From an uncultured Oscillibacter sp. (lineage in GTDB: Bacteria > Bacillota > Clostridia > Oscillospirales > Oscillospiraceae): 64,000 nucleotides of DNA. Position 1 is the stretch's first letter. Each line of letters opens with the position of its first letter. The DNA lies in contig CATNDJ010000003.1 in NCBI GenBank assembly GCA_950097265.1, forward strand, positions 55,821 through 119,820, given 5' to 3'. A program made the position numbers and the translations under genes. Positions 1 through 64,000 of this stretch are shown here, piece by piece. The notes under the pieces were generated by a model. The model was not told where the DNA came from. It worked only from the letters and a program-made list of their open reading frames with translations, and ran no database searches.

Positions 1-502
1 TGGCCATGAGCTGGGCCGCGGTGCCGGCGGAGCGGACCAGCTGGGCGCCGTTGCCGGGATGCAGCTCGATGTTGTGGATCATGGTGCCCACGGGGATGTT
101 CGCCAGGGGGAGGGCGTTGCCCTCTTTGATGTCGGCGCTGGGGCCGGACTCCACCTTGTCGCCGGCCTTCAGGCCCACGGGGGCCAGAATGTAGCGGCGC
201 TCGCCGTCCTCATACTCCAGGAGGGCGATGTTGGCGGAGCGGTTGGGGTCGTACTCCAGGCGCAGGACAGTGGCGAACATATCGTGCTTATCCCGCTTGA
301 AGTCGATGACCCGGTATTTGCGCTTGTTGCCGCCGCCCCGGTGGCGGACGGTGATGCGGCCGTAGCTGTTCCGTCCGGCGCTCTTTTTCAGGGTCTCGGT
401 GAGCTTGGGCTCGGGCTTGGCCTTTTTGTCGATGCCGTCGAATCCGGAAACCGTCATCTGACGCCGGGAGGGAGTCGTCGGCTTAAAGGTTTTAATAGAC
501 AT
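1..502 (-). CDS. rplB: 50S ribosomal protein L2 (partial, C-terminus outside window)
   Basis: Reverse translation from ATG at 502: [24 protein letters not shown]...[56 protein letters not shown], typical L2; S10 operon order. Confidence 0.95.
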
Positions 503-527
503 TTGTCGTTACACTCCTTCCGTAGAA

Positions 528-821
528 TCAGACCATGCCTTCGAAAAATTCGATGGTCTTGGAATCAGGGGTCAGCTGGACGTAAGCCTTTTTCCAGGTC
601 TTGGTCATCCCGGGACGGCCCGCGCCCATGCGCTTTTCCTTGCCGGGGACCGTCAGGGTGTTGACGGCGGCGACCTTCACGCCGAAGATTTCCTCCACGG
701 CCTTTTTGATCTCAATTTTTCCGGCGCCGGGGGCTACCTCGAAGACATACTTCTTGTCGGCGGCTCCAGCCATGGCCCGCTCGGTGATGATGGGGCGGAT
801 CACGATATCATATGCGGTCAT
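528..821 (-). CDS. rplW: 50S ribosomal protein L23
   Basis: MTAYDIVIRPIITERAM...KYVFEVAPGAGKIEIKKAVEEIFGVKVAAVNTL; operon context. Confidence 0.96.
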   Translation of the reverse strand: MTAYDIVIRPIITERAMAGAADKKYVFEVAPGAGKIEIKKAVEEIFGVKVAAVNTLTVPGKEKRMGAGRPGMTKTWKKAYVQLTPDSKTIEFFEGMV

Positions 822-1444
822 TACGCGTACACCTCCTCGATTTTGGCGAGGGCGGCCTGATCCACCACCAGATACTTGGCGTTCAGGATGTCATAGACAT
901 TCAGCTGCGCCGCGGGGGTGGTCAGCACGCCGGGAAGGTTCCGGGCGCTCTTGACGATGGTCTCGTCCATGGCGGGGGTCACCACCACGGCCTTGCCGTC
1001 GACCTTGACGGCGTCCAGGAACTTGCGGAACGCGGCGGTTTTGATTTCCGTCTGCTTAATGGAGTCGATGACCACCAGGCAGCCCTCGGCGGCCTTGGCG
1101 GAGAGGACGGACTTCAGCGCCAGGCGGCGCACCTTCTTGTTCAGCACGTAGCGGTAGCTCCGGGGCTTCGGCGCGAAGACGATGCCGCCGTGGGTCCACT
1201 GGGGAGCCCGGGTGCTGCCCTGGCGGGCGTGGCCCGTGCCCTTCTGGCGCCAGGGCTTCTTGCCGCCGCCGGAGACCTCGGCGCGGGTCAGGGCGCTCTG
1301 GGTGCCCTGGCGGCAGTTGGCGAGGTGGTTTTTCACAACCTCGTGGACGACGGATTCGTTGGGCTCGATGCCGAAGATCGCGTCGTTCAGTTCCACAGTA
1401 CCGACTTCAGCGCCGGCCATGTTTAAAACTTTTACAGTAGACAT
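821..1444 (-). CDS. rplD: 50S ribosomal protein L4
   Basis: L4 signature KPWRQKGTGHARQGSTRAPQWTHGGIVFAPKPRSY. Confidence 0.97.
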   Translation of the reverse strand: MSTVKVLNMAGAEVGTVELNDAIFGIEPNESVVHEVVKNHLANCRQGTQSALTRAEVSGGGKKPWRQKGTGHARQGSTRAPQWTHGGIVFAPKPRSYRYVLNKKVRRLALKSVLSAKAAEGCLVVIDSIKQTEIKTAAFRKFLDAVKVDGKAVVVTPAMDETIVKSARNLPGVLTTPAAQLNVYDILNAKYLVVDQAALAKIEEVYA

Positions 1445-1462
1445 TGATTCAGCACCCCTTTC

Positions 1463-2182
1463 TTACTTGCTTCTGGCGGAGGCCTTCTGCGGGTTGCGGC
1501 CGGAAGCCTTCTGCGGGTTCTTGCTGATGTCCGCGCCGGCCTGCTTGACCTTGTGGACCTTGACCGTGGATTTGATGGTGACCAGGCCGCCCTTGGGGCC
1601 GGGCACCGCGCCGCAGACCACCAGCATGTTCAGCTCGGGATCCACCTTGACAACGGAGAGGTTCTGGACGGTAACCTGGTCCACGCCCATGTGGCCCGCG
1701 CCGTCGCGGCCCTTCATGATGCGGCCCGGGGTCGTGCCCGCGCCCAGGGAGCCCTGATGGCGGTGAACGGGGCCGCCGCCGTGGGTGTTGCGCTTCACAG
1801 CCGCTCCGTGGCGCTTGACCACGCCCTGGAAGCCGTGGCCCTTGCTGGTTCCGGTGACGTCCACGAAGTCTCCCTCGGCGAAGGTGTCGGCCTTGACAAT
1901 GTCGCCCACGTTCAGTTCGGCGGCGTTCTCCAGGTCAAATTCCTTCAGATGCTTCTTGGGGGCCACGCCGGCCTTGTTCAGGTGGCCCAGCTCCGGCTTG
2001 GTGAGCTTCCGCTCGGCAATGTCCTCGAAGCCCAGCTGCACGGCCTCGTAGCCGTCCTTTTCAGCCGTCTTCTTCTGCACGACCACGCAGGGGCCCGCCT
2101 CGATGACCGTGACGGGGATCACGTGGCCGTTCTCGTCAAAAATCTGGGACATGCCCACTTTTTTGCCGATGATCGCTTTCAT
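1463..2182 (-). CDS. rplC: 50S ribosomal protein L3
   Basis: [31 protein letters not shown]...[15 protein letters not shown]...[15 protein letters not shown]. Confidence 0.97.
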
Positions 2183-2306
2183 GTAGGTTCCTCCTTAAAT
2201 AAGGTTATTGGTTGGGCGAGGCGGCCATTGGGAACCGTTGCTCGGCCAACTTGACCCGCCCATCTCAAAAACGCGACGGGCTGCGGTTCAACATGGTAAT
2301 AGAGTC

Positions 2307-2618
2307 TTACAGCTTAATTTCAATCTCCACGCCGGCGGGGAGCTCCAGGGCCATCAGGGCCTCCACGGTCTTGGGGGAGGACTTGGTGATGTCGATGAGC
2401 CGCTTGTGGGTCCGGCGCTCGAACTGCTCCCGGCTGTCCTTGTGCTTGTGGACGGAGCGCAGGATGGTGACGATTTCTTTCTTGGTGGGCAGGGGGATGG
2501 GGCCGGAGACCTCGGCGCCGGTGCGCTTGGCGGTTTCCACGATCTTTTCCGCGCTCTGGTCGATCATCTGGTGGTCATACGCCTTCAGGCGGATGCGGAT
2601 CTTTTCCTTCTGTGCCAT
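2307..2618 (-). CDS. rpsJ: 30S ribosomal protein S10
   Basis: [77 protein letters not shown]; start re-set to ATG at 2618 inside the longer ORF. Confidence 0.96.
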
Positions 2619-3056
2619 GTCTGGGTTCCTCCTAATTCGTACGGTTTTTTGTTCGCGTCGATTCCGTACGGCGAGAGAAATTTTTCTGTCCGCGCTGCCG
2701 TGCGTATCATTCCGGCTCATGAAAAAATCCGGCGCAAAGCAGGCCGGTTCCGTCATGGCGCGGCGATCTACGCGCGCGTACAGACCTTTCTCAGCCGCCC
2801 GATTATCGGACATACTCCCCAGAAGTTACCTCTTTCGAGCAATCTCCCGGTTCATCGCGGTCACAGGGCGCAGAGGATGTCCTCTCCGCCGCATGCCAAT
2901 ATATCATAATTGAAAATTCCTCCCGTGTCAAGAGAAATTTTACTGTATTTTCTCTTTTTTTCAGAGGCGGCATTGGACGGTTTTCCGCATGCGGAATTTC
3001 CGCGGAAACGCGGAAAAAGAACCCCGAAACCATAGCGGTTCCGGGGTTCTTGCTGG

Positions 3057-3145
3057 CGGAGAAGGAGGGATTCGAACCCTCGAGACCCTTTAGGGGCCTA
3101 CATGATTTCCAATCATGCGCCCTCGACCAACTAGGCGACTTCTCC
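3057..3145 (-). tRNA. tRNA-Ser (GGA anticodon), CCA encoded at 3054-3056
   Basis: GGAGAAG/CTTCTCC acceptor, long variable arm, GGTTCGAATCC T-arm, anticodon loop GATTGGAAATC. Confidence 0.95.
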
Positions 3146-3422
3146 ATCGTTGCCGATTGCTCTGCCTGTGCAATTGTGCGTCCCTCAGCGAAGAACAGTA
3201 GTTATTATACCAGAGCTTTTCCCAAAGTCAAGCCCTTTTTCAAATTTTCCCCGGCGGGGAAAACCTTAAGAATTTTTAACAATTTCCGTCCCGGTCTCCC
3301 GCCGCCTTTTTGGGGAGACGACGAAAATGAACCGGGCCCAAAAAACTTCTTTAATAAAAATTGGCTTCCGCCCAAAAGCGTGCTATACTAGCTCCAATTA
3401 TTTGACGGAACGGAGTGGGCAA

Positions 3423-3671
3423 ATGAATCGCACGGCAGTCGTACAGATTCCGGAAGACCAGCTGGACCGGGTTGCCACCAGCTTCATCAAGGCGGCCAGC
3501 GGCTTTTCCAGCCAGATCACCATCGCCCGGGGCGGGCACTGCATCAACGCCAAGAGCCTTCTTGGCTTCCTCTCCCTGATGCGGGATCACGGCGAGGTGA
3601 CGCTGACCGCCGAGGGGCCCGACGCCGGGGAGGCGCTGGGCAAGCTGGCAGACATCCTGGAGGTAAAATAA
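3423..3671 (+). CDS. HPr-like protein lacking the active-site histidine
   Basis: INAKSLLGFLSLMRDHGEVTLTAEG matches the HPr Ser46 region; the GLHARPA motif is absent. Confidence 0.75.
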   Translation: MNRTAVVQIPEDQLDRVATSFIKAASGFSSQITIARGGHCINAKSLLGFLSLMRDHGEVTLTAEGPDAGEALGKLADILEVK

Positions 3672-3683
3672 GAGCGGAGAGAA

Positions 3684-3715
3684 AAGGGACTGCCCCCCGG
3701 CAGTCCCTTCTTCTT
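3684..3715 (+). terminator. Rho-independent terminator
   Basis: AAGGGACTGCC-CCCC-GGCAGTCCCTT followed by pyrimidine/T-rich tract. Confidence 0.8.
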
Positions 3716-3720
3716 TCCGT

Positions 3721-5895
3721 TCAGGCCGCCCGCTCCAGCACCCGGCAGAGCATGGAGGCCGCCTCCCCCCGGGTGGCGGTCCGGGCCCCGGCGTAGGTTC
3801 CGGAGGCCAGCCCCAGGGCCTGGGCGATGGCGGCGTAGCCCAAGTCCTCCGCCGGGATGGAGTCTTTGTCCGTATAGGCGCAGATATAGATCCCGCCCAG
3901 GCGGGCGGCAGGGCCGTAGCCCGCGGCGTTCAGCAGCATGCGCGCCACGTCCGCCCGGCTGAGGACGGCGCCGTCGTCCCGCTCCGACGCGCGGAGGAGC
4001 CCCAGGCGGTAGGCGTCGTAGTAGGCGCTCTCCCGGCCGCCGTCCTCTTTTTTCACGGCCTCCGGGTCCAGGGCTCCGCCCCGGAGGCTGGAAACCAGGG
4101 CCACCAGCTCCCACTGGGTGATGTTCTTGGCGGGCCGGAACTTTCCTCCCGCGTAGCCCGCGCCGTACCGGGCCAGCTTCTCGACGTCCGCCTGGGCGGC
4201 GCTGCCGGCCAGGTCCGCGTAGGCCAGGGGCTCCCGGGCGCTGCCCCGGGCCTCCCGGACGGGTTCGCCGGTCTTGGCGTCCACGCCCACATAGTCCTCC
4301 GCCCGTTCCAGGCCGTAGGTCAGGCGAAGGCCGTAATAATATTCCACGCCCTGCTCCATCAGCTTGGCCTGGGCCGGGTCGGCCTTGGTGAGCTTTTGGG
4401 GCACGTTCCGGTACGCCAGTACGGCCTCGCAGGTCCCCGCCCAGGCGGACAGGGCCGTCTCCATGGAGACCATGCCGTTTGCGTCGTCGAAGGTCATGTT
4501 TTCATCCCAGGAGGAAGAGAGGGAGTACACGGACCCGTCCGCCGCGTCGATGCTGAGAAACACGGCGTTGCCCGGGAAGGGAAGGCCGTTGACCTTCCGG
4601 GCGAAGGTAAACCGCCAATCCGGCCCATCGGTTCCCCGGAGGGGCCGCGCAGCCTCGTCCCGGCTGTAAAGGGTCAGGTCCCGGTCCGGGCAGTAGGTCT
4701 TCAGGAACGCCTCCGCCTTTTTCAGGGCGGCCTCCTCCGCGAGCTTCTTCTCCCGGCCATAAGGGGCGGAGGACCAGACGCTCTCCACCTTTCCGGTTTT
4801 GGCGTCCACGGTGATGTTCCGGGTCAGGCGCTCCCCGCCGTCCGTCCGGGCATAGCGCAGGGTGCAGGTGACCTTTCCCTCTCCTTCCTTGGCAGGGGCG
4901 CTTTCATAGGACGCGCCGGTGAGGGCGTAGCCCCGGAGTCCGTAGGCGCTCTCCCCCCGGACGGCCTTGTCCAGGGCCTCCTGGGAGAGAACGCCCTCCA
5001 TCTGCCGGACGCCCTCCTGTTCCGCCTTTGTGAAGCCCGCCTCGTCGGCGGACATTTCCATTTTGGCCGTCGGGGCCGCGCCCCCGGCGACGGCGTTCCG
5101 GGCGTCTCCCCGGTCCATTTTCGCCTCCAGCTCCGTCAAATCCAGGAGCTCTCCGGTCTTGGCGTCCGCCAAGAAGTCGTGGGCCTCCTTCTCCGGCACG
5201 TAGCGCAGCACGGCCTTGGTGTCATCGGGCTTGTCCAGCACGTACTCCAGCCGGAGTTTCAGCGTCCCCTCCAGGTCCTCCCTGACCTTGGCGGCGTCCG
5301 CCGGTGCGTCAGGAGCGGGCACGCCGCCCACCGCAGTCCCCTCCGGCACGTCCCGGTCGAAGTGCTCCACCATGCCGTTCTTCACCCGGATCGAGTAGTG
5401 CAGGGGAGAGGGCAGGCCGTTCAGGGCGACGGTCCCGGACCAGCTGCTGCCGGAAGAGCCGCCCAGAGAGAGCCCCCCTTCCTGGTCCTTCAGCTCTACC
5501 GCCTCTCCCGACCGGAGGACCCGGGAGAGGAAGTCTTCGGCGGTCTCCCGGTCTCCGTCCCCGCTGCTCTCCGGGAAGGAGGGAAAAGCGCCCCAGGCGT
5601 CGCCGGGGCTGGGGTCATATTCCCAGCGGTAGAGGCTGACGACGGTCCCGTCCTCCAGGGCGGAGACGGAGAGGGAGCGCCGCTCGCTTTCCCAGCTCAG
5701 CTCCCACACGGGGGCCAGGCTCTCGGTCAGGCTCCCGCGGAAGGTCTCATAGGACTCCGTGTCCAGGCTCAGGGCCTTTTTCACCAGAGCGGTGACTTTG
5801 GCCAGGCGGGCGTCCTGGGTCTCCGCCGCTGCGGCGGGCAGGGTCAGCGCCGCAAGCAAGGCGGCGGCCAGGGTCAGGGAAAGCAGGCGTTTCAT
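3721..5895 (-). CDS. Secreted YcdB/YcdC-type repeat (PepSY-like) protein with C-terminal SLH-like region
   Basis: Signal peptide MKRLLSLTLAAALLAALTLPAAAA; repeated VDAKTGKVESV-type motifs; C-terminal SLH-like segments (FRPAKNITQWELVALVSSL, LSRADVARMLLNAAGY, ATRGEAASMLCRVLE). Confidence 0.65.
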   Translation of the reverse strand: MKRLLSLTLAAALLAALTLPAAAAETQDARLAKVTALVKKALSLDTESYETFRGSLTESLAPVWELSWESERRSLSVSALEDGTVVSLYRWEYDPSPGDAWGAFPSFPESSGDGDRETAEDFLSRVLRSGEAVELKDQEGGLSLGGSSGSSWSGTVALNGLPSPLHYSIRVKNGMVEHFDRDVPEGTAVGGVPAPDAPADAAKVREDLEGTLKLRLEYVLDKPDDTKAVLRYVPEKEAHDFLADAKTGELLDLTELEAKMDRGDARNAVAGGAAPTAKMEMSADEAGFTKAEQEGVRQMEGVLSQEALDKAVRGESAYGLRGYALTGASYESAPAKEGEGKVTCTLRYARTDGGERLTRNITVDAKTGKVESVWSSAPYGREKKLAEEAALKKAEAFLKTYCPDRDLTLYSRDEAARPLRGTDGPDWRFTFARKVNGLPFPGNAVFLSIDAADGSVYSLSSSWDENMTFDDANGMVSMETALSAWAGTCEAVLAYRNVPQKLTKADPAQAKLMEQGVEYYYGLRLTYGLERAEDYVGVDAKTGEPVREARGSAREPLAYADLAGSAAQADVEKLARYGAGYAGGKFRPAKNITQWELVALVSSLRGGALDPEAVKKEDGGRESAYYDAYRLGLLRASERDDGAVLSRADVARMLLNAAGYGPAARLGGIYICAYTDKDSIPAEDLGYAAIAQALGLASGTYAGARTATRGEAASMLCRVLERAA

Positions 5896-6018
5896 GGTGA
5901 TCCCTCCAAATCGTTGGTTTTTCCTTTAGACGGCGGGGCCCGGAAAAAAGTTCCCGGTTTTCCATGCGAATATCTCCCAAGAAAAAAGCGCCGGAGGCTT
6001 CCTCCGGCGTCTTCTCCT

Positions 6019-7017
6019 TCAATCGTCGCTCTCTCCGCAGGGGCGGTAGACCGAGGTCAGCACCCGCTCCGCCACCGGAGCGTCCGGTTTCTCCACCCGG
6101 AGCAGAATCTGCTCCCCGGCGATTTTTCCCAGCTCCTCCACCGGCTGGACGATGCGGTCTACCTGGTCGTAATAGAACTCATAGGCCCGGGTGTCGTAGT
6201 CCACGAAGCTCACCAGCTCCAGGTCCCGCCGGGGCCGGATGCCCTTCCCCCGGAGGTAGGCGATGGTGACGGAGGCCATGAGCCCCTGGCAGACCAGGAT
6301 GGCGTCGCACCCCCGGGCCAGAAGCTGGTCCAGGCAGGGCGGGGCGCTGTCCTCCATGGAGTTTCCGTAGAGGATAAGCGCTTCATCCAGGGGGAAGCCG
6401 CAATCCGCCATGGCCGCCCGGTAGGCGGCGATGCGCTCCTGGGTGGTGGAGAGCCGGGGCAGGCCGCCCACAATGCCGATCCGCCGCTTTCCCCGCTCCT
6501 TCAGGCGGCAGACGCTGCGGTAGATCGGCTGGAAGCTGGAGACGGAAACCGAGGAGTACTTCCGGCTGCCGAAGGTCCGGTCCACCAGCACCACCGGGAA
6601 CCCGGCGGGGATCAGCCCGTCCAGACGCTGGAAGTCGTCCATGGTGCTGGCGATCAGGAGCCCGTCCACCAGGCCCGCCGTCAAGAGGCGGAGATTCGTT
6701 TCCTCCCGGTCCATGTTCTCCTTGGTGTTGGCGATGATCAGGTGGTAGCCCTGGGCGGAGAGGCAGTTTTCCGCCGACTCAATGATGGTGCCGAAGAACT
6801 TATTGGAGATATCGGGCACGATAAAGCCGATGGTCTTTTTCTTCCCCGTGCGGAAGCTCCGGGCCGACGCGTCCGGGGTGTAGCCCAGCTGGCGGATGGC
6901 CTGATAGACCTTTTCCTTGGTGTCGCCGGAGACATAGCGGGTCGAGTTGATGGTGTGGGAGACGGTGGCGGTGGAGACCCCCGCCAGCCGGGCCACGTCG
7001 CTGATGGTGACTTTCAT
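6019..7017 (-). CDS. LacI family transcriptional regulator
   Basis: MKVTISDVARLAGVSTATVSHTINSTRYVSGDTKEKVYQAIRQLGYTPDASARSFRTGKKKTIGFIVPDISN. Confidence 0.95.
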   Translation of the reverse strand: MKVTISDVARLAGVSTATVSHTINSTRYVSGDTKEKVYQAIRQLGYTPDASARSFRTGKKKTIGFIVPDISNKFFGTIIESAENCLSAQGYHLIIANTKENMDREETNLRLLTAGLVDGLLIASTMDDFQRLDGLIPAGFPVVLVDRTFGSRKYSSVSVSSFQPIYRSVCRLKERGKRRIGIVGGLPRLSTTQERIAAYRAAMADCGFPLDEALILYGNSMEDSAPPCLDQLLARGCDAILVCQGLMASVTIAYLRGKGIRPRRDLELVSFVDYDTRAYEFYYDQVDRIVQPVEELGKIAGEQILLRVEKPDAPVAERVLTSVYRPCGESDD

Positions 7018-7178
7018 AAACCGGATCCTTTACGAAACAGAGAATTGCATTTGCGCAAATGATGACATTTTAGAAGTAGTATAGGACAGATTTTGACTTT
7101 CGTCAAGCGCTTTTGACGTTTTTTGACAGGGAAATTTTTCCCTTGCCTTTTCCCCTCTCCTGTGCTATACTCTCCCAC

Positions 7179-7230
7179 GGCAGGTGCCATCACCCTGCCC
7201 GCCCTAGGGCGAACCAAAAAAATGGAGGAA
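7179..7230 (+). promoter_or_regulatory. Putative preQ1-type H-type pseudoknot riboswitch upstream of queT
   Basis: P1 GGCAGG/CCTGCC; loop CCAT (7187-7190) complementary to ATGG (7222-7225) overlapping the SD GGAGG; A-rich linker AACCAAAAAA; inserted hairpin CGCCCTAGGGCG; promoter TTGCCT-17-TATACT just upstream. Confidence 0.5.
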
Positions 7231-7236
7231 TTGAAT

Positions 7237-7746
7237 ATGATGAAAACCCGTTTCCAGGCCCGGAGGCTGGCCCTGGCCGGCCTCGTCGCCGCCGTTTACG
7301 CGGCGGCCACCCTCATCCTGCCCATCCCTCAATACGGAGGCGTTCAGTTCCGCGTGGCGGAGGCCATGACGGTGCTGCCCTTCCTCTTCCCGGAGGCCGT
7401 TCCCGGCCTGGCCGTGGGCTGCTTCCTGGCGAACCTGCTGGGCTCCCCCATCGTGCTGGACTGGGTTTTCGGCACCCTGGCAACCCTCCTGGCGGCCCTC
7501 TGGAGCCGGAGGATGCCCAGCGTCTATCTGGCGGCCCTGCCGCCGGTGGTGTGCAACGCGGTGATCGTGGGGGCGGAAATCGCCTGGTTCACCGTCCGGG
7601 ACGGCGGGGCTTTCTGGCCCGCCTATGGGCTGAACGCCCTGACCGTGGGCCTGGGGGAACTGGCGGCGTGCTATCTCCTGGGCGTACCCCTGGCGAAGCT
7701 GCTGGGGAAAACCCTGGCGGCTCAGGGCATTCTGGAGACCCGTTGA
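7237..7746 (+). CDS. queT: QueT family queuosine precursor transporter
   Basis: LALAGLVAAVYAAATLILPIPQYGGVQFRVAEAMTVLPFLFPEAVPGLAVGCFLANLLGSP. Confidence 0.85.
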   Translation: MMKTRFQARRLALAGLVAAVYAAATLILPIPQYGGVQFRVAEAMTVLPFLFPEAVPGLAVGCFLANLLGSPIVLDWVFGTLATLLAALWSRRMPSVYLAALPPVVCNAVIVGAEIAWFTVRDGGAFWPAYGLNALTVGLGELAACYLLGVPLAKLLGKTLAAQGILETR

Positions 7747-7757
7747 GGCGAGAGCGA

Positions 7758-7783
7758 AAAGGGACCGCGAAAGCGGTCCCTTT
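7758..7783. terminator. Bidirectional terminator
   Basis: AAAGGGACCGC-GAAA-GCGGTCCCTTT between convergent genes. Confidence 0.8.
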
Positions 7784-7785
7784 GC

Positions 7786-8445
7786 TTATGCCCAGTCGAA
7801 GTTCCCTTTCCCCGCTCCCAGCTCAAAGTGGTACTTCCCGATGCCCAAATCCACGCCGGCGAACGCCCCGCCGTCACAGGCCAGGGAGACCCTCCGGCCC
7901 TCTCCCCGGAGGGTGAACGTCTGCCTGTTCAGGGCCGTGGGGGCTAAAAGCAGGGCCTCCACGCCTTTTGCGAACCACTCCGGAGCCTCGCCCTCGTAGG
8001 AGGCCACCTCCCCCGGCCGTTTGGACTTATGGGGAACGCCCTGCACCGCGCCATAGCCCAACGCCAGAAGGCCCAGGATTTTCTCCGCCTCCGGGGCGGC
8101 GTTTTTCCGCAGGCCCTTCCGGCTGTAGGTGCCCCCCACCCACCAGGAGTTCAGTCCCAGGGCCTGGGCGAAGAGCATTACGTCCGCCCCGCAGTACCCG
8201 ATTTTTTCGTCCAGGCCGGGCCCGCCCGCCAGGATGACGTAATTGCGGACCCCCTTGGCCAGGAAGAGCTTCAGGGCCGGGCCGAAGGCCTCCGTGTTCT
8301 CCGTCACCAGGCTCATGGCCAGGCCGTGCTCCTCGTTGTTCCTCCGGATGCGTTCCCGGAGCTGCTCCAGAATGTCCCCGGGGATTTTCCGGTCCGTGTA
8401 CCGACGGACCGTGTGGCGGGTCCGCATGGCCTCTTCCAGTGTCAT
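7786..8445 (-). CDS. Nitroreductase family protein
   Basis: MTLEEAMRTRHTVRRYTDRKIPGDILEQL...; LNSWWVGGTYSRKG; LGYG. Confidence 0.75.
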   Translation of the reverse strand: MTLEEAMRTRHTVRRYTDRKIPGDILEQLRERIRRNNEEHGLAMSLVTENTEAFGPALKLFLAKGVRNYVILAGGPGLDEKIGYCGADVMLFAQALGLNSWWVGGTYSRKGLRKNAAPEAEKILGLLALGYGAVQGVPHKSKRPGEVASYEGEAPEWFAKGVEALLLAPTALNRQTFTLRGEGRRVSLACDGGAFAGVDLGIGKYHFELGAGKGNFDWA

Positions 8446-8604
8446 AAAGCGCCTCCGTCTTTTATTTTAGATGAATCCCATTCTAACACGCCGCCCGGCG
8501 GGCGTGGTAAACTTTTTCAAAATTTTCAAAACCTGAGACAAAGCCCCCTCCCCCGTCGTACAATAAGTGAGAGTACTCCCAACCCAACAAATCGAGGACG
8601 ACAT

Positions 8605-9087
8605 ATGGACAAGGCCAGCTTTACCGCCGCCGCACGGCGCTATCAGAATATGGTTTACCGCACGGCCCTCCACACCCTGGGGAACCCCCAGGACGCGGAC
8701 GACGCCGTGCAGGAGGTCTTCCTGCGCCTCTTCCGGCACAGGGGCGCCTTCGAGAGCGGGGAGCACCTGCGGCGCTGGCTGCTGCGGGTGACGGTGAACT
8801 ACTGCCGGGACCTTCTGAAAAGCCCCTGGCGGAAGCGGCGGGTGTCCCTGGAGGCGCTGCCGGAAACGCCGGTTTTCGACCGGCCCCGGGAGGAGGCCCT
8901 GTACCGGGAGGTCATGGCCCTGCCGGAAAAGTACCGGACGGTGCTGAACCTCTTTTACTACGAGGAACTCAGCGTCCGGGAGATCGGGGAGCTGCTGGAG
9001 GTGGGCGATTCCACGGTGACCACCCGGCTGGCCCGGGCCCGGCGGCGGCTAAAGGAACGATTGGGGGAGGACTGGCAGGATGAGTAA
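8605..9087 (+). CDS. ECF-type RNA polymerase sigma factor
   Basis: NPQDADDAVQEVFLRLFRHRG (region 2), EELSVREIGELLEVGDSTVTTRLARARRRLKERL (region 4); start ATG 8605. Confidence 0.92.
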   Translation: MDKASFTAAARRYQNMVYRTALHTLGNPQDADDAVQEVFLRLFRHRGAFESGEHLRRWLLRVTVNYCRDLLKSPWRKRRVSLEALPETPVFDRPREEALYREVMALPEKYRTVLNLFYYEELSVREIGELLEVGDSTVTTRLARARRRLKERLGEDWQDE

Positions 9088-10933
9088 CCGGGAATTTTAC
9101 CAGCAGACCTTCTCCCAGGTCCGCGGGAGCAGAGAAATCCGATGGGAGGATTATGAGATGACAAGGCGTGGAAAGAGCCTGAAATGGCTGGTGACCCTGG
9201 CGGCGGCCGTCGCCCTGCTGGCGGCCCTGTCCGTCCTGGCGGTGGCGGCCAACTTCTTCGGCCTCAGGGACGTGCTGCTGCCGGAGAAGGGCAGCGTGTA
9301 CGTGACGGACGAAAAAGGCGTGGTAATCCCCGGGGAGAAGGAGTTCAAGGACTTTGTCAGTCTCTCCGGCTGGGGGGACACCCCGGAGAGCCGGGCCCTG
9401 GCGGAGTGGGAGGCCTTTCAGGAAAGCTACGACCCGGACGGGTCCATCGTCTCCGCCATCGGCAACGAGCCCACAGGCTTTGAGGACCGCTACGGCTTCT
9501 ACCTGGTCTACACCCAGGAGATGGCCGACAAGCTGGAAGAGATCACCGCGAAATACGGCCTCAAGCTCCACCAATGGATGGAGGTCGTTCTGCCGGAGAC
9601 CTGGGCCGCCGCAGCGGGGGACTTCTGCGGGGAGAACGTCACGCCCTACTCCGGCTACATCTACGAAAACGGAACCTTCCGCTTTGACGGCGACGCGGAG
9701 CTGGGGGCCGGAGAGCGGATGGGCTATGGGACCATCGAGTACCAGTTCAGCCGCTCCGTCAAGGGGACCTTTGACGACGTGGCCCTGAATATCGGGGACC
9801 TGAGCGACTTTGAGGAGTGGGGCTACACGGCGGCGGACGGGACCAGGGTCACCCTGGGCCTGGGGGCCCGGAACCGCTCGCTGATCCTGGCGGACCTGGG
9901 GGACGGCTTCGTGCTGGTAAACGTGCTGACGGGGCGGCAGGGGGACGACGCCTTCTCCTCCGGGGCCATCGGCCGGGAGGAGCTGGAGGAGCTGGCGGAC
10001 AGCTTTGTTTATTCCGCTCTCACCCCGGCGAGAGAGCCGGACCGGGCCGCTATTCTGGCGTCCAATGATGCCTACATGGAGGCGCTGGAAAATCAGCCCC
10101 TGGAGACCCTGCCCTCGGAGTCCCAGGATCCGCTGTACACCCGCACGGGCATCCAGAGCGGCGTGGCGAAGGACTTCGTGCTGCTGCTGGCGGAGCGCAT
10201 CGAGGAGGGGCGGAAAGAGGAAATCGCGGACCTTTTGGTCTACCCCGCCCAGGTGGAAGTGTCCGCCGGGACCTTCACGGTGAACTCTCCCGAGGAGTTC
10301 CTGCCCTATTACGATGAGGTCGTCGGGCAGAACCGCCTGGGCCTCTCCTCGGCCATGACCTGGGAGTCCGCGCCGGCGGAGTTCCAGATTTTCAGCGACG
10401 GCAGCGGCCTTGCCTCCGTTGCGGACGGGGCCGTGTGGTTCGGGCTGGTGGAGGACGGCGTGATCCGGGTCTTTACCATCCAGACGGACCAGGCCGCCGT
10501 CCGGGCCCTGGGGGGAGGGGAGATTACCCAGGATACCGGGGCGGAGGACCTGTACGCGTCCCTCTCTATCGACGAGGGCCGGGAGTTTATTCTGGACCTG
10601 GCGGACCTCATCGACGGCGGGAAACGGGAGGAAATCGCGAACCTCCTCGCCTATCCCGCCAAGGTGACGGCCCCCGGCGGCGAGTGGATTGCAAGCTCGC
10701 CGGAGGAGCTTCTGGAGCACTATGACGAGACCATAGGAGGCAACGGCCGGGGGACCCTGGCGGCGGACCTCCGGGCGGACCCGGAGCCGGTCCTGGACGG
10801 GAGCGGGGGGCTGGCCTCCGCCGCCAGTGGGGCGGTGTGGTTTGACCGGGGAGAGAATGGGGGACTCAAAATCCTCACCCTCCAGTCGGACGTGTGGCGG
10901 TGGAGCGTCCAGTATTGGGGCGAGAAGCCGTAA
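9080..10933 (+). CDS. Putative anti-sigma factor-like membrane protein with duplicated C-terminal module
   Basis: 8-nt overlap with the sigma gene; short cytoplasmic N-terminus, one TM (LKWLVTLAAAVALLAALSVLAVAA), two tandem ~110-aa homologous segments. Confidence 0.65.
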   Translation: MSNREFYQQTFSQVRGSREIRWEDYEMTRRGKSLKWLVTLAAAVALLAALSVLAVAANFFGLRDVLLPEKGSVYVTDEKGVVIPGEKEFKDFVSLSGWGDTPESRALAEWEAFQESYDPDGSIVSAIGNEPTGFEDRYGFYLVYTQEMADKLEEITAKYGLKLHQWMEVVLPETWAAAAGDFCGENVTPYSGYIYENGTFRFDGDAELGAGERMGYGTIEYQFSRSVKGTFDDVALNIGDLSDFEEWGYTAADGTRVTLGLGARNRSLILADLGDGFVLVNVLTGRQGDDAFSSGAIGREELEELADSFVYSALTPAREPDRAAILASNDAYMEALENQPLETLPSESQDPLYTRTGIQSGVAKDFVLLLAERIEEGRKEEIADLLVYPAQVEVSAGTFTVNSPEEFLPYYDEVVGQNRLGLSSAMTWESAPAEFQIFSDGSGLASVADGAVWFGLVEDGVIRVFTIQTDQAAVRALGGGEITQDTGAEDLYASLSIDEGREFILDLADLIDGGKREEIANLLAYPAKVTAPGGEWIASSPEELLEHYDETIGGNGRGTLAADLRADPEPVLDGSGGLASAASGAVWFDRGENGGLKILTLQSDVWRWSVQYWGEKP

Positions 10934-10973
10934 GCGAAAAGGGGACCGGGAAAAATCCCGGTCCCCTCTCCTT

Positions 10974-11594
10974 TTACAGCTCTTCCATCAGGGCGTCCAG
11001 CGCCTCGTGGAACCGGCCCACGTGGAGGCCGTCCGTAAAGCGGTGGTTCAGCTCCATGGAGATGTGGAGGACCTTCCGGTCCCCCTCCTGGGCGTACTTC
11101 CCCCAGGCGATCCGGGGCACCGAATCGTCCGGGTCGAAATTCCGGTTGTTGGTCACCGCCGTCGTCTCCACCCAGGGCAGGCACGTGAAGAAAATCAGGT
11201 CCTGGCTGTCCTCCCCGCTGAGGAGGGTCGTCTGGGCGGCGCTCTTGGCCTTGGCGGCGGCGCAGAAGTCCCGGATATCCCCCCGGCAGGGCAGGGTGAC
11301 GATGTGGAAGGTCTCCGCCCCGGGCTTCAAATCCGTAAAGCTGGGGACCCGCCCGTCGAACAGCACCAGGTCCTCTCCCCGGAGGGCGTAGCGGAACGCC
11401 TCCACCTGATTCACGGCCCGGGTGCAGAGGTACACCAGGGAATAGTAAAAGGAAAGGCGGTTCTCCCTGGCGAACCTGTAGAGCCTTGTCACATCCTGGC
11501 GGAACGTAACGGAGTAAAAGGGCTGGGACTGAGCGGAGAAGAAATCGAACAGCTCCCGCCTGGGCCAGGAGGCCTTGTCAACGATGTGGGTCAT
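10974..11594 (-). CDS. Chloramphenicol acetyltransferase-fold (CatA-like) acyltransferase
   Basis: QPFYSVTFRQDVTRLYRFARENRLSFYYSLVYLCTRAVN; catalytic-motif-like NHRFTDGLHVGRFHE. Confidence 0.8.
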   Translation of the reverse strand: MTHIVDKASWPRRELFDFFSAQSQPFYSVTFRQDVTRLYRFARENRLSFYYSLVYLCTRAVNQVEAFRYALRGEDLVLFDGRVPSFTDLKPGAETFHIVTLPCRGDIRDFCAAAKAKSAAQTTLLSGEDSQDLIFFTCLPWVETTAVTNNRNFDPDDSVPRIAWGKYAQEGDRKVLHISMELNHRFTDGLHVGRFHEALDALMEEL

Positions 11595-11744
11595 AGGGGC
11601 CCTCCTTTCTGATGAAAACAGTATACCAGCTTTTCCGCGGATTACAAGTCCTGTGCAGTTTTCCCCTTTCCTCCCCGCCGGTTTTCTGATATACTGCCCT
11701 TGAAACTCAGCCCTTGAAACTCACATCGGAAAGGCGGACAGGCC

Positions 11745-12596
11745 ATGAACCTCTGCGACCGGGAAACCCTCCGCGCCCTGCTGGGGCGGCACGGCTTCCA
11801 TTTTTCCAAGTCCATGGGACAAAACTTTCTCATCGACCCCGCCGTCCCGGCGGACATCGCGGCCGCCTCTCAGGCGGACGGCGCCTGCGGCGTGCTGGAA
11901 ATCGGTCCCGGCGTCGGGTGCCTCACGGCGGAACTGGCGGAGCGGGCCGGGAAGGTGGTCTCCGTCGAGCTGGACAAAAAACTGCTTCCCGTGCTGGCGG
12001 AGACCATGGCCCCCTATGACAACGTAGAAATCGTCTCCGGGGACGCGCTGAAGCTGGACCTCGCCGCCCTGGCGGCGGAGAAGTTCGCCGGGCTCCGGCC
12101 CCTGGTCTGCGCGAATCTCCCCTACAACATCACCACCCCGGTGCTGACGAAGCTGGCGGAAACCCCCAGCTTTGAGAGCGTCACCGTCCTCCTCCAGAGG
12201 GAGGTGGCCCGCCGCCTGGCGGCCCCTCAGGGCTCCGCGGAGGTTGGGGCCTTCACCCTGTGGCTCCAGTACTGCATGGAAACGGAGATCCTCTTCGACG
12301 TCCCGGCGGAGAAGTTTTTCCCCGCCCCCAAGGTGGACTCCGCCGTCCTGCGCTGCGTCCGGCGGGAAAGGCCCGCCGTGGAGGTGGAGGACGAGGCCTT
12401 TTTCTTCCGCGTGGTCCGGGGGGCCTTCCTCCTCCGGCGGAAGACCCTGGCCAACAGCCTCTCCGCCGCCCTGCCGGAGACCGGAAAAGAGCGGGTGCAG
12501 GAGGCCATGGCCGCTCTGGGCCTCCCCGAGAGCGTCCGGGGGGAAAAGCTGACCCTAGAGGACTTCGCGGCGCTGGCCGCGGAACTTGCGAAATAA
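11745..12596 (+). CDS. rsmA: 16S rRNA (adenine1518/1519-N6,N6)-dimethyltransferase
   Basis: KSMGQNFLIDPAV, VLEIGPGVGCLTAEL, ANLPYNITTPVL. Confidence 0.95.
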   Translation: MNLCDRETLRALLGRHGFHFSKSMGQNFLIDPAVPADIAAASQADGACGVLEIGPGVGCLTAELAERAGKVVSVELDKKLLPVLAETMAPYDNVEIVSGDALKLDLAALAAEKFAGLRPLVCANLPYNITTPVLTKLAETPSFESVTVLLQREVARRLAAPQGSAEVGAFTLWLQYCMETEILFDVPAEKFFPAPKVDSAVLRCVRRERPAVEVEDEAFFFRVVRGAFLLRRKTLANSLSAALPETGKERVQEAMAALGLPESVRGEKLTLEDFAALAAELAK

Positions 12597-12606
12597 GGAG
12601 TACGAG

Positions 12607-13026
12607 ATGGAAAATTATTTTCGCCCCCAGCTGAGCCGGGAGCACATCCTGGGGATCAGCTCCATCGGCCTGGCCCACATGGGGGACGCGGTGTTCGAGC
12701 TGCTGGTCCGCGCCTGGCTCTGCGCCCACGGCGGGGCCACGGGCCGGGGGATGCACCGCGCCGCCGTGGCGCTGGTCTGCGCCGAGTCCCAGGCGGAGAA
12801 GGCGGAGAAAATCAAGCCCCTGCTGACGGAGGACGAAAAGGCCGTCTTCCGCCGGGGGCGGAACGCCCAGGTTCACACCGTCCCCCACCACGCCAGCCGG
12901 GCCCAGTACGGCGAGGCCACGGCCCTGGAGGCCTTGCTGGGCTGGCTCTACCTCCGGGGGGAGACAGAGCGGATTAACCAGCTCTTTTGCATCATGATGG
13001 AGGAGGAGGAAGCCCATGGCGATTGA
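12607..13026 (+). CDS. mrnC: Mini-ribonuclease III
   Basis: AHMGDAVFELLVRAWL, RRGRNAQVHTVPHHASRAQYGEATALEALLGWLYL. Confidence 0.9.
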   Translation: MENYFRPQLSREHILGISSIGLAHMGDAVFELLVRAWLCAHGGATGRGMHRAAVALVCAESQAEKAEKIKPLLTEDEKAVFRRGRNAQVHTVPHHASRAQYGEATALEALLGWLYLRGETERINQLFCIMMEEEEAHGD

Positions 13027-14755
13027 CGCAATCTGCTTACAGGCCGTGACGGCGGAGCTGCGGCCCCAGCTGACGGGCCTCCGGGTGGACAAGGTCCAGC
13101 AGCCCGCCCGGGACCAGGTGGTCCTCCTCTTCCGTGGGAAGCGCCTGCTGCTGAACGCCGGGGCGGGGGCCCCCCGGCTGCAACTGACGGAAGTCCTCCG
13201 GGACAACCCGGCGGAGCCCCCCATGTTCTGTATGCTTCTCCGAAAGCACCTCTCCGGTGCCCGGTTGGCGGGCCTGACCCAGCCCCCCCTGGAGCGGCTG
13301 GTGAAAATCGAGTTCGACGCCTCCGACGAGCTGGGCCGGGCGGGAAAGCGCACCCTGGTGCTGGAGGCCATGGGCCGCCGGTCCAACCTCATCCTGCTGG
13401 ACGGGGAGGACCGGATTATCGACAGCCTCCGCCGGGTGGACGCGGACATGTCCGCCGCGCGGCAGGTGCTGCCCGGCCTCTTCTACCAGCCCCCGGCCTC
13501 CACGGGGCGCCTCCCCTTCCTGGAGGAGACGGAGGCGGGCTTCGCCGCCCGTCTCAAAGCCGCCCCGGCGGAGAAGACCCTGGACGGCTTTCTGCTGGAC
13601 AGCTACTTCGGCCTCTCCCCCCTCATGGCCCGGGAGCTCAGCTTCCGGGCGGCGGGGGACACGGACGCCCGGGTCTTCCAGCTGGGGGCCCCCGGCCCCC
13701 TGTGGCGGGCCCTGGAGGATTTGCAGGGCCGGGTCCGGGAAAACCGCTTTACCCCCGTCTGCCTCCTCCGGGACGGGAAGCCCCTGGACTTCGCCTGCGT
13801 TCCCGTGGGCCAGTACGGCGGCGCGGCGGAGTGCGTGACCTATGACAGCTTCTCCGCCCTGCTGGACGCCTTCTATGCCGCCCGGGAAAAACAGGAGCGG
13901 GCCCGCCAGCGGGGGGCGGACCTCCTTCGGGCCGCCTCCACGGCCCGGGACCGCCTCCGGCGGAAGCTGGCCCTCCAGGAGAAGGAGTACGCGGCCACCC
14001 AGGACCGGGACAAGCTCCGTATCCAGGGGGACCTGATCACCGCCAATCTCTACCGGATGGAGCGGGGGCAGTCCCGGCTGGAGTGCGAAAATTACTATGA
14101 GGACAACACCCCGGCCACCGTCCCTCTGGACCCCCTGCTGACCCCCCAGCAGAACGCCGCCAAGTACTACAAGCGCTACGCCAAGGCCAAGACGGCGGAA
14201 AAATACCTCCGGGAACAGATGGACCTGGCAAAGCGGGATCTGGAGTACCTGGAGAGCGTCCTGGCGGAAATTGCCCGGGCGGAAACGGAGGCGGATTACC
14301 TGGACATTCGGGCCGAGCTCCGGGAGGCGGGCTTCCTCAAAAAGCAGGGCCGGGGGAAGAAGGAGAAGTCCCGCCCCGCCGCCCCCTGGGAGTTCCGCAC
14401 GTCCTCGGGACTCCGGGTGCTGGTGGGCCGGAACAACCGCCAGAACGACAAGCTGACCCTCAAGGACGCGGACCGCCGGGACCTCTGGTTCCACACCCAG
14501 AAGATCCACGGGTCCCACGTCATCCTCCGCTGCGCCGGGCGGGCCCCCTCGGAAGAGGACGTGGCCCAGGCCGCCATGCTGGCCGCCTGGTTCTCCCAGG
14601 CCCGGGAGAGCGGGAACGTGCCGGTGGACTATACCGAGGTCCGGGACGTGAAAAAGCCCGCCGGAGGCCGGCCGGGCATGGTGGTCTACACCGCGTACCG
14701 CACCGTAAACGTCACGCCGGAGGAAGCGGCGGTGGAACGGCTGAAGGTCAAATGA
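13016..14755 (+). CDS. rqcH: NFACT-family ribosome quality control protein RqcH (Fbp-like)
   Basis: MAIDAICLQAVTAELRPQLTGLRVDKVQQP; C-terminal NFACT-R domain VLVGRNNRQNDKLTLKDADRRDLWFHTQKIHGSHVIL. Confidence 0.93.
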   Translation: MAIDAICLQAVTAELRPQLTGLRVDKVQQPARDQVVLLFRGKRLLLNAGAGAPRLQLTEVLRDNPAEPPMFCMLLRKHLSGARLAGLTQPPLERLVKIEFDASDELGRAGKRTLVLEAMGRRSNLILLDGEDRIIDSLRRVDADMSAARQVLPGLFYQPPASTGRLPFLEETEAGFAARLKAAPAEKTLDGFLLDSYFGLSPLMARELSFRAAGDTDARVFQLGAPGPLWRALEDLQGRVRENRFTPVCLLRDGKPLDFACVPVGQYGGAAECVTYDSFSALLDAFYAAREKQERARQRGADLLRAASTARDRLRRKLALQEKEYAATQDRDKLRIQGDLITANLYRMERGQSRLECENYYEDNTPATVPLDPLLTPQQNAAKYYKRYAKAKTAEKYLREQMDLAKRDLEYLESVLAEIARAETEADYLDIRAELREAGFLKKQGRGKKEKSRPAAPWEFRTSSGLRVLVGRNNRQNDKLTLKDADRRDLWFHTQKIHGSHVILRCAGRAPSEEDVAQAAMLAAWFSQARESGNVPVDYTEVRDVKKPAGGRPGMVVYTAYRTVNVTPEEAAVERLKVK

Positions 14756-14787
14756 GGCCCCCGCGGGCCGCGGCGGCAAACGGAATC

Positions 14788-14821
14788 AAGCGCCCGGAAG
14801 CTCCAGAGCTTCCGGGCGCTT
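14788..14821. terminator. Bidirectional terminator between rqcH and leuS
   Basis: 16-bp perfect arms AAGCGCCCGGAAGCTC/GAGCTTCCGGGCGCTT. Confidence 0.8.
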
Positions 14822-14831
14822 GGCTGTCTTT

Positions 14832-17258
14832 TTACTGGGGCTTCACGATGAGGTTCACCAGGCGGTTCTTGACGAAGATGGTCTTGACCACCTTCATCCC
14901 CGCCGTGGCCTTCTGGACCTTGTCCACCGTCAGGGCGGCCTCCACCACGGCCGCCTCCTCGCTGTCCGTGGGCATGGTGACGGTCCCTTTCAGCTTCCCG
15001 TTTACCTGGACGGCGAAGTCCACCGCGGACGCCACGGTCTTGCTCTCGTCGTAGGCGGGCCAGTCGCTCTGGCAGCACATCTTCCCCGTTTCGGCGGCAA
15101 AGCCGAACCTCTCCCACAGCTCCTCGGTGATGTGGGGGGCGAAGGGGCAGAGGATCTGGAGCAGGGGCTTCATGTCCCCTTTCGTGACTCCGTTGGCCGT
15201 CAGCTCGTTCACCGCCGTCATCATGGCTGCAATGGCCGTGTTCATTTTCAGGCTGTCCACGTCCGAGGTGACCTTTTTGATGGTCCGGTGCAGGATGGCC
15301 TCGTTGGCCGCGCTGGGGTTCGGGTCGTCCTTGGCGGCCTCGGCCAGATTCCACACCCGGTCCAGGAAGCGTTTGGAGCCCTTGACGGCCTCCGTGGACC
15401 AGATGGCCGCCTGCTCGAAGTCGCCCACGAACATGATATAGAGCCGCATGGTGTCCGCGCCGTACTGGGCTACAATGTCGTTGGGGTTCACCACGTTCCC
15501 CCGGGACTTGGACATCTTCTCTCCGCCCTCGCCCAGGATCATGCCGTGGCTGGTCCGCTTGGCGTAGGGCTCCGCCGTGGGGACCACGCCGATGTCATAG
15601 AGGAACTTGTGCCAGAAGCGGCTGTAGAGCAGGTGGAGGGTGGTGTGCTCCATGCCGCCGTTGTACCAGTCCACGGGGGACCAGTAGTCCAGGGCCTCCT
15701 TAGAGGCCAGGGCCTTGTCGTTGTGGGGGTCCATATAACGGAGGAAGTACCAGCTGGAACCCGCCCACTGGGGCATGGTGTCCGTCTCCCGCTGGGCGGG
15801 GCCGCCGCAGCAGGGGCAGGTGGTGTTCACCCAGTCCGTCATCTTGGCCAGGGGAGACTCGCCGGTGTCCGTGACCTCGTAGCTCTCCACCTCCGGCAGG
15901 AGCAGGGGAAGCTGATCCTCCGGCAGGGGGACCCAGCCGCACTTGGGGCAGTTCACCAGGGGGATGGGTTCGCCCCAGTAGCGCTGGCGGGAGAAGACCC
16001 AGTCGCGGAGCTTGAAATTCGTCTTGGGCCGGCCGTAGCCCTCCTTGGTGACGTGCTCCCTCATGGCGGGGATGGCCTCTTTGACCGTCATGCCGTTCAG
16101 GAAGCCGGAGTTCACCATGATTCCCGTGTCGTCCTTCAGGGCGAAGGCCTCCTTGGTGATATCTCCGCCCTTGACCACCTCCACGATGGGCAGACCGAAT
16201 TTCGTGGCGAACTCCCAGTCCCGCTGGTCGTGGCCCGGCACGCCCATGACGATGCCGGTGCCGTAGCCCATCAGCACGTAGTCGGAGACAAACATAGGCA
16301 CGTGCTTGCCCGTGGCGGGGTTGACCACCTCGATGCCGTCCAGGCGGACGCCGGTCTTTTCCTTGTTCAGCTCGCCCCGCTCGAAGTCGGACTTCCGCGC
16401 AGCCTCGGCCTGATAAGCGGCCACCTCGTCCCAGTTCTTGATCTGGTCTTTCCACCGCTCCAGGAAGGGGTGCTCCGGGGAGATGACCATGTAGGTCACG
16501 CCGAAGAGGGTGTCGCATCGGGTGGTGTAGACCGTCAGCTTGTCGCCGTTGGTGGCGGTGAAGTCCAGCTCGGTGCCCTCGGACCGGCCGATCCAGTTGC
16601 GCTGCTGGATCTTCACCCGGTTGATGAAGTCCACATCCTCCAGGTCGTCGATGAGCCGGTCGGCATACTTGGTGATGGCCAGCATCCACTGGCTCTTTTC
16701 CTTCCGGATGACCTCGCCGCCGCAGCGCTCGCAGACGCCCTCCACAACCTCCTCATTGGCCAGGACGATCTTGCAGCTGGTGCACCAGTTCACGGGCATG
16801 GAGGCCTTGTAGGCCAGGCCCTTCTTGAACATCTGGAGGAAGATCCACTGGGTCCATTTGTAGTAGTCCGGGTCCGTGGTGTTGACCTCCCGATCCCAGT
16901 CGAAGGAATAGCCCAGCATGCGGAGCTGCTTGCGGAAGTTCTCCACGTTGTCGTGGGTCACCTTGGCGGGGTGGATGTGGTTTTTGACCGCGTAGTTTTC
17001 CGTGGGCAGGCCGAAAGCGTCGTAGCCGATGGGGAAGAGGACGTTATAGCCCTGCATCCGCTTCTTCCGGCAGATGATGTCCATGGCGGTGAAGGGCCGG
17101 GCGTGGCCCACGTGGAGCCCCTGGCCGGAGGGATAGGGGAACTCGATGAGGCCGAAGAATTTTTCCCGGCTCTTGTCCCCGTTGACGGCGGTGAAGGGCT
17201 TCTCCTCCAGCCACTTGGCCTGCCACTTTTTCTCAATGGCGGTAAAATCGTACTTCAT
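14832..17258 (-). CDS. leuS: Leucine--tRNA ligase
   Basis: [63 protein letters not shown]. Confidence 0.98.
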
Positions 17259-17302
17259 GTGTGATCACCTTTATTTTTAGAAAATGGAATTTCTATGATT
17301 GC

Positions 17303-17686
17303 TCAGGTCCTCTCAAAGCCCAGATACCGGGTCCCCTGGAAGGTGAGGCTTCCCCGGTCCCCCTCCGCCAGCATGCCGTATTCGGAGCCGCTGAGGGGAA
17401 GCTCCACCCGGTCCCCGCTCTCCACCTGGAAGGTGGCGTAATAGGAGGTGCTGGAATGACTCATGCTGTCTTGATGGTGATGGTGGGAAACCTGCGTCCG
17501 CTTGGACACCACTTCGGCGGAGACCGTCAGCCGGGGGGAGGCGTTGTTTTTGTTCCAAGTCATGACGCCCCGGACGGCGAACACGATGAACGTGCCGATG
17601 ACAATGGCGAATACCGTTAGAAACAAAAACGGAAAAATCCCAAACAGGAGGTTGAAGCCCCCCATTCCAAACCCTGAACCTGCCAT
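17303..17686 (-). CDS. DUF2500-like membrane protein
   Basis: One N-terminal TM, then VSKRTQVSHHHH...STSYYATFQVESGDRVELPLSGSEYGMLAEGDRGSLTFQGTRYLGFERT. Confidence 0.75.
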   Translation of the reverse strand: MAGSGFGMGGFNLLFGIFPFLFLTVFAIVIGTFIVFAVRGVMTWNKNNASPRLTVSAEVVSKRTQVSHHHHQDSMSHSSTSYYATFQVESGDRVELPLSGSEYGMLAEGDRGSLTFQGTRYLGFERT

Positions 17687-17710
17687 GTCTTCTCTCCTTT
17701 CCAAGTCAAT

Positions 17711-17946
17711 GAAAACACCCCCAGCCTAAAACGGCCAGGGGCGTGTCGTCACTACGCGGTACCACCCTGTTCAGCCGCCAAAGGCGGCCCTTGGGGCCCG
17801 GTAACGGGGGCAAGGCCGTCCCGCCCTACCTCTCGGGCGGGAGACTCCGGGACCAGTCATGCACAGGGGCTCCCCCGCCGGCTCGCACCAGCCGCCGGCT
17901 CTCTGAGGGCGGGATATTCCCCCGTCTTTTTTCCCTTCATCGTCTT
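17711..17946 (-). promoter_or_regulatory. T-box leader (specifier reads CUG, Leu)
   Basis: Minus strand: AGAGAGCCGG...GGTGCGAGCCGGC; GACTGGTCCCGGAGT specifier region (CTG at 17856-17854); T-box AACAGGGTGGTACCGCG; terminator CCCCTGGCCGTTTTAGGCTGGGGGTGTTTT. Confidence 0.92.
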
Positions 17947-18003
17947 TCAACAGGCCCTATTGTACAGGGAAGGGGCGGTTTTGTCAAGGGGGAAATAGCC
18001 AAA

Positions 18004-18038
18004 AAACCGCCCGGGGCCGGGCCCCGGGCGGTTTTTAA
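18004..18038. terminator. Terminator between the T-box transcription unit and putP
   Basis: AAAACCGCCCGGGGC-CGG-GCCCCGGGCGGTTTTT. Confidence 0.75.
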
Positions 18039-18046
18039 AGCCGGTA

Positions 18047-19579
18047 TTACTTCTCCTTCACTTCGTCGAAGAGCTTCAAAGCGCCCGCGTCCGGGGCCGG
18101 GGTCAGCAGGCTGACAATCACAATGGCGGCCAGGCCCACGATGAAGGCGGGCAACAGCTCGTAGATGTCCCACGCGCCGCCCATGGGGCGCACCATAAAC
18201 TTCCACACGAAGATCATCACGCCGCCGGCAACCAGGCCCGCCATGATCCCCTGGCGGTTGCTCCGCTTCCAGTACAGGGCGCAGAGGATGGCGGGGCCGA
18301 ACGTCGCGCCGAAGCCCGCCCAGGCGAAGGACACGATTTGGAACACGTTGCTGCCCGGGTCCGAGGCCAGGAACAAGGCGATGACCGCGATGACGATGAC
18401 CGTCAGCCGGGCGATGAGCATGGTCTGCTTCTCCGTCAGCTTGACGCCGAAGACCTCCTGGACGATGTTTTCCGAGAAGGCGGAGGAGGCCGCCAAGAGC
18501 TGGCTGTCCGCCGTGGACATGGTGGCGGCCAGGATGCCCGCCAGGATGCAGCCCGCCACAATGGCCGGGAAGATCCCGTAAGAGGACAGCAGGTCGGAGA
18601 GCTTGACGATGATGGTCTCGGTGGCGCTGCCCTCCAGGAAGGGCACCTTGCCCGCGGCGGAGACCGCGTGGCCCACGATGCCGATGAACACCGCCACGCC
18701 CATGGAGATCACCACCCAGGTGGCGGCGATGCGGCGGGAGAGGGTCAGTTCGTTCTCGTCCCGGATGGCCATGAAGCGCACCAGGATGTGGGGCATGCCG
18801 AAGTAGCCCAGGCCCCAGGCCATCATGGAGATGATGCGGATGAAGCCGTAGGGGTCCGCCCCGCCGGTGGAGACGTTATAGGTCTCCGTGAAGCTGAAGA
18901 AGCCGGGGAGGGTCTGAGCGTGGGCGATCACCGCGTCCATGCCCCCCGCCTGGACCACGCCGAACACCACGATGACGGCCAGGGCGGCGGTCATGATGAC
19001 GGACTGGATCAGGTCCATGGTGGCCACGGCGTTGAAGCCCCCGATGGAGGTGTAGCTGATGATGACGATGGCTCCGATGACCACCGCCGCCATGTAGTTC
19101 CAGCCGAACAGGCTGTTGAACAGCTTCCCGATGGCGGCCAGGCCGGAGGCAACATACGGCACGAAGAAAATCAGGATAATCAGGGCGGAGATGCACATAA
19201 TGACGGGCTTTTTCTCCCCATAGCGCTTGGAGATGAAGCTGGGGATGGTGATGGCGTCCAGCTTCACGCTGTAGCGCCGGAGCTTTTTGGCCACCAGCAG
19301 GAAGTTCAGATAGGTGCCCACGGCCAGGCCGATGGCGGTCCAGCTGGCGTCCGCCACGCCGGAGAGGTAGGCAAGGCCGGGAATGCCCATGAGCAGGTAG
19401 CTGCTCATGTCGCTGGCCTCGGCGCTCATGGCGGTGACCAGGGGGCCGATGCCCCGGCCGCCCAGGTAGAAGCCCTCGGCGCTCTTTTTGGACCGGCGGC
19501 CGATCATGACTCCGGTGAAGATGACGAAGCAGAGGTACGCGATAATCGTACCCATGATGCAGATTTGTGCGGTAGACAT
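18047..19579 (-). CDS. putP: Sodium/proline symporter (SSS family)
   Basis: FYLGGRGIGPLVTAMSAEASDMSSYLLMGIPGLAYLSGVADASWTAIGLAVGTYLNFLLVAKKLRRYS. Confidence 0.93.
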   Translation of the reverse strand: MSTAQICIMGTIIAYLCFVIFTGVMIGRRSKKSAEGFYLGGRGIGPLVTAMSAEASDMSSYLLMGIPGLAYLSGVADASWTAIGLAVGTYLNFLLVAKKLRRYSVKLDAITIPSFISKRYGEKKPVIMCISALIILIFFVPYVASGLAAIGKLFNSLFGWNYMAAVVIGAIVIISYTSIGGFNAVATMDLIQSVIMTAALAVIVVFGVVQAGGMDAVIAHAQTLPGFFSFTETYNVSTGGADPYGFIRIISMMAWGLGYFGMPHILVRFMAIRDENELTLSRRIAATWVVISMGVAVFIGIVGHAVSAAGKVPFLEGSATETIIVKLSDLLSSYGIFPAIVAGCILAGILAATMSTADSQLLAASSAFSENIVQEVFGVKLTEKQTMLIARLTVIVIAVIALFLASDPGSNVFQIVSFAWAGFGATFGPAILCALYWKRSNRQGIMAGLVAGGVMIFVWKFMVRPMGGAWDIYELLPAFIVGLAAIVIVSLLTPAPDAGALKLFDEVKEK

Positions 19580-19642
19580 GTAATCTCTCTCCTTTTCCGT
19601 TCAGTGGGTGCTATCATAGCACACTTTTTACTAGAATGAAAG

Positions 19643-19682
19643 ACAGAACGAAGTATAGAATGTAGTCTACACTTCGTTCTGT
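19643..19682. repeat. Long imperfect inverted repeat upstream of putP
   Basis: ACAGAACGAAGTATAGA-ATGTAG-TCTACACTTCGTTCTGT, 17-bp arms with one mismatch. Confidence 0.85.
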
Positions 19683-19808
19683 TGGATTTCAACAAACTAT
19701 CAGAATTTCAAGTCTTTTAAGCCATACAATTTTTAGGGGAAATTTCCGGCGAAAAGCAAAATCCGTCCTTTACGCCTCCCGGCGCATCGCTGTCCGAAGG
19801 GGCGGCGG

Positions 19809-20501
19809 TCACTCCGGTTCCTCCGAAAAGGCCTCCAGGGCCCGCTCCAGGATTTCCTCCACCTCCGTCTTTTCGCCGGGTTCGCCGACGATGTGGACCT
19901 GGTACAGCACGCCGTCCCAGATCAGGTAGGCCGTGCGGGAGCAGTACCGCTTCGTGTCCTCCGGGATCACGTGCAGCACGCCGTCCGTCTCCTGCTTCCC
20001 CAGGTCCAGGGTCCAGTCCCTGTCCGAAAGCCTGGCCTTGGCCGGGTCCCCGTACAAATGGGCCGAGAGCATCACTCGGGTCGGACCGCTGCGGTACCCG
20101 GCACCGGCGCTGACCCAGTCCACATAGCCCTCCTCGGTGCCGTACCACTGGATGTCCACCCGGGGGGCTTCCTGGAAGCCCAGGGGCATGGCCACGTAGG
20201 TCCCCTTTTCCAGCCAATCGCTGTCCTCCAGGGGATTGGGGACAGGGAAGCCCAGGAAAGCCTCGCCGGCGGCCCAGTCCTCAAAGCCCCTCTGGCACCA
20301 GCCGGGCATATGGCTGGAGACAACCTGCGCCTCCTCGCTCAAAGCGTTCCAGGCCTCCCACTCCTCCTCCAGAGCGTCCCGCAGGTCCTGGGAGAGGGAC
20401 TCCTGAGAGATGGGGTCCGCCGCCTTCGGCCCGGAGCCCCCCTGGCACCCGGCCAGCAGCGCCGCGCACAGCAGCCAGGCAAGCGCCCGCCGTTTTCTCA
20501 T
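19809..20501 (-). CDS. Hypothetical lipoprotein
   Basis: Lipobox MRKRRALAWLLCAALLAGCQGG. Confidence 0.7.
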   Translation of the reverse strand: MRKRRALAWLLCAALLAGCQGGSGPKAADPISQESLSQDLRDALEEEWEAWNALSEEAQVVSSHMPGWCQRGFEDWAAGEAFLGFPVPNPLEDSDWLEKGTYVAMPLGFQEAPRVDIQWYGTEEGYVDWVSAGAGYRSGPTRVMLSAHLYGDPAKARLSDRDWTLDLGKQETDGVLHVIPEDTKRYCSRTAYLIWDGVLYQVHIVGEPGEKTEVEEILERALEAFSEEPE

Positions 20502-21106
20502 TTCGCAGCCTCCTTTTTATCCGCGCTCCGCCAGCTCTCCAGAAACGTGGGGGTCATAACGTCCGTGTAGGCGACCAAAGAGTACTCCCCGCCGCAGAGG
20601 CACCAGTCGTACAGCAAGGCCCGCTCCCAGAGGGCGTAGGCCTTCACAATCTCGTTCACCGTCCGGTCCGTGCGGAGCTGGTCCGCCTGCTGTCCCTCGG
20701 CGATGATCTTCCGCAGCAGCTTGAAATAGGTGCGATTCCGGTCCAGCAGGTGCTTCTCCCCCCGGGTGAGGAGCTGGGTGGAGAGCAGCCGGGCCAGCAG
20801 GTCCAGGGAGATGCCCCCGTCGATCATGGCGAAGAGCTCGTGATTTAAAAAGGCCAGCTTCTCAATGGCGTCCTGCTCCGGCGAGAGGGCGGGGATCAGG
20901 GACTCGTACTTCTCGTCGAAGACGTTGGAGAGGGTGCCAAGCAAAGCGTCCTTGCCGTCGAAGTAGTGGTAGAAGGAGCCCTTGGAGGTCTCGGACTCGA
21001 AGACGATGTCCTCGATGGTGGTGTCCTCGTAGCCCTGCTCGTAGAAGAGCTTCCAGGCTGCGGAGATAATACGGCCCTTGGTGTTCCGGGCGTTCTTCCT
21101 GGGCAT
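20498..21106 (-). CDS. TetR/AcrR family transcriptional regulator
   Basis: MPRKNARNTKGRIISAAWKLFYEQGYEDTTIEDIVFESETSKGSFYHYFDGKDALL. Confidence 0.95.
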   Translation of the reverse strand: MPRKNARNTKGRIISAAWKLFYEQGYEDTTIEDIVFESETSKGSFYHYFDGKDALLGTLSNVFDEKYESLIPALSPEQDAIEKLAFLNHELFAMIDGGISLDLLARLLSTQLLTRGEKHLLDRNRTYFKLLRKIIAEGQQADQLRTDRTVNEIVKAYALWERALLYDWCLCGGEYSLVAYTDVMTPTFLESWRSADKKEAAK

Positions 21107-21137
21107 GGCGGGGCCTCCTTTCCGGGGGATTTTATGG

Positions 21138-21166
21138 TTGACAGCCCGGAATGGGGCTGGTATAAT
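21138..21166 (+). promoter_or_regulatory. Consensus sigma-A promoter for the antisense (antitoxin) RNA
   Basis: TTGACA (21138-21143), 17-nt spacer, TATAAT (21161-21166). Confidence 0.85.
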
Positions 21167-21171
21167 CAAAG

Positions 21172-21275
21172 CAAGAGGGGCACCTGTCGTCACCAGGTTC
21201 GGCTAACCTCCTACAAGTTTATAGCTTGAGAAATCGCCGTTCCTTAATGTCTGGGGGCGGTTATTTCTTTGTCAT
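21172..21275 (+). ncRNA. Putative type I antitoxin RNA
   Basis: Follows the consensus promoter; 5' hairpin ACCTG-TCGTCAC-CAGGT; contains ACCTCCTA complementary to the toxin SD; ends in shared terminator GAAATCGCCGTTCC...GGGGGCGGTTATTTC. Confidence 0.75.
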
Positions 21276-21344
21276 CGCGCTGATGACGCCGAAAATCACA
21301 ACGGCCAGCAGGTTCAGTAACGCCAGGGTTTCCAGAACCGTCAC
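21261..21344 (-). CDS. 27-aa hydrophobic peptide, putative holin-like/Fst-type type I toxin
   Basis: SD GGAGG, GTG start; MTVLETLALLNLLAVVIFGVISAMTKK; own promoter TTGACA-17-TATATC (minus, 21425-21397). Confidence 0.78.
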   Translation of the reverse strand: MTVLETLALLNLLAVVIFGVISAMTKK

Positions 21345-21535
21345 GTTGTCACCTCCTATGTACGGAGGCCGAGCCGTTCCCCTCTTGCCTGATACTGATA
21401 TACCATACTTCCCCAGTCCTGTCAACGGCGGGGCCCGCCGGGCTCCGCACTTTTTGCAAGGTTTCCAGCACGTTCTCCGGTGTTCATTTGCGGAGAGTGC
21501 GATTATAATGAGAATCAGACAAGGAGGAAGGACCC

Positions 21536-22375
21536 ATGAGATTCTGGAAGATGAACGGGGCCGGAAACGATTTTCTCATCCTTAACAACCTGGCCGAACG
21601 CCTGCCCCACGAGGCCCTGCCCCAAATCGCCCGGACGCTGTGTGAGCGGCGGCTCTCCATCGGAGCCGACGGGCTGATGGTGGTGGAGGCCGCGGACCAG
21701 GGCGGCGACTTCAAAATGCTGTTCTTCAACTCTGACGGAAGCGTGGGGGAGATGTGCGGCAACGGGGCCCGGTGCATCTGCCGCTACGGCTTCGAGAACG
21801 GCCTTGCCAAGGAGGCCCAGGCCGTGGAGACCACCGCCGGGATGGTGTTCGGGCAGAGGATGGACAAACGGCTCTACCGGGTCCGGCTCAACGACCCCAC
21901 TGCCATCAAGCTGGACTGCCCCGTGGATGTCGACGGCGTGCGGTACGCCTGCTCTTATGTGGAGCTGGGGGACCCGGGCCTGCCCCATGCGGTGGTCCCC
22001 TATCACAATCTGCGGAACGCCGACGAGCACGAGCTGCGGGAGCTGGGCCGGAAGATCCGCTGGAGCCCCGTCTTTCCCAAGGGGGCCAACGTGAATTTCT
22101 ACGAGCTCACCGGGGAGGACCGCTTCTTCGAGCGGACCTTCGAGCGGGGGGTGGAGGACTTCACCTACGCCTGCGGCACGGGCACCGGGTCCGTGACGGC
22201 GGTGCTGACCCTTCAGGGCAAGGTCAGCGGCCACGCCGTCCGGGCGGACATGACCGGCGGGACGCTGTACGCGGACGCGGAACGGGTCTACAGCCAAATC
22301 ACCGAGCTGTACCTGGCCGGGCCCACAAACATTGTCTGCAAGGGCGAGGTATTTGACGAAGATCTGACCTATTAA
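21536..22375 (+). CDS. dapF: Diaminopimelate epimerase
   Basis: MRFWKMNGAGNDFLILNN, NSDGSVGEMCGNGARC, FTYACGTGTGSV. Confidence 0.97.
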   Translation: MRFWKMNGAGNDFLILNNLAERLPHEALPQIARTLCERRLSIGADGLMVVEAADQGGDFKMLFFNSDGSVGEMCGNGARCICRYGFENGLAKEAQAVETTAGMVFGQRMDKRLYRVRLNDPTAIKLDCPVDVDGVRYACSYVELGDPGLPHAVVPYHNLRNADEHELRELGRKIRWSPVFPKGANVNFYELTGEDRFFERTFERGVEDFTYACGTGTGSVTAVLTLQGKVSGHAVRADMTGGTLYADAERVYSQITELYLAGPTNIVCKGEVFDEDLTY

Positions 22376-22406
22376 GAAGTGTGTAAATCAAGCAGGAGGG
22401 AACATT

Positions 22407-23681
22407 ATGGAAAAGAAATCCATCGCGAAGAACTACGCCTTTTTGGCCGTCATGCTGGGGGCCATGATCCTGGGCGCCATCCTGGGCTGGGTCTGGCCCG
22501 CCGAGTCGGACGGGAGCGGAGGCATTGTCTCCGGAACCGGCGCGACGGTGCTCAAGCCCCTGGGCACCGTGTTCATCAACATGATGTTCTGCGTGGTGGT
22601 CCCCATGGTCTTCGCCTCCATCTCCAGCGCCGTGGCCAACATGGAGAGCCGGAAGCGGGCGGGGAAAATCATGGGCGTGACGGTGGGGACCTTCGTGGTC
22701 ACCGGGGCCATCGCCGCCGTGATTATGTACCTGCTGATGATTGTGTTTCCGCCGGTGCCCGCCGCCTGGACGAACCTGGCCGCGGAGGAAATGGGCGAGT
22801 ACGCCACCCTGCCCGACATGATCGTCAACTTTTTCACCGCCAGCGATTTCAGCGGCCTCTTGACCCGCCGGGCCATGCTGCCCCTCATCGTGTTCTCCCT
22901 GCTTTTCGGCTTCGCCGTGAACCTGAACGGCGGCAAGGAGACTCCCGTGGGCCGCTTCCTGGACGACCTGGCCGGGGTCATGCTGAAGTTCGTGAAGATC
23001 ATCACCTACTACGCCCCCATCGCCTTCTTCGGCTTCTTCGCCGACCTGGTGGCCACCTACGGACCTCAGATTACGGAGAACTACGCCCGGGCCCTGGCGG
23101 TGTACTATCCCCTGTGCTTCATCTACATCTTCACCGCCTGGCCCCTGTTCGCCTGGTTCGGCGGCGGCAAGGGGGCCGTGGGGGTCATGTTCCGGCACAT
23201 CACGAAGCCCGCAGTGGTGTCTCTGGGCACCTGCTCGTCTGTTGCGACCATCCCCACTAACATGGAGGAGGCTGCGGACACCGGCATCCGCAAGGACGTG
23301 GCGGACATGGTGCTGCCCCTGGGCGCCACCATGCACATGGACGGCTCCTGCTTCAGCTGCGTGCTGAAAATCGCCTTCGTGCTGGGGGTCTTCGGCCAGA
23401 AGCTCACCCTGGGGATGCTGATTCCCGTGGTGCTGGTGGCGGTGCTCAGCTCCGTGGGCATGAGCGGCGTCCCCGGCGGCGGATACATCGGCGAGTACAT
23501 CATCTGCTCCATCTTCTTCCCCGCCCAGATGGAGATTGCCTTCCCCATCCTGGTGGTCATCGGCAACCTGGTGGACCCCCCGGCGACCATGATCAACGCC
23601 GCGGGCGACTACGTGGTCTGCTACATCGTCTCCCGCTTCGTGGACGGGAAGGACTGGCTCCGCAAGCAGCTGAAAAAGTAA
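22407..23681 (+). CDS. Dicarboxylate/amino acid:cation symporter (DAACS)
   Basis: MEKKSIAKNYAFLAVMLGAMILGAILG...; GTCSSVATIPTNMEEAADTGI; MHMDGSCF. Confidence 0.92.
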   Translation: MEKKSIAKNYAFLAVMLGAMILGAILGWVWPAESDGSGGIVSGTGATVLKPLGTVFINMMFCVVVPMVFASISSAVANMESRKRAGKIMGVTVGTFVVTGAIAAVIMYLLMIVFPPVPAAWTNLAAEEMGEYATLPDMIVNFFTASDFSGLLTRRAMLPLIVFSLLFGFAVNLNGGKETPVGRFLDDLAGVMLKFVKIITYYAPIAFFGFFADLVATYGPQITENYARALAVYYPLCFIYIFTAWPLFAWFGGGKGAVGVMFRHITKPAVVSLGTCSSVATIPTNMEEAADTGIRKDVADMVLPLGATMHMDGSCFSCVLKIAFVLGVFGQKLTLGMLIPVVLVAVLSSVGMSGVPGGGYIGEYIICSIFFPAQMEIAFPILVVIGNLVDPPATMINAAGDYVVCYIVSRFVDGKDWLRKQLKK

Positions 23682-23796
23682 GCCCCGGAACGGACCCCAG
23701 GGCCGGCGGGGACCTCCCCGCCGGCCCCTTTTCCACAGGGGCCCGTTCCTGAGCAAGGCAGCGCCCCCGCCGGAGTCCCGGCGGGGGCGCTGTTTT

Positions 23797-24771
23797 TCAT
23801 GCCTGTGAAGCGGAATCCGCGCCTTCCCCTTCGGCCGGCTCCTCCGCCGGAGCCGACGGGCCGTCCTGCTTCTCTCCCCGGACAATCTCGTCGATAAGGC
23901 CGTCGATGACGCTCTGGACATACTGGCTGCATCCGTCCGCCAGCTTCTGGTCCCAGTCCTCCTGGTTTTCCTCCAGCTTCCGCTCAAGGGCGCCCCAGTC
24001 CGTGGCGCCTCCGGAGCGAATGCGGTCCCCGACGGCCCTGGCATAGACCTCTGTCTCTTGGGCGGCGTTGTCCGTCTCCAGAATGGGCGGGTTCTCCAAG
24101 TACCTGGCTCCCCTGGCCCACTGGACCAGCTTGGCCCGTATAAGGGTCAGGGCCCCCTGAATCTCCTTCTGGTCTCCCAGGCCGCACAGCTTCAGCTCCT
24201 GGAGCACGCCGGCCTGTCCGGCAAAGCCCCCGCCGTTCTGCCGCTTGGCGATGGCCTGGGCGGCCTGCCCGTCCGTCATGCCGGGGTAATACGCCTCCCG
24301 GTGGAGCTTTCCAATGTCCGTCAAGCCCTGGCTGTTCCACTGCCGGGCCTGTTCCGCCCGGATGAGGGGCCCCGTGCCCTTGACGGTCCGGGCCGCCATT
24401 TGGCCGGATCCGAAATAGTGGGCGCTGTCCCGGCCGATCACCTCCGCCTCGTAGGCGCGGAGCTCCGGAAAAGCGGCCTCAAAGCGGTCGTTCATCAGCT
24501 TGTATTTTTCCGCGTCCGTCATGCCGCTGTAGTCCGTGGCGTCGTGGAGAGTGGCCAGGGCGGAAAGTTTCTGCCTGTCCGTCATTTTGGCGAAGTTGGG
24601 CAGCTCCGGCGTCCTCGCCGCCTGTTCCGCCCGCTCCGCCTCGGTCAGTACGGATTGAAACGAGTCGGTCCTGGCGGGGGCGGCGGCTCTTTTCGCCTCC
24701 GCCGGGACGGCCCGCTGAACCGGGGCCAGGGTCTGCCGCCGGAGCCCTTGGATTCCTTCCATGCTTCGCAT
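23797..24771 (-). CDS. Hypothetical protein
   Basis: Long ORF with own RBS region between terminators; no recognised domain. Confidence 0.6.
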   Translation of the reverse strand: MRSMEGIQGLRRQTLAPVQRAVPAEAKRAAAPARTDSFQSVLTEAERAEQAARTPELPNFAKMTDRQKLSALATLHDATDYSGMTDAEKYKLMNDRFEAAFPELRAYEAEVIGRDSAHYFGSGQMAARTVKGTGPLIRAEQARQWNSQGLTDIGKLHREAYYPGMTDGQAAQAIAKRQNGGGFAGQAGVLQELKLCGLGDQKEIQGALTLIRAKLVQWARGARYLENPPILETDNAAQETEVYARAVGDRIRSGGATDWGALERKLEENQEDWDQKLADGCSQYVQSVIDGLIDEIVRGEKQDGPSAPAEEPAEGEGADSASQA

Positions 24772-24950
24772 CCTCTCTTTGAACAGAATTTGCCGGAAAA
24801 AGGGCCGGGAGCTGTCCCGGCCCTTATAAATTCTATCGGCTCTTTTTCCCGTTTCTTTAGGGGCTTTTTCCCATCCGGAGATAAAGAGTCCCGTCCTCCG
24901 GGAGATAGGGGCCCAGCCAAAGGAGAGTCCGGCTCTTCGCCTTGTCAGGC

Positions 24951-25979
24951 TCAGGCGTCATTGTGGTGCACGGCGTAGAACGCGTCGTAGTCCTTCAGCA
25001 TCTCCACCAGGAGGTTCGGCGTGTCCAGCCCGTAGGGGCAGCGGCTCTTGCAGGCGTCGCAGTGGATGCAGTTTTCAATCTGGTGCATCTTCTGATACCA
25101 CTCGCCGGACATGAATTTCTGGTAGGGCGAACGCCGCAGCAGGGCGGACATCCGGGCCGCCTGGGGAATGTCGATGCCCGCGGCGCAGGGCAGGCAGTAG
25201 CCGCAGGAACGGCAGAAGCTCCCCGCCAGGTCCTTCCGGTCCGCCTCGATGACGGCCTGAAGCTCCGGCGTCATATGGGGATCCCGCTCCGTCAGCTCCA
25301 GCCACTGGTCCAGCTCCTCCTCCCGCTGGATGCCCCAGATGGGCACCACGTTGGGATATTCCTGCATGAAGGCGTAGCAGGCCTCGGCGTTGTTCAAAAG
25401 CCCGCCGGAGAGGCCCTTCATGGCGATATAGCCCATGTCGGCCTTGGCGCAGTCCTCCACCAGGCCCAGCTCCTTCTCCGTGGTCAGATAGCAGAAGGGA
25501 AACTGGAGAGTCTCGAAGTTCCCGGAGGCGATGGCCTCCCGGGCGACAAACAGCCGGTGGTTGGTAATGCCGATGTGCCGGATATAGCCCTTTTCCTTCA
25601 TCTCCAGGGCGGCGGCGAAGGGGCCGTCAGGGTCGTTGATATCCGGCAGCTTGGCGGGGTTGTGGAACTGGAAGAGGTCGATGTAATCCGTCCGCAGGGA
25701 ACGAAGGCTCTGCTCGATGTGGGCCAGCACCGTCTTTTTGTCCCCGCCGCCGCTCTTGGTGGAAATGACCACGTTCTGCCGGACGCTCTCCAGGGCCTCG
25801 CCCAGCTTTTCCTCGCTGTCCGTGTACATGTTGGCGGTGTCGAAGTAATTGATTCCCGCCTCATAGGCCCGGCGAACCAGCTTCACCGCGTCCGCCTTGG
25901 AAATCCGCTGAATGGGCAGGGCGCCGAAGGCCGTCTTCGTCACCAGCAGCTCCGTCCGCCCCAGTCTCACTTTTTCCAT
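24951..25979 (-). CDS. Aldo/keto reductase with C-terminal 4Fe-4S ferredoxin-like region
   Basis: MEKVRLGRTELLVTKTAFGALPIQRI...GINYFDTANMYTDSEEKLGEAL; CRSCGYCLPC and CIHCDACKSRCP. Confidence 0.93.
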   Translation of the reverse strand: MEKVRLGRTELLVTKTAFGALPIQRISKADAVKLVRRAYEAGINYFDTANMYTDSEEKLGEALESVRQNVVISTKSGGGDKKTVLAHIEQSLRSLRTDYIDLFQFHNPAKLPDINDPDGPFAAALEMKEKGYIRHIGITNHRLFVAREAIASGNFETLQFPFCYLTTEKELGLVEDCAKADMGYIAMKGLSGGLLNNAEACYAFMQEYPNVVPIWGIQREEELDQWLELTERDPHMTPELQAVIEADRKDLAGSFCRSCGYCLPCAAGIDIPQAARMSALLRRSPYQKFMSGEWYQKMHQIENCIHCDACKSRCPYGLDTPNLLVEMLKDYDAFYAVHHNDA

Positions 25980-25991
25980 AGAGTCCTCCTT

Positions 25992-27002
25992 TTAAAAGTC
26001 CGGACCGCAGCTGTTGGTCAGGGCCTCCAAAATCTGGTAGCGGTCCATCTGGAAGGTCTTCTTCATGGCCAGGGCCTCCTCCATGTCCAGGTCCGTCAGG
26101 CGGCCGTCCAGGATGCCGATGATGCGGTTGCCCGCGCCCTCGGCCAGGACCTTCACCGCCTCATAGCCCATGCGGCTGGCGGTCTCCCGGTCCCGGACGG
26201 TGGGGGAGCCGCCCCGCTGGATGTGCCCCAGCACCGTCACCCGGGGGTCGATGCCCAGTTCGTCGTGGATGCGCTGGCTGATTTCGATGGCGCTGCCCGC
26301 GCCCTCGGCCACGACGACCATGTAATGGGTGGTCCCCGCCAGGCGGGCCCGGCGGATTTTCTCCACAATGTCCCGCTCGAAGTCCGGTTCCCGCTCGGGG
26401 ATCAGCACGGCGGTGGCGCCCACGGAGATGCCCACGTACAGGGCAAGGTAGCCCGCGTGGCGGCCCATGACCTCCACCACGGAGCAGCGCTCGTGGGACT
26501 GCATGGTGTCCCGGAGCTTGTCGATGCACTCGATGGCCGTGTTGCAGGCGGAGTCAAAGCCTATGGTGTAGTGGGAGCATCCGATGTCGTTGTCTATGGT
26601 GGCCGGGATGCCCACCACCCGGAGGTCCATGCCGTCCTTGGCGGCCTGCCGGGAGATGGCCAAAGCCCCTCGGAAGGTGCCGTCGCCGCCGATGGCCACG
26701 ATGCCGTCGAGCCCTAAGAGGCGGCAGGTGGCCAGGGCCTTGGCCCGGCCGGCCTCCTCCATAAATTCCAGGCTCCGGGCGGTGTAGAGCATGGTGCCGC
26801 CCTTGTTGATGATGTGGCTGACGCTGGAGGAGGTCAGGGGCACAAAGTCGCTGGTGATCAGGCCGTTCCAGCCCCGGCGGATGCCGATGCAGCCGATGCC
26901 CCGGGCGATGGAGGCCCGGACCACCGCCCGCACCGCCGCGTTCATGCCCGGCGCGTCGCCGCCGCTGGTGAGGACGCCGATTCTCTTTACCTTCTTTTCC
27001 AT
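25992..27002 (-). CDS. pfkA: 6-phosphofructokinase
   Basis: KRIGVLTSGGDAPGMNAAVRAVVR; IGGDGTFRGA; GIPATIDNDI. Confidence 0.95.
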   Translation of the reverse strand: MEKKVKRIGVLTSGGDAPGMNAAVRAVVRASIARGIGCIGIRRGWNGLITSDFVPLTSSSVSHIINKGGTMLYTARSLEFMEEAGRAKALATCRLLGLDGIVAIGGDGTFRGALAISRQAAKDGMDLRVVGIPATIDNDIGCSHYTIGFDSACNTAIECIDKLRDTMQSHERCSVVEVMGRHAGYLALYVGISVGATAVLIPEREPDFERDIVEKIRRARLAGTTHYMVVVAEGAGSAIEISQRIHDELGIDPRVTVLGHIQRGGSPTVRDRETASRMGYEAVKVLAEGAGNRIIGILDGRLTDLDMEEALAMKKTFQMDRYQILEALTNSCGPDF

Positions 27003-27238
27003 AAGAAAACCCTCCTGACGAATTTCACCGGGGCGGCCCTCCGCCGTGGAGCGGGCCGGGCGGCAGCCGATTTTTTCCTGTATACCATGATACCGCCGGG
27101 AAAGCGGGATGTCAAGCTGGGTTTGATTTCCAGCCCAGGACGGGGAGGACGGAAAACTGTCACCTTTTTGTTACCACTTTGGCGGGAAAACCTGTTATAT
27201 TGGGTCTATCAAATCTGGATTGGAAGGAATCGTGGGAT

Positions 27239-28141
27239 ATGCGCCGTGTACTGATTTTACTGCTGGCCCTGCTGCTGCTCTCCGCCTGCGCCGCCCCGGC
27301 GGAGACGGAGGAGGCCCCGCCGGTCCCGGAAGCCCCGGAGGCCGCCGCGCCGGAGGAGGAAGCCCTGGAGGACCCCGGGGAGGAGACGGAAGACCACGTC
27401 CTTTTGACCCTGGACGCGCCCCTGGCGGACGGGCGGACCTTGCGGCTGGAGGCCTTCGGCCGGCGGGCCGACGAATACAGCTATGGCGTCCGGGAGGTGC
27501 GGGTGTACGACGGGGACGCGCTTATCCAGACTGTCCAGGCCCGGGAGGGCATTGTAAGCGAAGGGGTTGAGGACAGCGACTACACCGACTGCTGGAGCAC
27601 GGAAGACTGCATGGACGAGCTGGACCTGAACTTTGACGGGGATACAGACTTCGGCCTCTTCGCCGGGCGGTGCAACAACATGATCCCCTATTACTATTGG
27701 ACCTGGGACCGGGAGGCGGGGCAGTATCAATTCGCCTGCATCCTCCAGGGGGCGGAGGCCCATCCGGAAAGCGGGGAAACCACCGCCGAATATAAATCCG
27801 GCTCCGCAGGGTCCCAGTGGGTTACGGAGTACTACTGGCCTGACGGGAACGGAAGCCTGTATTTGCACCGGGTGGAACGGCTGGTCCGGGACTTCCAGCC
27901 CGATTCCGGCTATCTGGACGTAGAGCGGGAGGGCGCACGGGAAGTCTGGCTCCCCAGGGAGGGAGATTTCCTCCGCCCCCGGCCCGCCGAGTGGAGCATT
28001 GAGGCAGACCTGGTCCTGGCCAGCCGGGAGGTCCCGGTCTATGAGGGCAATGGGGATGGCACCGTCTCCTATTTTACCGAGCTTTGGGAGTTCTGGGACG
28101 GCGAGCCCCAGCTGGTGGAGCGAAAGGAGTATATCCCATGA
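27239..28141 (+). CDS. Hypothetical lipoprotein
   Basis: MRRVLILLLALLLLSACAAPAETEE lipobox. Confidence 0.75.
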   Translation: MRRVLILLLALLLLSACAAPAETEEAPPVPEAPEAAAPEEEALEDPGEETEDHVLLTLDAPLADGRTLRLEAFGRRADEYSYGVREVRVYDGDALIQTVQAREGIVSEGVEDSDYTDCWSTEDCMDELDLNFDGDTDFGLFAGRCNNMIPYYYWTWDREAGQYQFACILQGAEAHPESGETTAEYKSGSAGSQWVTEYYWPDGNGSLYLHRVERLVRDFQPDSGYLDVEREGAREVWLPREGDFLRPRPAEWSIEADLVLASREVPVYEGNGDGTVSYFTELWEFWDGEPQLVERKEYIP

Positions 28142-28494
28142 ATCACAGTCCTGACCTGCGCCTGGCCGTCACCCTGCGCCTTTTGGACGGCGAGGGCCAG
28201 CGGCGCTTTGGGCCCGGCGTGGCCGCTCTTTTGGAGGAGGTCCGGGAAAAGCGCTCCCTCCGGGCGGCGGCGGGGTCCATGGGCATGGCCTACTCCAAGG
28301 CCTGGCGCATCGTCCGCACCGCCGAGGAGGCCCTGGAGTGCAAGCTGCTGGACAGCACCATCGGCGGCCGCCACGGCGGAGGCGCGGCATTGACGCCGGA
28401 GGCGGAGGCTTTGCTGGCCGCCTATCAGGCTCTTCGGGAAGAGGTAAACGCCTACGCCCAGCGGCGCTTTCAGGAGCGCTTCCGGGACCTCTGA
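28138..28494 (+). CDS. ModE/LysR-type N-terminal winged-helix regulator
   Basis: GPGVAALLEEVREKRSLRAAAGSMGMAYSKAWRIVRTAEEALECKLLDSTIGGRHGGGAALTPEAEALLAAYQAL. Confidence 0.85.
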   Translation: MNHSPDLRLAVTLRLLDGEGQRRFGPGVAALLEEVREKRSLRAAAGSMGMAYSKAWRIVRTAEEALECKLLDSTIGGRHGGGAALTPEAEALLAAYQALREEVNAYAQRRFQERFRDL

Positions 28495-28546
28495 CCCCCT
28501 CCCCGCATAGGATGGAATACATCTTATGTAATAAGGAGGTCCTCTT

Positions 28547-28813
28547 ATGGAACCTGTCTGCAATGAGTGCGCCCAGGAGCGCCTGGAACCCGTCACCATG
28601 AACGCCCGGGTACTGCGGGTGAACTGCTGCGACCTGCTGGTCTGCGACCTGTGCGGCTGTCAGGAAGTCCTGGTCCATACCAACGACGCCTGCTGCTTCC
28701 GCCCGGGCGAGTGCGTCTGCATCGAGTACGACGGCGCGATGACCATGAGCATCCCGCCCCAGATCAGCGCGGGCTGCGTGAAGCGCGTCCCCTGCGGAGG
28801 GTGCTGCTGCTGA
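28547..28813 (+). CDS. Small cysteine-rich protein (16 Cys in 88 aa)
   Basis: SD AAGGAGGTCCTCTTATG; MEPVCNECAQ...NCCDLLVCDLCGCQEVL...PCGGCCC; followed by terminator. Confidence 0.75.
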   Translation: MEPVCNECAQERLEPVTMNARVLRVNCCDLLVCDLCGCQEVLVHTNDACCFRPGECVCIEYDGAMTMSIPPQISAGCVKRVPCGGCCC

Positions 28814-28858
28814 GAAACCCCCGGCCCTTCCTCAAGGAGGGCCGGGCCCTTTTTCCCC

Positions 28859-28887
28859 TTGACAGGCCGCCCCGGACGGCCTATAAT
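28859..28887 (+). promoter_or_regulatory. Sigma-A promoter of riboswitch-deaminase unit
   Basis: TTGACA-17 nt-TATAAT. Confidence 0.85.
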
Positions 28888-28903
28888 CATACTCACATAC
28901 CGG

Positions 28904-28998
28904 CTTGTATAAGCTCATGATTGGATGGGCGTCTCTACCAACTGCCGCAACAGTTGACTACAAGCTTTGGGGCCCGCCCCAAAGCCTGTGGTCTTTTT
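28904..28998 (+). promoter_or_regulatory. Purine riboswitch (guanine-type pocket, C74) with overlapping terminator
   Basis: P1 CTTGTA/TACAAG, J1/2 TAA, P2 GCTCAT/ATGGGC, J2/3 GTCTCTACC, P3 AACTG/CAGTT with loop CCGCAA, J3/1 GAC; terminator GACTACAAGCTTTGGGG...CCCCAAAGCCTGTGGTC-TTTTT. Confidence 0.92.
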
Positions 28999-29049
28999 CT
29001 TTGCCGGTATTCATTCCGCGGGACTTCCGCGCACTTGGGAGGATGCCAC

Positions 29050-30405
29050 ATGCGCAGTCTTTTGATCAAAAACGCCTCCGCCGCCGTCACCTGCGACAGC
29101 CGGGACACGGTGCTGGAAAACGCCAATCTCCTGATTCAGGACGGCGTCATCGCCTACATAGGGCCCGAGCCCCGGGAAGCGGAGGAAACCCTGGACGCCT
29201 CGGGCTGCATCGCCTACCCCGGCCTCGTCAACACCCACCACCACCTTTACCAGACCTTCAGCCGGAACCTGCCCCAGGTGCAGAATCTGGAGCTCTTCGA
29301 CTGGCTGACCGCCCTTTACGAGATCTGGAAGAACCTGGACGGCGAGGCCGTCTATTACAGCTCCCTCGTGGGCATGGGGGAACTGCTGAAGACCGGATGC
29401 ACCACCGTCTTTGACCACCACTACGTCTTCCCCGGCGGGGCCTCCCTGGCATTGCTGGACGCCCAATTCGCCGCGGCGGAGGCCCTGGGCGCGCGCATGT
29501 ACGCCTCCCGGGGAAGCATGGACTTAAGCCGGAAGGACGGCGGACTGCCTCCGGACAGCGTGGTCCAGACGGTGGACGAAATTCTGGCGGACTGCCAAAG
29601 AGCGGTGGAGAAGTACCACGACCCCTCCTTTAACTCCATGCGCATGGTGGCCCTGGCCCCCTGTTCCCCCTTCAGCGTGTCGGCGGAGCTGCTGCGCCAG
29701 TCCGCCGTCCTGGCACGAAGCTTGGGCGTCCGGCTCCACACCCACCTGTGCGAGACCAAGGACGAGGAACGCTACGTCCTGGAGAAGCACGGCAAGCGTC
29801 CCCTGGCCTATATGGAGGACCTGGGCTGGGTGGGCCCGGACGTGTGGTACGCCCACGGCATCCACTTCAACGACGCAGAATTGAAGCTGCTGGCGGACAC
29901 GGGCACCGGCATCGCCCACTGCCCCATCTCCAACATGAAGCTCTCCTCCGGCGTGTGCCGCATTCCCGACATGCTGGCCCTGGGGGTCCCCGTGGGCCTG
30001 GCGGTGGACGGCAGCGCCAGCAACGACGGGTCCAATCTTCTGGAGGAACTTCGAGTGGCCTATCTGCTCCACCGCCTGTGCTCCAGTGAGAAAGCTCCCA
30101 GCGGCTACGACCTGCTGAAAATCGCCACCCGGGGCGGCGCCCGGGTCCTGGGCCGGGAGGATATCGGCTCCCTGGAGGCGGGCAAGGCCGGGGACCTGTT
30201 CCTGATCCGCCGGGACCGGCTGGAGCTGGTGGGAGCGGACCTGGACGTTTCCTCCCTGCTGGGCACGGTGGGCTTCAAGGGCCCCGTGGATTACACGGTG
30301 GTCAACGGCCGGATCGTCGTGCGGGAGGGCCGCCTTACCGGCGTGGACGAGGAAAAAGCGGTCCGGGAGGCCCGGGCCGCGGTGAGAAAATACCTGGAGC
30401 GCTGA
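29050..30405 (+). CDS. 8-oxoguanine/guanine deaminase-like amidohydrolase (TRZ/ATZ family)
   Basis: GLVNTHHHLYQTFSRNLPQVQNLELFDWLTALYEIWKNL...GCTTVFDHHYVFP...GSMDLSRKDGGLPPDSVVQ...VDGSASNDGSN. Confidence 0.85.
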   Translation: MRSLLIKNASAAVTCDSRDTVLENANLLIQDGVIAYIGPEPREAEETLDASGCIAYPGLVNTHHHLYQTFSRNLPQVQNLELFDWLTALYEIWKNLDGEAVYYSSLVGMGELLKTGCTTVFDHHYVFPGGASLALLDAQFAAAEALGARMYASRGSMDLSRKDGGLPPDSVVQTVDEILADCQRAVEKYHDPSFNSMRMVALAPCSPFSVSAELLRQSAVLARSLGVRLHTHLCETKDEERYVLEKHGKRPLAYMEDLGWVGPDVWYAHGIHFNDAELKLLADTGTGIAHCPISNMKLSSGVCRIPDMLALGVPVGLAVDGSASNDGSNLLEELRVAYLLHRLCSSEKAPSGYDLLKIATRGGARVLGREDIGSLEAGKAGDLFLIRRDRLELVGADLDVSSLLGTVGFKGPVDYTVVNGRIVVREGRLTGVDEEKAVREARAAVRKYLER

Positions 30406-30549
30406 TGGTAGGGGGGCGGGCGCTGCGCAGCCCTTGGCGGCTTTGCCGCTTAGGGATGCGGCGTGCCCCTTGCGGGTGCTGTCCCGCCCCGTTTCTCCGA
30501 AAACAGGACGGTTCCGAAAGAGCAGGAGGGGACAGAGCCCCTCCCCTAC
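30404..30549. repeat. Copy of dispersed intergenic repeat (TAGGGG...CCCCTA ends)
   Basis: Reverse complement begins AGTAGGGGAGGGGCTCTGTCCCCTCC, shared with 47546-47628. Confidence 0.6.
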
Positions 30550-31379
30550 TGCTGCAATTGCTTGTCCATCCGCGCCAGGAAGAAGGCCAGGCCGAACCCG
30601 GCGGCGGCGCAGAAGGCGGAAAGGGCGATTTCTCCCGCCCCGGTGTACTCCGTGGGGACGATGACCAGGGTGGAGGCGGCCACAAAGCCCAAAATGCCGT
30701 GGAAGGCCACGGCGTAATGCCGCTGGAAAAACCAGGTCACCAGGCGGGCCAGCAGCGCGATGGTCAGAAACATCCCCGGCAGGGCGGCGGAGAGGACCAG
30801 CAGGTCCAGCCGCGCCAGCCCCTCCAGCATGGGCCGGTAGAGCCCCAGGGCCATCATCACCGAGGAGGAGGTCATGCCGGGGATCACCACCCCCATGCCC
30901 CACAGGGCCCCGCAGAAGTTGTACCACCAGAAATTCGGTTCCACCTGGACGTGGGCCACCCGGCTGACGTAGAACAGCCCCGCGAACACCGCCCCGGCGC
31001 AGAGGAGGAAGCTCCCCCAGGCGGAGGCGGACCGGCCCTCCTTCCCCGCCTCCCGGAAGAGGGAGGGGGCCGTGCCCGCGATGAGGCCGATGAAGAGCCA
31101 GTAGGTCACCGCGTCGGAGAGGGTCATGGCCGCGGCGATGCCCTTGGCCACGCCCAGGAAGCCCGCGGCCCAGCCCAGGCCCAGGGGAATCAGCATCCGC
31201 CAGTACTTGGGGACCGCGCGCCTGGGCCGGGTCAGCACCTCCATGAAGGGCCGGTAGATGCCGAACACCACCGCCAGCACGCCGCCGGAGACCCCCGGCA
31301 GGATGGCCCCCGCGCCGATGAAAGCGCCGCAGAGGAAGTCCCGGAGCCAGTGGGCCCGCCGCCGCTGCCGCTCGTCCAT
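30546..31379 (-). CDS. DUF368 family membrane protein
   Basis: FLCGAFIGAGAILPGVSGGVLAVVFGIYRPFMEVL...GVVIPGMTSSSVMMALGLYRPML. Confidence 0.92.
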   Translation of the reverse strand: MDERQRRRAHWLRDFLCGAFIGAGAILPGVSGGVLAVVFGIYRPFMEVLTRPRRAVPKYWRMLIPLGLGWAAGFLGVAKGIAAAMTLSDAVTYWLFIGLIAGTAPSLFREAGKEGRSASAWGSFLLCAGAVFAGLFYVSRVAHVQVEPNFWWYNFCGALWGMGVVIPGMTSSSVMMALGLYRPMLEGLARLDLLVLSAALPGMFLTIALLARLVTWFFQRHYAVAFHGILGFVAASTLVIVPTEYTGAGEIALSAFCAAAGFGLAFFLARMDKQLQQ

Positions 31380-31616
31380 GTTCCGTTTCCCCCTCTCCGA
31401 AGGCTCAAGATTTTACGCGGAATATGATAGCAGTTTTGCCGGAGCCTTGCAATCCGATTCTTGTTTTTCGGGCAAAATTTCTTCCGCCGTTTCGGCCCTT
31501 TTGTGGATTCCGCTGATATTTTTGGGGCCGGGCGGGGCTTTTCTGTGCGCTTCGCCGTTGACAGGGGCGGGGAAAGCGTGTAAACTACAAAGCACTTCCA
31601 ACAATTGAACAGCCGC

Positions 31617-31888
31617 AAAGACGATGAAGAGAAGAGTACGCCGGATGAACCGTCAAAGAGAGCCCCGAGAGGTGAAAAGGGGCACGGAGGGGCCGGCCGA
31701 ACATGGTCTTGGAGTTGCGCCGCCGACTGCCTCAGGGGCATAGGCCGCGACGGGAGCGCCCGTGACAGCGCGGGAGTGTGCTGGCACTCTATAAGGCCGC
31801 CTCCGCGAGGGGGCGCGCGAATCAAGGTGGTACCACGGCGCGATTCTGCGCTCGTCCTTGAAGCTGAACGCTTCAAGGGCTTTTTTGT
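31617..31888 (+). promoter_or_regulatory. T-box leader (specifier reads AUG, Met)
   Basis: GAACATGGTCTTGGAGT specifier region (ATG 31703-31705), AAGGTGGTACCACGG T-box, terminator CCTTGAAGC-TGAAC-GCTTCAAGGGCTTTTTT; precedes metNIQ. Confidence 0.95.
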
Positions 31889-31922
31889 TTGCCTGTGACT
31901 TTCCGGTAAAGGAGCTGTTACC

Positions 31923-32939
31923 GTGAGCGAATCCATTATCCAAATCCAGCACCTGACCAAGAATTTCGGCGGCGGGCCCGACGAGGTCCACGCCCTGACG
32001 GACATCAGCCTGGACATCCGGCAGGGGGAGATCTTCGGCATCATCGGCCTCTCCGGCGCGGGGAAGTCCACCCTGGTCCGGTGCATGAACCTGCTGGAGC
32101 GGCCCACCTCCGGCACCGTCCTGGTGGACGGGAAGGACATGACCGCCCTGGGCGAGCGGGAACTGCGGCTCCAGCGGCGGAAGATCACCATGATCTTCCA
32201 GAGCTTCAACCTGCTGATGCAGCGGACCTGCCTGCGGAACGTCTGCTTCCCCATGGAGATTGCCGGGACGCCCAAGGCCCAGGCGAAGAAGCGGGCGGAG
32301 GAGCTCCTGGACCTGGTCGGCCTTGCCGACAAGGCGGGCGCCTACCCCGCTCAGCTCTCCGGCGGGCAGAAGCAGCGGGTGGCCGTGGCCCGGGCCCTGG
32401 CGACGGATCCCAAGGTCCTCCTCTGCGACGAGGCCACCTCCGCCCTGGACCCCACCACCACCGTCTCCATCCTGGAGCTCCTCAAGGACCTGAACGCCAA
32501 GCTGGGGGTCACCGTGGTGGTCATCACCCACCAGATGAGCGTCATCGAGGCCATCTGCTCCCGGGTGGCCATCCTGGACGGAGGGCGGGTTGCTGAGCTG
32601 GGGGACGTGCAGGAGATCTTCTCCAACCCCACCACCGACGCCGCCCGGCGGCTGGTATACCCCGGCGGGGCCAGCGTCAGCCAGTATCCCGCCAGCACCC
32701 GGGCCATCCGCCTGTCCTTCAACGGCGGCACGGCCTATCAGCCCCTCATCGCCTCCGTGGCCATCGACTGCGGCGTCAAGCTGAACATCCTGGGGGCGGA
32801 CACCCGGAACGTGGGCGGCAAGGCCCTGGGCACCATGCTCCTGGGGCTCCCCGACGACCCCAACGAGGCCGCCAAGGCCCTGAGCTATATCCGGGCGCAG
32901 CCCTATATCACCGTGGAGGAGGTGGAGTACCGTGGCTGA
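31923..32939 (+). CDS. metN: Methionine ABC transporter ATP-binding protein
   Basis: Walker A GLSGAGKST, LSGGQKQRVAVARAL, C-terminal NIL-like domain; GTG start. Confidence 0.95.
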   Translation: MSESIIQIQHLTKNFGGGPDEVHALTDISLDIRQGEIFGIIGLSGAGKSTLVRCMNLLERPTSGTVLVDGKDMTALGERELRLQRRKITMIFQSFNLLMQRTCLRNVCFPMEIAGTPKAQAKKRAEELLDLVGLADKAGAYPAQLSGGQKQRVAVARALATDPKVLLCDEATSALDPTTTVSILELLKDLNAKLGVTVVVITHQMSVIEAICSRVAILDGGRVAELGDVQEIFSNPTTDAARRLVYPGGASVSQYPASTRAIRLSFNGGTAYQPLIASVAIDCGVKLNILGADTRNVGGKALGTMLLGLPDDPNEAAKALSYIRAQPYITVEEVEYRG

Positions 32940-33615
32940 AATCTTTACCGCCGCCTTCTGGGCGGAGTACGGCGGCATCCTGGCCGAGGGCGTCCTGGAC
33001 ACCCTGATTATGACCGCCGCATCCACCGCCCTGGCCTATCTCTTCGGCCTACCCATGGGCATTGTCTGCATTCTGACCCAGCCCCACGGCATCCGGCCAA
33101 ACCGGCCCGTCAACGCCGTGCTGGGGTGGATCATCAACATCGGCCGCTCCTTCCCCTTCGCCATTTTGATGGTGGCCCTCTTCCCCTTCACCAAGCTGGT
33201 TATGGGGACCCGGCTGGGCCTCCGGGGGGCGATTCTGCCCCTGGTGGTGGCCTCCGCCCCCTTTGTTGCCCGGATGGTAGAGACCTCCCTCAGCGAGGTG
33301 GACGCCGGAGTTATCGAGGCGGCCCAGTCCATGGGAGCCTCCACATTCCAGATCGTCCGGAAGGTCTACCTGCCGGAGGCTATGCCCTCCCTAATTCTCG
33401 GAGGGTCCATCACCCTCATTGCCATCGTGGGCTACACGGCCATTGCGGGCATGGTGGGCGCGGGAGGCCTGGGAGACCTGGCCATCCGCTACGGCCACCA
33501 GCGGAACGTCCCCTCCGTCATGTGGGTGACGGTGATTTTCCTCATCATCATGGTCCAAGCGGTTCAAAGCGTTTTCAGCCGCCTGTCGGTGCGCATCGAC
33601 AAGCGTTTGAAATAA
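32932..33615 (+). CDS. metI: Methionine ABC transporter permease
   Basis: GLPMGIVCILTQPHGIRPNRPVNAVLGWIINIGRSFPFAILMVAL...EAAQSMGAS; GTG start. Confidence 0.95.
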   Translation: MAEIFTAAFWAEYGGILAEGVLDTLIMTAASTALAYLFGLPMGIVCILTQPHGIRPNRPVNAVLGWIINIGRSFPFAILMVALFPFTKLVMGTRLGLRGAILPLVVASAPFVARMVETSLSEVDAGVIEAAQSMGASTFQIVRKVYLPEAMPSLILGGSITLIAIVGYTAIAGMVGAGGLGDLAIRYGHQRNVPSVMWVTVIFLIIMVQAVQSVFSRLSVRIDKRLK

Positions 33616-33745
33616 AAAGGCATTTCCCTTCCGGGCTCTCCCAGCCCCTCACGCGCGCAGAGAGGACGGAGGACGGAGGGCGGAAGCCGCAGACACCGAA
33701 GACATTCGGAACAAGTCCTTGTTTTTGAAATTGGAGGAACACATT

Positions 33746-34540
33746 ATGAAAAAGAAGATTTTCGCTCTTACCCTGGCCCTGGTTCTGGCCCTGTCCCTGG
33801 CCGCCTGCGGCGGCAAGAAGTCCACCACCCTAAAGGTCGCCGCCTCCCCCACCCCCCACGCCGAGATTCTGAACCAGTGCGTAGATCTCCTGAAGGAGCA
33901 GGGCATTGAGCTGGTGGTCACCGAGTACTCCGACTACGTAGTGCCCAACACCGCCGTGGAAGATGGAGACGAGGACGCCAACTACTTCCAGCACGTCCCC
34001 TATCTGGACAACTTCAACGCCGAGCGGGGCACCCACCTGGTGAGCGTGGCCGGCGTCCACATCGAGCCCATGGGCCTGTACGCGGGCAACGCCGCCTCCC
34101 TGGACGCCATCCCCGACGGGGGCAAGGTAGCCGTCCCCAACGACGCCACCAACGAGGGCCGGGCCCTTCTGCTGCTGGAGGCCCAGGGGCTCATCAAGCT
34201 GGCGGACAGCACCAAGCTGGACTCCACCCCCAAGGACATCGCCGAGAACCCCAAGAACCTGGAGTTCGTGGAGCTGGAAGCCGCCCAGGTCCCCGCCGCC
34301 CTGGATGAGGTGGATATCGCCGCCATCAACTCCAACTACGCCCTGGGCGCGGGTCTGAATCCCGTGGAGGACGCCCTGGTCATCGAGTCCTCCGACTCCC
34401 CCTATGTGAACATCCTGGTGGTCAAGGAAGGCAATGAAAACAACGAGGCCGTCCAGGCCCTGGTGAAGGCCCTCCAGTCCGACACCGTGAAAGACTATAT
34501 CAACAGCACCTTCGGCGGCGCGGTGGTCCCCGCTTTCTGA
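33746..34540 (+). CDS. metQ: MetQ/NlpA family methionine-binding lipoprotein
   Basis: MKKKIFALTLALVLALSLAACGGKKSTTLKVAASPTPHAEILNQ. Confidence 0.95.
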   Translation: MKKKIFALTLALVLALSLAACGGKKSTTLKVAASPTPHAEILNQCVDLLKEQGIELVVTEYSDYVVPNTAVEDGDEDANYFQHVPYLDNFNAERGTHLVSVAGVHIEPMGLYAGNAASLDAIPDGGKVAVPNDATNEGRALLLLEAQGLIKLADSTKLDSTPKDIAENPKNLEFVELEAAQVPAALDEVDIAAINSNYALGAGLNPVEDALVIESSDSPYVNILVVKEGNENNEAVQALVKALQSDTVKDYINSTFGGAVVPAF

Positions 34541-34566
34541 TACTTTTTCTCGAGAGAAAAAGTATC
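34538..34566 (+). terminator. metQ operon terminator (13-bp perfect palindromic arms)
   Basis: GATACTTTTTCTC-GA-GAGAAAAAGTATC. Confidence 0.6.
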
Positions 34567-34928
34567 CAAAAGGAGCTTTAGCGCGCTCTGGCAGTCTGGT
34601 GATCCACCAGACCGGAGCGACGGCAACCTGGTTTCAGCGCAATGAAGAGGCCGGAGGGAAGCCCCTCCGGTCTTTTTTGTTCGATAAGCGCCAGGTTAGC
34701 GGCAGCGAGGATAGCCGGACAGTCCATGCGTCGACCACCAAAATCCCCGCTAGCACCACGCCGCGGGCAGAAGACATGCGTACCCGGAGGAAGCACCTTT
34801 TGCGCGCCCCTCGTTTTCTCTCTTCCACCGTGCACGGCGCATTCTCTCTTTTCGTAAAAGAGAGAATGGGGGGTGCATTGGACCAGCCATCGCTGACCTC
34901 TAATCCGCCCCGCCCGCCAGGGCGAGTT

Positions 34929-36758
34929 TTACTTCCCCCCCGAATGGAAGTGCCGCCACACCGCCTCCGCGGCGGGCCTGGGCACCGCCGCCGCCAGGGT
35001 CTCCACGTCCGCCTCCCGGATGGCCTTGATGGTGCCGAATTTCTTCCGCAGCTCCTCCCGCCGCTTGGGGCCCACGCCGGGGATGCCGTCCAGGGCGGAG
35101 CGCAGGGCGCTTTTCCCGTGGCTCTCGTGGTGGTAGGTGATGGCAAAGCGATGGGTTTCCTCCTGAATCTGCCCGATGAGGGAGAACACCGCCTGGTTCC
35201 CCACGATGCCGATTTCCCGGCCCTCCGGGGTCACCAGGGCCCTTGTCCGGTGCCGGTCGTCCTTCACCATGCCGAAGATGGGAACCCGCACCCCGAACTC
35301 CTCCGCAACGCCCAGGGCCGTCTGGGCGTGGGTCACGCCGCCGTCGATCAAGAACACGTCCGGCAGGGGCAGGAACTTCTCGTCCCCGTCCGCCGCCCGC
35401 TGGAGCCGCCGCCGGAGCACCTCCCGCATGGAGGCGTAGTCGTCCGGCTTCCCCTCCAGGTCCTTGATGCGAAAGCGCCTATAGGCGCTTTTCAGGGGCC
35501 GCGTCCCGCTGTAGACCACCATGGAGGCCACAATGTCGCTGCCCCCGGTGTTGGAGATGTCGAAGGACTCCAGCCGCCTGGGCGGGGCCGGGAGGTCCAG
35601 CATTTTCGTCAGCAGCTCCAGGGTGTGGGCCACCCGCTCCTCGGCGGTAGTGGCCCGCTCCGCCTCCTCGGCGGCGTTCCGCTGGGCCATGGCGCGGAGC
35701 TCCGCCTTCTCCCCCCGCTGGGGGACGTGGACCCAGACTTTATGGCCCGCCCGCTTGGTCAGGGCCTCGGAGAGGCTTTCGCAGTAGCCCTCCGTCGCAA
35801 AGGGCAGCAGAATCTCATGGGGCAGAATGGCCCGGGGCAGATAATACTGGGCCGTCAGGGCGGAGAGCATCTCCTCTTGGGGTTCTTCCATGGGGGCGGA
35901 AAACAGCTCCGTCTCCCGGCCCGCAAGATTCCCCTCCTCCATGTGCAAAACGGCGTAGCAGCACTTCCCCGCTCCCCGGTAGAGGCCCCAGATGTCCGTG
36001 TCGGCGCAGAGCCCGGCGATGACCGTCTGCTTTTTGGAGAGGGCGCTGATGGCGTTGATCCGGTCCCGGAGGGCCGCCGCCTGCTCGAAGCGCAGGGCCT
36101 CCGCCTCCGCCTCCATCTCCCCGGTCATCTCCCGGAGGAGCTCCCTGGCCTTCCCCTCCAGCATCTGGGCGGCCTGGCGGATGCGGCGGTTATACTCCTC
36201 CGCCTTCATCTCCGGGCGGCAGAAGCCGTCGCACCGGCCCATATGGAAATTCAGGCAGGGCCGCTCCGCCCCGATGTCCCGGGGGAATTTCCGATTGCAG
36301 GTGGGGAGCCGCAGGGCGGCGCACACGGCGTCCAGGGCCTGGCGGGTCTCGAAGCGCCCGCCGAAAGGGCCGAAGTACCGGGCCCCGTCCCCCGCCCACT
36401 TGTGGACCATGGAGAACCGAGGGTAGGATTCCCGGGAGAGGCGGACGAAGGGATAGCCCTTGTCGTCCTTGAGCAGGATGTTATAGCGGGGCATGTGGCG
36501 CTTGATGAGGGAGTTTTCCAGCACCAGGGCCTCGAACTCGCTGGAGACGAAGATGGTGTCGAAATGGTCAATCTGGGAGACCATCTGCCGGGTCTTGGCC
36601 GTGTGGGAGGCGCTGTCCTGGAAGTACTGGCTGACCCGGTTCTTGAGCTTTTTCGCCTTGCCCACGTAGATGACCTTCCCGGTCTTGTCCATCATCAGGT
36701 AGACCCCCGGCAGCAGGGGCAGGTCGTTGGCCTTTTCCTTCAGTTCGTCCCTGGTCAT
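34929..36758 (-). CDS. uvrC: Excinuclease ABC subunit C
   Basis: LPLLPGVYLMMDKTGKVIYVGKAKKLKNRVSQYF; FDISNTGGSDIVASMVVY; LIDGGVTHAQ. Confidence 0.97.
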   Translation of the reverse strand: MTRDELKEKANDLPLLPGVYLMMDKTGKVIYVGKAKKLKNRVSQYFQDSASHTAKTRQMVSQIDHFDTIFVSSEFEALVLENSLIKRHMPRYNILLKDDKGYPFVRLSRESYPRFSMVHKWAGDGARYFGPFGGRFETRQALDAVCAALRLPTCNRKFPRDIGAERPCLNFHMGRCDGFCRPEMKAEEYNRRIRQAAQMLEGKARELLREMTGEMEAEAEALRFEQAAALRDRINAISALSKKQTVIAGLCADTDIWGLYRGAGKCCYAVLHMEEGNLAGRETELFSAPMEEPQEEMLSALTAQYYLPRAILPHEILLPFATEGYCESLSEALTKRAGHKVWVHVPQRGEKAELRAMAQRNAAEEAERATTAEERVAHTLELLTKMLDLPAPPRRLESFDISNTGGSDIVASMVVYSGTRPLKSAYRRFRIKDLEGKPDDYASMREVLRRRLQRAADGDEKFLPLPDVFLIDGGVTHAQTALGVAEEFGVRVPIFGMVKDDRHRTRALVTPEGREIGIVGNQAVFSLIGQIQEETHRFAITYHHESHGKSALRSALDGIPGVGPKRREELRKKFGTIKAIREADVETLAAAVPRPAAEAVWRHFHSGGK

Positions 36759-36822
36759 GCTCCACCTCCATGCAGATAAAAAAAGACCACCCCGCGCTGA
36801 CGGGCAGCACGGGGACGGTTCA

Positions 36823-37086
36823 TTACTCTCCGAAGTTGTCTTTCACCAGGTCCACCAGCGCGGTGACCGCCTCTTTCTCATCGCTGCCGTCCGCGATCAG
36901 GGTGATGGGGGTTCCCTTCACGATGCCCAGGGACAGCACGCCTAACAGGCTCTTGGCATTCACGCGGCGATCCTCCTTCTCGACCCAGATGCCGCTCTTA
37001 AACTCGTTGGCCTTCTGGATAAAGAACGTGGCGGGGCGGGCGTGCAAACCAACTTCGTTGTTGACCGTGATTTCCTGCGTGTACAT
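36823..37086 (-). CDS. ptsH: Phosphocarrier protein HPr
   Basis: MYTQEITVNNEVGLHARPATFFIQKANEF...RRVNAKSLLGVLSLGI. Confidence 0.94.
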   Translation of the reverse strand: MYTQEITVNNEVGLHARPATFFIQKANEFKSGIWVEKEDRRVNAKSLLGVLSLGIVKGTPITLIADGSDEKEAVTALVDLVKDNFGE

Positions 37087-37569
37087 GTTGCAGCTCTCCT
37101 TTTTGTGTCAAATCAAATCAATGGTTGACCACGAGTCTTTCCTTTACCATCATAACCGCTTTTCCGTCTCCCGTCAATGGACAATTGCACAAACATTTTA
37201 AAAAATTTTCCTTGGCAGTAAAATTCTTTTTGTTAGTTTACTCCAATTTTGACGGAAATTATACGTCATTTCGCCGAAATTTCAAGAGTTTTCCATTGAC
37301 ATTTCCGGAGCCCTCCCGCCCGGCGGCAGTTTCCCGCCCGGGCTCCGCCGCTTTCTAAAAAAAGCCTCCGCCCCCTGAAAGTTCCGCGGTTGGCCCGGGC
37401 CGGGCCGGGGACAATAGCGCCAGGGTATCGCGGACACGGGGCGGCGTTTCGTCCCGCGGGCCGTCAAAGAGGCTCAAGGGCTCCGCTCCTGAGTTCCTTT
37501 GACGGCAGGGCCGGGGCCCCGTCCATCCGGCGGGGTCCCGGGCCGGAAAGATCGAAGGAGGAGTATCCC

Positions 37570-37899
37570 ATGAAAAATACTCTGATGTTCCTGCTGGTCT
37601 CCCTGCTCCTGGCGGTCTGCCTGACCGCCTGCGGCGGAAGCCAGACCAGCGGCAATATGGACGGCTACGGCTCCACCGGCCAAACCGGAAGCGCGGCGGG
37701 TGGAAACGGCTCCGTCAACGGAGGAAGCACGGTCGGAAGCGGTTCCGTCAGCGGCGGAAGCAGTTCTGCCGGAACCGGCTCCACGGGGAGCGGCTCTGTA
37801 AACGGCGGCGAAAGCTATGGAAGCGGCTCCGTCAACGGCGGCTCCGCCGGGGACGGCCTGCTGGACGACGCCCGGAGCGCCCTGGACGGCGAGTTCTAA
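37570..37899 (+). CDS. Small Gly/Ser/Asn-rich lipoprotein
   Basis: MKNTLMFLLVSLLLAVCLTACGGS lipobox, repeats GSGSVNGGS. Confidence 0.7.
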   Translation: MKNTLMFLLVSLLLAVCLTACGGSQTSGNMDGYGSTGQTGSAAGGNGSVNGGSTVGSGSVSGGSSSAGTGSTGSGSVNGGESYGSGSVNGGSAGDGLLDDARSALDGEF

Positions 37900-38031
37900 G
37901 CGTCCCCTTTACCGCCGGACCGCCGGAAGGATTCTGCGTCCCTTCGGCGGCCCGGCCGTCCATAACGGGCTTTTCTTTTTTCTCCGTCTCCTGTATACTA
38001 TATGCGGATAACGAGAAAAGGAGGCCCGCCC

Positions 38032-38730
38032 ATGCCTGAAAAATTTGCCATGAGGCCCATCGCCCGTATCCGCAGCGATTTCGCCGGGAAATTCGGCGTC
38101 CCCCGCCAGAGCGGCCTGGTAGAGTCCCTGGAGGCCCTGGTGGTCTTCGAGCCGGAGTACCGGGACCCCGCCGCTCTCCGGGGGCTGGAGGGCTTTTCCC
38201 ATATCTGGCTGCTGTGGGTCTTCGACCGGGCGGTCCGGGAGGGCTGGTCCCCCACGGTGCGCCCGCCCCGGCTGGGGGGCAACGCCCGGCTGGGGGTCTT
38301 CGCCACCCGGTCTCCTTTCCGGCCCAACCCCATCGCCCTGTCCGCCGTGGCCCTGGCGGACATGGAGGAGACCCGGGAATGGGGGACCGTCCTCCGGGTC
38401 CGGGGGGCGGACCTGATGGACGGCACGCCCATCCTGGATATCAAGCCCTACCTCCCCTACGCCGACTGCCGGCCCGAGGCCCTGGGGGGCTTCGCCTCCG
38501 CCGCCCCCGACGGGGAGGCGCTGGCGGTGGACTGCCCGGCGGGGCTGTGGGATCGGGTCCCGCCGGACCGGCGGGAGGCCCTCCGGGCTGTGCTGGCCCT
38601 GGACCCCCGGCCCAAGTACCAGGATGACCCGGGACGGGTCTACGGCTTCGGCTTCGCCGGGCTGGAGGTGCGCTTCTCCGTGGAGGGGGAGACCCTGCAT
38701 GTCTTAGAGATTGAAAAAGCGGGAGGCTGA
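38032..38730 (+). CDS. trmO: tRNA (N6-threonylcarbamoyladenosine37)-methyltransferase TrmO/TsaA family
   Basis: MRPIARIRSDFAGKFGVPRQSGLV...FSHIWLLWVF...GVFATRSPFRPNPIALSAV...DIKPYLPYAD. Confidence 0.93.
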   Translation: MPEKFAMRPIARIRSDFAGKFGVPRQSGLVESLEALVVFEPEYRDPAALRGLEGFSHIWLLWVFDRAVREGWSPTVRPPRLGGNARLGVFATRSPFRPNPIALSAVALADMEETREWGTVLRVRGADLMDGTPILDIKPYLPYADCRPEALGGFASAAPDGEALAVDCPAGLWDRVPPDRREALRAVLALDPRPKYQDDPGRVYGFGFAGLEVRFSVEGETLHVLEIEKAGG

Positions 38731-38754
38731 CCTTTGTCAGCCTCCCGCTTAGGT

Positions 38755-39639
38755 TCACTCCAGCTTCCGCACGAAGTTTCCGAAGACCCGGACCCGCTCC
38801 TGCACGGTGACGAAGGCGTGGTCGTCCCGCTCGTGAACCGCGTGGAGCAGCTCTTCGATCTCAAACTTGGACAGGCACACCACCAGCACGTGGAGCCCCT
38901 TGCCGCTGTAAGCGCCGACGCCCTCCCAGTAGGTGACGCTGCGGCCCAGCTTCTCGATGATGAAGCGTCCCAGCTCCTTCTCGTCCTCCTTGGTGAAGAT
39001 CATGGCCTGGACGTTCACGTTTTGCTGGTGCATCCGGTCCAGCACCATGGCGGAGAAGAAATTGTAGATGACGGAGTAAATGGCCACCTCCGGGATGAAC
39101 AGCACCAGGCAGGCGGCGTAGAGGAAGAAATTGAAGGTCAGGGAGAACTTGCCCACGGTGAAGCGGCTGCCCCGCTTGCTCAGGCACAATCCCACGATGT
39201 CCAGCCCGCCGCCGCTGCCGCCGCAGGTCAGCACGATGCCGCTGGCGGTGCCCACGATGATGCCCCCCAGCAGGCAGGAGGTCAGGTAGTCGTCCACAAT
39301 GGGAACCGACGGCGAGGGGATGATACTATAGAAAAAGGAGAAGGACACCGTACAGGCAATGGTCTTAAAGGTCATCCTGGGCCCCAGGGTCTTCCAGCCC
39401 AGGAGCAGGATGGGGATGTTGCTGAGGAAGTAGAGAACGCCGGCGATGTCCGCTTCCAGACCCAGGGTGTTGTGAAGCAGGGTGCGGATGAGCTGGCACA
39501 GGCCCATCAGGCCGCCGGAATAGAGCCCCAGCGGCACGATGAACAGGCGGAGGGCCAGGGCCACCACGCCCTCCCCCAGCATGGCGGCCAGAAGCCGCAG
39601 CCAGCGGTTGTGCAGGGAATTATACATCATGTCCTTCAT
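38755..39639 (-). CDS. YitT family membrane protein (DUF2179 C-terminus)
   Basis: GEGVVALALRLFIVPLGLYSGGLMGLCQL...GGIIVGTASGIVLTCGGSGGGLDIVGL. Confidence 0.9.
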   Translation of the reverse strand: MKDMMYNSLHNRWLRLLAAMLGEGVVALALRLFIVPLGLYSGGLMGLCQLIRTLLHNTLGLEADIAGVLYFLSNIPILLLGWKTLGPRMTFKTIACTVSFSFFYSIIPSPSVPIVDDYLTSCLLGGIIVGTASGIVLTCGGSGGGLDIVGLCLSKRGSRFTVGKFSLTFNFFLYAACLVLFIPEVAIYSVIYNFFSAMVLDRMHQQNVNVQAMIFTKEDEKELGRFIIEKLGRSVTYWEGVGAYSGKGLHVLVVCLSKFEIEELLHAVHERDDHAFVTVQERVRVFGNFVRKLE

Positions 39640-39832
39640 GTCGTTCCTCCCGGTCCGGCGCTGCCGCCGCTCCATCCGCGGGCCCCGGCCCTCTGGAAGG
39701 TTCGGGGCTTTCTTTGTTCTCTTCGTTGAACGCTGGCTATGATTATAGCCGCTTCCAGGGAAAACCGCAAGAGAAAACTCAGGACAGAATTGCCGAATTA
39801 CAGGGGAAATCCTGTATCTTCCCGTCAAAAGT

Positions 39833-40141
39833 CTACAAAGCGTACCGGAGGCAGCGGTAGAGCCGGTCCCGGGCCCGGCGGAGGGTCCGGGAGACGGTGG
39901 AGCGGTTCACCCCCAGCTCCCCGGCAATCTGGGGGATGTTCATCCCCTGGTCGTAATAAAGCTCCAGAAGCTGGCGCTGCCGGGGCGTCAGCTCCTGCTC
40001 CCGGGCCCGGCGGAGATTCCGGCGCAGGCGCTCCAGGCGCTCTGAGTTGTCGGCGGCGTGCTCCCGGGTCCAGACCGTCATGTCGCCGATCCATTCGCTG
40101 GCCCTGGTGTCAAAGGATCCCTCATAGCGTGTATTTTTCAT
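39833..40141 (-). CDS. Sigma-70 region 4-like small DNA-binding protein
   Basis: ELTPRQRQLLELYYDQGMNIPQIAGELGVNRSTVSRTLRRARDRLYRCLRYAL. Confidence 0.85.
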   Translation of the reverse strand: MKNTRYEGSFDTRASEWIGDMTVWTREHAADNSERLERLRRNLRRAREQELTPRQRQLLELYYDQGMNIPQIAGELGVNRSTVSRTLRRARDRLYRCLRYAL

Positions 40142-40355
40142 GTTTGTGATAGCTCCTGTCGTAATAATGGGCGGTCAGAACCGCCAGTTCCCGGGCCTCC
40201 CGCCAGAGGGGGGTCAGCTCGTCGATGCGCCGGCGGAGGCGGAAGGCCGCCTCCGGGTCCGCCTGGGCCCGCTCCAGACCCCGCAGCTCCACGATGCGCC
40301 CGTGGATGGCGGCGGCGCTGCGGCGGTAAGAGGCCGACATCTCCAAAAGAGTCAT
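40122..40355 (-). CDS. Hypothetical small protein, overlaps neighbours
   Basis: MTLLEMSASYRRSAAAIHGRIVELRGLERAQADPEAAFRLRRRIDELTPLWREARELAVLTAHYYDRSY. Confidence 0.7.
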   Translation of the reverse strand: MTLLEMSASYRRSAAAIHGRIVELRGLERAQADPEAAFRLRRRIDELTPLWREARELAVLTAHYYDRSYHKHEKYTL

Positions 40356-40540
40356 GGCCGGGCCTCCCTTCCCCGGACCTCCCGGCAGGGGGCCAGCTCC
40401 CGCCGGGCCAGGTCCGGAAAGCACATCCCGCAGGAAAGATGGCCGTTGCAGGCCCAGTACTCCTCGCCCCGGAGAATCTCCCGGCCGCACAGGGTGCACC
40501 GGAGGGCCGCCCGGGCGGGGCGGCGTCTTGTGTGGATCAT
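40352..40540 (-). CDS. Small zinc-ribbon-like protein
   Basis: LRCTLCGREILRGEEYWACNGHLSCGMCFPDLARREL (CxxC...CxxxxxxCxxC). Confidence 0.65.
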   Translation of the reverse strand: MIHTRRRPARAALRCTLCGREILRGEEYWACNGHLSCGMCFPDLARRELAPCREVRGREARP

Positions 40541-40635
40541 CCAAATCCTCTCCTTTGAAAAAAGCGTAAAAATAGGGAAAATTTTTGTTGACAAACGGAA
40601 AGCCGTCTGCTAGAATAAGCAATGCTGTTGGAACT

Positions 40636-40711
40636 GCTGGTGTAGCTCAGTTGGTAGAGCAGCTGATTTGTAATCAGCAGGCCGGGGGTTCGAGTCCGTC
40701 CACCAGCTCCA
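40636..40711 (+). tRNA. tRNA-Thr (TGT anticodon)
   Basis: GCTGGTG/CACCAGC acceptor, TAGCTCAGTTGGTAGAGCA D-arm, loop TTTGTAA, GGTTCGAGTCC, CCA encoded. Confidence 0.95.
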
Positions 40712-40738
40712 CCTTCTTTCCAACGCGCAATTGAATAT

Positions 40739-40823
40739 GGGGGAATTCCAGAGCGGTCAAATGGGGCAGACTGTAAATCTGTTGTCACTGACTTCGGTGG
40801 TTCGAATCCACCTTCCCCCACCA
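40739..40823 (+). tRNA. tRNA-Tyr (GTA anticodon)
   Basis: GGGGGAA/TTCCCCC acceptor, CTGTAAAT anticodon loop, long variable arm, GGTTCGAATCC, CCA encoded. Confidence 0.95.
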
Positions 40824-40835
40824 GCTCGGGAAAAG

Positions 40836-40871
40836 CCCTGAGGCGATGAAAAAAGCCTCAGGGCTTTTTTC
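40836..40871 (+). terminator. Terminator after tRNA pair
   Basis: AAAAGCCCTGAGGC...GCCTCAGGGCTTTTTT. Confidence 0.85.
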
Positions 40872-41035
40872 ATGCGCCGGACGGGCTTTTCCCGAGCTTT
40901 CACCTGCGAACCGCGTTGCTGGGTTCGCAGGTGATTCTTTTTTACGGGGGACGAAGGACGGGAAACGGGGGACGCGCCGCGGCGCTGCGCTGGCGGCGGG
41001 GGAGCGGGGACAGGGTGGAAAAGCGGGAGTGGAAA

Positions 41036-41150
41036 TTACAAGAAACTTGGCGGTAATTACAAACTAGCACATATGTTCTAGATTGTCAAGAGGGAATTTA
41101 CAAGAAACTTGTAAAAATAGATTGACAGAACTTTGACAGGCTGGTAAGAT
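41036..41150 (+). promoter_or_regulatory. Promoter with operator-like repeats
   Basis: TTACAAGAAACTTG (41036), GCACATATGTTC (41067), TTTACAAG-AAA-CTTGTAAA (41097-41115), then TTGACA-17-TAAGAT (41122-41150). Confidence 0.7.
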
Positions 41151-41176
41151 GGGGAAAATGGAAGGAGGGTTCGGGG

Positions 41177-41926
41177 ATGTCGTTTGGCGAGAGGATGCGG
41201 GCCCGGCGGGGGGAATTGGATATGACCCGGGTGGAGCTGGCCGCTCTGCTGGGGGTCTCCCCCTCCGCGGTGGGGAATTATGAGACGGGGGTCAGCTTTC
41301 CCAAGGAGGAGATTATGCTGCGGCTGTTCGACTCCCTGGAGGTGGACCCCAACACCTTGTTTCAGGACAGCTTTCAGTTCAACAAGGGGGCCCTGGATCC
41401 CAGAGAGCAGCGGCTGCTGGAGGGCTACCGGGGGCTGTCCGCCCTGGGGCGGGAGACGGTGCGGACCATGGTGGAGGCGCTGTGCGCTTATCGGGACGAG
41501 GCGGAGGCGGGCCCCGGGGCGGCGGAGCCCCGGATGATCCCGCTGTACCGGACCCCCGCCGCCGCCGGGTATGCCGCCCCGGCCTTCGGGGAGGATTACG
41601 ACCTCATCCCCGTCGCGGGGGACGTGCCCCCGGCGGCGGAGTTCGGCGTGCGGATCCAGGGGGACTCCATGGCCCCCTACATCGCCGACGGGTCCGTGGC
41701 CTACGTGAACCGGGACCCGCTGAAGGCCGGGGACGTGGGCGTCTTCTGCGTGGACGGGGACATCCTGTGCAAGCAGTATTACAAGGACCCGGCGGGAATC
41801 GTGTACCTCTTCTCCCTGAACCGGGCCCGGGCGGACGCGGACGTGGTGCTGCCCGCCTCCGGGGGGCGGACGCTGGCCTGCTTCGGGCGGGTCATCCTGC
41901 GCGCCTTCCCCCTGCCGGGCCGGTGA
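41177..41926 (+). CDS. XRE family regulator with S24/LexA-like peptidase domain
   Basis: LAALLGVSPSAVGNYETGVSFPKEEIM HTH; FGVRIQGDSMAPYIADGSVAYVNR...GDVGVFCVDGDILCKQYY S24 motif. Confidence 0.93.
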   Translation: MSFGERMRARRGELDMTRVELAALLGVSPSAVGNYETGVSFPKEEIMLRLFDSLEVDPNTLFQDSFQFNKGALDPREQRLLEGYRGLSALGRETVRTMVEALCAYRDEAEAGPGAAEPRMIPLYRTPAAAGYAAPAFGEDYDLIPVAGDVPPAAEFGVRIQGDSMAPYIADGSVAYVNRDPLKAGDVGVFCVDGDILCKQYYKDPAGIVYLFSLNRARADADVVLPASGGRTLACFGRVILRAFPLPGR

Positions 41927-42017
41927 GAATTTTGTGAAAAAATGTCTTTACTTCACGTAGCTCTTTTGGTAAACTATACGTTGCGTAATTTAGTATCAGC
42001 CAAAGGAGCGTCCGACT

Positions 42018-42704
42018 ATGAGTTCAGAGTTTTCCCGCACGTTGTCCCTGCTGCGGCAGGAAAAGGGCGTCAGCCAGCGCCTGGCCGCCGGGGAGCTGGG
42101 CATTTCCCAGGCCCTCCTCTCCCACTATGAGAACGGCATCCGGGAGCCGGGCCTTCGCTTCGTGGTCCGGGCCTGCGATTACTACGGCGTTTCCGCCGAC
42201 TTCATTCTGGGCCGCACCCTCTCCCGGGAGGGGAACATGCTGACGGAACAGGACATCCTGGACGCCGCCGAGCCGAAGAGCACCCTCCGGGGCAGCGTCC
42301 TGGCCACCCTCCAGAGCAAGCTCCTCTCCGGCGCGGTGGGAGTCCTCTTCGAGCTTCTGGGCAAGCTGGGGGACAAGGCCGTTATCAACGCCGCCGCCGC
42401 GTATCTGGGCAGCGCGGTCTACCAGCTCTACCGGCACCTGTACCGGGCCTCCGGGGCCAACGAGGGCTACTTCGCCCTGGACCCCAATACCTGCGTCCTG
42501 GGGCTGGCCGACGCGGACCGGAAGCTCTCCGAAGCCCGCTACGCCGCCGCCCTCCGGGACCTGAAGGCCAAAAAGGCCGAGTTCCCGGACCTGTCCTCCC
42601 CGGCCATCAACGCCGCCTACCCCGGGCGCTGCCAGAGCCTGACCCAGGTCCTCAGCACCACGGATTCCCGCCTGACCGCCCTTGCGAAGCAGCCTGAAAA
42701 ATGA
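42018..42704 (+). CDS. XRE family transcriptional regulator
   Basis: LSLLRQEKGVSQRLAAGELGISQALLSHYENGIREPGLRFVVRACDYYGVSADFILGR. Confidence 0.9.
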   Translation: MSSEFSRTLSLLRQEKGVSQRLAAGELGISQALLSHYENGIREPGLRFVVRACDYYGVSADFILGRTLSREGNMLTEQDILDAAEPKSTLRGSVLATLQSKLLSGAVGVLFELLGKLGDKAVINAAAAYLGSAVYQLYRHLYRASGANEGYFALDPNTCVLGLADADRKLSEARYAAALRDLKAKKAEFPDLSSPAINAAYPGRCQSLTQVLSTTDSRLTALAKQPEK

Positions 42705-44176
42705 GCTTTCAATCGTTTGGCTTCCTGGCCTTTCTTGTGATTACCGCCGCCGTCTGCCTGGGGCTTGCCCGGTGGGACCGCTCCATCGCGGCGGAGTGCC
42801 TGACCCTGGCCTGTTTGGTGTTCTATATCATCGGGGGCGGGTGGGCCGCGCTGCTGGTGCTGGTCCTGGGGCTGGCGGTGTCCGCCGCCGCCGTCCGGGT
42901 TCTCACCACGCCGGACTTCTGCATCCGGCCGGAGGGGGACGGCCCCACGGCTTACGCCTATCCACGGACGAACGTCCGCCGCCGCCGCTGCCTGCTTCTG
43001 GCGGCGGCTTGGCACGTGGGGGTCCTGGCGGCCTTCAAGTACACGGGCTTTTTCACCGGGGGGCGCTTCTCCCTGGGCTGGGCCCCCCTGGGCCTCAGCT
43101 TTTTCACCTTTCAGCAGCTGTGGCTTTTAAAGGAGTCCTACGCCGGCGGCTTCCGCCCGGAGCGGAGGGACCTGCGCCTCTACGCCTTCTTCTTCCCCAC
43201 CGTGGTCTCCGGGCCCATTCTGAAGCCCCAGGCGTTTTTCCCCCAGCTCCACGGGGAACGCTTTTTGAACCCGGACGGGCGGGACTATGCCGCCGCCTGT
43301 TACGCCATTGCCTCCGGCATGGCCAAGAAGGTGCTGCTGGCGGACAACCTGGGAACGGTGGTGGACAGCGGCTGGTCCCACCTGGACCAGCTCTCCGCCC
43401 CCGCCGCCTGGCTGGTGATTTTGGGCTATACGCTCCAGCTGTACTTTGACTTTTCCGGCTACTGCGACATTGCCGCCGGGGCGGCGCGGCTGCTGGGGAT
43501 CCGGCTGCCCGTCAACTTCGACTCTCCCTACCGGAGCCTCTCTGTGGGGGAGTTCTGGAAGCGGTGGCACATCACCCTGACCTCCTTCCTCCGGGAGTGC
43601 CTGTACTTCCCCCTGGGGGGGAGCAAACAGGGGACCGGGCGGACCTATCTGAACATTTTGGTTGTCTTCCTCGCCAGCGGCCTGTGGCACGGGGCGGGGT
43701 GGACCTTCCTGATTTGGGGCGGGCTCCACGGCCTGGGCCAGATCGTGGAGCGGGCCTGGGGCCCGGGCCGGGAGAGGCTGCCGAAGCTCCTCCGCTGGGC
43801 CGTGACCTTCGCCTTTGTCAACGCCGCCTGGGTCTTCTTCCGGGCCCCCGGGGTCTCCCAGGCGCTGACCCTGCTGAAAACCGCCGTCACCGCCGACTTC
43901 CGCCCCCCGGCGGACTGGCTGATGGCGGAGGTCTTCGCCAAGGAGGCGGAGGCGTTCGGCATAGTGTTTCCGGCCCTCCGGGCCTGGACGGCCCCGGCGC
44001 TGACCTATGGGCTCTTTGCCGCCGCCATGCTGGCGGCCCTGTGGCCCCGGAACGCCGCGGGGCAGATGGACGCTTTCAAGCCCACCGCCCGGCGGGCCGT
44101 GGCCCTGGCCGGGCTCTGCGCCTGGTCCGTGCTGTCCTTCACCGGGGTGACCACCTTCATCTATTCCAATTTCTGA
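42701..44176 (+). CDS. MBOAT family O-acyltransferase
   Basis: LQLYFDFSGYCDIAAGAARLLGIRLPVNFDSPYRSLSVGEFWKRWHITLTSFLRECLYFPLGGSK...FLASGLWHGAGWTFLIWGGLHGLGQ. Confidence 0.95.
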   Translation: MSFQSFGFLAFLVITAAVCLGLARWDRSIAAECLTLACLVFYIIGGGWAALLVLVLGLAVSAAAVRVLTTPDFCIRPEGDGPTAYAYPRTNVRRRRCLLLAAAWHVGVLAAFKYTGFFTGGRFSLGWAPLGLSFFTFQQLWLLKESYAGGFRPERRDLRLYAFFFPTVVSGPILKPQAFFPQLHGERFLNPDGRDYAAACYAIASGMAKKVLLADNLGTVVDSGWSHLDQLSAPAAWLVILGYTLQLYFDFSGYCDIAAGAARLLGIRLPVNFDSPYRSLSVGEFWKRWHITLTSFLRECLYFPLGGSKQGTGRTYLNILVVFLASGLWHGAGWTFLIWGGLHGLGQIVERAWGPGRERLPKLLRWAVTFAFVNAAWVFFRAPGVSQALTLLKTAVTADFRPPADWLMAEVFAKEAEAFGIVFPALRAWTAPALTYGLFAAAMLAALWPRNAAGQMDAFKPTARRAVALAGLCAWSVLSFTGVTTFIYSNF

Positions 44177-44185
44177 GGCCGATCA

Positions 44186-45286
44186 ATGAACAAGACTTAT
44201 GAGCGCTGGGCCCGCCGCTTCCTGGCGGCGCTGCTGGCGGCGCTGGCCCTGTGCGGCGGGCTTGTGTACGCCGTGGACCCCTGCCTGTACTACCGGATGC
44301 CGGAGAGCCGCCTTCCCGCTTTCTTCAACGAGCGCTACCAGGCGGCGGGCATGGCGAAGAACGTGGCGGCGGACACGGTCCTTTTGGGCACCTCCATGGC
44401 CGCCAACTACCGGGCGAGCTGGATTGAGGAGTTTTACCACGGTCCGGGGCTCCGGATTACCATTCCCGACGGGTACTTCTCCGAGTTCGGCCAGGTGGTG
44501 GACCTGCTCTTCCGGGAAAACCCGCCGGAGCGGGTGCTGTTCGCCCTGGACTTGAACACCCTGATTCGGGACGACCGGGGCGCAACGGACGCGATGCCGG
44601 ACTATCTTTACAACCGCAATCCCCTGGACGACGTGAAATACCTTCTGAACAAGGACTCCCTCTACTACAGCCTCTACGCCCTCCAGACCAGCCGCCAAGG
44701 GGGCGGGCAGACCCTGGACGAGGGCTTTACCTGGGACAGGACCTCCCTCTGGGGGAAGTACGAGACCCTGCGGACCTATGACCGGCCTCCGGTGTCGGAG
44801 GAACGGACGCCGGAAAACGCCTACCTGCAATTTACACAGGAAAACTTGGCGGTGATGGAGGACTGGTTCCAGGACCACCCGGAGACGAAGTTTGAGATTT
44901 TCCTGTCCCCTTACAGCATCCTCTCCTGGGACCGCTGCCTCCGCCGGGGGGACCTGGACGCCCGGCTTACGGCCCTGCGGACGGCGTGCCACACCCTGAA
45001 CCGCTGGCCCAACGTCCGGGTCCACGCGCCGCTCTTTGCCAAGGACATGGTGACGGAGCTGAACAACTACTGCGACTACATCCACCACTCCGGCGAGGCC
45101 GGGAAGTGGGTGCTGGGGAACGTGTGCGCCGAGAAGTTCCTCCTCCGGGAGGAGGACGTGGAGAAGACCCTGGCGGACTGGCGGGAGTTTGTGATACACT
45201 ATGACTACGACGCGCTGTGGGACGGCGAGTTCTGGGAGCGGTGGTACGAGGACCATGACCAGCCGCCGGACTGGTGCAAGAGCTGA
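44186..45286 (+). CDS. SGNH-like / DltD-like partner of the MBOAT acyltransferase
   Basis: N-terminal TM, LLGTSMAANYRASWIEEFY, ALDLNTLIRDD; follows the MBOAT gene. Confidence 0.65.
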   Translation: MNKTYERWARRFLAALLAALALCGGLVYAVDPCLYYRMPESRLPAFFNERYQAAGMAKNVAADTVLLGTSMAANYRASWIEEFYHGPGLRITIPDGYFSEFGQVVDLLFRENPPERVLFALDLNTLIRDDRGATDAMPDYLYNRNPLDDVKYLLNKDSLYYSLYALQTSRQGGGQTLDEGFTWDRTSLWGKYETLRTYDRPPVSEERTPENAYLQFTQENLAVMEDWFQDHPETKFEIFLSPYSILSWDRCLRRGDLDARLTALRTACHTLNRWPNVRVHAPLFAKDMVTELNNYCDYIHHSGEAGKWVLGNVCAEKFLLREEDVEKTLADWREFVIHYDYDALWDGEFWERWYEDHDQPPDWCKS

Positions 45287-45300
45287 AAAAGGAGGGCCCC

Positions 45301-45708
45301 ATGAAAAAAATCCTGCCCATTGTCCTGGCTTTCCTCATCGGCGCGGCCGCCGGAGCACTGTTTGTCATGCCGGGCTTTCATAAGAGGACGGACATCGATC
45401 TGCAAAAGTTTTCCGTCTCTGACGACGGGTCCATCGTCACGGTACAGACGTTTCCCGAGGGTTCCATGGGCTTCATCCGGGCCATGGAGGCCAAGCAGTT
45501 CGGCGATGAGATCCACTGCTCCTTTTACAGCTGCTTCGGCGGGCTGAACAGCAGCATTGGGTCAGAATACAGGTTTGACATTCAACCGGATGATTCCGCC
45601 GAACGGATATACTTCGACCGGGGGACAAGTCCCGACGTTCTAGTCCTGGAGCGGGACCCGGACACCGGCGTGTGGGCGGCGGTGTATCCCCATCTTCCGC
45701 AAGTATGA
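45301..45708 (+). CDS. Hypothetical exported protein
   Basis: N-terminal [31 protein letters not shown] upstream. Confidence 0.6.
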
Positions 45709-45742
45709 CACCATCAAGACTTCCCCAAGGAGGCTTTTTTCT

Positions 45743-47548
45743 ATGATAAACCAAGACCACATCCGCAACTTTTCCATCATCGCCCATATTGACCACGGCA
45801 AGTCCACCCTGGCGGACCGGCTTCTGGAGAAGTGCAACGCCGTCAGCCAGCGGGAGATGGAGAGCCAGCTCCTGGACAACATGGACTTAGAGCGGGAGCG
45901 GGGCATCACCATCAAGGCCCGGGCCGTGCGGCTGAACTACACCGCCGCCGACGGGGAGGACTACGCCCTGAACCTCATTGACACCCCGGGCCATGTGGAC
46001 TTCAACTATGAGGTGTCCCGGTCCCTGGCGGCCTGCGAGGGGGCGGTGCTGGTGGTGGACTCCACCCAAGGCGTGGAGGCCCAGACCCTGGCCAATACCT
46101 ACCTCGCCATGGAGCACGAGCTGGAAATCCTGCCGGTCTTCAACAAAATCGACCTCCCCGCCGCCAATCCGGCTCAGGCCAAGCAGGAGGTGGAGGACAT
46201 CATCGGCCTCCCGGCCCTGGACGCGCCGGAGATTTCCGCCAAACAGGGGGTCAACATCGACGCGGTGCTGGAGGACATTGTGAAAAACGTGCCGCCTCCC
46301 TCCGGAGACGAGAGCGCCCCCCTCAAGGCCCTGATTTTTGACAGCCAGTACGACAGCTACCGGGGAGTTATCGTCTACATGCGGCTTATGGAGGGCTCCC
46401 TTCGGGCGGGGCAGACGGTGAAAATGATGGCCTCCGGCGCCAGCTACCAGGTGGTGGAGTGCGGCCACCTGCTGCCGTTGGGGATGGAGCCCTGCGAGTG
46501 CCTCCGGGCGGGGGAGGTAGGCTACTTCACCGCCTCCATCAAAAACGTCCAGGACACCCGGGTGGGCGACACCGTCACCGACGCGGCAAACCCCGCCGCC
46601 GAGGCCCTCCCCGGCTACCGGCCCGTGCAGCCCATGGTCTACTGCGGCATCTACACCGAGGACGGGTCCAAATACCCGGACCTGCGGGACGCGCTGGAAA
46701 AGCTGCGGCTCAACGACGCGTCCCTGGCCTTTGAGCCCGAGTCCTCCGTGGCCCTGGGTTTCGGCTTCCGGTGCGGCTTTTTGGGCATGCTCCACATGGA
46801 GGTCATCCAGGAGCGGCTGGAGCGGGAGTTCGACCTGGACCTGGTGACCACCCTGCCCTCCGTCATCTACGACGTGTACAAGACCGACGGCAGCCTGGTC
46901 CGGGTGGACAATCCTCACAACTACCCGGACCCGGCCTCCATTGAGCGGGCGGAAGAGCCCTATGTAAAAGTGTCCATCATCTCCCCCAACGACTACGTTG
47001 GCAACATCATGCCCATGTGCCAGGAGCGCCGGGGGGAGTTCAAGGACATGCAGTACCTGGACACCCACCTGGTGGAGCTCCACTATCAGATGCCCCTTAA
47101 CGAGATCATCTACGACTTCTTCGACACGCTGAAAGCCAACACCAAGGGCTACGCCTCCCTGGACTACGAGCTCTCGGGCTACCGGCCCAGCGAGCTGGTG
47201 AAGGTGGACCTGCTGCTGAACGGGGACCAGGTGGACGCGCTGAGCTTTATCGCCCACAAGGACAAAGCCTACCCCCGGGCCCGGAAACTCTGCGAGAAAC
47301 TGAAGGAGAACATTCCCCGCCAGCTCTTCGAGGTGCCGGTACAGGCCGCCATCGGCGGGCGGGTCATCGCCCGGGAGACCGTCAAGGCCATGCGGAAGGA
47401 CGTGCTGGCCAAGTGCTACGGCGGCGACATCACCCGGAAGAAAAAGCTGCTGGAAAAGCAGAAGGAGGGAAAGAAGAAGATGCGCTCCCTGGGCTCCGTG
47501 CAGATTCCCACGGAGGCGTTTTTGGCGGTGCTCAAGCTGGATGAGTAG
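45743..47548 (+). CDS. lepA: Elongation factor 4 (LepA)
   Basis: [59 protein letters not shown]; LepA-type C-terminus. Confidence 0.97.
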
Positions 47549-47628
47549 GGGAGGGGCTCTGTCCCCTCCCGCCCTTTCGGGGCCTCTCTTTTCCGACAGA
47601 CGGGCCGGGGCAGAGCCCGGCCCCTACA
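47546..47628. repeat. Copy of dispersed intergenic palindromic repeat
   Basis: GTAGGGGAGGGGCTCTGTCCCCTCC...CCGGGGCAGAGCCCGGCCCCTAC; related to 30404-30549. Confidence 0.6.
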
Positions 47629-47672
47629 AGATATCCCGAAATACGAAGGACCGCCTTTTGGCGGTCCTCCCC

Positions 47673-47852
47673 TTATCCGATGCTGATGGCGCTGACCGGG
47701 CACTCGTCCCGGGCGGACTGGGCGGCGTCCATCAGGTTGTCGGGGATCTCCCCGCCGTGGGCGAAGCCGTCGTCCCCCATGGTAAAGACCTCCGGGCAGT
47801 TCCCGGCGCACAGGCCGCAGCCGATGCAGTTTTCATTCACCGTCGCGTTCAT
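47673..47852 (-). CDS. 4Fe-4S ferredoxin
   Basis: MNATVNENCIGCGLCAGNCPEVFTMGDDGFAHG...ECPVSAISIG. Confidence 0.93.
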   Translation of the reverse strand: MNATVNENCIGCGLCAGNCPEVFTMGDDGFAHGGEIPDNLMDAAQSARDECPVSAISIG

Positions 47853-47937
47853 AAAACGTCTCTCCAATCAAAACAAAAAATCTGCCCCGTCCCAGGGGAA
47901 CGGGGCGGCAAGGCTAGTGTGCCTCATTTTTTGATTT

Positions 47938-49281
47938 TCAGTCCTTCAATACGTCCACGGTTTTCACGCCGTAATACCGAAACAGGGCCAGGGCCTCCGG
48001 TCCAATCCGCTCCCCGGTGACGGCAATGGGCACCGCCGGGGGACAGCTCACCGTGGGCGCGCCGCAGATTCGGCCCAGGCTCTCCTCCGCCGGGACGGTC
48101 TCCTGGGGGGCGAAGAGCGCCTCCCGGACGGACAGCGCCCGCTCTCCCCTGGCCGGGGGCGGGGCGGGGCGGGAACGGGCGGGGCCCGGGGCCGCCGGGC
48201 CCGGGGCGGCGGCCGCCGTTCTCAAAGCCGCCTCGTCCGTGGCCCCGGAGGCCATGAGGACCACATGGTCCCGGTCCGCGTACTCCGGCTCCGCGCCCCC
48301 GGCCCGCAGCAGGTCCGCCAGGGCGGAGCCCGCCCAGCCGGAGGCCGCCGCGTCAAAGGTGAGCTTCAAGGGCTCCTCTCCCGCAAAGGCCCAGCCCCGG
48401 GCGGACAGTTCCCGCTTCACTTCCGCCAGTCCCCCGGCGGCGGCGCGGATGCGCGCCGGGCCCTCCCCGGCCAGCCAGGCATTGCACAAATCCAGAGAGG
48501 CCAGGGTCAAATACGACGGGCTGGTGGAGCCGAAGAGGGCCAGGGCGGCCCTGGCCCTCTCCCGGAGGGCCGCCGGGGCGGCTTTGGAAACATGCAGGTA
48601 CGCCCCGCCGGTGAGAACCGGCAGGGTCTTGTGGGCGGAGTCGCAGACCAGGTCCGCCCCCTGGTCCACGGGGTGGAGGGAGGGGGACAGGAAGCGGAGA
48701 TAGGCCCCGTGGGCGTTGTCCGCTAGCAGCAGGGTCCCGTGACGGCGGCAGATCCCCGCCAAAGCCGGGACGTCCTGAAAATTCCCCAGGTAGTCGGGGC
48801 TTGTGACATAGACGGCGGCGGGGGGTGCCGGCAGGGCGGAAAGGGCCCGGTCCAAACCCTCCGCCGTGACGGGACAGGCGCAGAGGGAGGCGCTTTCCTC
48901 CTCCGGCCAGAGCCACGCCGGCTCGAAGTCCAGCAGGGCGGCGGCGTGGACAAAGGACTTGTGGACGTTCCGGGCGGCCAGGATCACCGGCGGCGTGCCC
49001 GCCGGCCGGCACTGGAGGGCCAGATGGAGCATCGCCTTGACGCACTGGCTGGAGCCCTCGGTGGAGTAGAAGGTGGCGGCGGAGCCGAAGAGGGCGGCGG
49101 CGTGGCCCTCGCTCTCCGCAATAATCCCCGCCGCCTCATAGAGGGAGTCCGCGCCGGGAATCTCCGTGAGGTCCCACTGTTCACAGCCCAGGGGCCCCCG
49201 GCCCTTGTGGCCCGGCATGTGGAAGCGGGCCCTGCCTTCCCGCCGGCAGCTCTCCAGGAAGTCCCAGATGGGGGTGGTCAT
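47938..49281 (-). CDS. Orn/Lys/Arg decarboxylase family (PLP-dependent)
   Basis: RFHMPGHKGRG, YSTEGSSQCVKAML, LLLADNAHGAY, DLVCDSAHKTLPVLTGGAYLHV. Confidence 0.92.
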   Translation of the reverse strand: MTTPIWDFLESCRREGRARFHMPGHKGRGPLGCEQWDLTEIPGADSLYEAAGIIAESEGHAAALFGSAATFYSTEGSSQCVKAMLHLALQCRPAGTPPVILAARNVHKSFVHAAALLDFEPAWLWPEEESASLCACPVTAEGLDRALSALPAPPAAVYVTSPDYLGNFQDVPALAGICRRHGTLLLADNAHGAYLRFLSPSLHPVDQGADLVCDSAHKTLPVLTGGAYLHVSKAAPAALRERARAALALFGSTSPSYLTLASLDLCNAWLAGEGPARIRAAAGGLAEVKRELSARGWAFAGEEPLKLTFDAAASGWAGSALADLLRAGGAEPEYADRDHVVLMASGATDEAALRTAAAAPGPAAPGPARSRPAPPPARGERALSVREALFAPQETVPAEESLGRICGAPTVSCPPAVPIAVTGERIGPEALALFRYYGVKTVDVLKD

Positions 49282-50672
49282 GCCTCCGGCTCTCCCGCGT
49301 CCTCCGCCAGGGCGGCCTGGAGCATAATGGCGCACTCCATCCGCTTGCGGAAGAGCTCGCAGCCCTCCTCGTAGACTCCCCGGATGGACCCGGAGGCGTG
49401 GTAGGCGTTGGCGGCGCAGCCGCCGGAGCAGTAGAGCTTGGCCCAGCAGCCGGCGCACTCCGGCCGGGCGTAGGCGTTGCAGGAGCGGAATTCCTCCCGG
49501 AGGGCGGTATTCGTCACGCCGCTCCACACGTCCCCCAGCTTGTACGCCTCCTCTCCCACGAACTGGTGGCAGGGGTACAGGTCTCCCCAGGGGGTGACGG
49601 CCATGTACTCCGTGCCGGAGCCGCAGCCGGACACCCGCTTGTAGACGCAGGGGCCCCCGGTGAGGTCCAGCATGTAGTGGTAGAAGGTGAGGGGGCGGCC
49701 CTCCCGATGGCGCTTCAGCATCTCCACGGCCAGAAGCTCATACTGCTCCTTGACGGTTTCCAGGTCCTCCGCCGTCAAGGCCGCCGGGTCCCCGGGGGCG
49801 CACACCACCGGCTCCATGGAGAGCTCGGTGAAGCCCAGATCCGCCATGTGGAAGAGGTCCTTTGTAAAGTCGGGGTTTCGGTGGGTGAAGGTGCCCCGCA
49901 TATAGTACCGGGTTCCCCCCCTGGCCTTCACCAGCTCCTGGAACTTGGGGACGATGCGGTCGTAGCTGCCGTTCCCCGCGCAGTCCACCCGGAGTGCGTC
50001 GTGGATCTCCTTCCGCCCGTCCAGGGAGAGGACCACGTTGTCCATCTCCCGGTTGGCAAAGCCGATCACGTCTTGGTCAATCAACATCCCGTTGGTGGTC
50101 AAGGTGAAGCGAAAATGCTTGTGGTGCGGTTCTTCCTGGGTCCGGGCGTAGGCCACCAGGTCCTTCACCACCTGCCAGTTCATCAGCGGCTCGCCGCCGA
50201 AGAAGTCCACTTCCAGATTGGTCCGGCTTCCCGAGTGGGCGATGAGGAAGTCCAGGGCCTGCTTCCCCACCTCGAAGGGCATCAAGGCCCGGTCGCCCCG
50301 GTATTTGCCCTGGCTGGCGAAGCAGTAGGCGCAGCTGAGGTTGCAGGTGTGGGCCACATGGAGGCACAGGGCCTTCACCACGTCCCCGGAGCGCTGCTTG
50401 AAGGTCCCGGCGATATCGGCGAAGGTGTCCGGCGTATAGAGCTGCCCGGATTGCACCAGGGCCTCCACGTCGGCGACGCACCCCCGGAGCTCCGCCTCCG
50501 TCACATCGGGGCGGTCCGGGTACTTGGCCAGCAGGGCCCTTACAATCTCCTCCGGCGTGTGGTCCGGGTAGAGGGCGATGACGTCGTAGGCCACCTCGTC
50601 CACCACGTGGACCCCGCCGGAGCAGCTGTCCAAAACGATATGATAACCATTGAGCTTGTATTGATGTACCAT
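49278..50672 (-). CDS. scfB: SCIFF radical SAM maturase
   Basis: MVHQYKLNGYHIVLDSCSGGVHVVDEVAYDVIALY; LHVAHTCNLSCAYCFASQGKYRG; SPASM-like Cys motifs; SCIFF precursor immediately upstream. Confidence 0.95.
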   Translation of the reverse strand: MVHQYKLNGYHIVLDSCSGGVHVVDEVAYDVIALYPDHTPEEIVRALLAKYPDRPDVTEAELRGCVADVEALVQSGQLYTPDTFADIAGTFKQRSGDVVKALCLHVAHTCNLSCAYCFASQGKYRGDRALMPFEVGKQALDFLIAHSGSRTNLEVDFFGGEPLMNWQVVKDLVAYARTQEEPHHKHFRFTLTTNGMLIDQDVIGFANREMDNVVLSLDGRKEIHDALRVDCAGNGSYDRIVPKFQELVKARGGTRYYMRGTFTHRNPDFTKDLFHMADLGFTELSMEPVVCAPGDPAALTAEDLETVKEQYELLAVEMLKRHREGRPLTFYHYMLDLTGGPCVYKRVSGCGSGTEYMAVTPWGDLYPCHQFVGEEAYKLGDVWSGVTNTALREEFRSCNAYARPECAGCWAKLYCSGGCAANAYHASGSIRGVYEEGCELFRKRMECAIMLQAALAEDAGEPEA

Positions 50673-50703
50673 GGGAGTCCTCCTAACACGGATGTTCAAG
50701 GAA

Positions 50704-50729
50704 AAGCGCCGCCTCACCGGGCGGCGCTT
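50704..50729 (-). terminator. Intercistronic hairpin between SCIFF precursor and maturase
   Basis: AAGCGCCGCC-CGGTGA-GGCGGCGCTTTTCC on minus strand, 10-bp perfect stem. Confidence 0.75.
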
Positions 50730-50736
50730 CGCGTTT

Positions 50737-50877
50737 TTACTTCTGCTCGCACTTCTGATTGGCGACGCCGCAGGAGGTCTTGCACGCGGACTGGCAGGAG
50801 GTCTGGCACTCGCCGCAGCCGCCCTTTTTGGCGCTCTCGCAGAGGCTGCGGGTCTCCAGGGTCTTGATTCTCTTCAT
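50737..50877 (-). CDS. scfA: SCIFF ranthipeptide precursor
   Basis: Reverse translation: MKRIKTLETRSLCESAKKGGCGECQTSCQSACKTSCGVANQKCEQK; not in the ORF track. Confidence 0.96.
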   Translation of the reverse strand: MKRIKTLETRSLCESAKKGGCGECQTSCQSACKTSCGVANQKCEQK

Positions 50878-50971
50878 GATCGTTACTCCCATCTGATTGA
50901 ATTTGAAGCGCTCCGCTTTTGGAAAAAGCGGCCTTTTGTCTTCGTCAGTTTAGCATAGGACCGCCGGAAAG

Positions 50972-51403
50972 TCAAGAGGGCCCTTTGCCGCCTCGGGCAA
51001 TGCACAGGGCCCCGCCGGCGAAGACGCACAGGTCCGCCAGGTTAAAGACGTAGCGGTCCAGGGGCTTTGGGGCCCGGGGAAACTGGAGGTAGTCGCAAAC
51101 CCGGCCCTCCGTCAGGCGCTCCTGGAGATTGCTGAGGCCCCCGCCCAGGATCAGCCCCGTGCCCAGGGGGCAGCGCCGCCGCCGGGTCCACAGCAGGCCC
51201 AGGGCCGCCGCCGAGGCCAGGGGCAGGATCTCCGCCGGAATGGGCAGGGAAAAGGCCGCTCCCTCGTTCCACATGGACTTCAGCCGGACCCGGCCTCCCA
51301 GATGGTCCTCGTCCCGGCGGCCGGTGCGGTCCAGGTATGCCCGGGCGGCGGCGCAGCCGGAATACGCCGCCAGGGCGGTAAACAGCGTTCCTCCCATGCT
51401 CAT
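50972..51403 (-). CDS. Signal peptidase II (LspA)-like protein
   Basis: LKSMWNEGAAFSL; GGGLSNLQERLTEGRVCDYLQF...YVFNLADLCVFAG (both catalytic-type Asp present). Confidence 0.75.
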   Translation of the reverse strand: MSMGGTLFTALAAYSGCAAARAYLDRTGRRDEDHLGGRVRLKSMWNEGAAFSLPIPAEILPLASAAALGLLWTRRRRCPLGTGLILGGGLSNLQERLTEGRVCDYLQFPRAPKPLDRYVFNLADLCVFAGGALCIARGGKGPS

Positions 51404-54048
51404 TTCTCCTCCTTCTGCTTCTCCGCCTTTTCCATGGCGGCCCGGAGGGCCCCGTGGCCCCGGCAGTTGTTGCCGGCCAGAATCCGGGCGATCTGGCCCT
51501 GGACCGCCTCCACCTCCTCCCGGAAGGCGGAGGCCGAAACCCGGAGGGCCCCGTGGCCCAGGATGATGAGCTGTTCCGGTCCGTCGGAGGTGGCGACCCG
51601 CACCCGGTGGCGCTTCCCCAGCTCGTAGGTGGCCCGCTCGATGTAGGCGTCCGCCGTCTCCGCCTCCTTGGTATAGACCACGTGGATGCTGTGGTACTTC
51701 TCCACGGACCCCTGGCCGCCCCGGACCTTATAGGCATCGAAGACGGCGATGATCCGGCAGCCCCGGCAGCCCTGGTAGTTGCACAGCAGGTCGCACAGGG
51801 CCTTCCGGGCCGCGTCCAGGCTCTCCCGGGCGATGGTCTTCAGCTCCTCCCAGGCGAAGATGATGTTGTACCCGTCCACCAGCAGGTATTCCGGACCGGC
51901 GGGCTGCGGGCTGCGGGCGGGGCGGCGCTCCGCCGCCTCCGGGGAAACGGGCCGCCGGGGGGCCTTGGGGGGCAGGAAGTCCCGGCGCTTCACCGCGCCG
52001 TAGGTCCGCTCGAAAATGGCTTGCAGCTCCTTGTCCTGCTCGATGGTCCCGGCGTAGGCGGCGCTCCGGCGGGTCTCCGGCTCTCCGGCCTCCTGGGGCT
52101 CCGGGGCGTTCAAGCGGATCCCGCTGTCCACGTGGGCCTGGGCGGGAACCTGGCTCCATTTCACCGTGTACCCCGCGCCGTGAGCGCAGAAGATGGAATC
52201 CGGCGTGTTCTCCACGTCCCGCTCCGGATCGTAGCCGATGGCCTCAATGACCGCTTCCGGGTCCCCACAGGGCCGGTACCCGGCGGGGCGGAGGCTCAAA
52301 CGGCCCTGACCCCGGGTGTAGGCCGCCAGCTCCCGGGCGTAGTCCCCCATAGCGGCCACCGGGGCCTCCCCGGCGAGGGCGGCCTCGTCCCCCAGGGTTT
52401 CCGGCGGCTCCGTCTCGCCGCCCATCTGCTGCACGTCGTTCAGGGCCCGGCCCAGCTGGGCGGCGGGCAGCTCCAGGCGGAAGGCGTACCAGGGCTCCAG
52501 CAGCACGCTCTGGGCGCTCATGAGACCCTGGCGCACCGCCCGGTAGGTGGCCTGGCGGAAGTCGCCGCCCTCGGTGTGCTTCTCGTGGGACCGGCCTGCC
52601 GTCAGGGTAATTTTCATATCCGTAATGGGGGACCCGGTGAGAACCCCCAGGTGGGGCTTCTCCCAGAGGTGGGTCAGGATGAGCCTCTGCCAGTGGCCGT
52701 CCAGCTGGTCTTCCGGGCAGGCCGTGGCGAAGCGGAGGCCCGCCCCCCGGGGCAGGGGCTCCAGGAGCAGGTGGACCTCGGCGTAGTGCCGCAGGGGCTC
52801 GAAGTGCCCCACGCCCTCCACCGGGGCGGCGATGGTCTCCCGGTACACCACCCGCCCCGCGCCGAACCGGGCCTCGACGCCGAAGCGCTCCGCCAGGCGG
52901 CGGCGCAGAATCTCGGTCTGGACCTCTCCCATCAGCTGCACCCGGATGCTCCCGGCGGCCCAGGAAACCCGCAGCTGGGGGTCCTCCTCCTCCAGGAGGC
53001 GAAGGGCCTTCAGCGCCGCGGAGGGGTCCGCCTCCGTCTCCATTTGATAGGCCAGCACCGGCTCCAGGGCGGGGACGGTCCAGGCCGTCTCACAGCCCAG
53101 CCCCTGGCCCGGCAGGGCCCGGCTCAGCCCCGTGACGGCCACGACGGAACCAGCGGGGGCGCTGTCCACGGGACGGAACTTCTCCCCAGAGTAGAGGCGG
53201 AGCTGGTCCGCCTTTTCCTCCCAGATTTCCTCTTCCGGGACGTCGGGCCGGCGGTTCGTCAGCACGTCCTTGGTTTTCAGAACGCCGCCGGTGACCTTCA
53301 TCCAGGTCAGGCGCGCCCCCCGGCCGTCCCGGGAGACCTTGAAGACCCGGGCCCCGAAATCCTGGGGATAGGTCCGCAGGGGCGCGTGGCGGCGGAGGGT
53401 TTCCAAAAGTTCCCCCACCCCCTCCAGCTTCAGCGCGGAGCCGAAGAGACAGGGGAACAGCTTCCGCCCGGCGATCAGGTCCGTCAGGCTTTCATCCGCC
53501 AGGCGGCCCGTCTCCAGATACTCGTCTAGGGCTTCCTCGCCGCACACGGCGGCCTCCTCCGCCAGGGCGTCCGGCGGCAGGGAGAAGTCCGCGCAGCCCC
53601 CGTCCAGGCGGGCTTTCAGCTCACTCAGCAGGGCTTTCCGGTCCGCGCCCGCCAGGTCCATCTTGTTGACGAAGAGGAACACCGGCACCTCGTACCGCTC
53701 CAGCAGCCGCCAGAGGGTCCGGGTGTGGGCCTGAACCCCGTCGCTGCCGCTGACCACCAAAACGGCGCAGTCCAGGACCTGTAAAACCCGCTCCGCCTCG
53801 GCGGAGAAGTCCACGTGGCCCGGGGTGTCCAGCAGGGTGACCTCCAAATCCCCCAGGGAAAATTCCGCCTGCTTGGAGAAGATGGTGATGCCCCGTTCCC
53901 GCTCCATGGCGTCGGTGTCCAGAAAGGCGTCCCGGTGGTCCACCCGGCCCAGGCGGCGGATGGCCCCGCTTTGGTACAGCAGGGCCTCGGAAAGGGTGGT
54001 TTTCCCGGCGTCCACGTGGGCCAGGACGCCCATGACCAGTTTTTTCAT
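51400..54048 (-). CDS. EF-G/Tet-like ribosome GTPase fused to a C-terminal YacP/Rae1-like NYN nuclease domain
   Basis: GTPase motifs [35 protein letters not shown] domain LLVDGYNIIFAW...IIAVFDAYK...VVYTKEAETADAYIERATYELG...VRVATSDGPEQLIILGHGALRVSA. Confidence 0.9.
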   Translation of the reverse strand: MKKLVMGVLAHVDAGKTTLSEALLYQSGAIRRLGRVDHRDAFLDTDAMERERGITIFSKQAEFSLGDLEVTLLDTPGHVDFSAEAERVLQVLDCAVLVVSGSDGVQAHTRTLWRLLERYEVPVFLFVNKMDLAGADRKALLSELKARLDGGCADFSLPPDALAEEAAVCGEEALDEYLETGRLADESLTDLIAGRKLFPCLFGSALKLEGVGELLETLRRHAPLRTYPQDFGARVFKVSRDGRGARLTWMKVTGGVLKTKDVLTNRRPDVPEEEIWEEKADQLRLYSGEKFRPVDSAPAGSVVAVTGLSRALPGQGLGCETAWTVPALEPVLAYQMETEADPSAALKALRLLEEEDPQLRVSWAAGSIRVQLMGEVQTEILRRRLAERFGVEARFGAGRVVYRETIAAPVEGVGHFEPLRHYAEVHLLLEPLPRGAGLRFATACPEDQLDGHWQRLILTHLWEKPHLGVLTGSPITDMKITLTAGRSHEKHTEGGDFRQATYRAVRQGLMSAQSVLLEPWYAFRLELPAAQLGRALNDVQQMGGETEPPETLGDEAALAGEAPVAAMGDYARELAAYTRGQGRLSLRPAGYRPCGDPEAVIEAIGYDPERDVENTPDSIFCAHGAGYTVKWSQVPAQAHVDSGIRLNAPEPQEAGEPETRRSAAYAGTIEQDKELQAIFERTYGAVKRRDFLPPKAPRRPVSPEAAERRPARSPQPAGPEYLLVDGYNIIFAWEELKTIARESLDAARKALCDLLCNYQGCRGCRIIAVFDAYKVRGGQGSVEKYHSIHVVYTKEAETADAYIERATYELGKRHRVRVATSDGPEQLIILGHGALRVSASAFREEVEAVQGQIARILAGNNCRGHGALRAAMEKAEKQKEEK

Positions 54049-54791
54049 GCCGTCGCTCCTGTCAAGAGAAAGTGGCCCGCCGTCAGCAGGGCGTAAATCA
54101 CCGGCTGGTGAAGCATATAGATGAGGAGGGACCGCCGCCCCATGGCCGTGACAATGGGAACCCGCCGGGTCTCCCTGGCCTCCTCCGGGTGGAGGCGGAA
54201 GAGAAACCACCCCGTCAGGAAGAGGAAGAACCAGGGGAACAGGGAGAAATAGTCCGTGGAAAAGAAGTCCGCCGGGGGGAAGCCCAGCAGGGCGGTGAAG
54301 TAATTCCGGTACAGCCCGGCGGGCAGGACGGCGAATCGCACCCCCTCAAAGCCTAAGGTTCCGGCGTTCACATCCCGGGTCAGCAGGAACAGCAGGAAGC
54401 TCCCCGCCGCCCCCGCCTGAGCGGGAACGCGCCCCAGCGCCGGGGCCAGGGGAATCAGCAGCAGGGAGGAGGCCCCCAGCAGGGTCAGCACGCCGCAGAA
54501 GACCAGGTTGCCGGGCACAAATGCCCAGGTGACGGCGGTGATCAGCGCCCCGCAGAGGAAGACCGTCAGCCCCCGGCGGAGCTTCCGGCGGCCCAGGGCC
54601 CAGCAATAGCCGGAGAGGAGAATGAAGGTCCAGCAGATGCTCTGCTGCCACACGTGGGCGGCGAAGCCATGAAACCAGGGCCAGTCCGCGCCGAACATAT
54701 AGACTATATCCCAGGCGGCGTGATAGAGGATCATGCTGATAAGAGCGAAACCCCGGATCGTGTCCAGGGTTTCGGAGCGGCGCGGCCTCAT
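54045..54791 (-). CDS. DUF1624 / heparan-alpha-glucosaminide N-acetyltransferase-like membrane protein
   Basis: MRPRRSETLDTIRGFALISMILYHAAWDIVYMFG...; multiple TM. Confidence 0.85.
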   Translation of the reverse strand: MRPRRSETLDTIRGFALISMILYHAAWDIVYMFGADWPWFHGFAAHVWQQSICWTFILLSGYCWALGRRKLRRGLTVFLCGALITAVTWAFVPGNLVFCGVLTLLGASSLLLIPLAPALGRVPAQAGAAGSFLLFLLTRDVNAGTLGFEGVRFAVLPAGLYRNYFTALLGFPPADFFSTDYFSLFPWFFLFLTGWFLFRLHPEEARETRRVPIVTAMGRRSLLIYMLHQPVIYALLTAGHFLLTGATA

Positions 54792-56230
54792 CAATAAGCC
54801 ACGCCCCAATAGATGTCGGTGGTGCATTTCTTCCCGCACACGGGGCACACGCCCTCCGTGCCGCTCTGCTGGAGGGGCATGCAGCGGGAGCTGACCCCGG
54901 CCCGCTCCTTCATGGCCAGCTCACACTCCAGGGAGCCGCACCACTTGGAGCGGAGGAAGCCGCCCTTCCCCTCGGCGATGGCCTTGGCCTCCTCCGGGGT
55001 GGAGATATCGAAGGTGTTGTCCTCCCGGTTTTGGAGCGCCATGGCGTACATGTTGCCGTGGACCGCGTCCAGGAGCTTTTTCACCGTCTCCTCCAGCGAC
55101 GCCAGGGGGACCGTCACCTTTTCCCCGGTGTCCCGGCGGGCGACGACGCACTGGTCCTTCTCCATGTCCTTGGGCCCGATCTCCACCCGCAGGGGCACGC
55201 CCTTCATCTCGTACTCGGCGAACTTCCAGCCGGGGGAGTTGTCGGAATCGTCCATCTTGGAGCGGACGCCCGCGGCCTTCAGCCGGTCCCGGAGGGACGC
55301 GGCGGCATCCAGCACGCCGGGCTTGTGCTGGGCCACGGGGATGACCACCGCCTGGATGGGGGCCACCCGGGGGGGCAGCACCAGGCCGTTATCGTCTCCG
55401 TGGGTCATGATGATGCCGCCGATCATCCGGGTGGACACGCCCCAGCTGGTCTGGTGGGGGTGGTGCAGCTGGTTGTCCTTCCCGGTGTAGGTAATGTCAA
55501 AGGCCCTGGCGAAGCCGTCCCCAAAGTAATGGCTGGTTCCCGCCTGGAGGGCCTTGTGGTCGTGCATCATGCACTCCACGGTGTAGGTCTCCTCGGCCCC
55601 CTTGAACTTCTCCTTGTCCGTCTTCCGGCCCCGGAGGACGGGCATGGCCAGGAAGTTCTCCATGAAGTCGGCGTAGACGTTCAGCATCCGCATGGTCTCC
55701 TCCCGGGCCTCGGTCTCGTCCACGTGCATGGTGTGGCCCTCCTGCCAGAGGAACTCCCGGTGCCGGAGGAAGGGGCGGGAGGTCTTCTCCCACCGCAGGA
55801 CGCTGCACCACTGGTTATAGAGCTTCGGGAGATCCCGCCAGGAGTGGATGATGTTGGCGTAATGCTCGCAGAACAGCGTCTCGGAGGTGGGGCGGACGCA
55901 GAGCTTATCCTCCAATTTCTCGCTGCCCCCCAGGGTAATCCAGGCGCACTCCGGGGCGAAGCCCTCCACGTGGTCTTTCTCCTTCTGGAGGAGGGATTCG
56001 GGAATCAGCACGGGCAGATAGACGTTCTCGTGGCCCGTCTCCTTAAAGCGGCGGTCCAGCTCGTTTTGGATGTTCTCCCAGATGGCGTAGCCGTAGGGCC
56101 GGTAGATGAACATACCCTTGACGGAGGTGTAGTCGATGAGCTCCGCCTTTTTGCAGACGTCGGTATACCACTGGGCGAAGTCCTCGTCCCGGGCGGTGAT
56201 GGCGTCCACTTGTCTCTTGTCCATAGCCAT
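54791..56230 (-). CDS. proS: Proline--tRNA ligase (ProS type 3)
   Basis: GMFIYRPYGYAIWENIQNELDRRFKETGHENVYLPVLIPESLL; VRPTSETLFCEHYANIIHSWRDLPKLYNQWCSVLRWE; RHREFLWQEGHTMH. Confidence 0.97.
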   Translation of the reverse strand: MAMDKRQVDAITARDEDFAQWYTDVCKKAELIDYTSVKGMFIYRPYGYAIWENIQNELDRRFKETGHENVYLPVLIPESLLQKEKDHVEGFAPECAWITLGGSEKLEDKLCVRPTSETLFCEHYANIIHSWRDLPKLYNQWCSVLRWEKTSRPFLRHREFLWQEGHTMHVDETEAREETMRMLNVYADFMENFLAMPVLRGRKTDKEKFKGAEETYTVECMMHDHKALQAGTSHYFGDGFARAFDITYTGKDNQLHHPHQTSWGVSTRMIGGIIMTHGDDNGLVLPPRVAPIQAVVIPVAQHKPGVLDAAASLRDRLKAAGVRSKMDDSDNSPGWKFAEYEMKGVPLRVEIGPKDMEKDQCVVARRDTGEKVTVPLASLEETVKKLLDAVHGNMYAMALQNREDNTFDISTPEEAKAIAEGKGGFLRSKWCGSLECELAMKERAGVSSRCMPLQQSGTEGVCPVCGKKCTTDIYWGVAY

Positions 56231-56465
56231 AGCGTTTTCAGTTCCTTTCCATATTTGGTGTCCAAATAACCCCTTTATTGTATCCGCCCGGGGCGGGATT
56301 GTCAACCGTAAATCCCCCATGCCTCCGTCCCGGCAGGATGTTCCAGGACAAAATTTACACTTTTCACAGATACCCCCTTGACATTCCCCCTGGTGGAAGG
56401 TGTATCCTGAAAAGGCACCTACAAGAGCGCCCCGCCCCCCGGCGGGGCGGGAAAGGAAACCGAAT

Positions 56466-58532
56466 ATGAAACAGAGAATCCAAACCCTCAGCGCCCTGCT
56501 GCTGGTCCTGGCCCTGAGCCTGAGCCTCGCCCTCCCCGTCTCGGCGGCGGAGTCCACGGCCCTGGACGAGGCCGCCCGGGCCGCCGTCAGCAGCGCCATG
56601 ACCTACGGCCAGGCCACCCAGGCCAGCTGGGCCGTGTGGCAGGACGGGAAAATCGTCTCCTCCGGCTCTCATCAGGCCAAGCAGGCCGGAGGCACCGAGG
56701 CCCTGGAGGGCAAAGGCGGCGTGTACGGCATCGGCTCCGTCAGCAAGATCTTTACCACCGTGGCCGTCATGCAGCTGGCGGAGGCCGGGAAGCTGGACCT
56801 GGACGGCCCCGTGGTGAAGTACCTGCCGGAGTTCAAGATGGCGGATCCCCGGTACAAGGACATCACCGTCCGCATGCTGCTGAACCACTCCTCGGGCCTC
56901 ATGGGCTCCTCCCTGGGCAGCGGCATGCTCTTTGACGACGACACCCCCACCGCCACCAGCGAGCTGCTCAGCCGCCTTTCCACCCAGCGCCTCAAGGCCG
57001 ACCCCGGGGCGTACAGCGTCTACTGCAACGACGGCTTCACCCTGGCGGAGCTGGTGGTGGAGAGAGTGGCGGACGTCAACTTCCAGGACTACCTCCACGA
57101 GAACATCTTCGACAAGGCCGGACTGAAAGAGACCTATTTCCCCGGCGACAGCTTTGAGGACCGCCGGGTGGACATCTACCAGCCCGGGGACAGCCGCCCC
57201 CTGCCCAAGGACTGCCTGGGCATCGCCGGCGCCGGCGGGCTCTACGCCACGGCGGAGGACCTGGCCGCCTTCGGCGGGGCCCTCACCAAGCAGGGCCTTT
57301 TGAAAAAGTCCTCCCTGGACGCCATGGCCGCCCCGGAATACGCCAAGGGCCTCTGGCCCGAGGAGGGCCCCGACGGCCTGGCCTTCGGCCTGGGCTGGGA
57401 CAACGTGGAGTGGTATCCCTTCGACCTGAATAAAACCACCGCCCTGGTGAAGGGCGGCGACACCCAGCACTACCACGCCGGGCTGGTGGTCCTGCCGGAG
57501 CAAAAGCTGGCGGCGGCGGTCCTCAGCACCGGGGGCACGTCCACCTACAACGAGATGGCCGCCTCTCAGATGCTCATTTCCATCCTGCGGGAGAAGGGTC
57601 AGGAGGTGGTGGAGCTCCGCCTCCGTCTCCCCACCGCCAAGAAGGCCGCCATGCCCAAGGAGCTGCTGGACAGCGCGGGCTATTACGGCGCCCTGACCGT
57701 CTATGAGGTGGCGCTCAGCGAGGACGGCGTTTTGACCATGCGCTATCCCGCCATGCCCAACCTCCCGGAGCGGAACTTCTACTACTATGACGACGGCACC
57801 TTCCGGGACGAGAAGGGGACCTCCGCCCTCCGCCTGGTGAAGGAGGACAACGGCCAGACCTATCTCTACCAGTGGTCCCTGACCGACCTCTCGGGCCTGG
57901 GCTACCTGCCCTCGTCCAACTACGCCGCCATGAAGCTGCCGGAGAACCAGGTGGACCCGGCCCTGCAGGAAAAATGGGAGTCCCTGATGGGCGGCGCGGT
58001 GCTGCCCATGAACGAGCGCTACAGCTCCCAGGTGTACGCCTCCCTGGGGGCCCTGCTCCAGGTGGAGCCCGGCGCGGTTGAGAGCGCCCCTGGCTACATC
58101 GGCTCCCTGCGCATTGAGGACGAAACTCACCTCCGTTACGTGGTCCAGGTCCCCGGCAACGCCGGGCGGGACGGCTCCGACATGGAGGTCCGCAAGGACG
58201 CAAAGGGGAACCTCTGGTTCTACCAGTCCACCGGAAGCGTCTTCATGGACATGAACGCCGCTCCCACCCTCTCCACCGGCAGCGAGGGCAAAGCCGCCTG
58301 TACCATCCAGCCCGACGGCTACGCCCGCTGGTACAAAATCGGGGAAAACGCCAACGGAAAGACCATGACCGTCCAGATGCCCAAGGACGCAGGTTTCTGG
58401 GTCTATGACGCCAAGGGCGCCATCACCGCCTCCTCCGTCCTCTGGGACGACGATTCCGCCAAGCTGGCCAAGGGCGGCCTGATCGCCTTCGCCGGAGACC
58501 CCGGCGCGCGCTTTGAGCTGACCTTCCAATAA
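56466..58532 (+). CDS. Secreted beta-lactamase-family serine hydrolase
   Basis: Signal peptide; GIGSVSKIFTTVAVMQLAEAGKLDLDGPVVKYLPEF (SxxK), YCNDGFTLAELVVERV. Confidence 0.93.
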   Translation: MKQRIQTLSALLLVLALSLSLALPVSAAESTALDEAARAAVSSAMTYGQATQASWAVWQDGKIVSSGSHQAKQAGGTEALEGKGGVYGIGSVSKIFTTVAVMQLAEAGKLDLDGPVVKYLPEFKMADPRYKDITVRMLLNHSSGLMGSSLGSGMLFDDDTPTATSELLSRLSTQRLKADPGAYSVYCNDGFTLAELVVERVADVNFQDYLHENIFDKAGLKETYFPGDSFEDRRVDIYQPGDSRPLPKDCLGIAGAGGLYATAEDLAAFGGALTKQGLLKKSSLDAMAAPEYAKGLWPEEGPDGLAFGLGWDNVEWYPFDLNKTTALVKGGDTQHYHAGLVVLPEQKLAAAVLSTGGTSTYNEMAASQMLISILREKGQEVVELRLRLPTAKKAAMPKELLDSAGYYGALTVYEVALSEDGVLTMRYPAMPNLPERNFYYYDDGTFRDEKGTSALRLVKEDNGQTYLYQWSLTDLSGLGYLPSSNYAAMKLPENQVDPALQEKWESLMGGAVLPMNERYSSQVYASLGALLQVEPGAVESAPGYIGSLRIEDETHLRYVVQVPGNAGRDGSDMEVRKDAKGNLWFYQSTGSVFMDMNAAPTLSTGSEGKAACTIQPDGYARWYKIGENANGKTMTVQMPKDAGFWVYDAKGAITASSVLWDDDSAKLAKGGLIAFAGDPGARFELTFQ

Positions 58533-58581
58533 CTGCAAGAAGCCCTCCGCCATACGGCGGAGGGCTTTCCTTATTCATCGC

Positions 58582-59580
58582 TCAACCCAAGGACAGATAC
58601 AGGTTCAGGTACCGGCACAGCTCCTCCAGGGGCAGGTAGGTGGTCCCGTTCTCCTTCAGGCAGGGGGCGGAAAGGGTCATCTCCCCCAGCTCCGGGGTCC
58701 AGAGGACGTCGTCCCCCGGCTGGACGTAAAACACCACCTCCGTGTTCTCGTCATACACCACCGCGCCCCGGTTCTTGTCCCAGGAGACGCTGTACCCGGC
58801 GGCCTCGGCGATGGCCCGGATGGGGGCCATGGGGCCGTTCTCCGTCCGCTTGCCGGAGAACTGGGGCACGCCCTGGTCCCGCTCCGCGTCAAAGCCGCCG
58901 TTCACCGCCAGGCGCACGTCGCGCATGGTGGCCAAGGCGCACACATAGCCCTGGTACACGCCGGGGAGAAGCTGGATTTTCTCCGCCGCGCCGTCCTTGT
59001 CCTTCCAGGCCAGGACCCGGGTGCCGGGGGCCAAGTCGTCCATGCCCACAATCTGCTTGGTCAGCCAGGGGGTGTAGGCGGTCTTCTCCGTCACTTCCAA
59101 CTCCCCGCCGCCGGTGAGGGGGAATCTGGCATTGCCCGTGCCGCCGGGGGCGGGGAACACGGCCCGCCCGGCAATCTCACAGAACTCCGGGGCGGCGGCG
59201 TCCGCCGGGACGTTGCCCACGACGGCCAGGGCGGAAACCTGGGGCGGCATGCTCAGGGCCATGGCGGGGCCCGTCCAGACGTAGAGGGTATCCCCCTCCT
59301 TGACGGTCTTCAGGTCCAGGGGCAGGCCCGTGGACGCGTCCACCGCCGGGGTCCGCTCTCCCACGTGGACCACCACCTGGTCCAGGGAGCCGTCCCCGCT
59401 GTCGTTCTTCAGATAAATGCCCTCCCCCTCCCAGGGGGAGACCTTGCCCCACACCCGGACAAAGGCAGGGGCCTTCTCAGGGGCTTCCGAAGTCTCCTTC
59501 GCCTCCTCGGCCGCGGCGGGGAGGCACAGGGCGGCGGACAGGGCCGCCAGGGTCAGCAGTACGCTCAGCAGCTTCTTCAT
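58582..59580 (-). CDS. Secreted protein with copper amine oxidase N-domain-like stalk
   Basis: Signal peptide; APIRAIAEAAGYSVSWDKNRGAVVYDENTEVVFYV. Confidence 0.7.
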   Translation of the reverse strand: MKKLLSVLLTLAALSAALCLPAAAEEAKETSEAPEKAPAFVRVWGKVSPWEGEGIYLKNDSGDGSLDQVVVHVGERTPAVDASTGLPLDLKTVKEGDTLYVWTGPAMALSMPPQVSALAVVGNVPADAAAPEFCEIAGRAVFPAPGGTGNARFPLTGGGELEVTEKTAYTPWLTKQIVGMDDLAPGTRVLAWKDKDGAAEKIQLLPGVYQGYVCALATMRDVRLAVNGGFDAERDQGVPQFSGKRTENGPMAPIRAIAEAAGYSVSWDKNRGAVVYDENTEVVFYVQPGDDVLWTPELGEMTLSAPCLKENGTTYLPLEELCRYLNLYLSLG

Positions 59581-59652
59581 AAAAACTCCTCCGTTTTTGT
59601 TCCACATGTGATAGGTCCAATATATCATATTTTTACCGGGCGGGCAAGGGAC

Positions 59653-60600
59653 TCAGCCTGCGGGCTCGGGGTAAGCCACCTCCGGACTGGGATACCCCAG
59701 GTCGGAAATCTGTATATCTCCCATGTGCCGGTAGGGAATCTCCAGGGGCTCCGTGCCGCCGGTATAGGCGTTCATCCACTCCTCCAGGGCCGCTCCGTCC
59801 ACCGGGTCCGTGTCCCAGAGCCGCCCGTCCAGGCGGCCGTCGGAGGGCGTCCGGTCATTCTTATACCACTCTCCGGTGAGGATGTAGTAGACCAGTCCGT
59901 CCCCGTCGGCGTCCACATCCCGGGGGAAGGCGGCGGCCAGCGTCTCGTCTCCCTCGGTGCACTCCAGGTCCCAGGCGTCCACGCTGCCGATCTCCTCATA
60001 CACGCCGCTTTCCTCGCTGTACCGGTAGAGGGTGACGGGCCAGAAGCGCCCGGCCCAGCCCTGGCTGTGGGACCAGTCCGCCGCCGCAGTCCCGTTTTCA
60101 TAGAAGGTCAGGGCGGGAAACTCGGAGAGGACCAGCCGCAGCTCCTCCTCGGGGTAGTCGTAGGTATAGACCAGCCCCTGCATCCCGGCCATGCAGGCCT
60201 GATCCCAGCAGACGATCAGTTCCTCGGCCCCGTCGCCGTTCAAATCGGCCAGGGCGAAGCGGTTTCCCTCGGCGGGGCCCAGATCCGAGGCGCGCTCCAG
60301 CTCCTCCCCGTCGGGGCGGAGGCCCAGCAGGTACATGTCCCACAGCGCCTTGCCGTAGGCCAGCATCCGGGCCTCGTCCTCCTCGGCGGTGATGGAGGCC
60401 CCGGGCTTGGGCTCCGGCGGGTCCTCCGGCTGTTCCGCCGGGGCGGGGTCCGTCTCCGGCGCGGCGGCCGCCTGGACGGCGGGGTGCTTGGCCGTGGTGA
60501 TAACCGCCGTGCTGAATTGGCCCGCCCCGCAGGCGCTGAGGGTCCCCAGCAGCAGCCCGGAAATAAAAATTCCGCAGAGCATCCAGATAAAGTGTTTCAT
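59653..60600 (-). CDS. Hypothetical lipoprotein with FG-GAP/EF-hand-like NGDG segment
   Basis: MKHFIWMLCGIFISGLLLGTLSACGAG lipobox; ALADLNGDGAEELIVCWD. Confidence 0.7.
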   Translation of the reverse strand: MKHFIWMLCGIFISGLLLGTLSACGAGQFSTAVITTAKHPAVQAAAAPETDPAPAEQPEDPPEPKPGASITAEEDEARMLAYGKALWDMYLLGLRPDGEELERASDLGPAEGNRFALADLNGDGAEELIVCWDQACMAGMQGLVYTYDYPEEELRLVLSEFPALTFYENGTAAADWSHSQGWAGRFWPVTLYRYSEESGVYEEIGSVDAWDLECTEGDETLAAAFPRDVDADGDGLVYYILTGEWYKNDRTPSDGRLDGRLWDTDPVDGAALEEWMNAYTGGTEPLEIPYRHMGDIQISDLGYPSPEVAYPEPAG

Positions 60601-60763
60601 GGCCTCTCTTCTTTCTGTCGTAATCTGTCTTTTTTATTATAGACGTTTGAGCGGCGGCTTTTGTTACAAACTTTTCTGAAATTTTGTCAAAATTTTCTCC
60701 CCGTATGCCAGCCCTTTCCTGTACATATACTATAGAAACCAATCAGCGCGAAAGGAGAACCCT

Positions 60764-61405
60764 ATGGAAGCACATTACCCCTTCACCCTGCCGCCCCTGC
60801 CCTACGGTTACGACGCCCTTCTGCCGGACATCGGGGAGCGGACCCTGCATTTTCATCATGACAAGCACTTTCAGACCTATATCGACAACCTGAACAAGCT
60901 GCTGGAAAAGCACCCGGACATTCAGGACTGGCCCCTGGAACGGCTGGTCCAGGAGTGGCCCCGCCTGCCGGAGGATGTCCGCCAGGGCGTGCGGAACAAC
61001 GCCGGGGGCGTGTACAACCACGACCTTTACTTCAAGACCCTGGCCCCCGGATCCCCCTCCTCCCCCATGGGCCCCCTGGACGACGCCGTCGTCCGGGACT
61101 TCGGGGACCTGGCGGGCCTGAAGACCGCCATGAAGAACGCCGCCCTGGGTCAGTTCGGCTCCGGCTGGGCCTGGCTGGTCAGCGACAGCGAGGGACGGCT
61201 GTCCGTGGTCAAGACCCCCAACCAGGACGTTCCCCTGCCCCTGGTCCCCCTGCTGCTGTGCGACGTGTGGGAGCACGCCTATTACCTGGACTACCAGAAC
61301 CGCCGCCCGGACTACTTCGAGGGCTGGTGGCGCAAGGTGAACTGGCCCGCCGTCTCCCGGGCCTATGACGCATTGATGGAGAACCGGCCCCGGCGGGCGG
61401 AGTGA
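60764..61405 (+). CDS. Superoxide dismutase (Fe/Mn)
   Basis: FTLPPLPYGYDALLPDIGERTLHFHHDKHFQTYIDNLNKLL; DVWEHAYYLDYQNRRPDYFEGWW. Confidence 0.95.
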   Translation: MEAHYPFTLPPLPYGYDALLPDIGERTLHFHHDKHFQTYIDNLNKLLEKHPDIQDWPLERLVQEWPRLPEDVRQGVRNNAGGVYNHDLYFKTLAPGSPSSPMGPLDDAVVRDFGDLAGLKTAMKNAALGQFGSGWAWLVSDSEGRLSVVKTPNQDVPLPLVPLLLCDVWEHAYYLDYQNRRPDYFEGWWRKVNWPAVSRAYDALMENRPRRAE

Positions 61406-61444
61406 AAACTTCCTATTGACAAATCCGCCCCGTCTGCGTATGAT

Positions 61445-61478
61445 AGGCCTTACAGGTGTCATGACACCTGTAAGGCCT
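61445..61478. repeat. 34-bp perfect palindrome directly after a -10 box
   Basis: AGGCCTTACAGGTGTCATGACACCTGTAAGGCCT; TTGACA-17-TATGAT at 61416-61444. Confidence 0.9.
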
Positions 61479-61544
61479 TCTGCTTTTTCCAAAGAGTTCG
61501 CAGAGGCCCCGAAAAGAAACTACGAAAGAGACAGGTGCTTCCCA

Positions 61545-62654
61545 ATGGAAAACGTCAAGGCGTTTTTGAAACGCAAAAACATTGTCCTCTCCGCCCGCCG
61601 CTACGGCATCGACGCCCTGGGAGCGATGGCCCAGGGCCTCTTCTGCTCCCTGCTCATCGGCACAATCCTGAACACCGTGGGCTCCCAGTTCCACATCGGC
61701 TTCCTGACGGCCCAGATCATCACCATCAATGAAGTGGGCTACACCATCGGGGGCATGGCCTCCTTCATGAGCGGCGCGGCCATGGCCGTGGCCATCGGTT
61801 ACGCCCTCCAGGCCCCGCCCATGGTCCTGTTCTCCCTGGCCACGGTGGGCTACGCCTGCAACGCCCTGGGCAAGGCCGGGGGACCCCTGGCGGTGCTCTT
61901 CGTGGCCATCATCGCCGCCGAGTGCGGCAAGGCCGTGAGCAAAGAGACGAAAGTGGACATTCTGGTGACCCCCATTGTCACCACCCTGGTGGGCATCGGG
62001 GCGGCCTGGGTCATCGCGCCCCCCATCGCCGCCGCCGCCAGCGCCTTCGGCCAGCTTATCATGCGGGCCACGGTGCTCCAGCCCTTCCTCATGGGCATTC
62101 TGGTCTCCGTGCTGGTGGGCGTGGCCCTGACCCTGCCCATCTCCTCCGCCGCCATCTGCTCCGTCCTGGGGCTGACGGGCCTGGCGGGAGGGGCCGCCGT
62201 GGCGGGCTGCTGCGCCCAAATGGTGGGCTTCGCCGTCATGAGCTTCCGGGAGAACGGCTGGGGGGGCCTGGTGAGTCAGGGCCTGGGCACCTCCATGCTG
62301 CAAATGCCCAACATCGTGCGAAACCCGAAAATCTGGATTGCTCCCACGGTGACCTCGGCCATCACGGGGCCCATCGCCACCTGCCTCTTCCGCCTGGAGA
62401 TGAACGGCGCGGCCATCAACTCCGGCATGGGGACCTGCGGCCTCTGCGGCCAGCTGGGGGTCTGGACGGGGTGGATCGCCCCCAGCGAGACGGCCCTGGC
62501 CAACGGGGGGTTGGCCATCGTCCCCGGGGCCATGGACTGGGCCGGGCTGATTTTGATTTCCTTCGTCCTCCCCGCCGTCATCTGCCCCCTCGTCAACCAG
62601 CTCTGCCGGAGGGCGGGCTGGGTGAAGGACGGGGATTTGACCCTGGCGGGCTGA
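61545..62654 (+). CDS. PTS EIIC-like (PTS_EIIC_2 family) membrane transporter
   Basis: VLSARRYGIDALGAMAQGLFCSLLIGTILNTVG...; multi-TM Gly/Ala-rich. Confidence 0.8.
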   Translation: MENVKAFLKRKNIVLSARRYGIDALGAMAQGLFCSLLIGTILNTVGSQFHIGFLTAQIITINEVGYTIGGMASFMSGAAMAVAIGYALQAPPMVLFSLATVGYACNALGKAGGPLAVLFVAIIAAECGKAVSKETKVDILVTPIVTTLVGIGAAWVIAPPIAAAASAFGQLIMRATVLQPFLMGILVSVLVGVALTLPISSAAICSVLGLTGLAGGAAVAGCCAQMVGFAVMSFRENGWGGLVSQGLGTSMLQMPNIVRNPKIWIAPTVTSAITGPIATCLFRLEMNGAAINSGMGTCGLCGQLGVWTGWIAPSETALANGGLAIVPGAMDWAGLILISFVLPAVICPLVNQLCRRAGWVKDGDLTLAG

Positions 62655-62715
62655 GCCGGACGGCAGATGGAAGAAAGCGGGAGGCTTCCCTTTTCAGAGG
62701 AAGCCTCCCGCTGTT

Positions 62716-63312
62716 CTATTGTTCCTTCCGGTTTTGCCTCCAGGTGAAGCACACCGCCGCCGCCAGCAGCAACAGCAGAACGTTCATCCCGTTCCAGGCG
62801 TCCGGCGGCGGCGCGGCCCCCAAGCGGTACAACGCTCCGTTAATAAAGGCCGTCAGCCATGCCAGCAGCAGGCACGCGGTTCCCAGGGCCCGGGAGGTCC
62901 TGCCCAGGCGGCGGAAGGCGGCGTACAGCAGCCACAGGAACACCAACGAAATGAGAGCCACCGCCGTCCCCACGGTGAACACGGCCCGGACCCTCAGCAG
63001 GCGGCTGAGTCCGTACAGATAGGGGACCGTGAACACGCTGAGGGCCCCCAGGCACCCCGTCAGACTCCCCCGCTCCAAAGCGGCCAGCGGGAAGAGCAGG
63101 GCCCACCCGTAGGCGCAGGAGAGAGCCACGATCCGCGACCAGCCCAGAGCGCCGTTCAGCGCCGTGTCGCAGATGAAGCACACCAGCGCGCCGGTGAACA
63201 GCCCCCCCGTCAGCAGCAGGGCCGGCCACCGCCGCCTCTCCCCCCGGCGGGCCGTGCCGAAGGCTCCGGCGGTTCCCTGGTTCATATTCCCCATCCCCTT
63301 TCCTCTTTGCAT
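62716..63312 (-). CDS. Hypothetical multi-TM membrane protein
   Basis: Six hydrophobic segments; start uncertain (MQRG, MGN or MNQ). Confidence 0.65.
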   Translation of the reverse strand: MQRGKGMGNMNQGTAGAFGTARRGERRRWPALLLTGGLFTGALVCFICDTALNGALGWSRIVALSCAYGWALLFPLAALERGSLTGCLGALSVFTVPYLYGLSRLLRVRAVFTVGTAVALISLVFLWLLYAAFRRLGRTSRALGTACLLLAWLTAFINGALYRLGAAPPPDAWNGMNVLLLLLAAAVCFTWRQNRKEQ

Positions 63313-63446
63313 CCTATTCTAGCACAGCTCCCCGGCAATTTCCATCCCCTTTTTCCCCCGGGAAAATTCCCCGCCACCTTTCCCGACGGGTTTTTCCTTT
63401 CTCCGGCGCTACAATGAGAGGACAACATCTCGAGGAGGGACAAGCT

Positions 63447-63902
63447 GTGGCACACGGGACATTGGAACGGGAGAGGACAGGGCGGCTGGTCAATCTGGGC
63501 GTCCGCTTCTTCCTGGCGGCGGCCCTGGCCGCCGGGCAGACCGCCGGAGGGGCCGCCCCCTTCGCCCTGGGCTGGGTGGCGGCGGCGGGACCAGGGCCGG
63601 AGGGCATCGCGGCCCTGGCGGGGGCCTTCGCCGGGAACTCCACCCTGCCCGTCATCGGCATTCCCATGAAGGGGGGAGCCATGGACGGCCTGGACGCCCT
63701 GCTGGCCACCGTCCAGATGCCCAGCGGCATCCCCGTGGCAACGGTGGCCATCAACGGGGCGAAAAACGCCGCGGTGCTGGCCGCCCAGATCCTGGCGGTG
63801 TCCGACGAGGAACTGGCCGCCAGGCTGGACCAAGCCCGGGAGAAGATGGCCGCCCAGATCGCCGAGAAGGAGGCCAGGCTCCAGGCGGAGCTGGGCTGCT
63901 GA
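63447..63902 (+). CDS. Chimeric ORF: SpoIIE-like N-terminal membrane segment fused to C-terminal half of PurE
   Basis: [47 protein letters not shown] then [84 protein letters not shown] start. Confidence 0.7.
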
Positions 63903-63915
63903 GGAGGGAACGCGG

Positions 63916-64000
63916 ATGTCCCAGGAACTGTCCCGAGCGGAGCTGACCGAGCTGGTGAAGGCCATCCAGACCGTCCGGGAGCCAAAAACCGGGCGGACGC
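63916..64000 (+). CDS. Start of an unidentified CDS (partial)
   Basis: [39 protein letters not shown]... Confidence 0.5.

Follow-up and report, generated by a model that had tools for sequence, protein, structure and literature searches.

A predicted guanine-type ON riboswitch upstream of an 8-oxoguanine deaminase-family gene in an uncultured Oscillibacter

The window, i.e. the whole stretch of 64,000 nucleotides that was analysed (G000:C3:55821-119820), belongs to a 2.5 Mb draft genome of an uncultured Oscillibacter sp. On its forward strand a sigma-70 promoter (28859-28887, TTGACA-17 nt-TATAAT) matched the consensus at 12 of 12 positions, with 0.1 such matches expected in shuffled sequence. 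It is followed by a purine riboswitch aptamer, an intrinsic terminator, a ribosome-binding site GGGAGG (29037-29042, identified by sequence and conserved at the loci L069 and L113 of two other species) and a gene for an 8-oxoguanine deaminase-family amidohydrolase that starts with the ATG at 29050. The fold of the leader was 3.6 sd below that of dinucleotide shuffles, none of the 200 shuffles being equally stable. The preceding gene has its own terminator (28820-28846), hence the switch should govern a separate transcript, and since the next downstream gene (30546-31379) lies on the opposite strand, it seems to serve one gene. Upstream of the switch a small Cys-rich protein of 88 aa with the C-terminus CGGCCC is encoded at 28548-28814, preceded by the gene of a ModE-like DNA-binding protein (28138-28494). 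Elsewhere in the window (2795-2863, minus strand) an S10-Clostridia ribosomal protein leader was barely over its gathering score (36.8 vs 35.1). An inverted repeat in the riboswitch region, ATACCGGC at 28897-28904 and GCCGGTAT at 29003-29010, is absent in L069 and was assigned no role.

The aptamer (28885-28980, plus strand) was identified with the covariance model RF00167 at 49.6 bits, above the gathering score of 37, with an E-value of 2.3e-5 for a search of the whole window against all families. P1 is formed by 28903-28908 and 28960-28965, P2 by 28913-28918 and 28925-28930 with the loop L2 GAUUGG (28919-28924), and P3 by 28939-28944 and 28951-28956 with the loop L3 CCGCAA (28945-28950). Both loops have 6 nt and P2 and P3 have 6 bp each, compared to 7 bp in the Rfam consensus; the GG/CC of the loops, a kissing pair in known structures, is retained. 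The consensus was matched at U20-U22, A23-A24, G46-U47, U49-A52, C53, A73, C74 (28958), U75 and A76, and the pair C54-G72 is that of the consensus and of guanine aptamers. The pocket of guanine-I aptamers, i.e. U22, U47, U51 and C74 together with J2/3 and J3/1 of full length, is present, and the ligand contacts are all as in guanine aptamers. Adenine riboswitches have a U at position 74, where the window aptamer has a C, and the insertions in the joining regions that distinguish guanine-II from guanine-I are absent from it. In the joining regions, position 48 alone differs from the consensus (U48C, 28933). Among 27 purine aptamers of the bacterial family to which the window belongs, C48 was about as frequent as U48 and occurred upstream of transporters as well as deaminases. 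Therefore, U48C was rejected as a mark of specificity and says little on the ligand.

The intrinsic terminator (28956-28998, plus strand) consists of a 5' arm at 28956-28972, a loop at 28973-28976, a 3' arm at 28977-28993 and the run TTTTT at 28994-28998; the hairpin comprises 17 positions and has a folding energy of -25.6 kcal/mol. Its 5' arm starts at G72, 4 nt ahead of A76, and includes J3/1 and the complete 3' strand of P1 with its six bases. P1 and the terminator thus share one strand and exclude each other, so that the ligand should turn the gene on. The pbuE adenine ON riboswitch has the same layout, its P1 3' strand forming the terminator 5' arm, but base 74 is a U in the pbuE type and a C in the window. 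When folding of the growing transcript was calculated, the aptamer was the best structure up to 28987 and the terminator from 28990 onward. For the full-length leader the terminator fold (-39.9 kcal/mol) was about 7 kcal/mol more stable than the aptamer fold (-32.8 kcal/mol), a gap that could be offset by tight ligand binding. Similar gaps of about 9 kcal/mol were calculated for L069 (-41.2 vs -31.8) and L113 (-36.5 vs -27.2). With P1 held, only a remnant hairpin of 6 bp would be possible, located about 10 nt from the U run, which should not terminate. A match of 9 in 10 positions between GACTACAAGC and the downstream 38 nt occurred in 88 of 5000 shuffles and for 10 of 1729 other segments of the window. 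By this test chance is unlikely, although the test alone leaves some room for it; the conservation in L069 and L113 settles the matter.

L069 and L113 represent two species with enzymes 84-88 % identical to that of the window, and both keep the design of the switch. Aptamer and terminator are almost unchanged, while the surroundings of the promoter and the remaining leader are divergent. Compensatory changes were observed in the upper stem: L069 has C-G in place of a U-A pair of the UUUGGGG segment, and in L113 the C-G pair at 28965 is replaced by U-A. In a control set of Bacillaceae purine aptamers the terminator started at least 32 nt after A76 in eight of ten cases, as expected for OFF switches; a simple terminator caller was used and a few controls were ambiguous, e.g., L019, L036, L164 and L174. 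All seven distinct aptamers located directly upstream of an 8-oxoguanine deaminase gene had a terminator overlapping P1. The transcriptional ON layout, predicted from anatomy, folding and conservation, is well supported. The original prediction had described a complete purine aptamer with a C at the specificity position, two kissing loops one nucleotide short of the usual length and a terminator 5' arm built from the P1 3' strand and J3/1; these features were recovered here, the element is real, and the predicted ON logic agrees with the three lines of evidence.

The enzyme (29050-30405, plus strand, 451 aa) scored 579.7 bits with the NCBIfam equivalog NF006055 for 8-oxoguanine deaminase (cut-off 532), while the second-best family reached 403 bits against a cut-off of 543. 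The guanine deaminase model TIGR02967 yielded 139.3 bits and missed its cut-off of 375.4. The top relatives in the PDB were 3hpa and 7ww2, of which 7ww2 bears the name 8-oxoguanine deaminase; the window enzyme, over the NF006055 cut-off, is of the same equivalog family and has the segment APCSPFSVS in common with both. Judged by its sequence, the protein is a member of the 8-oxoguanine deaminase family and clearly apart from guanine deaminase, so that from the initial description as an 8-oxoguanine/guanine deaminase-like gene only the first part was kept. Relatives of 8-oxoguanine deaminase take isocytosine, guanine or N2,N2-dimethylguanine (PMC6186785, PMC13054789). Two soil enzymes of the group converted guanine to xanthine in addition to 8-oxoguanine to urate, as stated with data not shown (PMC6186785), and related enzymes prefer N2,N2-dimethylguanine (PMC13054789). 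Because the relatives were reported to act on several bases, the substrate range of the window enzyme, a predicted member of the family, may be broad.

For a survey of orthologous loci, relatives were used to build a covariance model. Among about 125 distinct loci of the 8-oxoguanine deaminase gene, some with little upstream sequence, seven had a purine aptamer directly upstream: the window, L069, L113, L087 of Agrilactobacillus and the Paenibacillaceae loci L116 (identical to L195), L192 and L199. Most of the orthologues surveyed lacked a purine switch, therefore purine control is not essential to the role of the enzyme. The window, L069, L113 and L087 have the canonical guanine pocket. In the three Paenibacillaceae aptamers J2/3 is short by one base beside position 47/48 and reads G-CUCUAC instead of GUUUCUAC, a deletion that the window does not have. 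When linkage to a purine aptamer, with the Evansella locus L134 counted in, was mapped as a label on a tree comprising 119 enzymes, four changes were required, each imposed by branches with good support, compared to 7.8 in shuffles. The closest named relatives of the window enzyme were from Oscillospiraceae, in Oscillibacter-like genomes. With L134 left out, there are at least three separate direct linkages of a purine aptamer to this gene, in the Oscillospiraceae trio, in Agrilactobacillus and in the Paenibacillaceae trio. L134 was rejected as a direct linkage: its aptamer (1478-1557), with a J3/1 off consensus near position 73, lies upstream at a distance of about 1.4 kb and immediately precedes a 5'-deoxyadenosine deaminase-family gene, which the 8-oxoguanine deaminase gene follows. 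Likewise, an adenine-type aptamer with U74 and a very long P1-overlapping terminator (L056:3032-3109) was rejected as a control of 8-oxoguanine deaminase; it is divergent from this gene, pointing away from it, and its target is an adenine deaminase relative. G082, a genome from the genus of the window, has an orthologue without a purine aptamer, and that enzyme was placed elsewhere in the tree. A pattern search in 295 genomes of the order yielded only chance-like matches besides the window.

8-Oxoguanine riboswitches of Paenibacillaceae were reportedly described by Hamal Dhakal and colleagues in 2023 (as cited in PMC11625349). The class was announced in PMC9295807 and carries mutations at key recognition bases (PMC11625349). 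The aptamers of L116, L192 and L199 presumably belong to it, an assumption made from host group, gene and ON layout. The window shares the context of this class, i.e. a purine-type three-way junction with an ON architecture that immediately precedes an 8-oxoguanine deaminase gene, but not the one-base deletion in J2/3 that we derived here as its pocket change; its J2/3 is of the full guanine type. Judged against this deletion, the window aptamer is by its sequence a guanine aptamer and not an 8-oxoguanine variant. Since the deletion is absent and the pocket matches guanine aptamers of the same family, 8-oxoguanine as ligand, which had been raised at the outset, is weakened. The window has U22, U47, U51, C74 and the kissing-loop GG/CC in common with guanine-I switches of the xpt type, and differs in the 6-nt loops and the 6-bp helices P2 and P3. 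These switches are usually OFF and precede genes of synthesis, salvage or uptake, whereas the window switch is predicted to be ON and precedes a catabolic deaminase. With guanine-II it would share the sensing of guanine and the predicted ON direction, but guanine-II has insertions in the joining regions (PMC9295807). The window switch seems to combine known components in a new way rather than to be a device of a novel type.

The same genome contains a second purine aptamer (G000:C13:58052-58149, 43.4 bits). It precedes a guanine deaminase relative (TIGR02967, 302 bits, below the cut-off of 375) and is of the ON type, its terminator using the 3' strand of P1. Also present are a Se-dependent xanthine dehydrogenase (1315 bits) and two enzymes of the reductive breakdown of urate (PMC12507026), YgfK (1297 bits) and SsnA (619 bits). 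As xanthine derived from guanine and urate derived from 8-oxoguanine would both enter this route, ON control by guanine of the two deaminases would form a coherent catabolic programme. Aptamers paired with a guanine deaminase relative were found in at least eight further Oscillospiraceae genomes. Nine such aptamers before Oscillospiraceae guanine deaminase relatives (L002, L016, L022, L025, L029, L031, L032, L034 and L168, each at about position 1500) are mostly of the ON type by terminator overlap, often have U, G or C in place of A73 and may represent a subclass; L025 and L034 have an apparent extra base in J3/1. In a 4.3 Mb single-contig genome, tandem purine aptamers (L154:579-656 and 735-813), each with its own overlapping hairpin, precede a guanine deaminase relative. 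ON-type purine aptamers were also observed upstream of FAD-dependent proteins (PF21688) and a MATE transporter (L026, L037 and L030).

The best explanation, to which we assign a probability of about two in three, is a transcriptional ON switch with a guanine-type (guanine-I) aptamer and guanine as ligand before the 8-oxoguanine deaminase-family gene; guanine as ligand, the direction of control in the cell and the substrate of the enzyme are what we infer. Without ligand, the RNA 3' of P3 would refold into the 17-position hairpin followed by the U run, and transcription would stop before the gene. Bound guanine would lock P1 and sequester the 5' arm of the terminator, and the gene would be transcribed. 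An excess of guanine would then induce both deaminases, and xanthine and urate would feed the anaerobic breakdown of xanthine and urate. Substrate induction in its simplest form would not place a guanine aptamer before an enzyme that owes its name to 8-oxoguanine, unless the enzyme also takes guanine. The canonical-looking pocket might instead sense 8-oxoguanine and represent a second, independently evolved 8-oxoguanine ON switch outside the Paenibacillaceae. That the 8-oxoguanine deaminase gene is the only one controlled, that the guanine deaminase relative has a separate switch in the same genome and that purine ON aptamers were linked to the gene repeatedly, suggesting the base itself as signal, would fit such a sensor. 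In known guanine complexes such as that of xpt, however, N7 is the acceptor of a hydrogen bond and the pocket closes around C8, contacts that 8-oxoguanine would disturb. In view of these contacts, of the J2/3 deletion that all three Paenibacillaceae aptamers before the same gene have and the window lacks, and of the mutated recognition bases of the published class, 8-oxoguanine appears an unlikely ligand.

Guanine-I aptamers disfavour hypoxanthine and xanthine by only about tenfold (PMC9295807), and with the several bases used by relatives of the enzyme this leaves a slim chance that another 6-oxopurine (hypoxanthine or xanthine) or an RNA-derived modified guanine is both the ligand and the substrate. 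C74 and U51 are kept, though, the ligand contacts are those of guanine aptamers, and the enzyme is over the 8-oxoguanine deaminase cut-off and has APCSPFSVS in common with 3hpa and 7ww2. An ordinary OFF switch, in which guanine promotes termination, is highly improbable. Guanine-I switches commonly lower expression when guanine is abundant (PMC9295807), but here the 5' arm of the terminator is the 3' strand of P1, so the ligand would stabilise the fold that excludes the terminator, and a separate antiterminator was neither needed nor seen in the folds.

The chief interest of the locus is that the same enzyme is preceded by a canonical pocket in some bacteria and by an altered one in others. 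If the guanine-sensing ON switch is right, there were at least three separate events in which a purine ON switch became directly attached to this 8-oxoguanine deaminase, the pocket being altered in one of them and unaltered in two. A comparison of the aptamers before this one gene may then tell whether guanine or its oxidised form is the signal, and what a pocket needs for discrimination. Should the window aptamer sense 8-oxoguanine after all, the sensing of oxidative damage by RNA would have arisen independently outside the Paenibacillaceae. With guanine as ligand, the locus would show that gut Oscillospiraceae use guanine-type aptamers to switch on purine breakdown.
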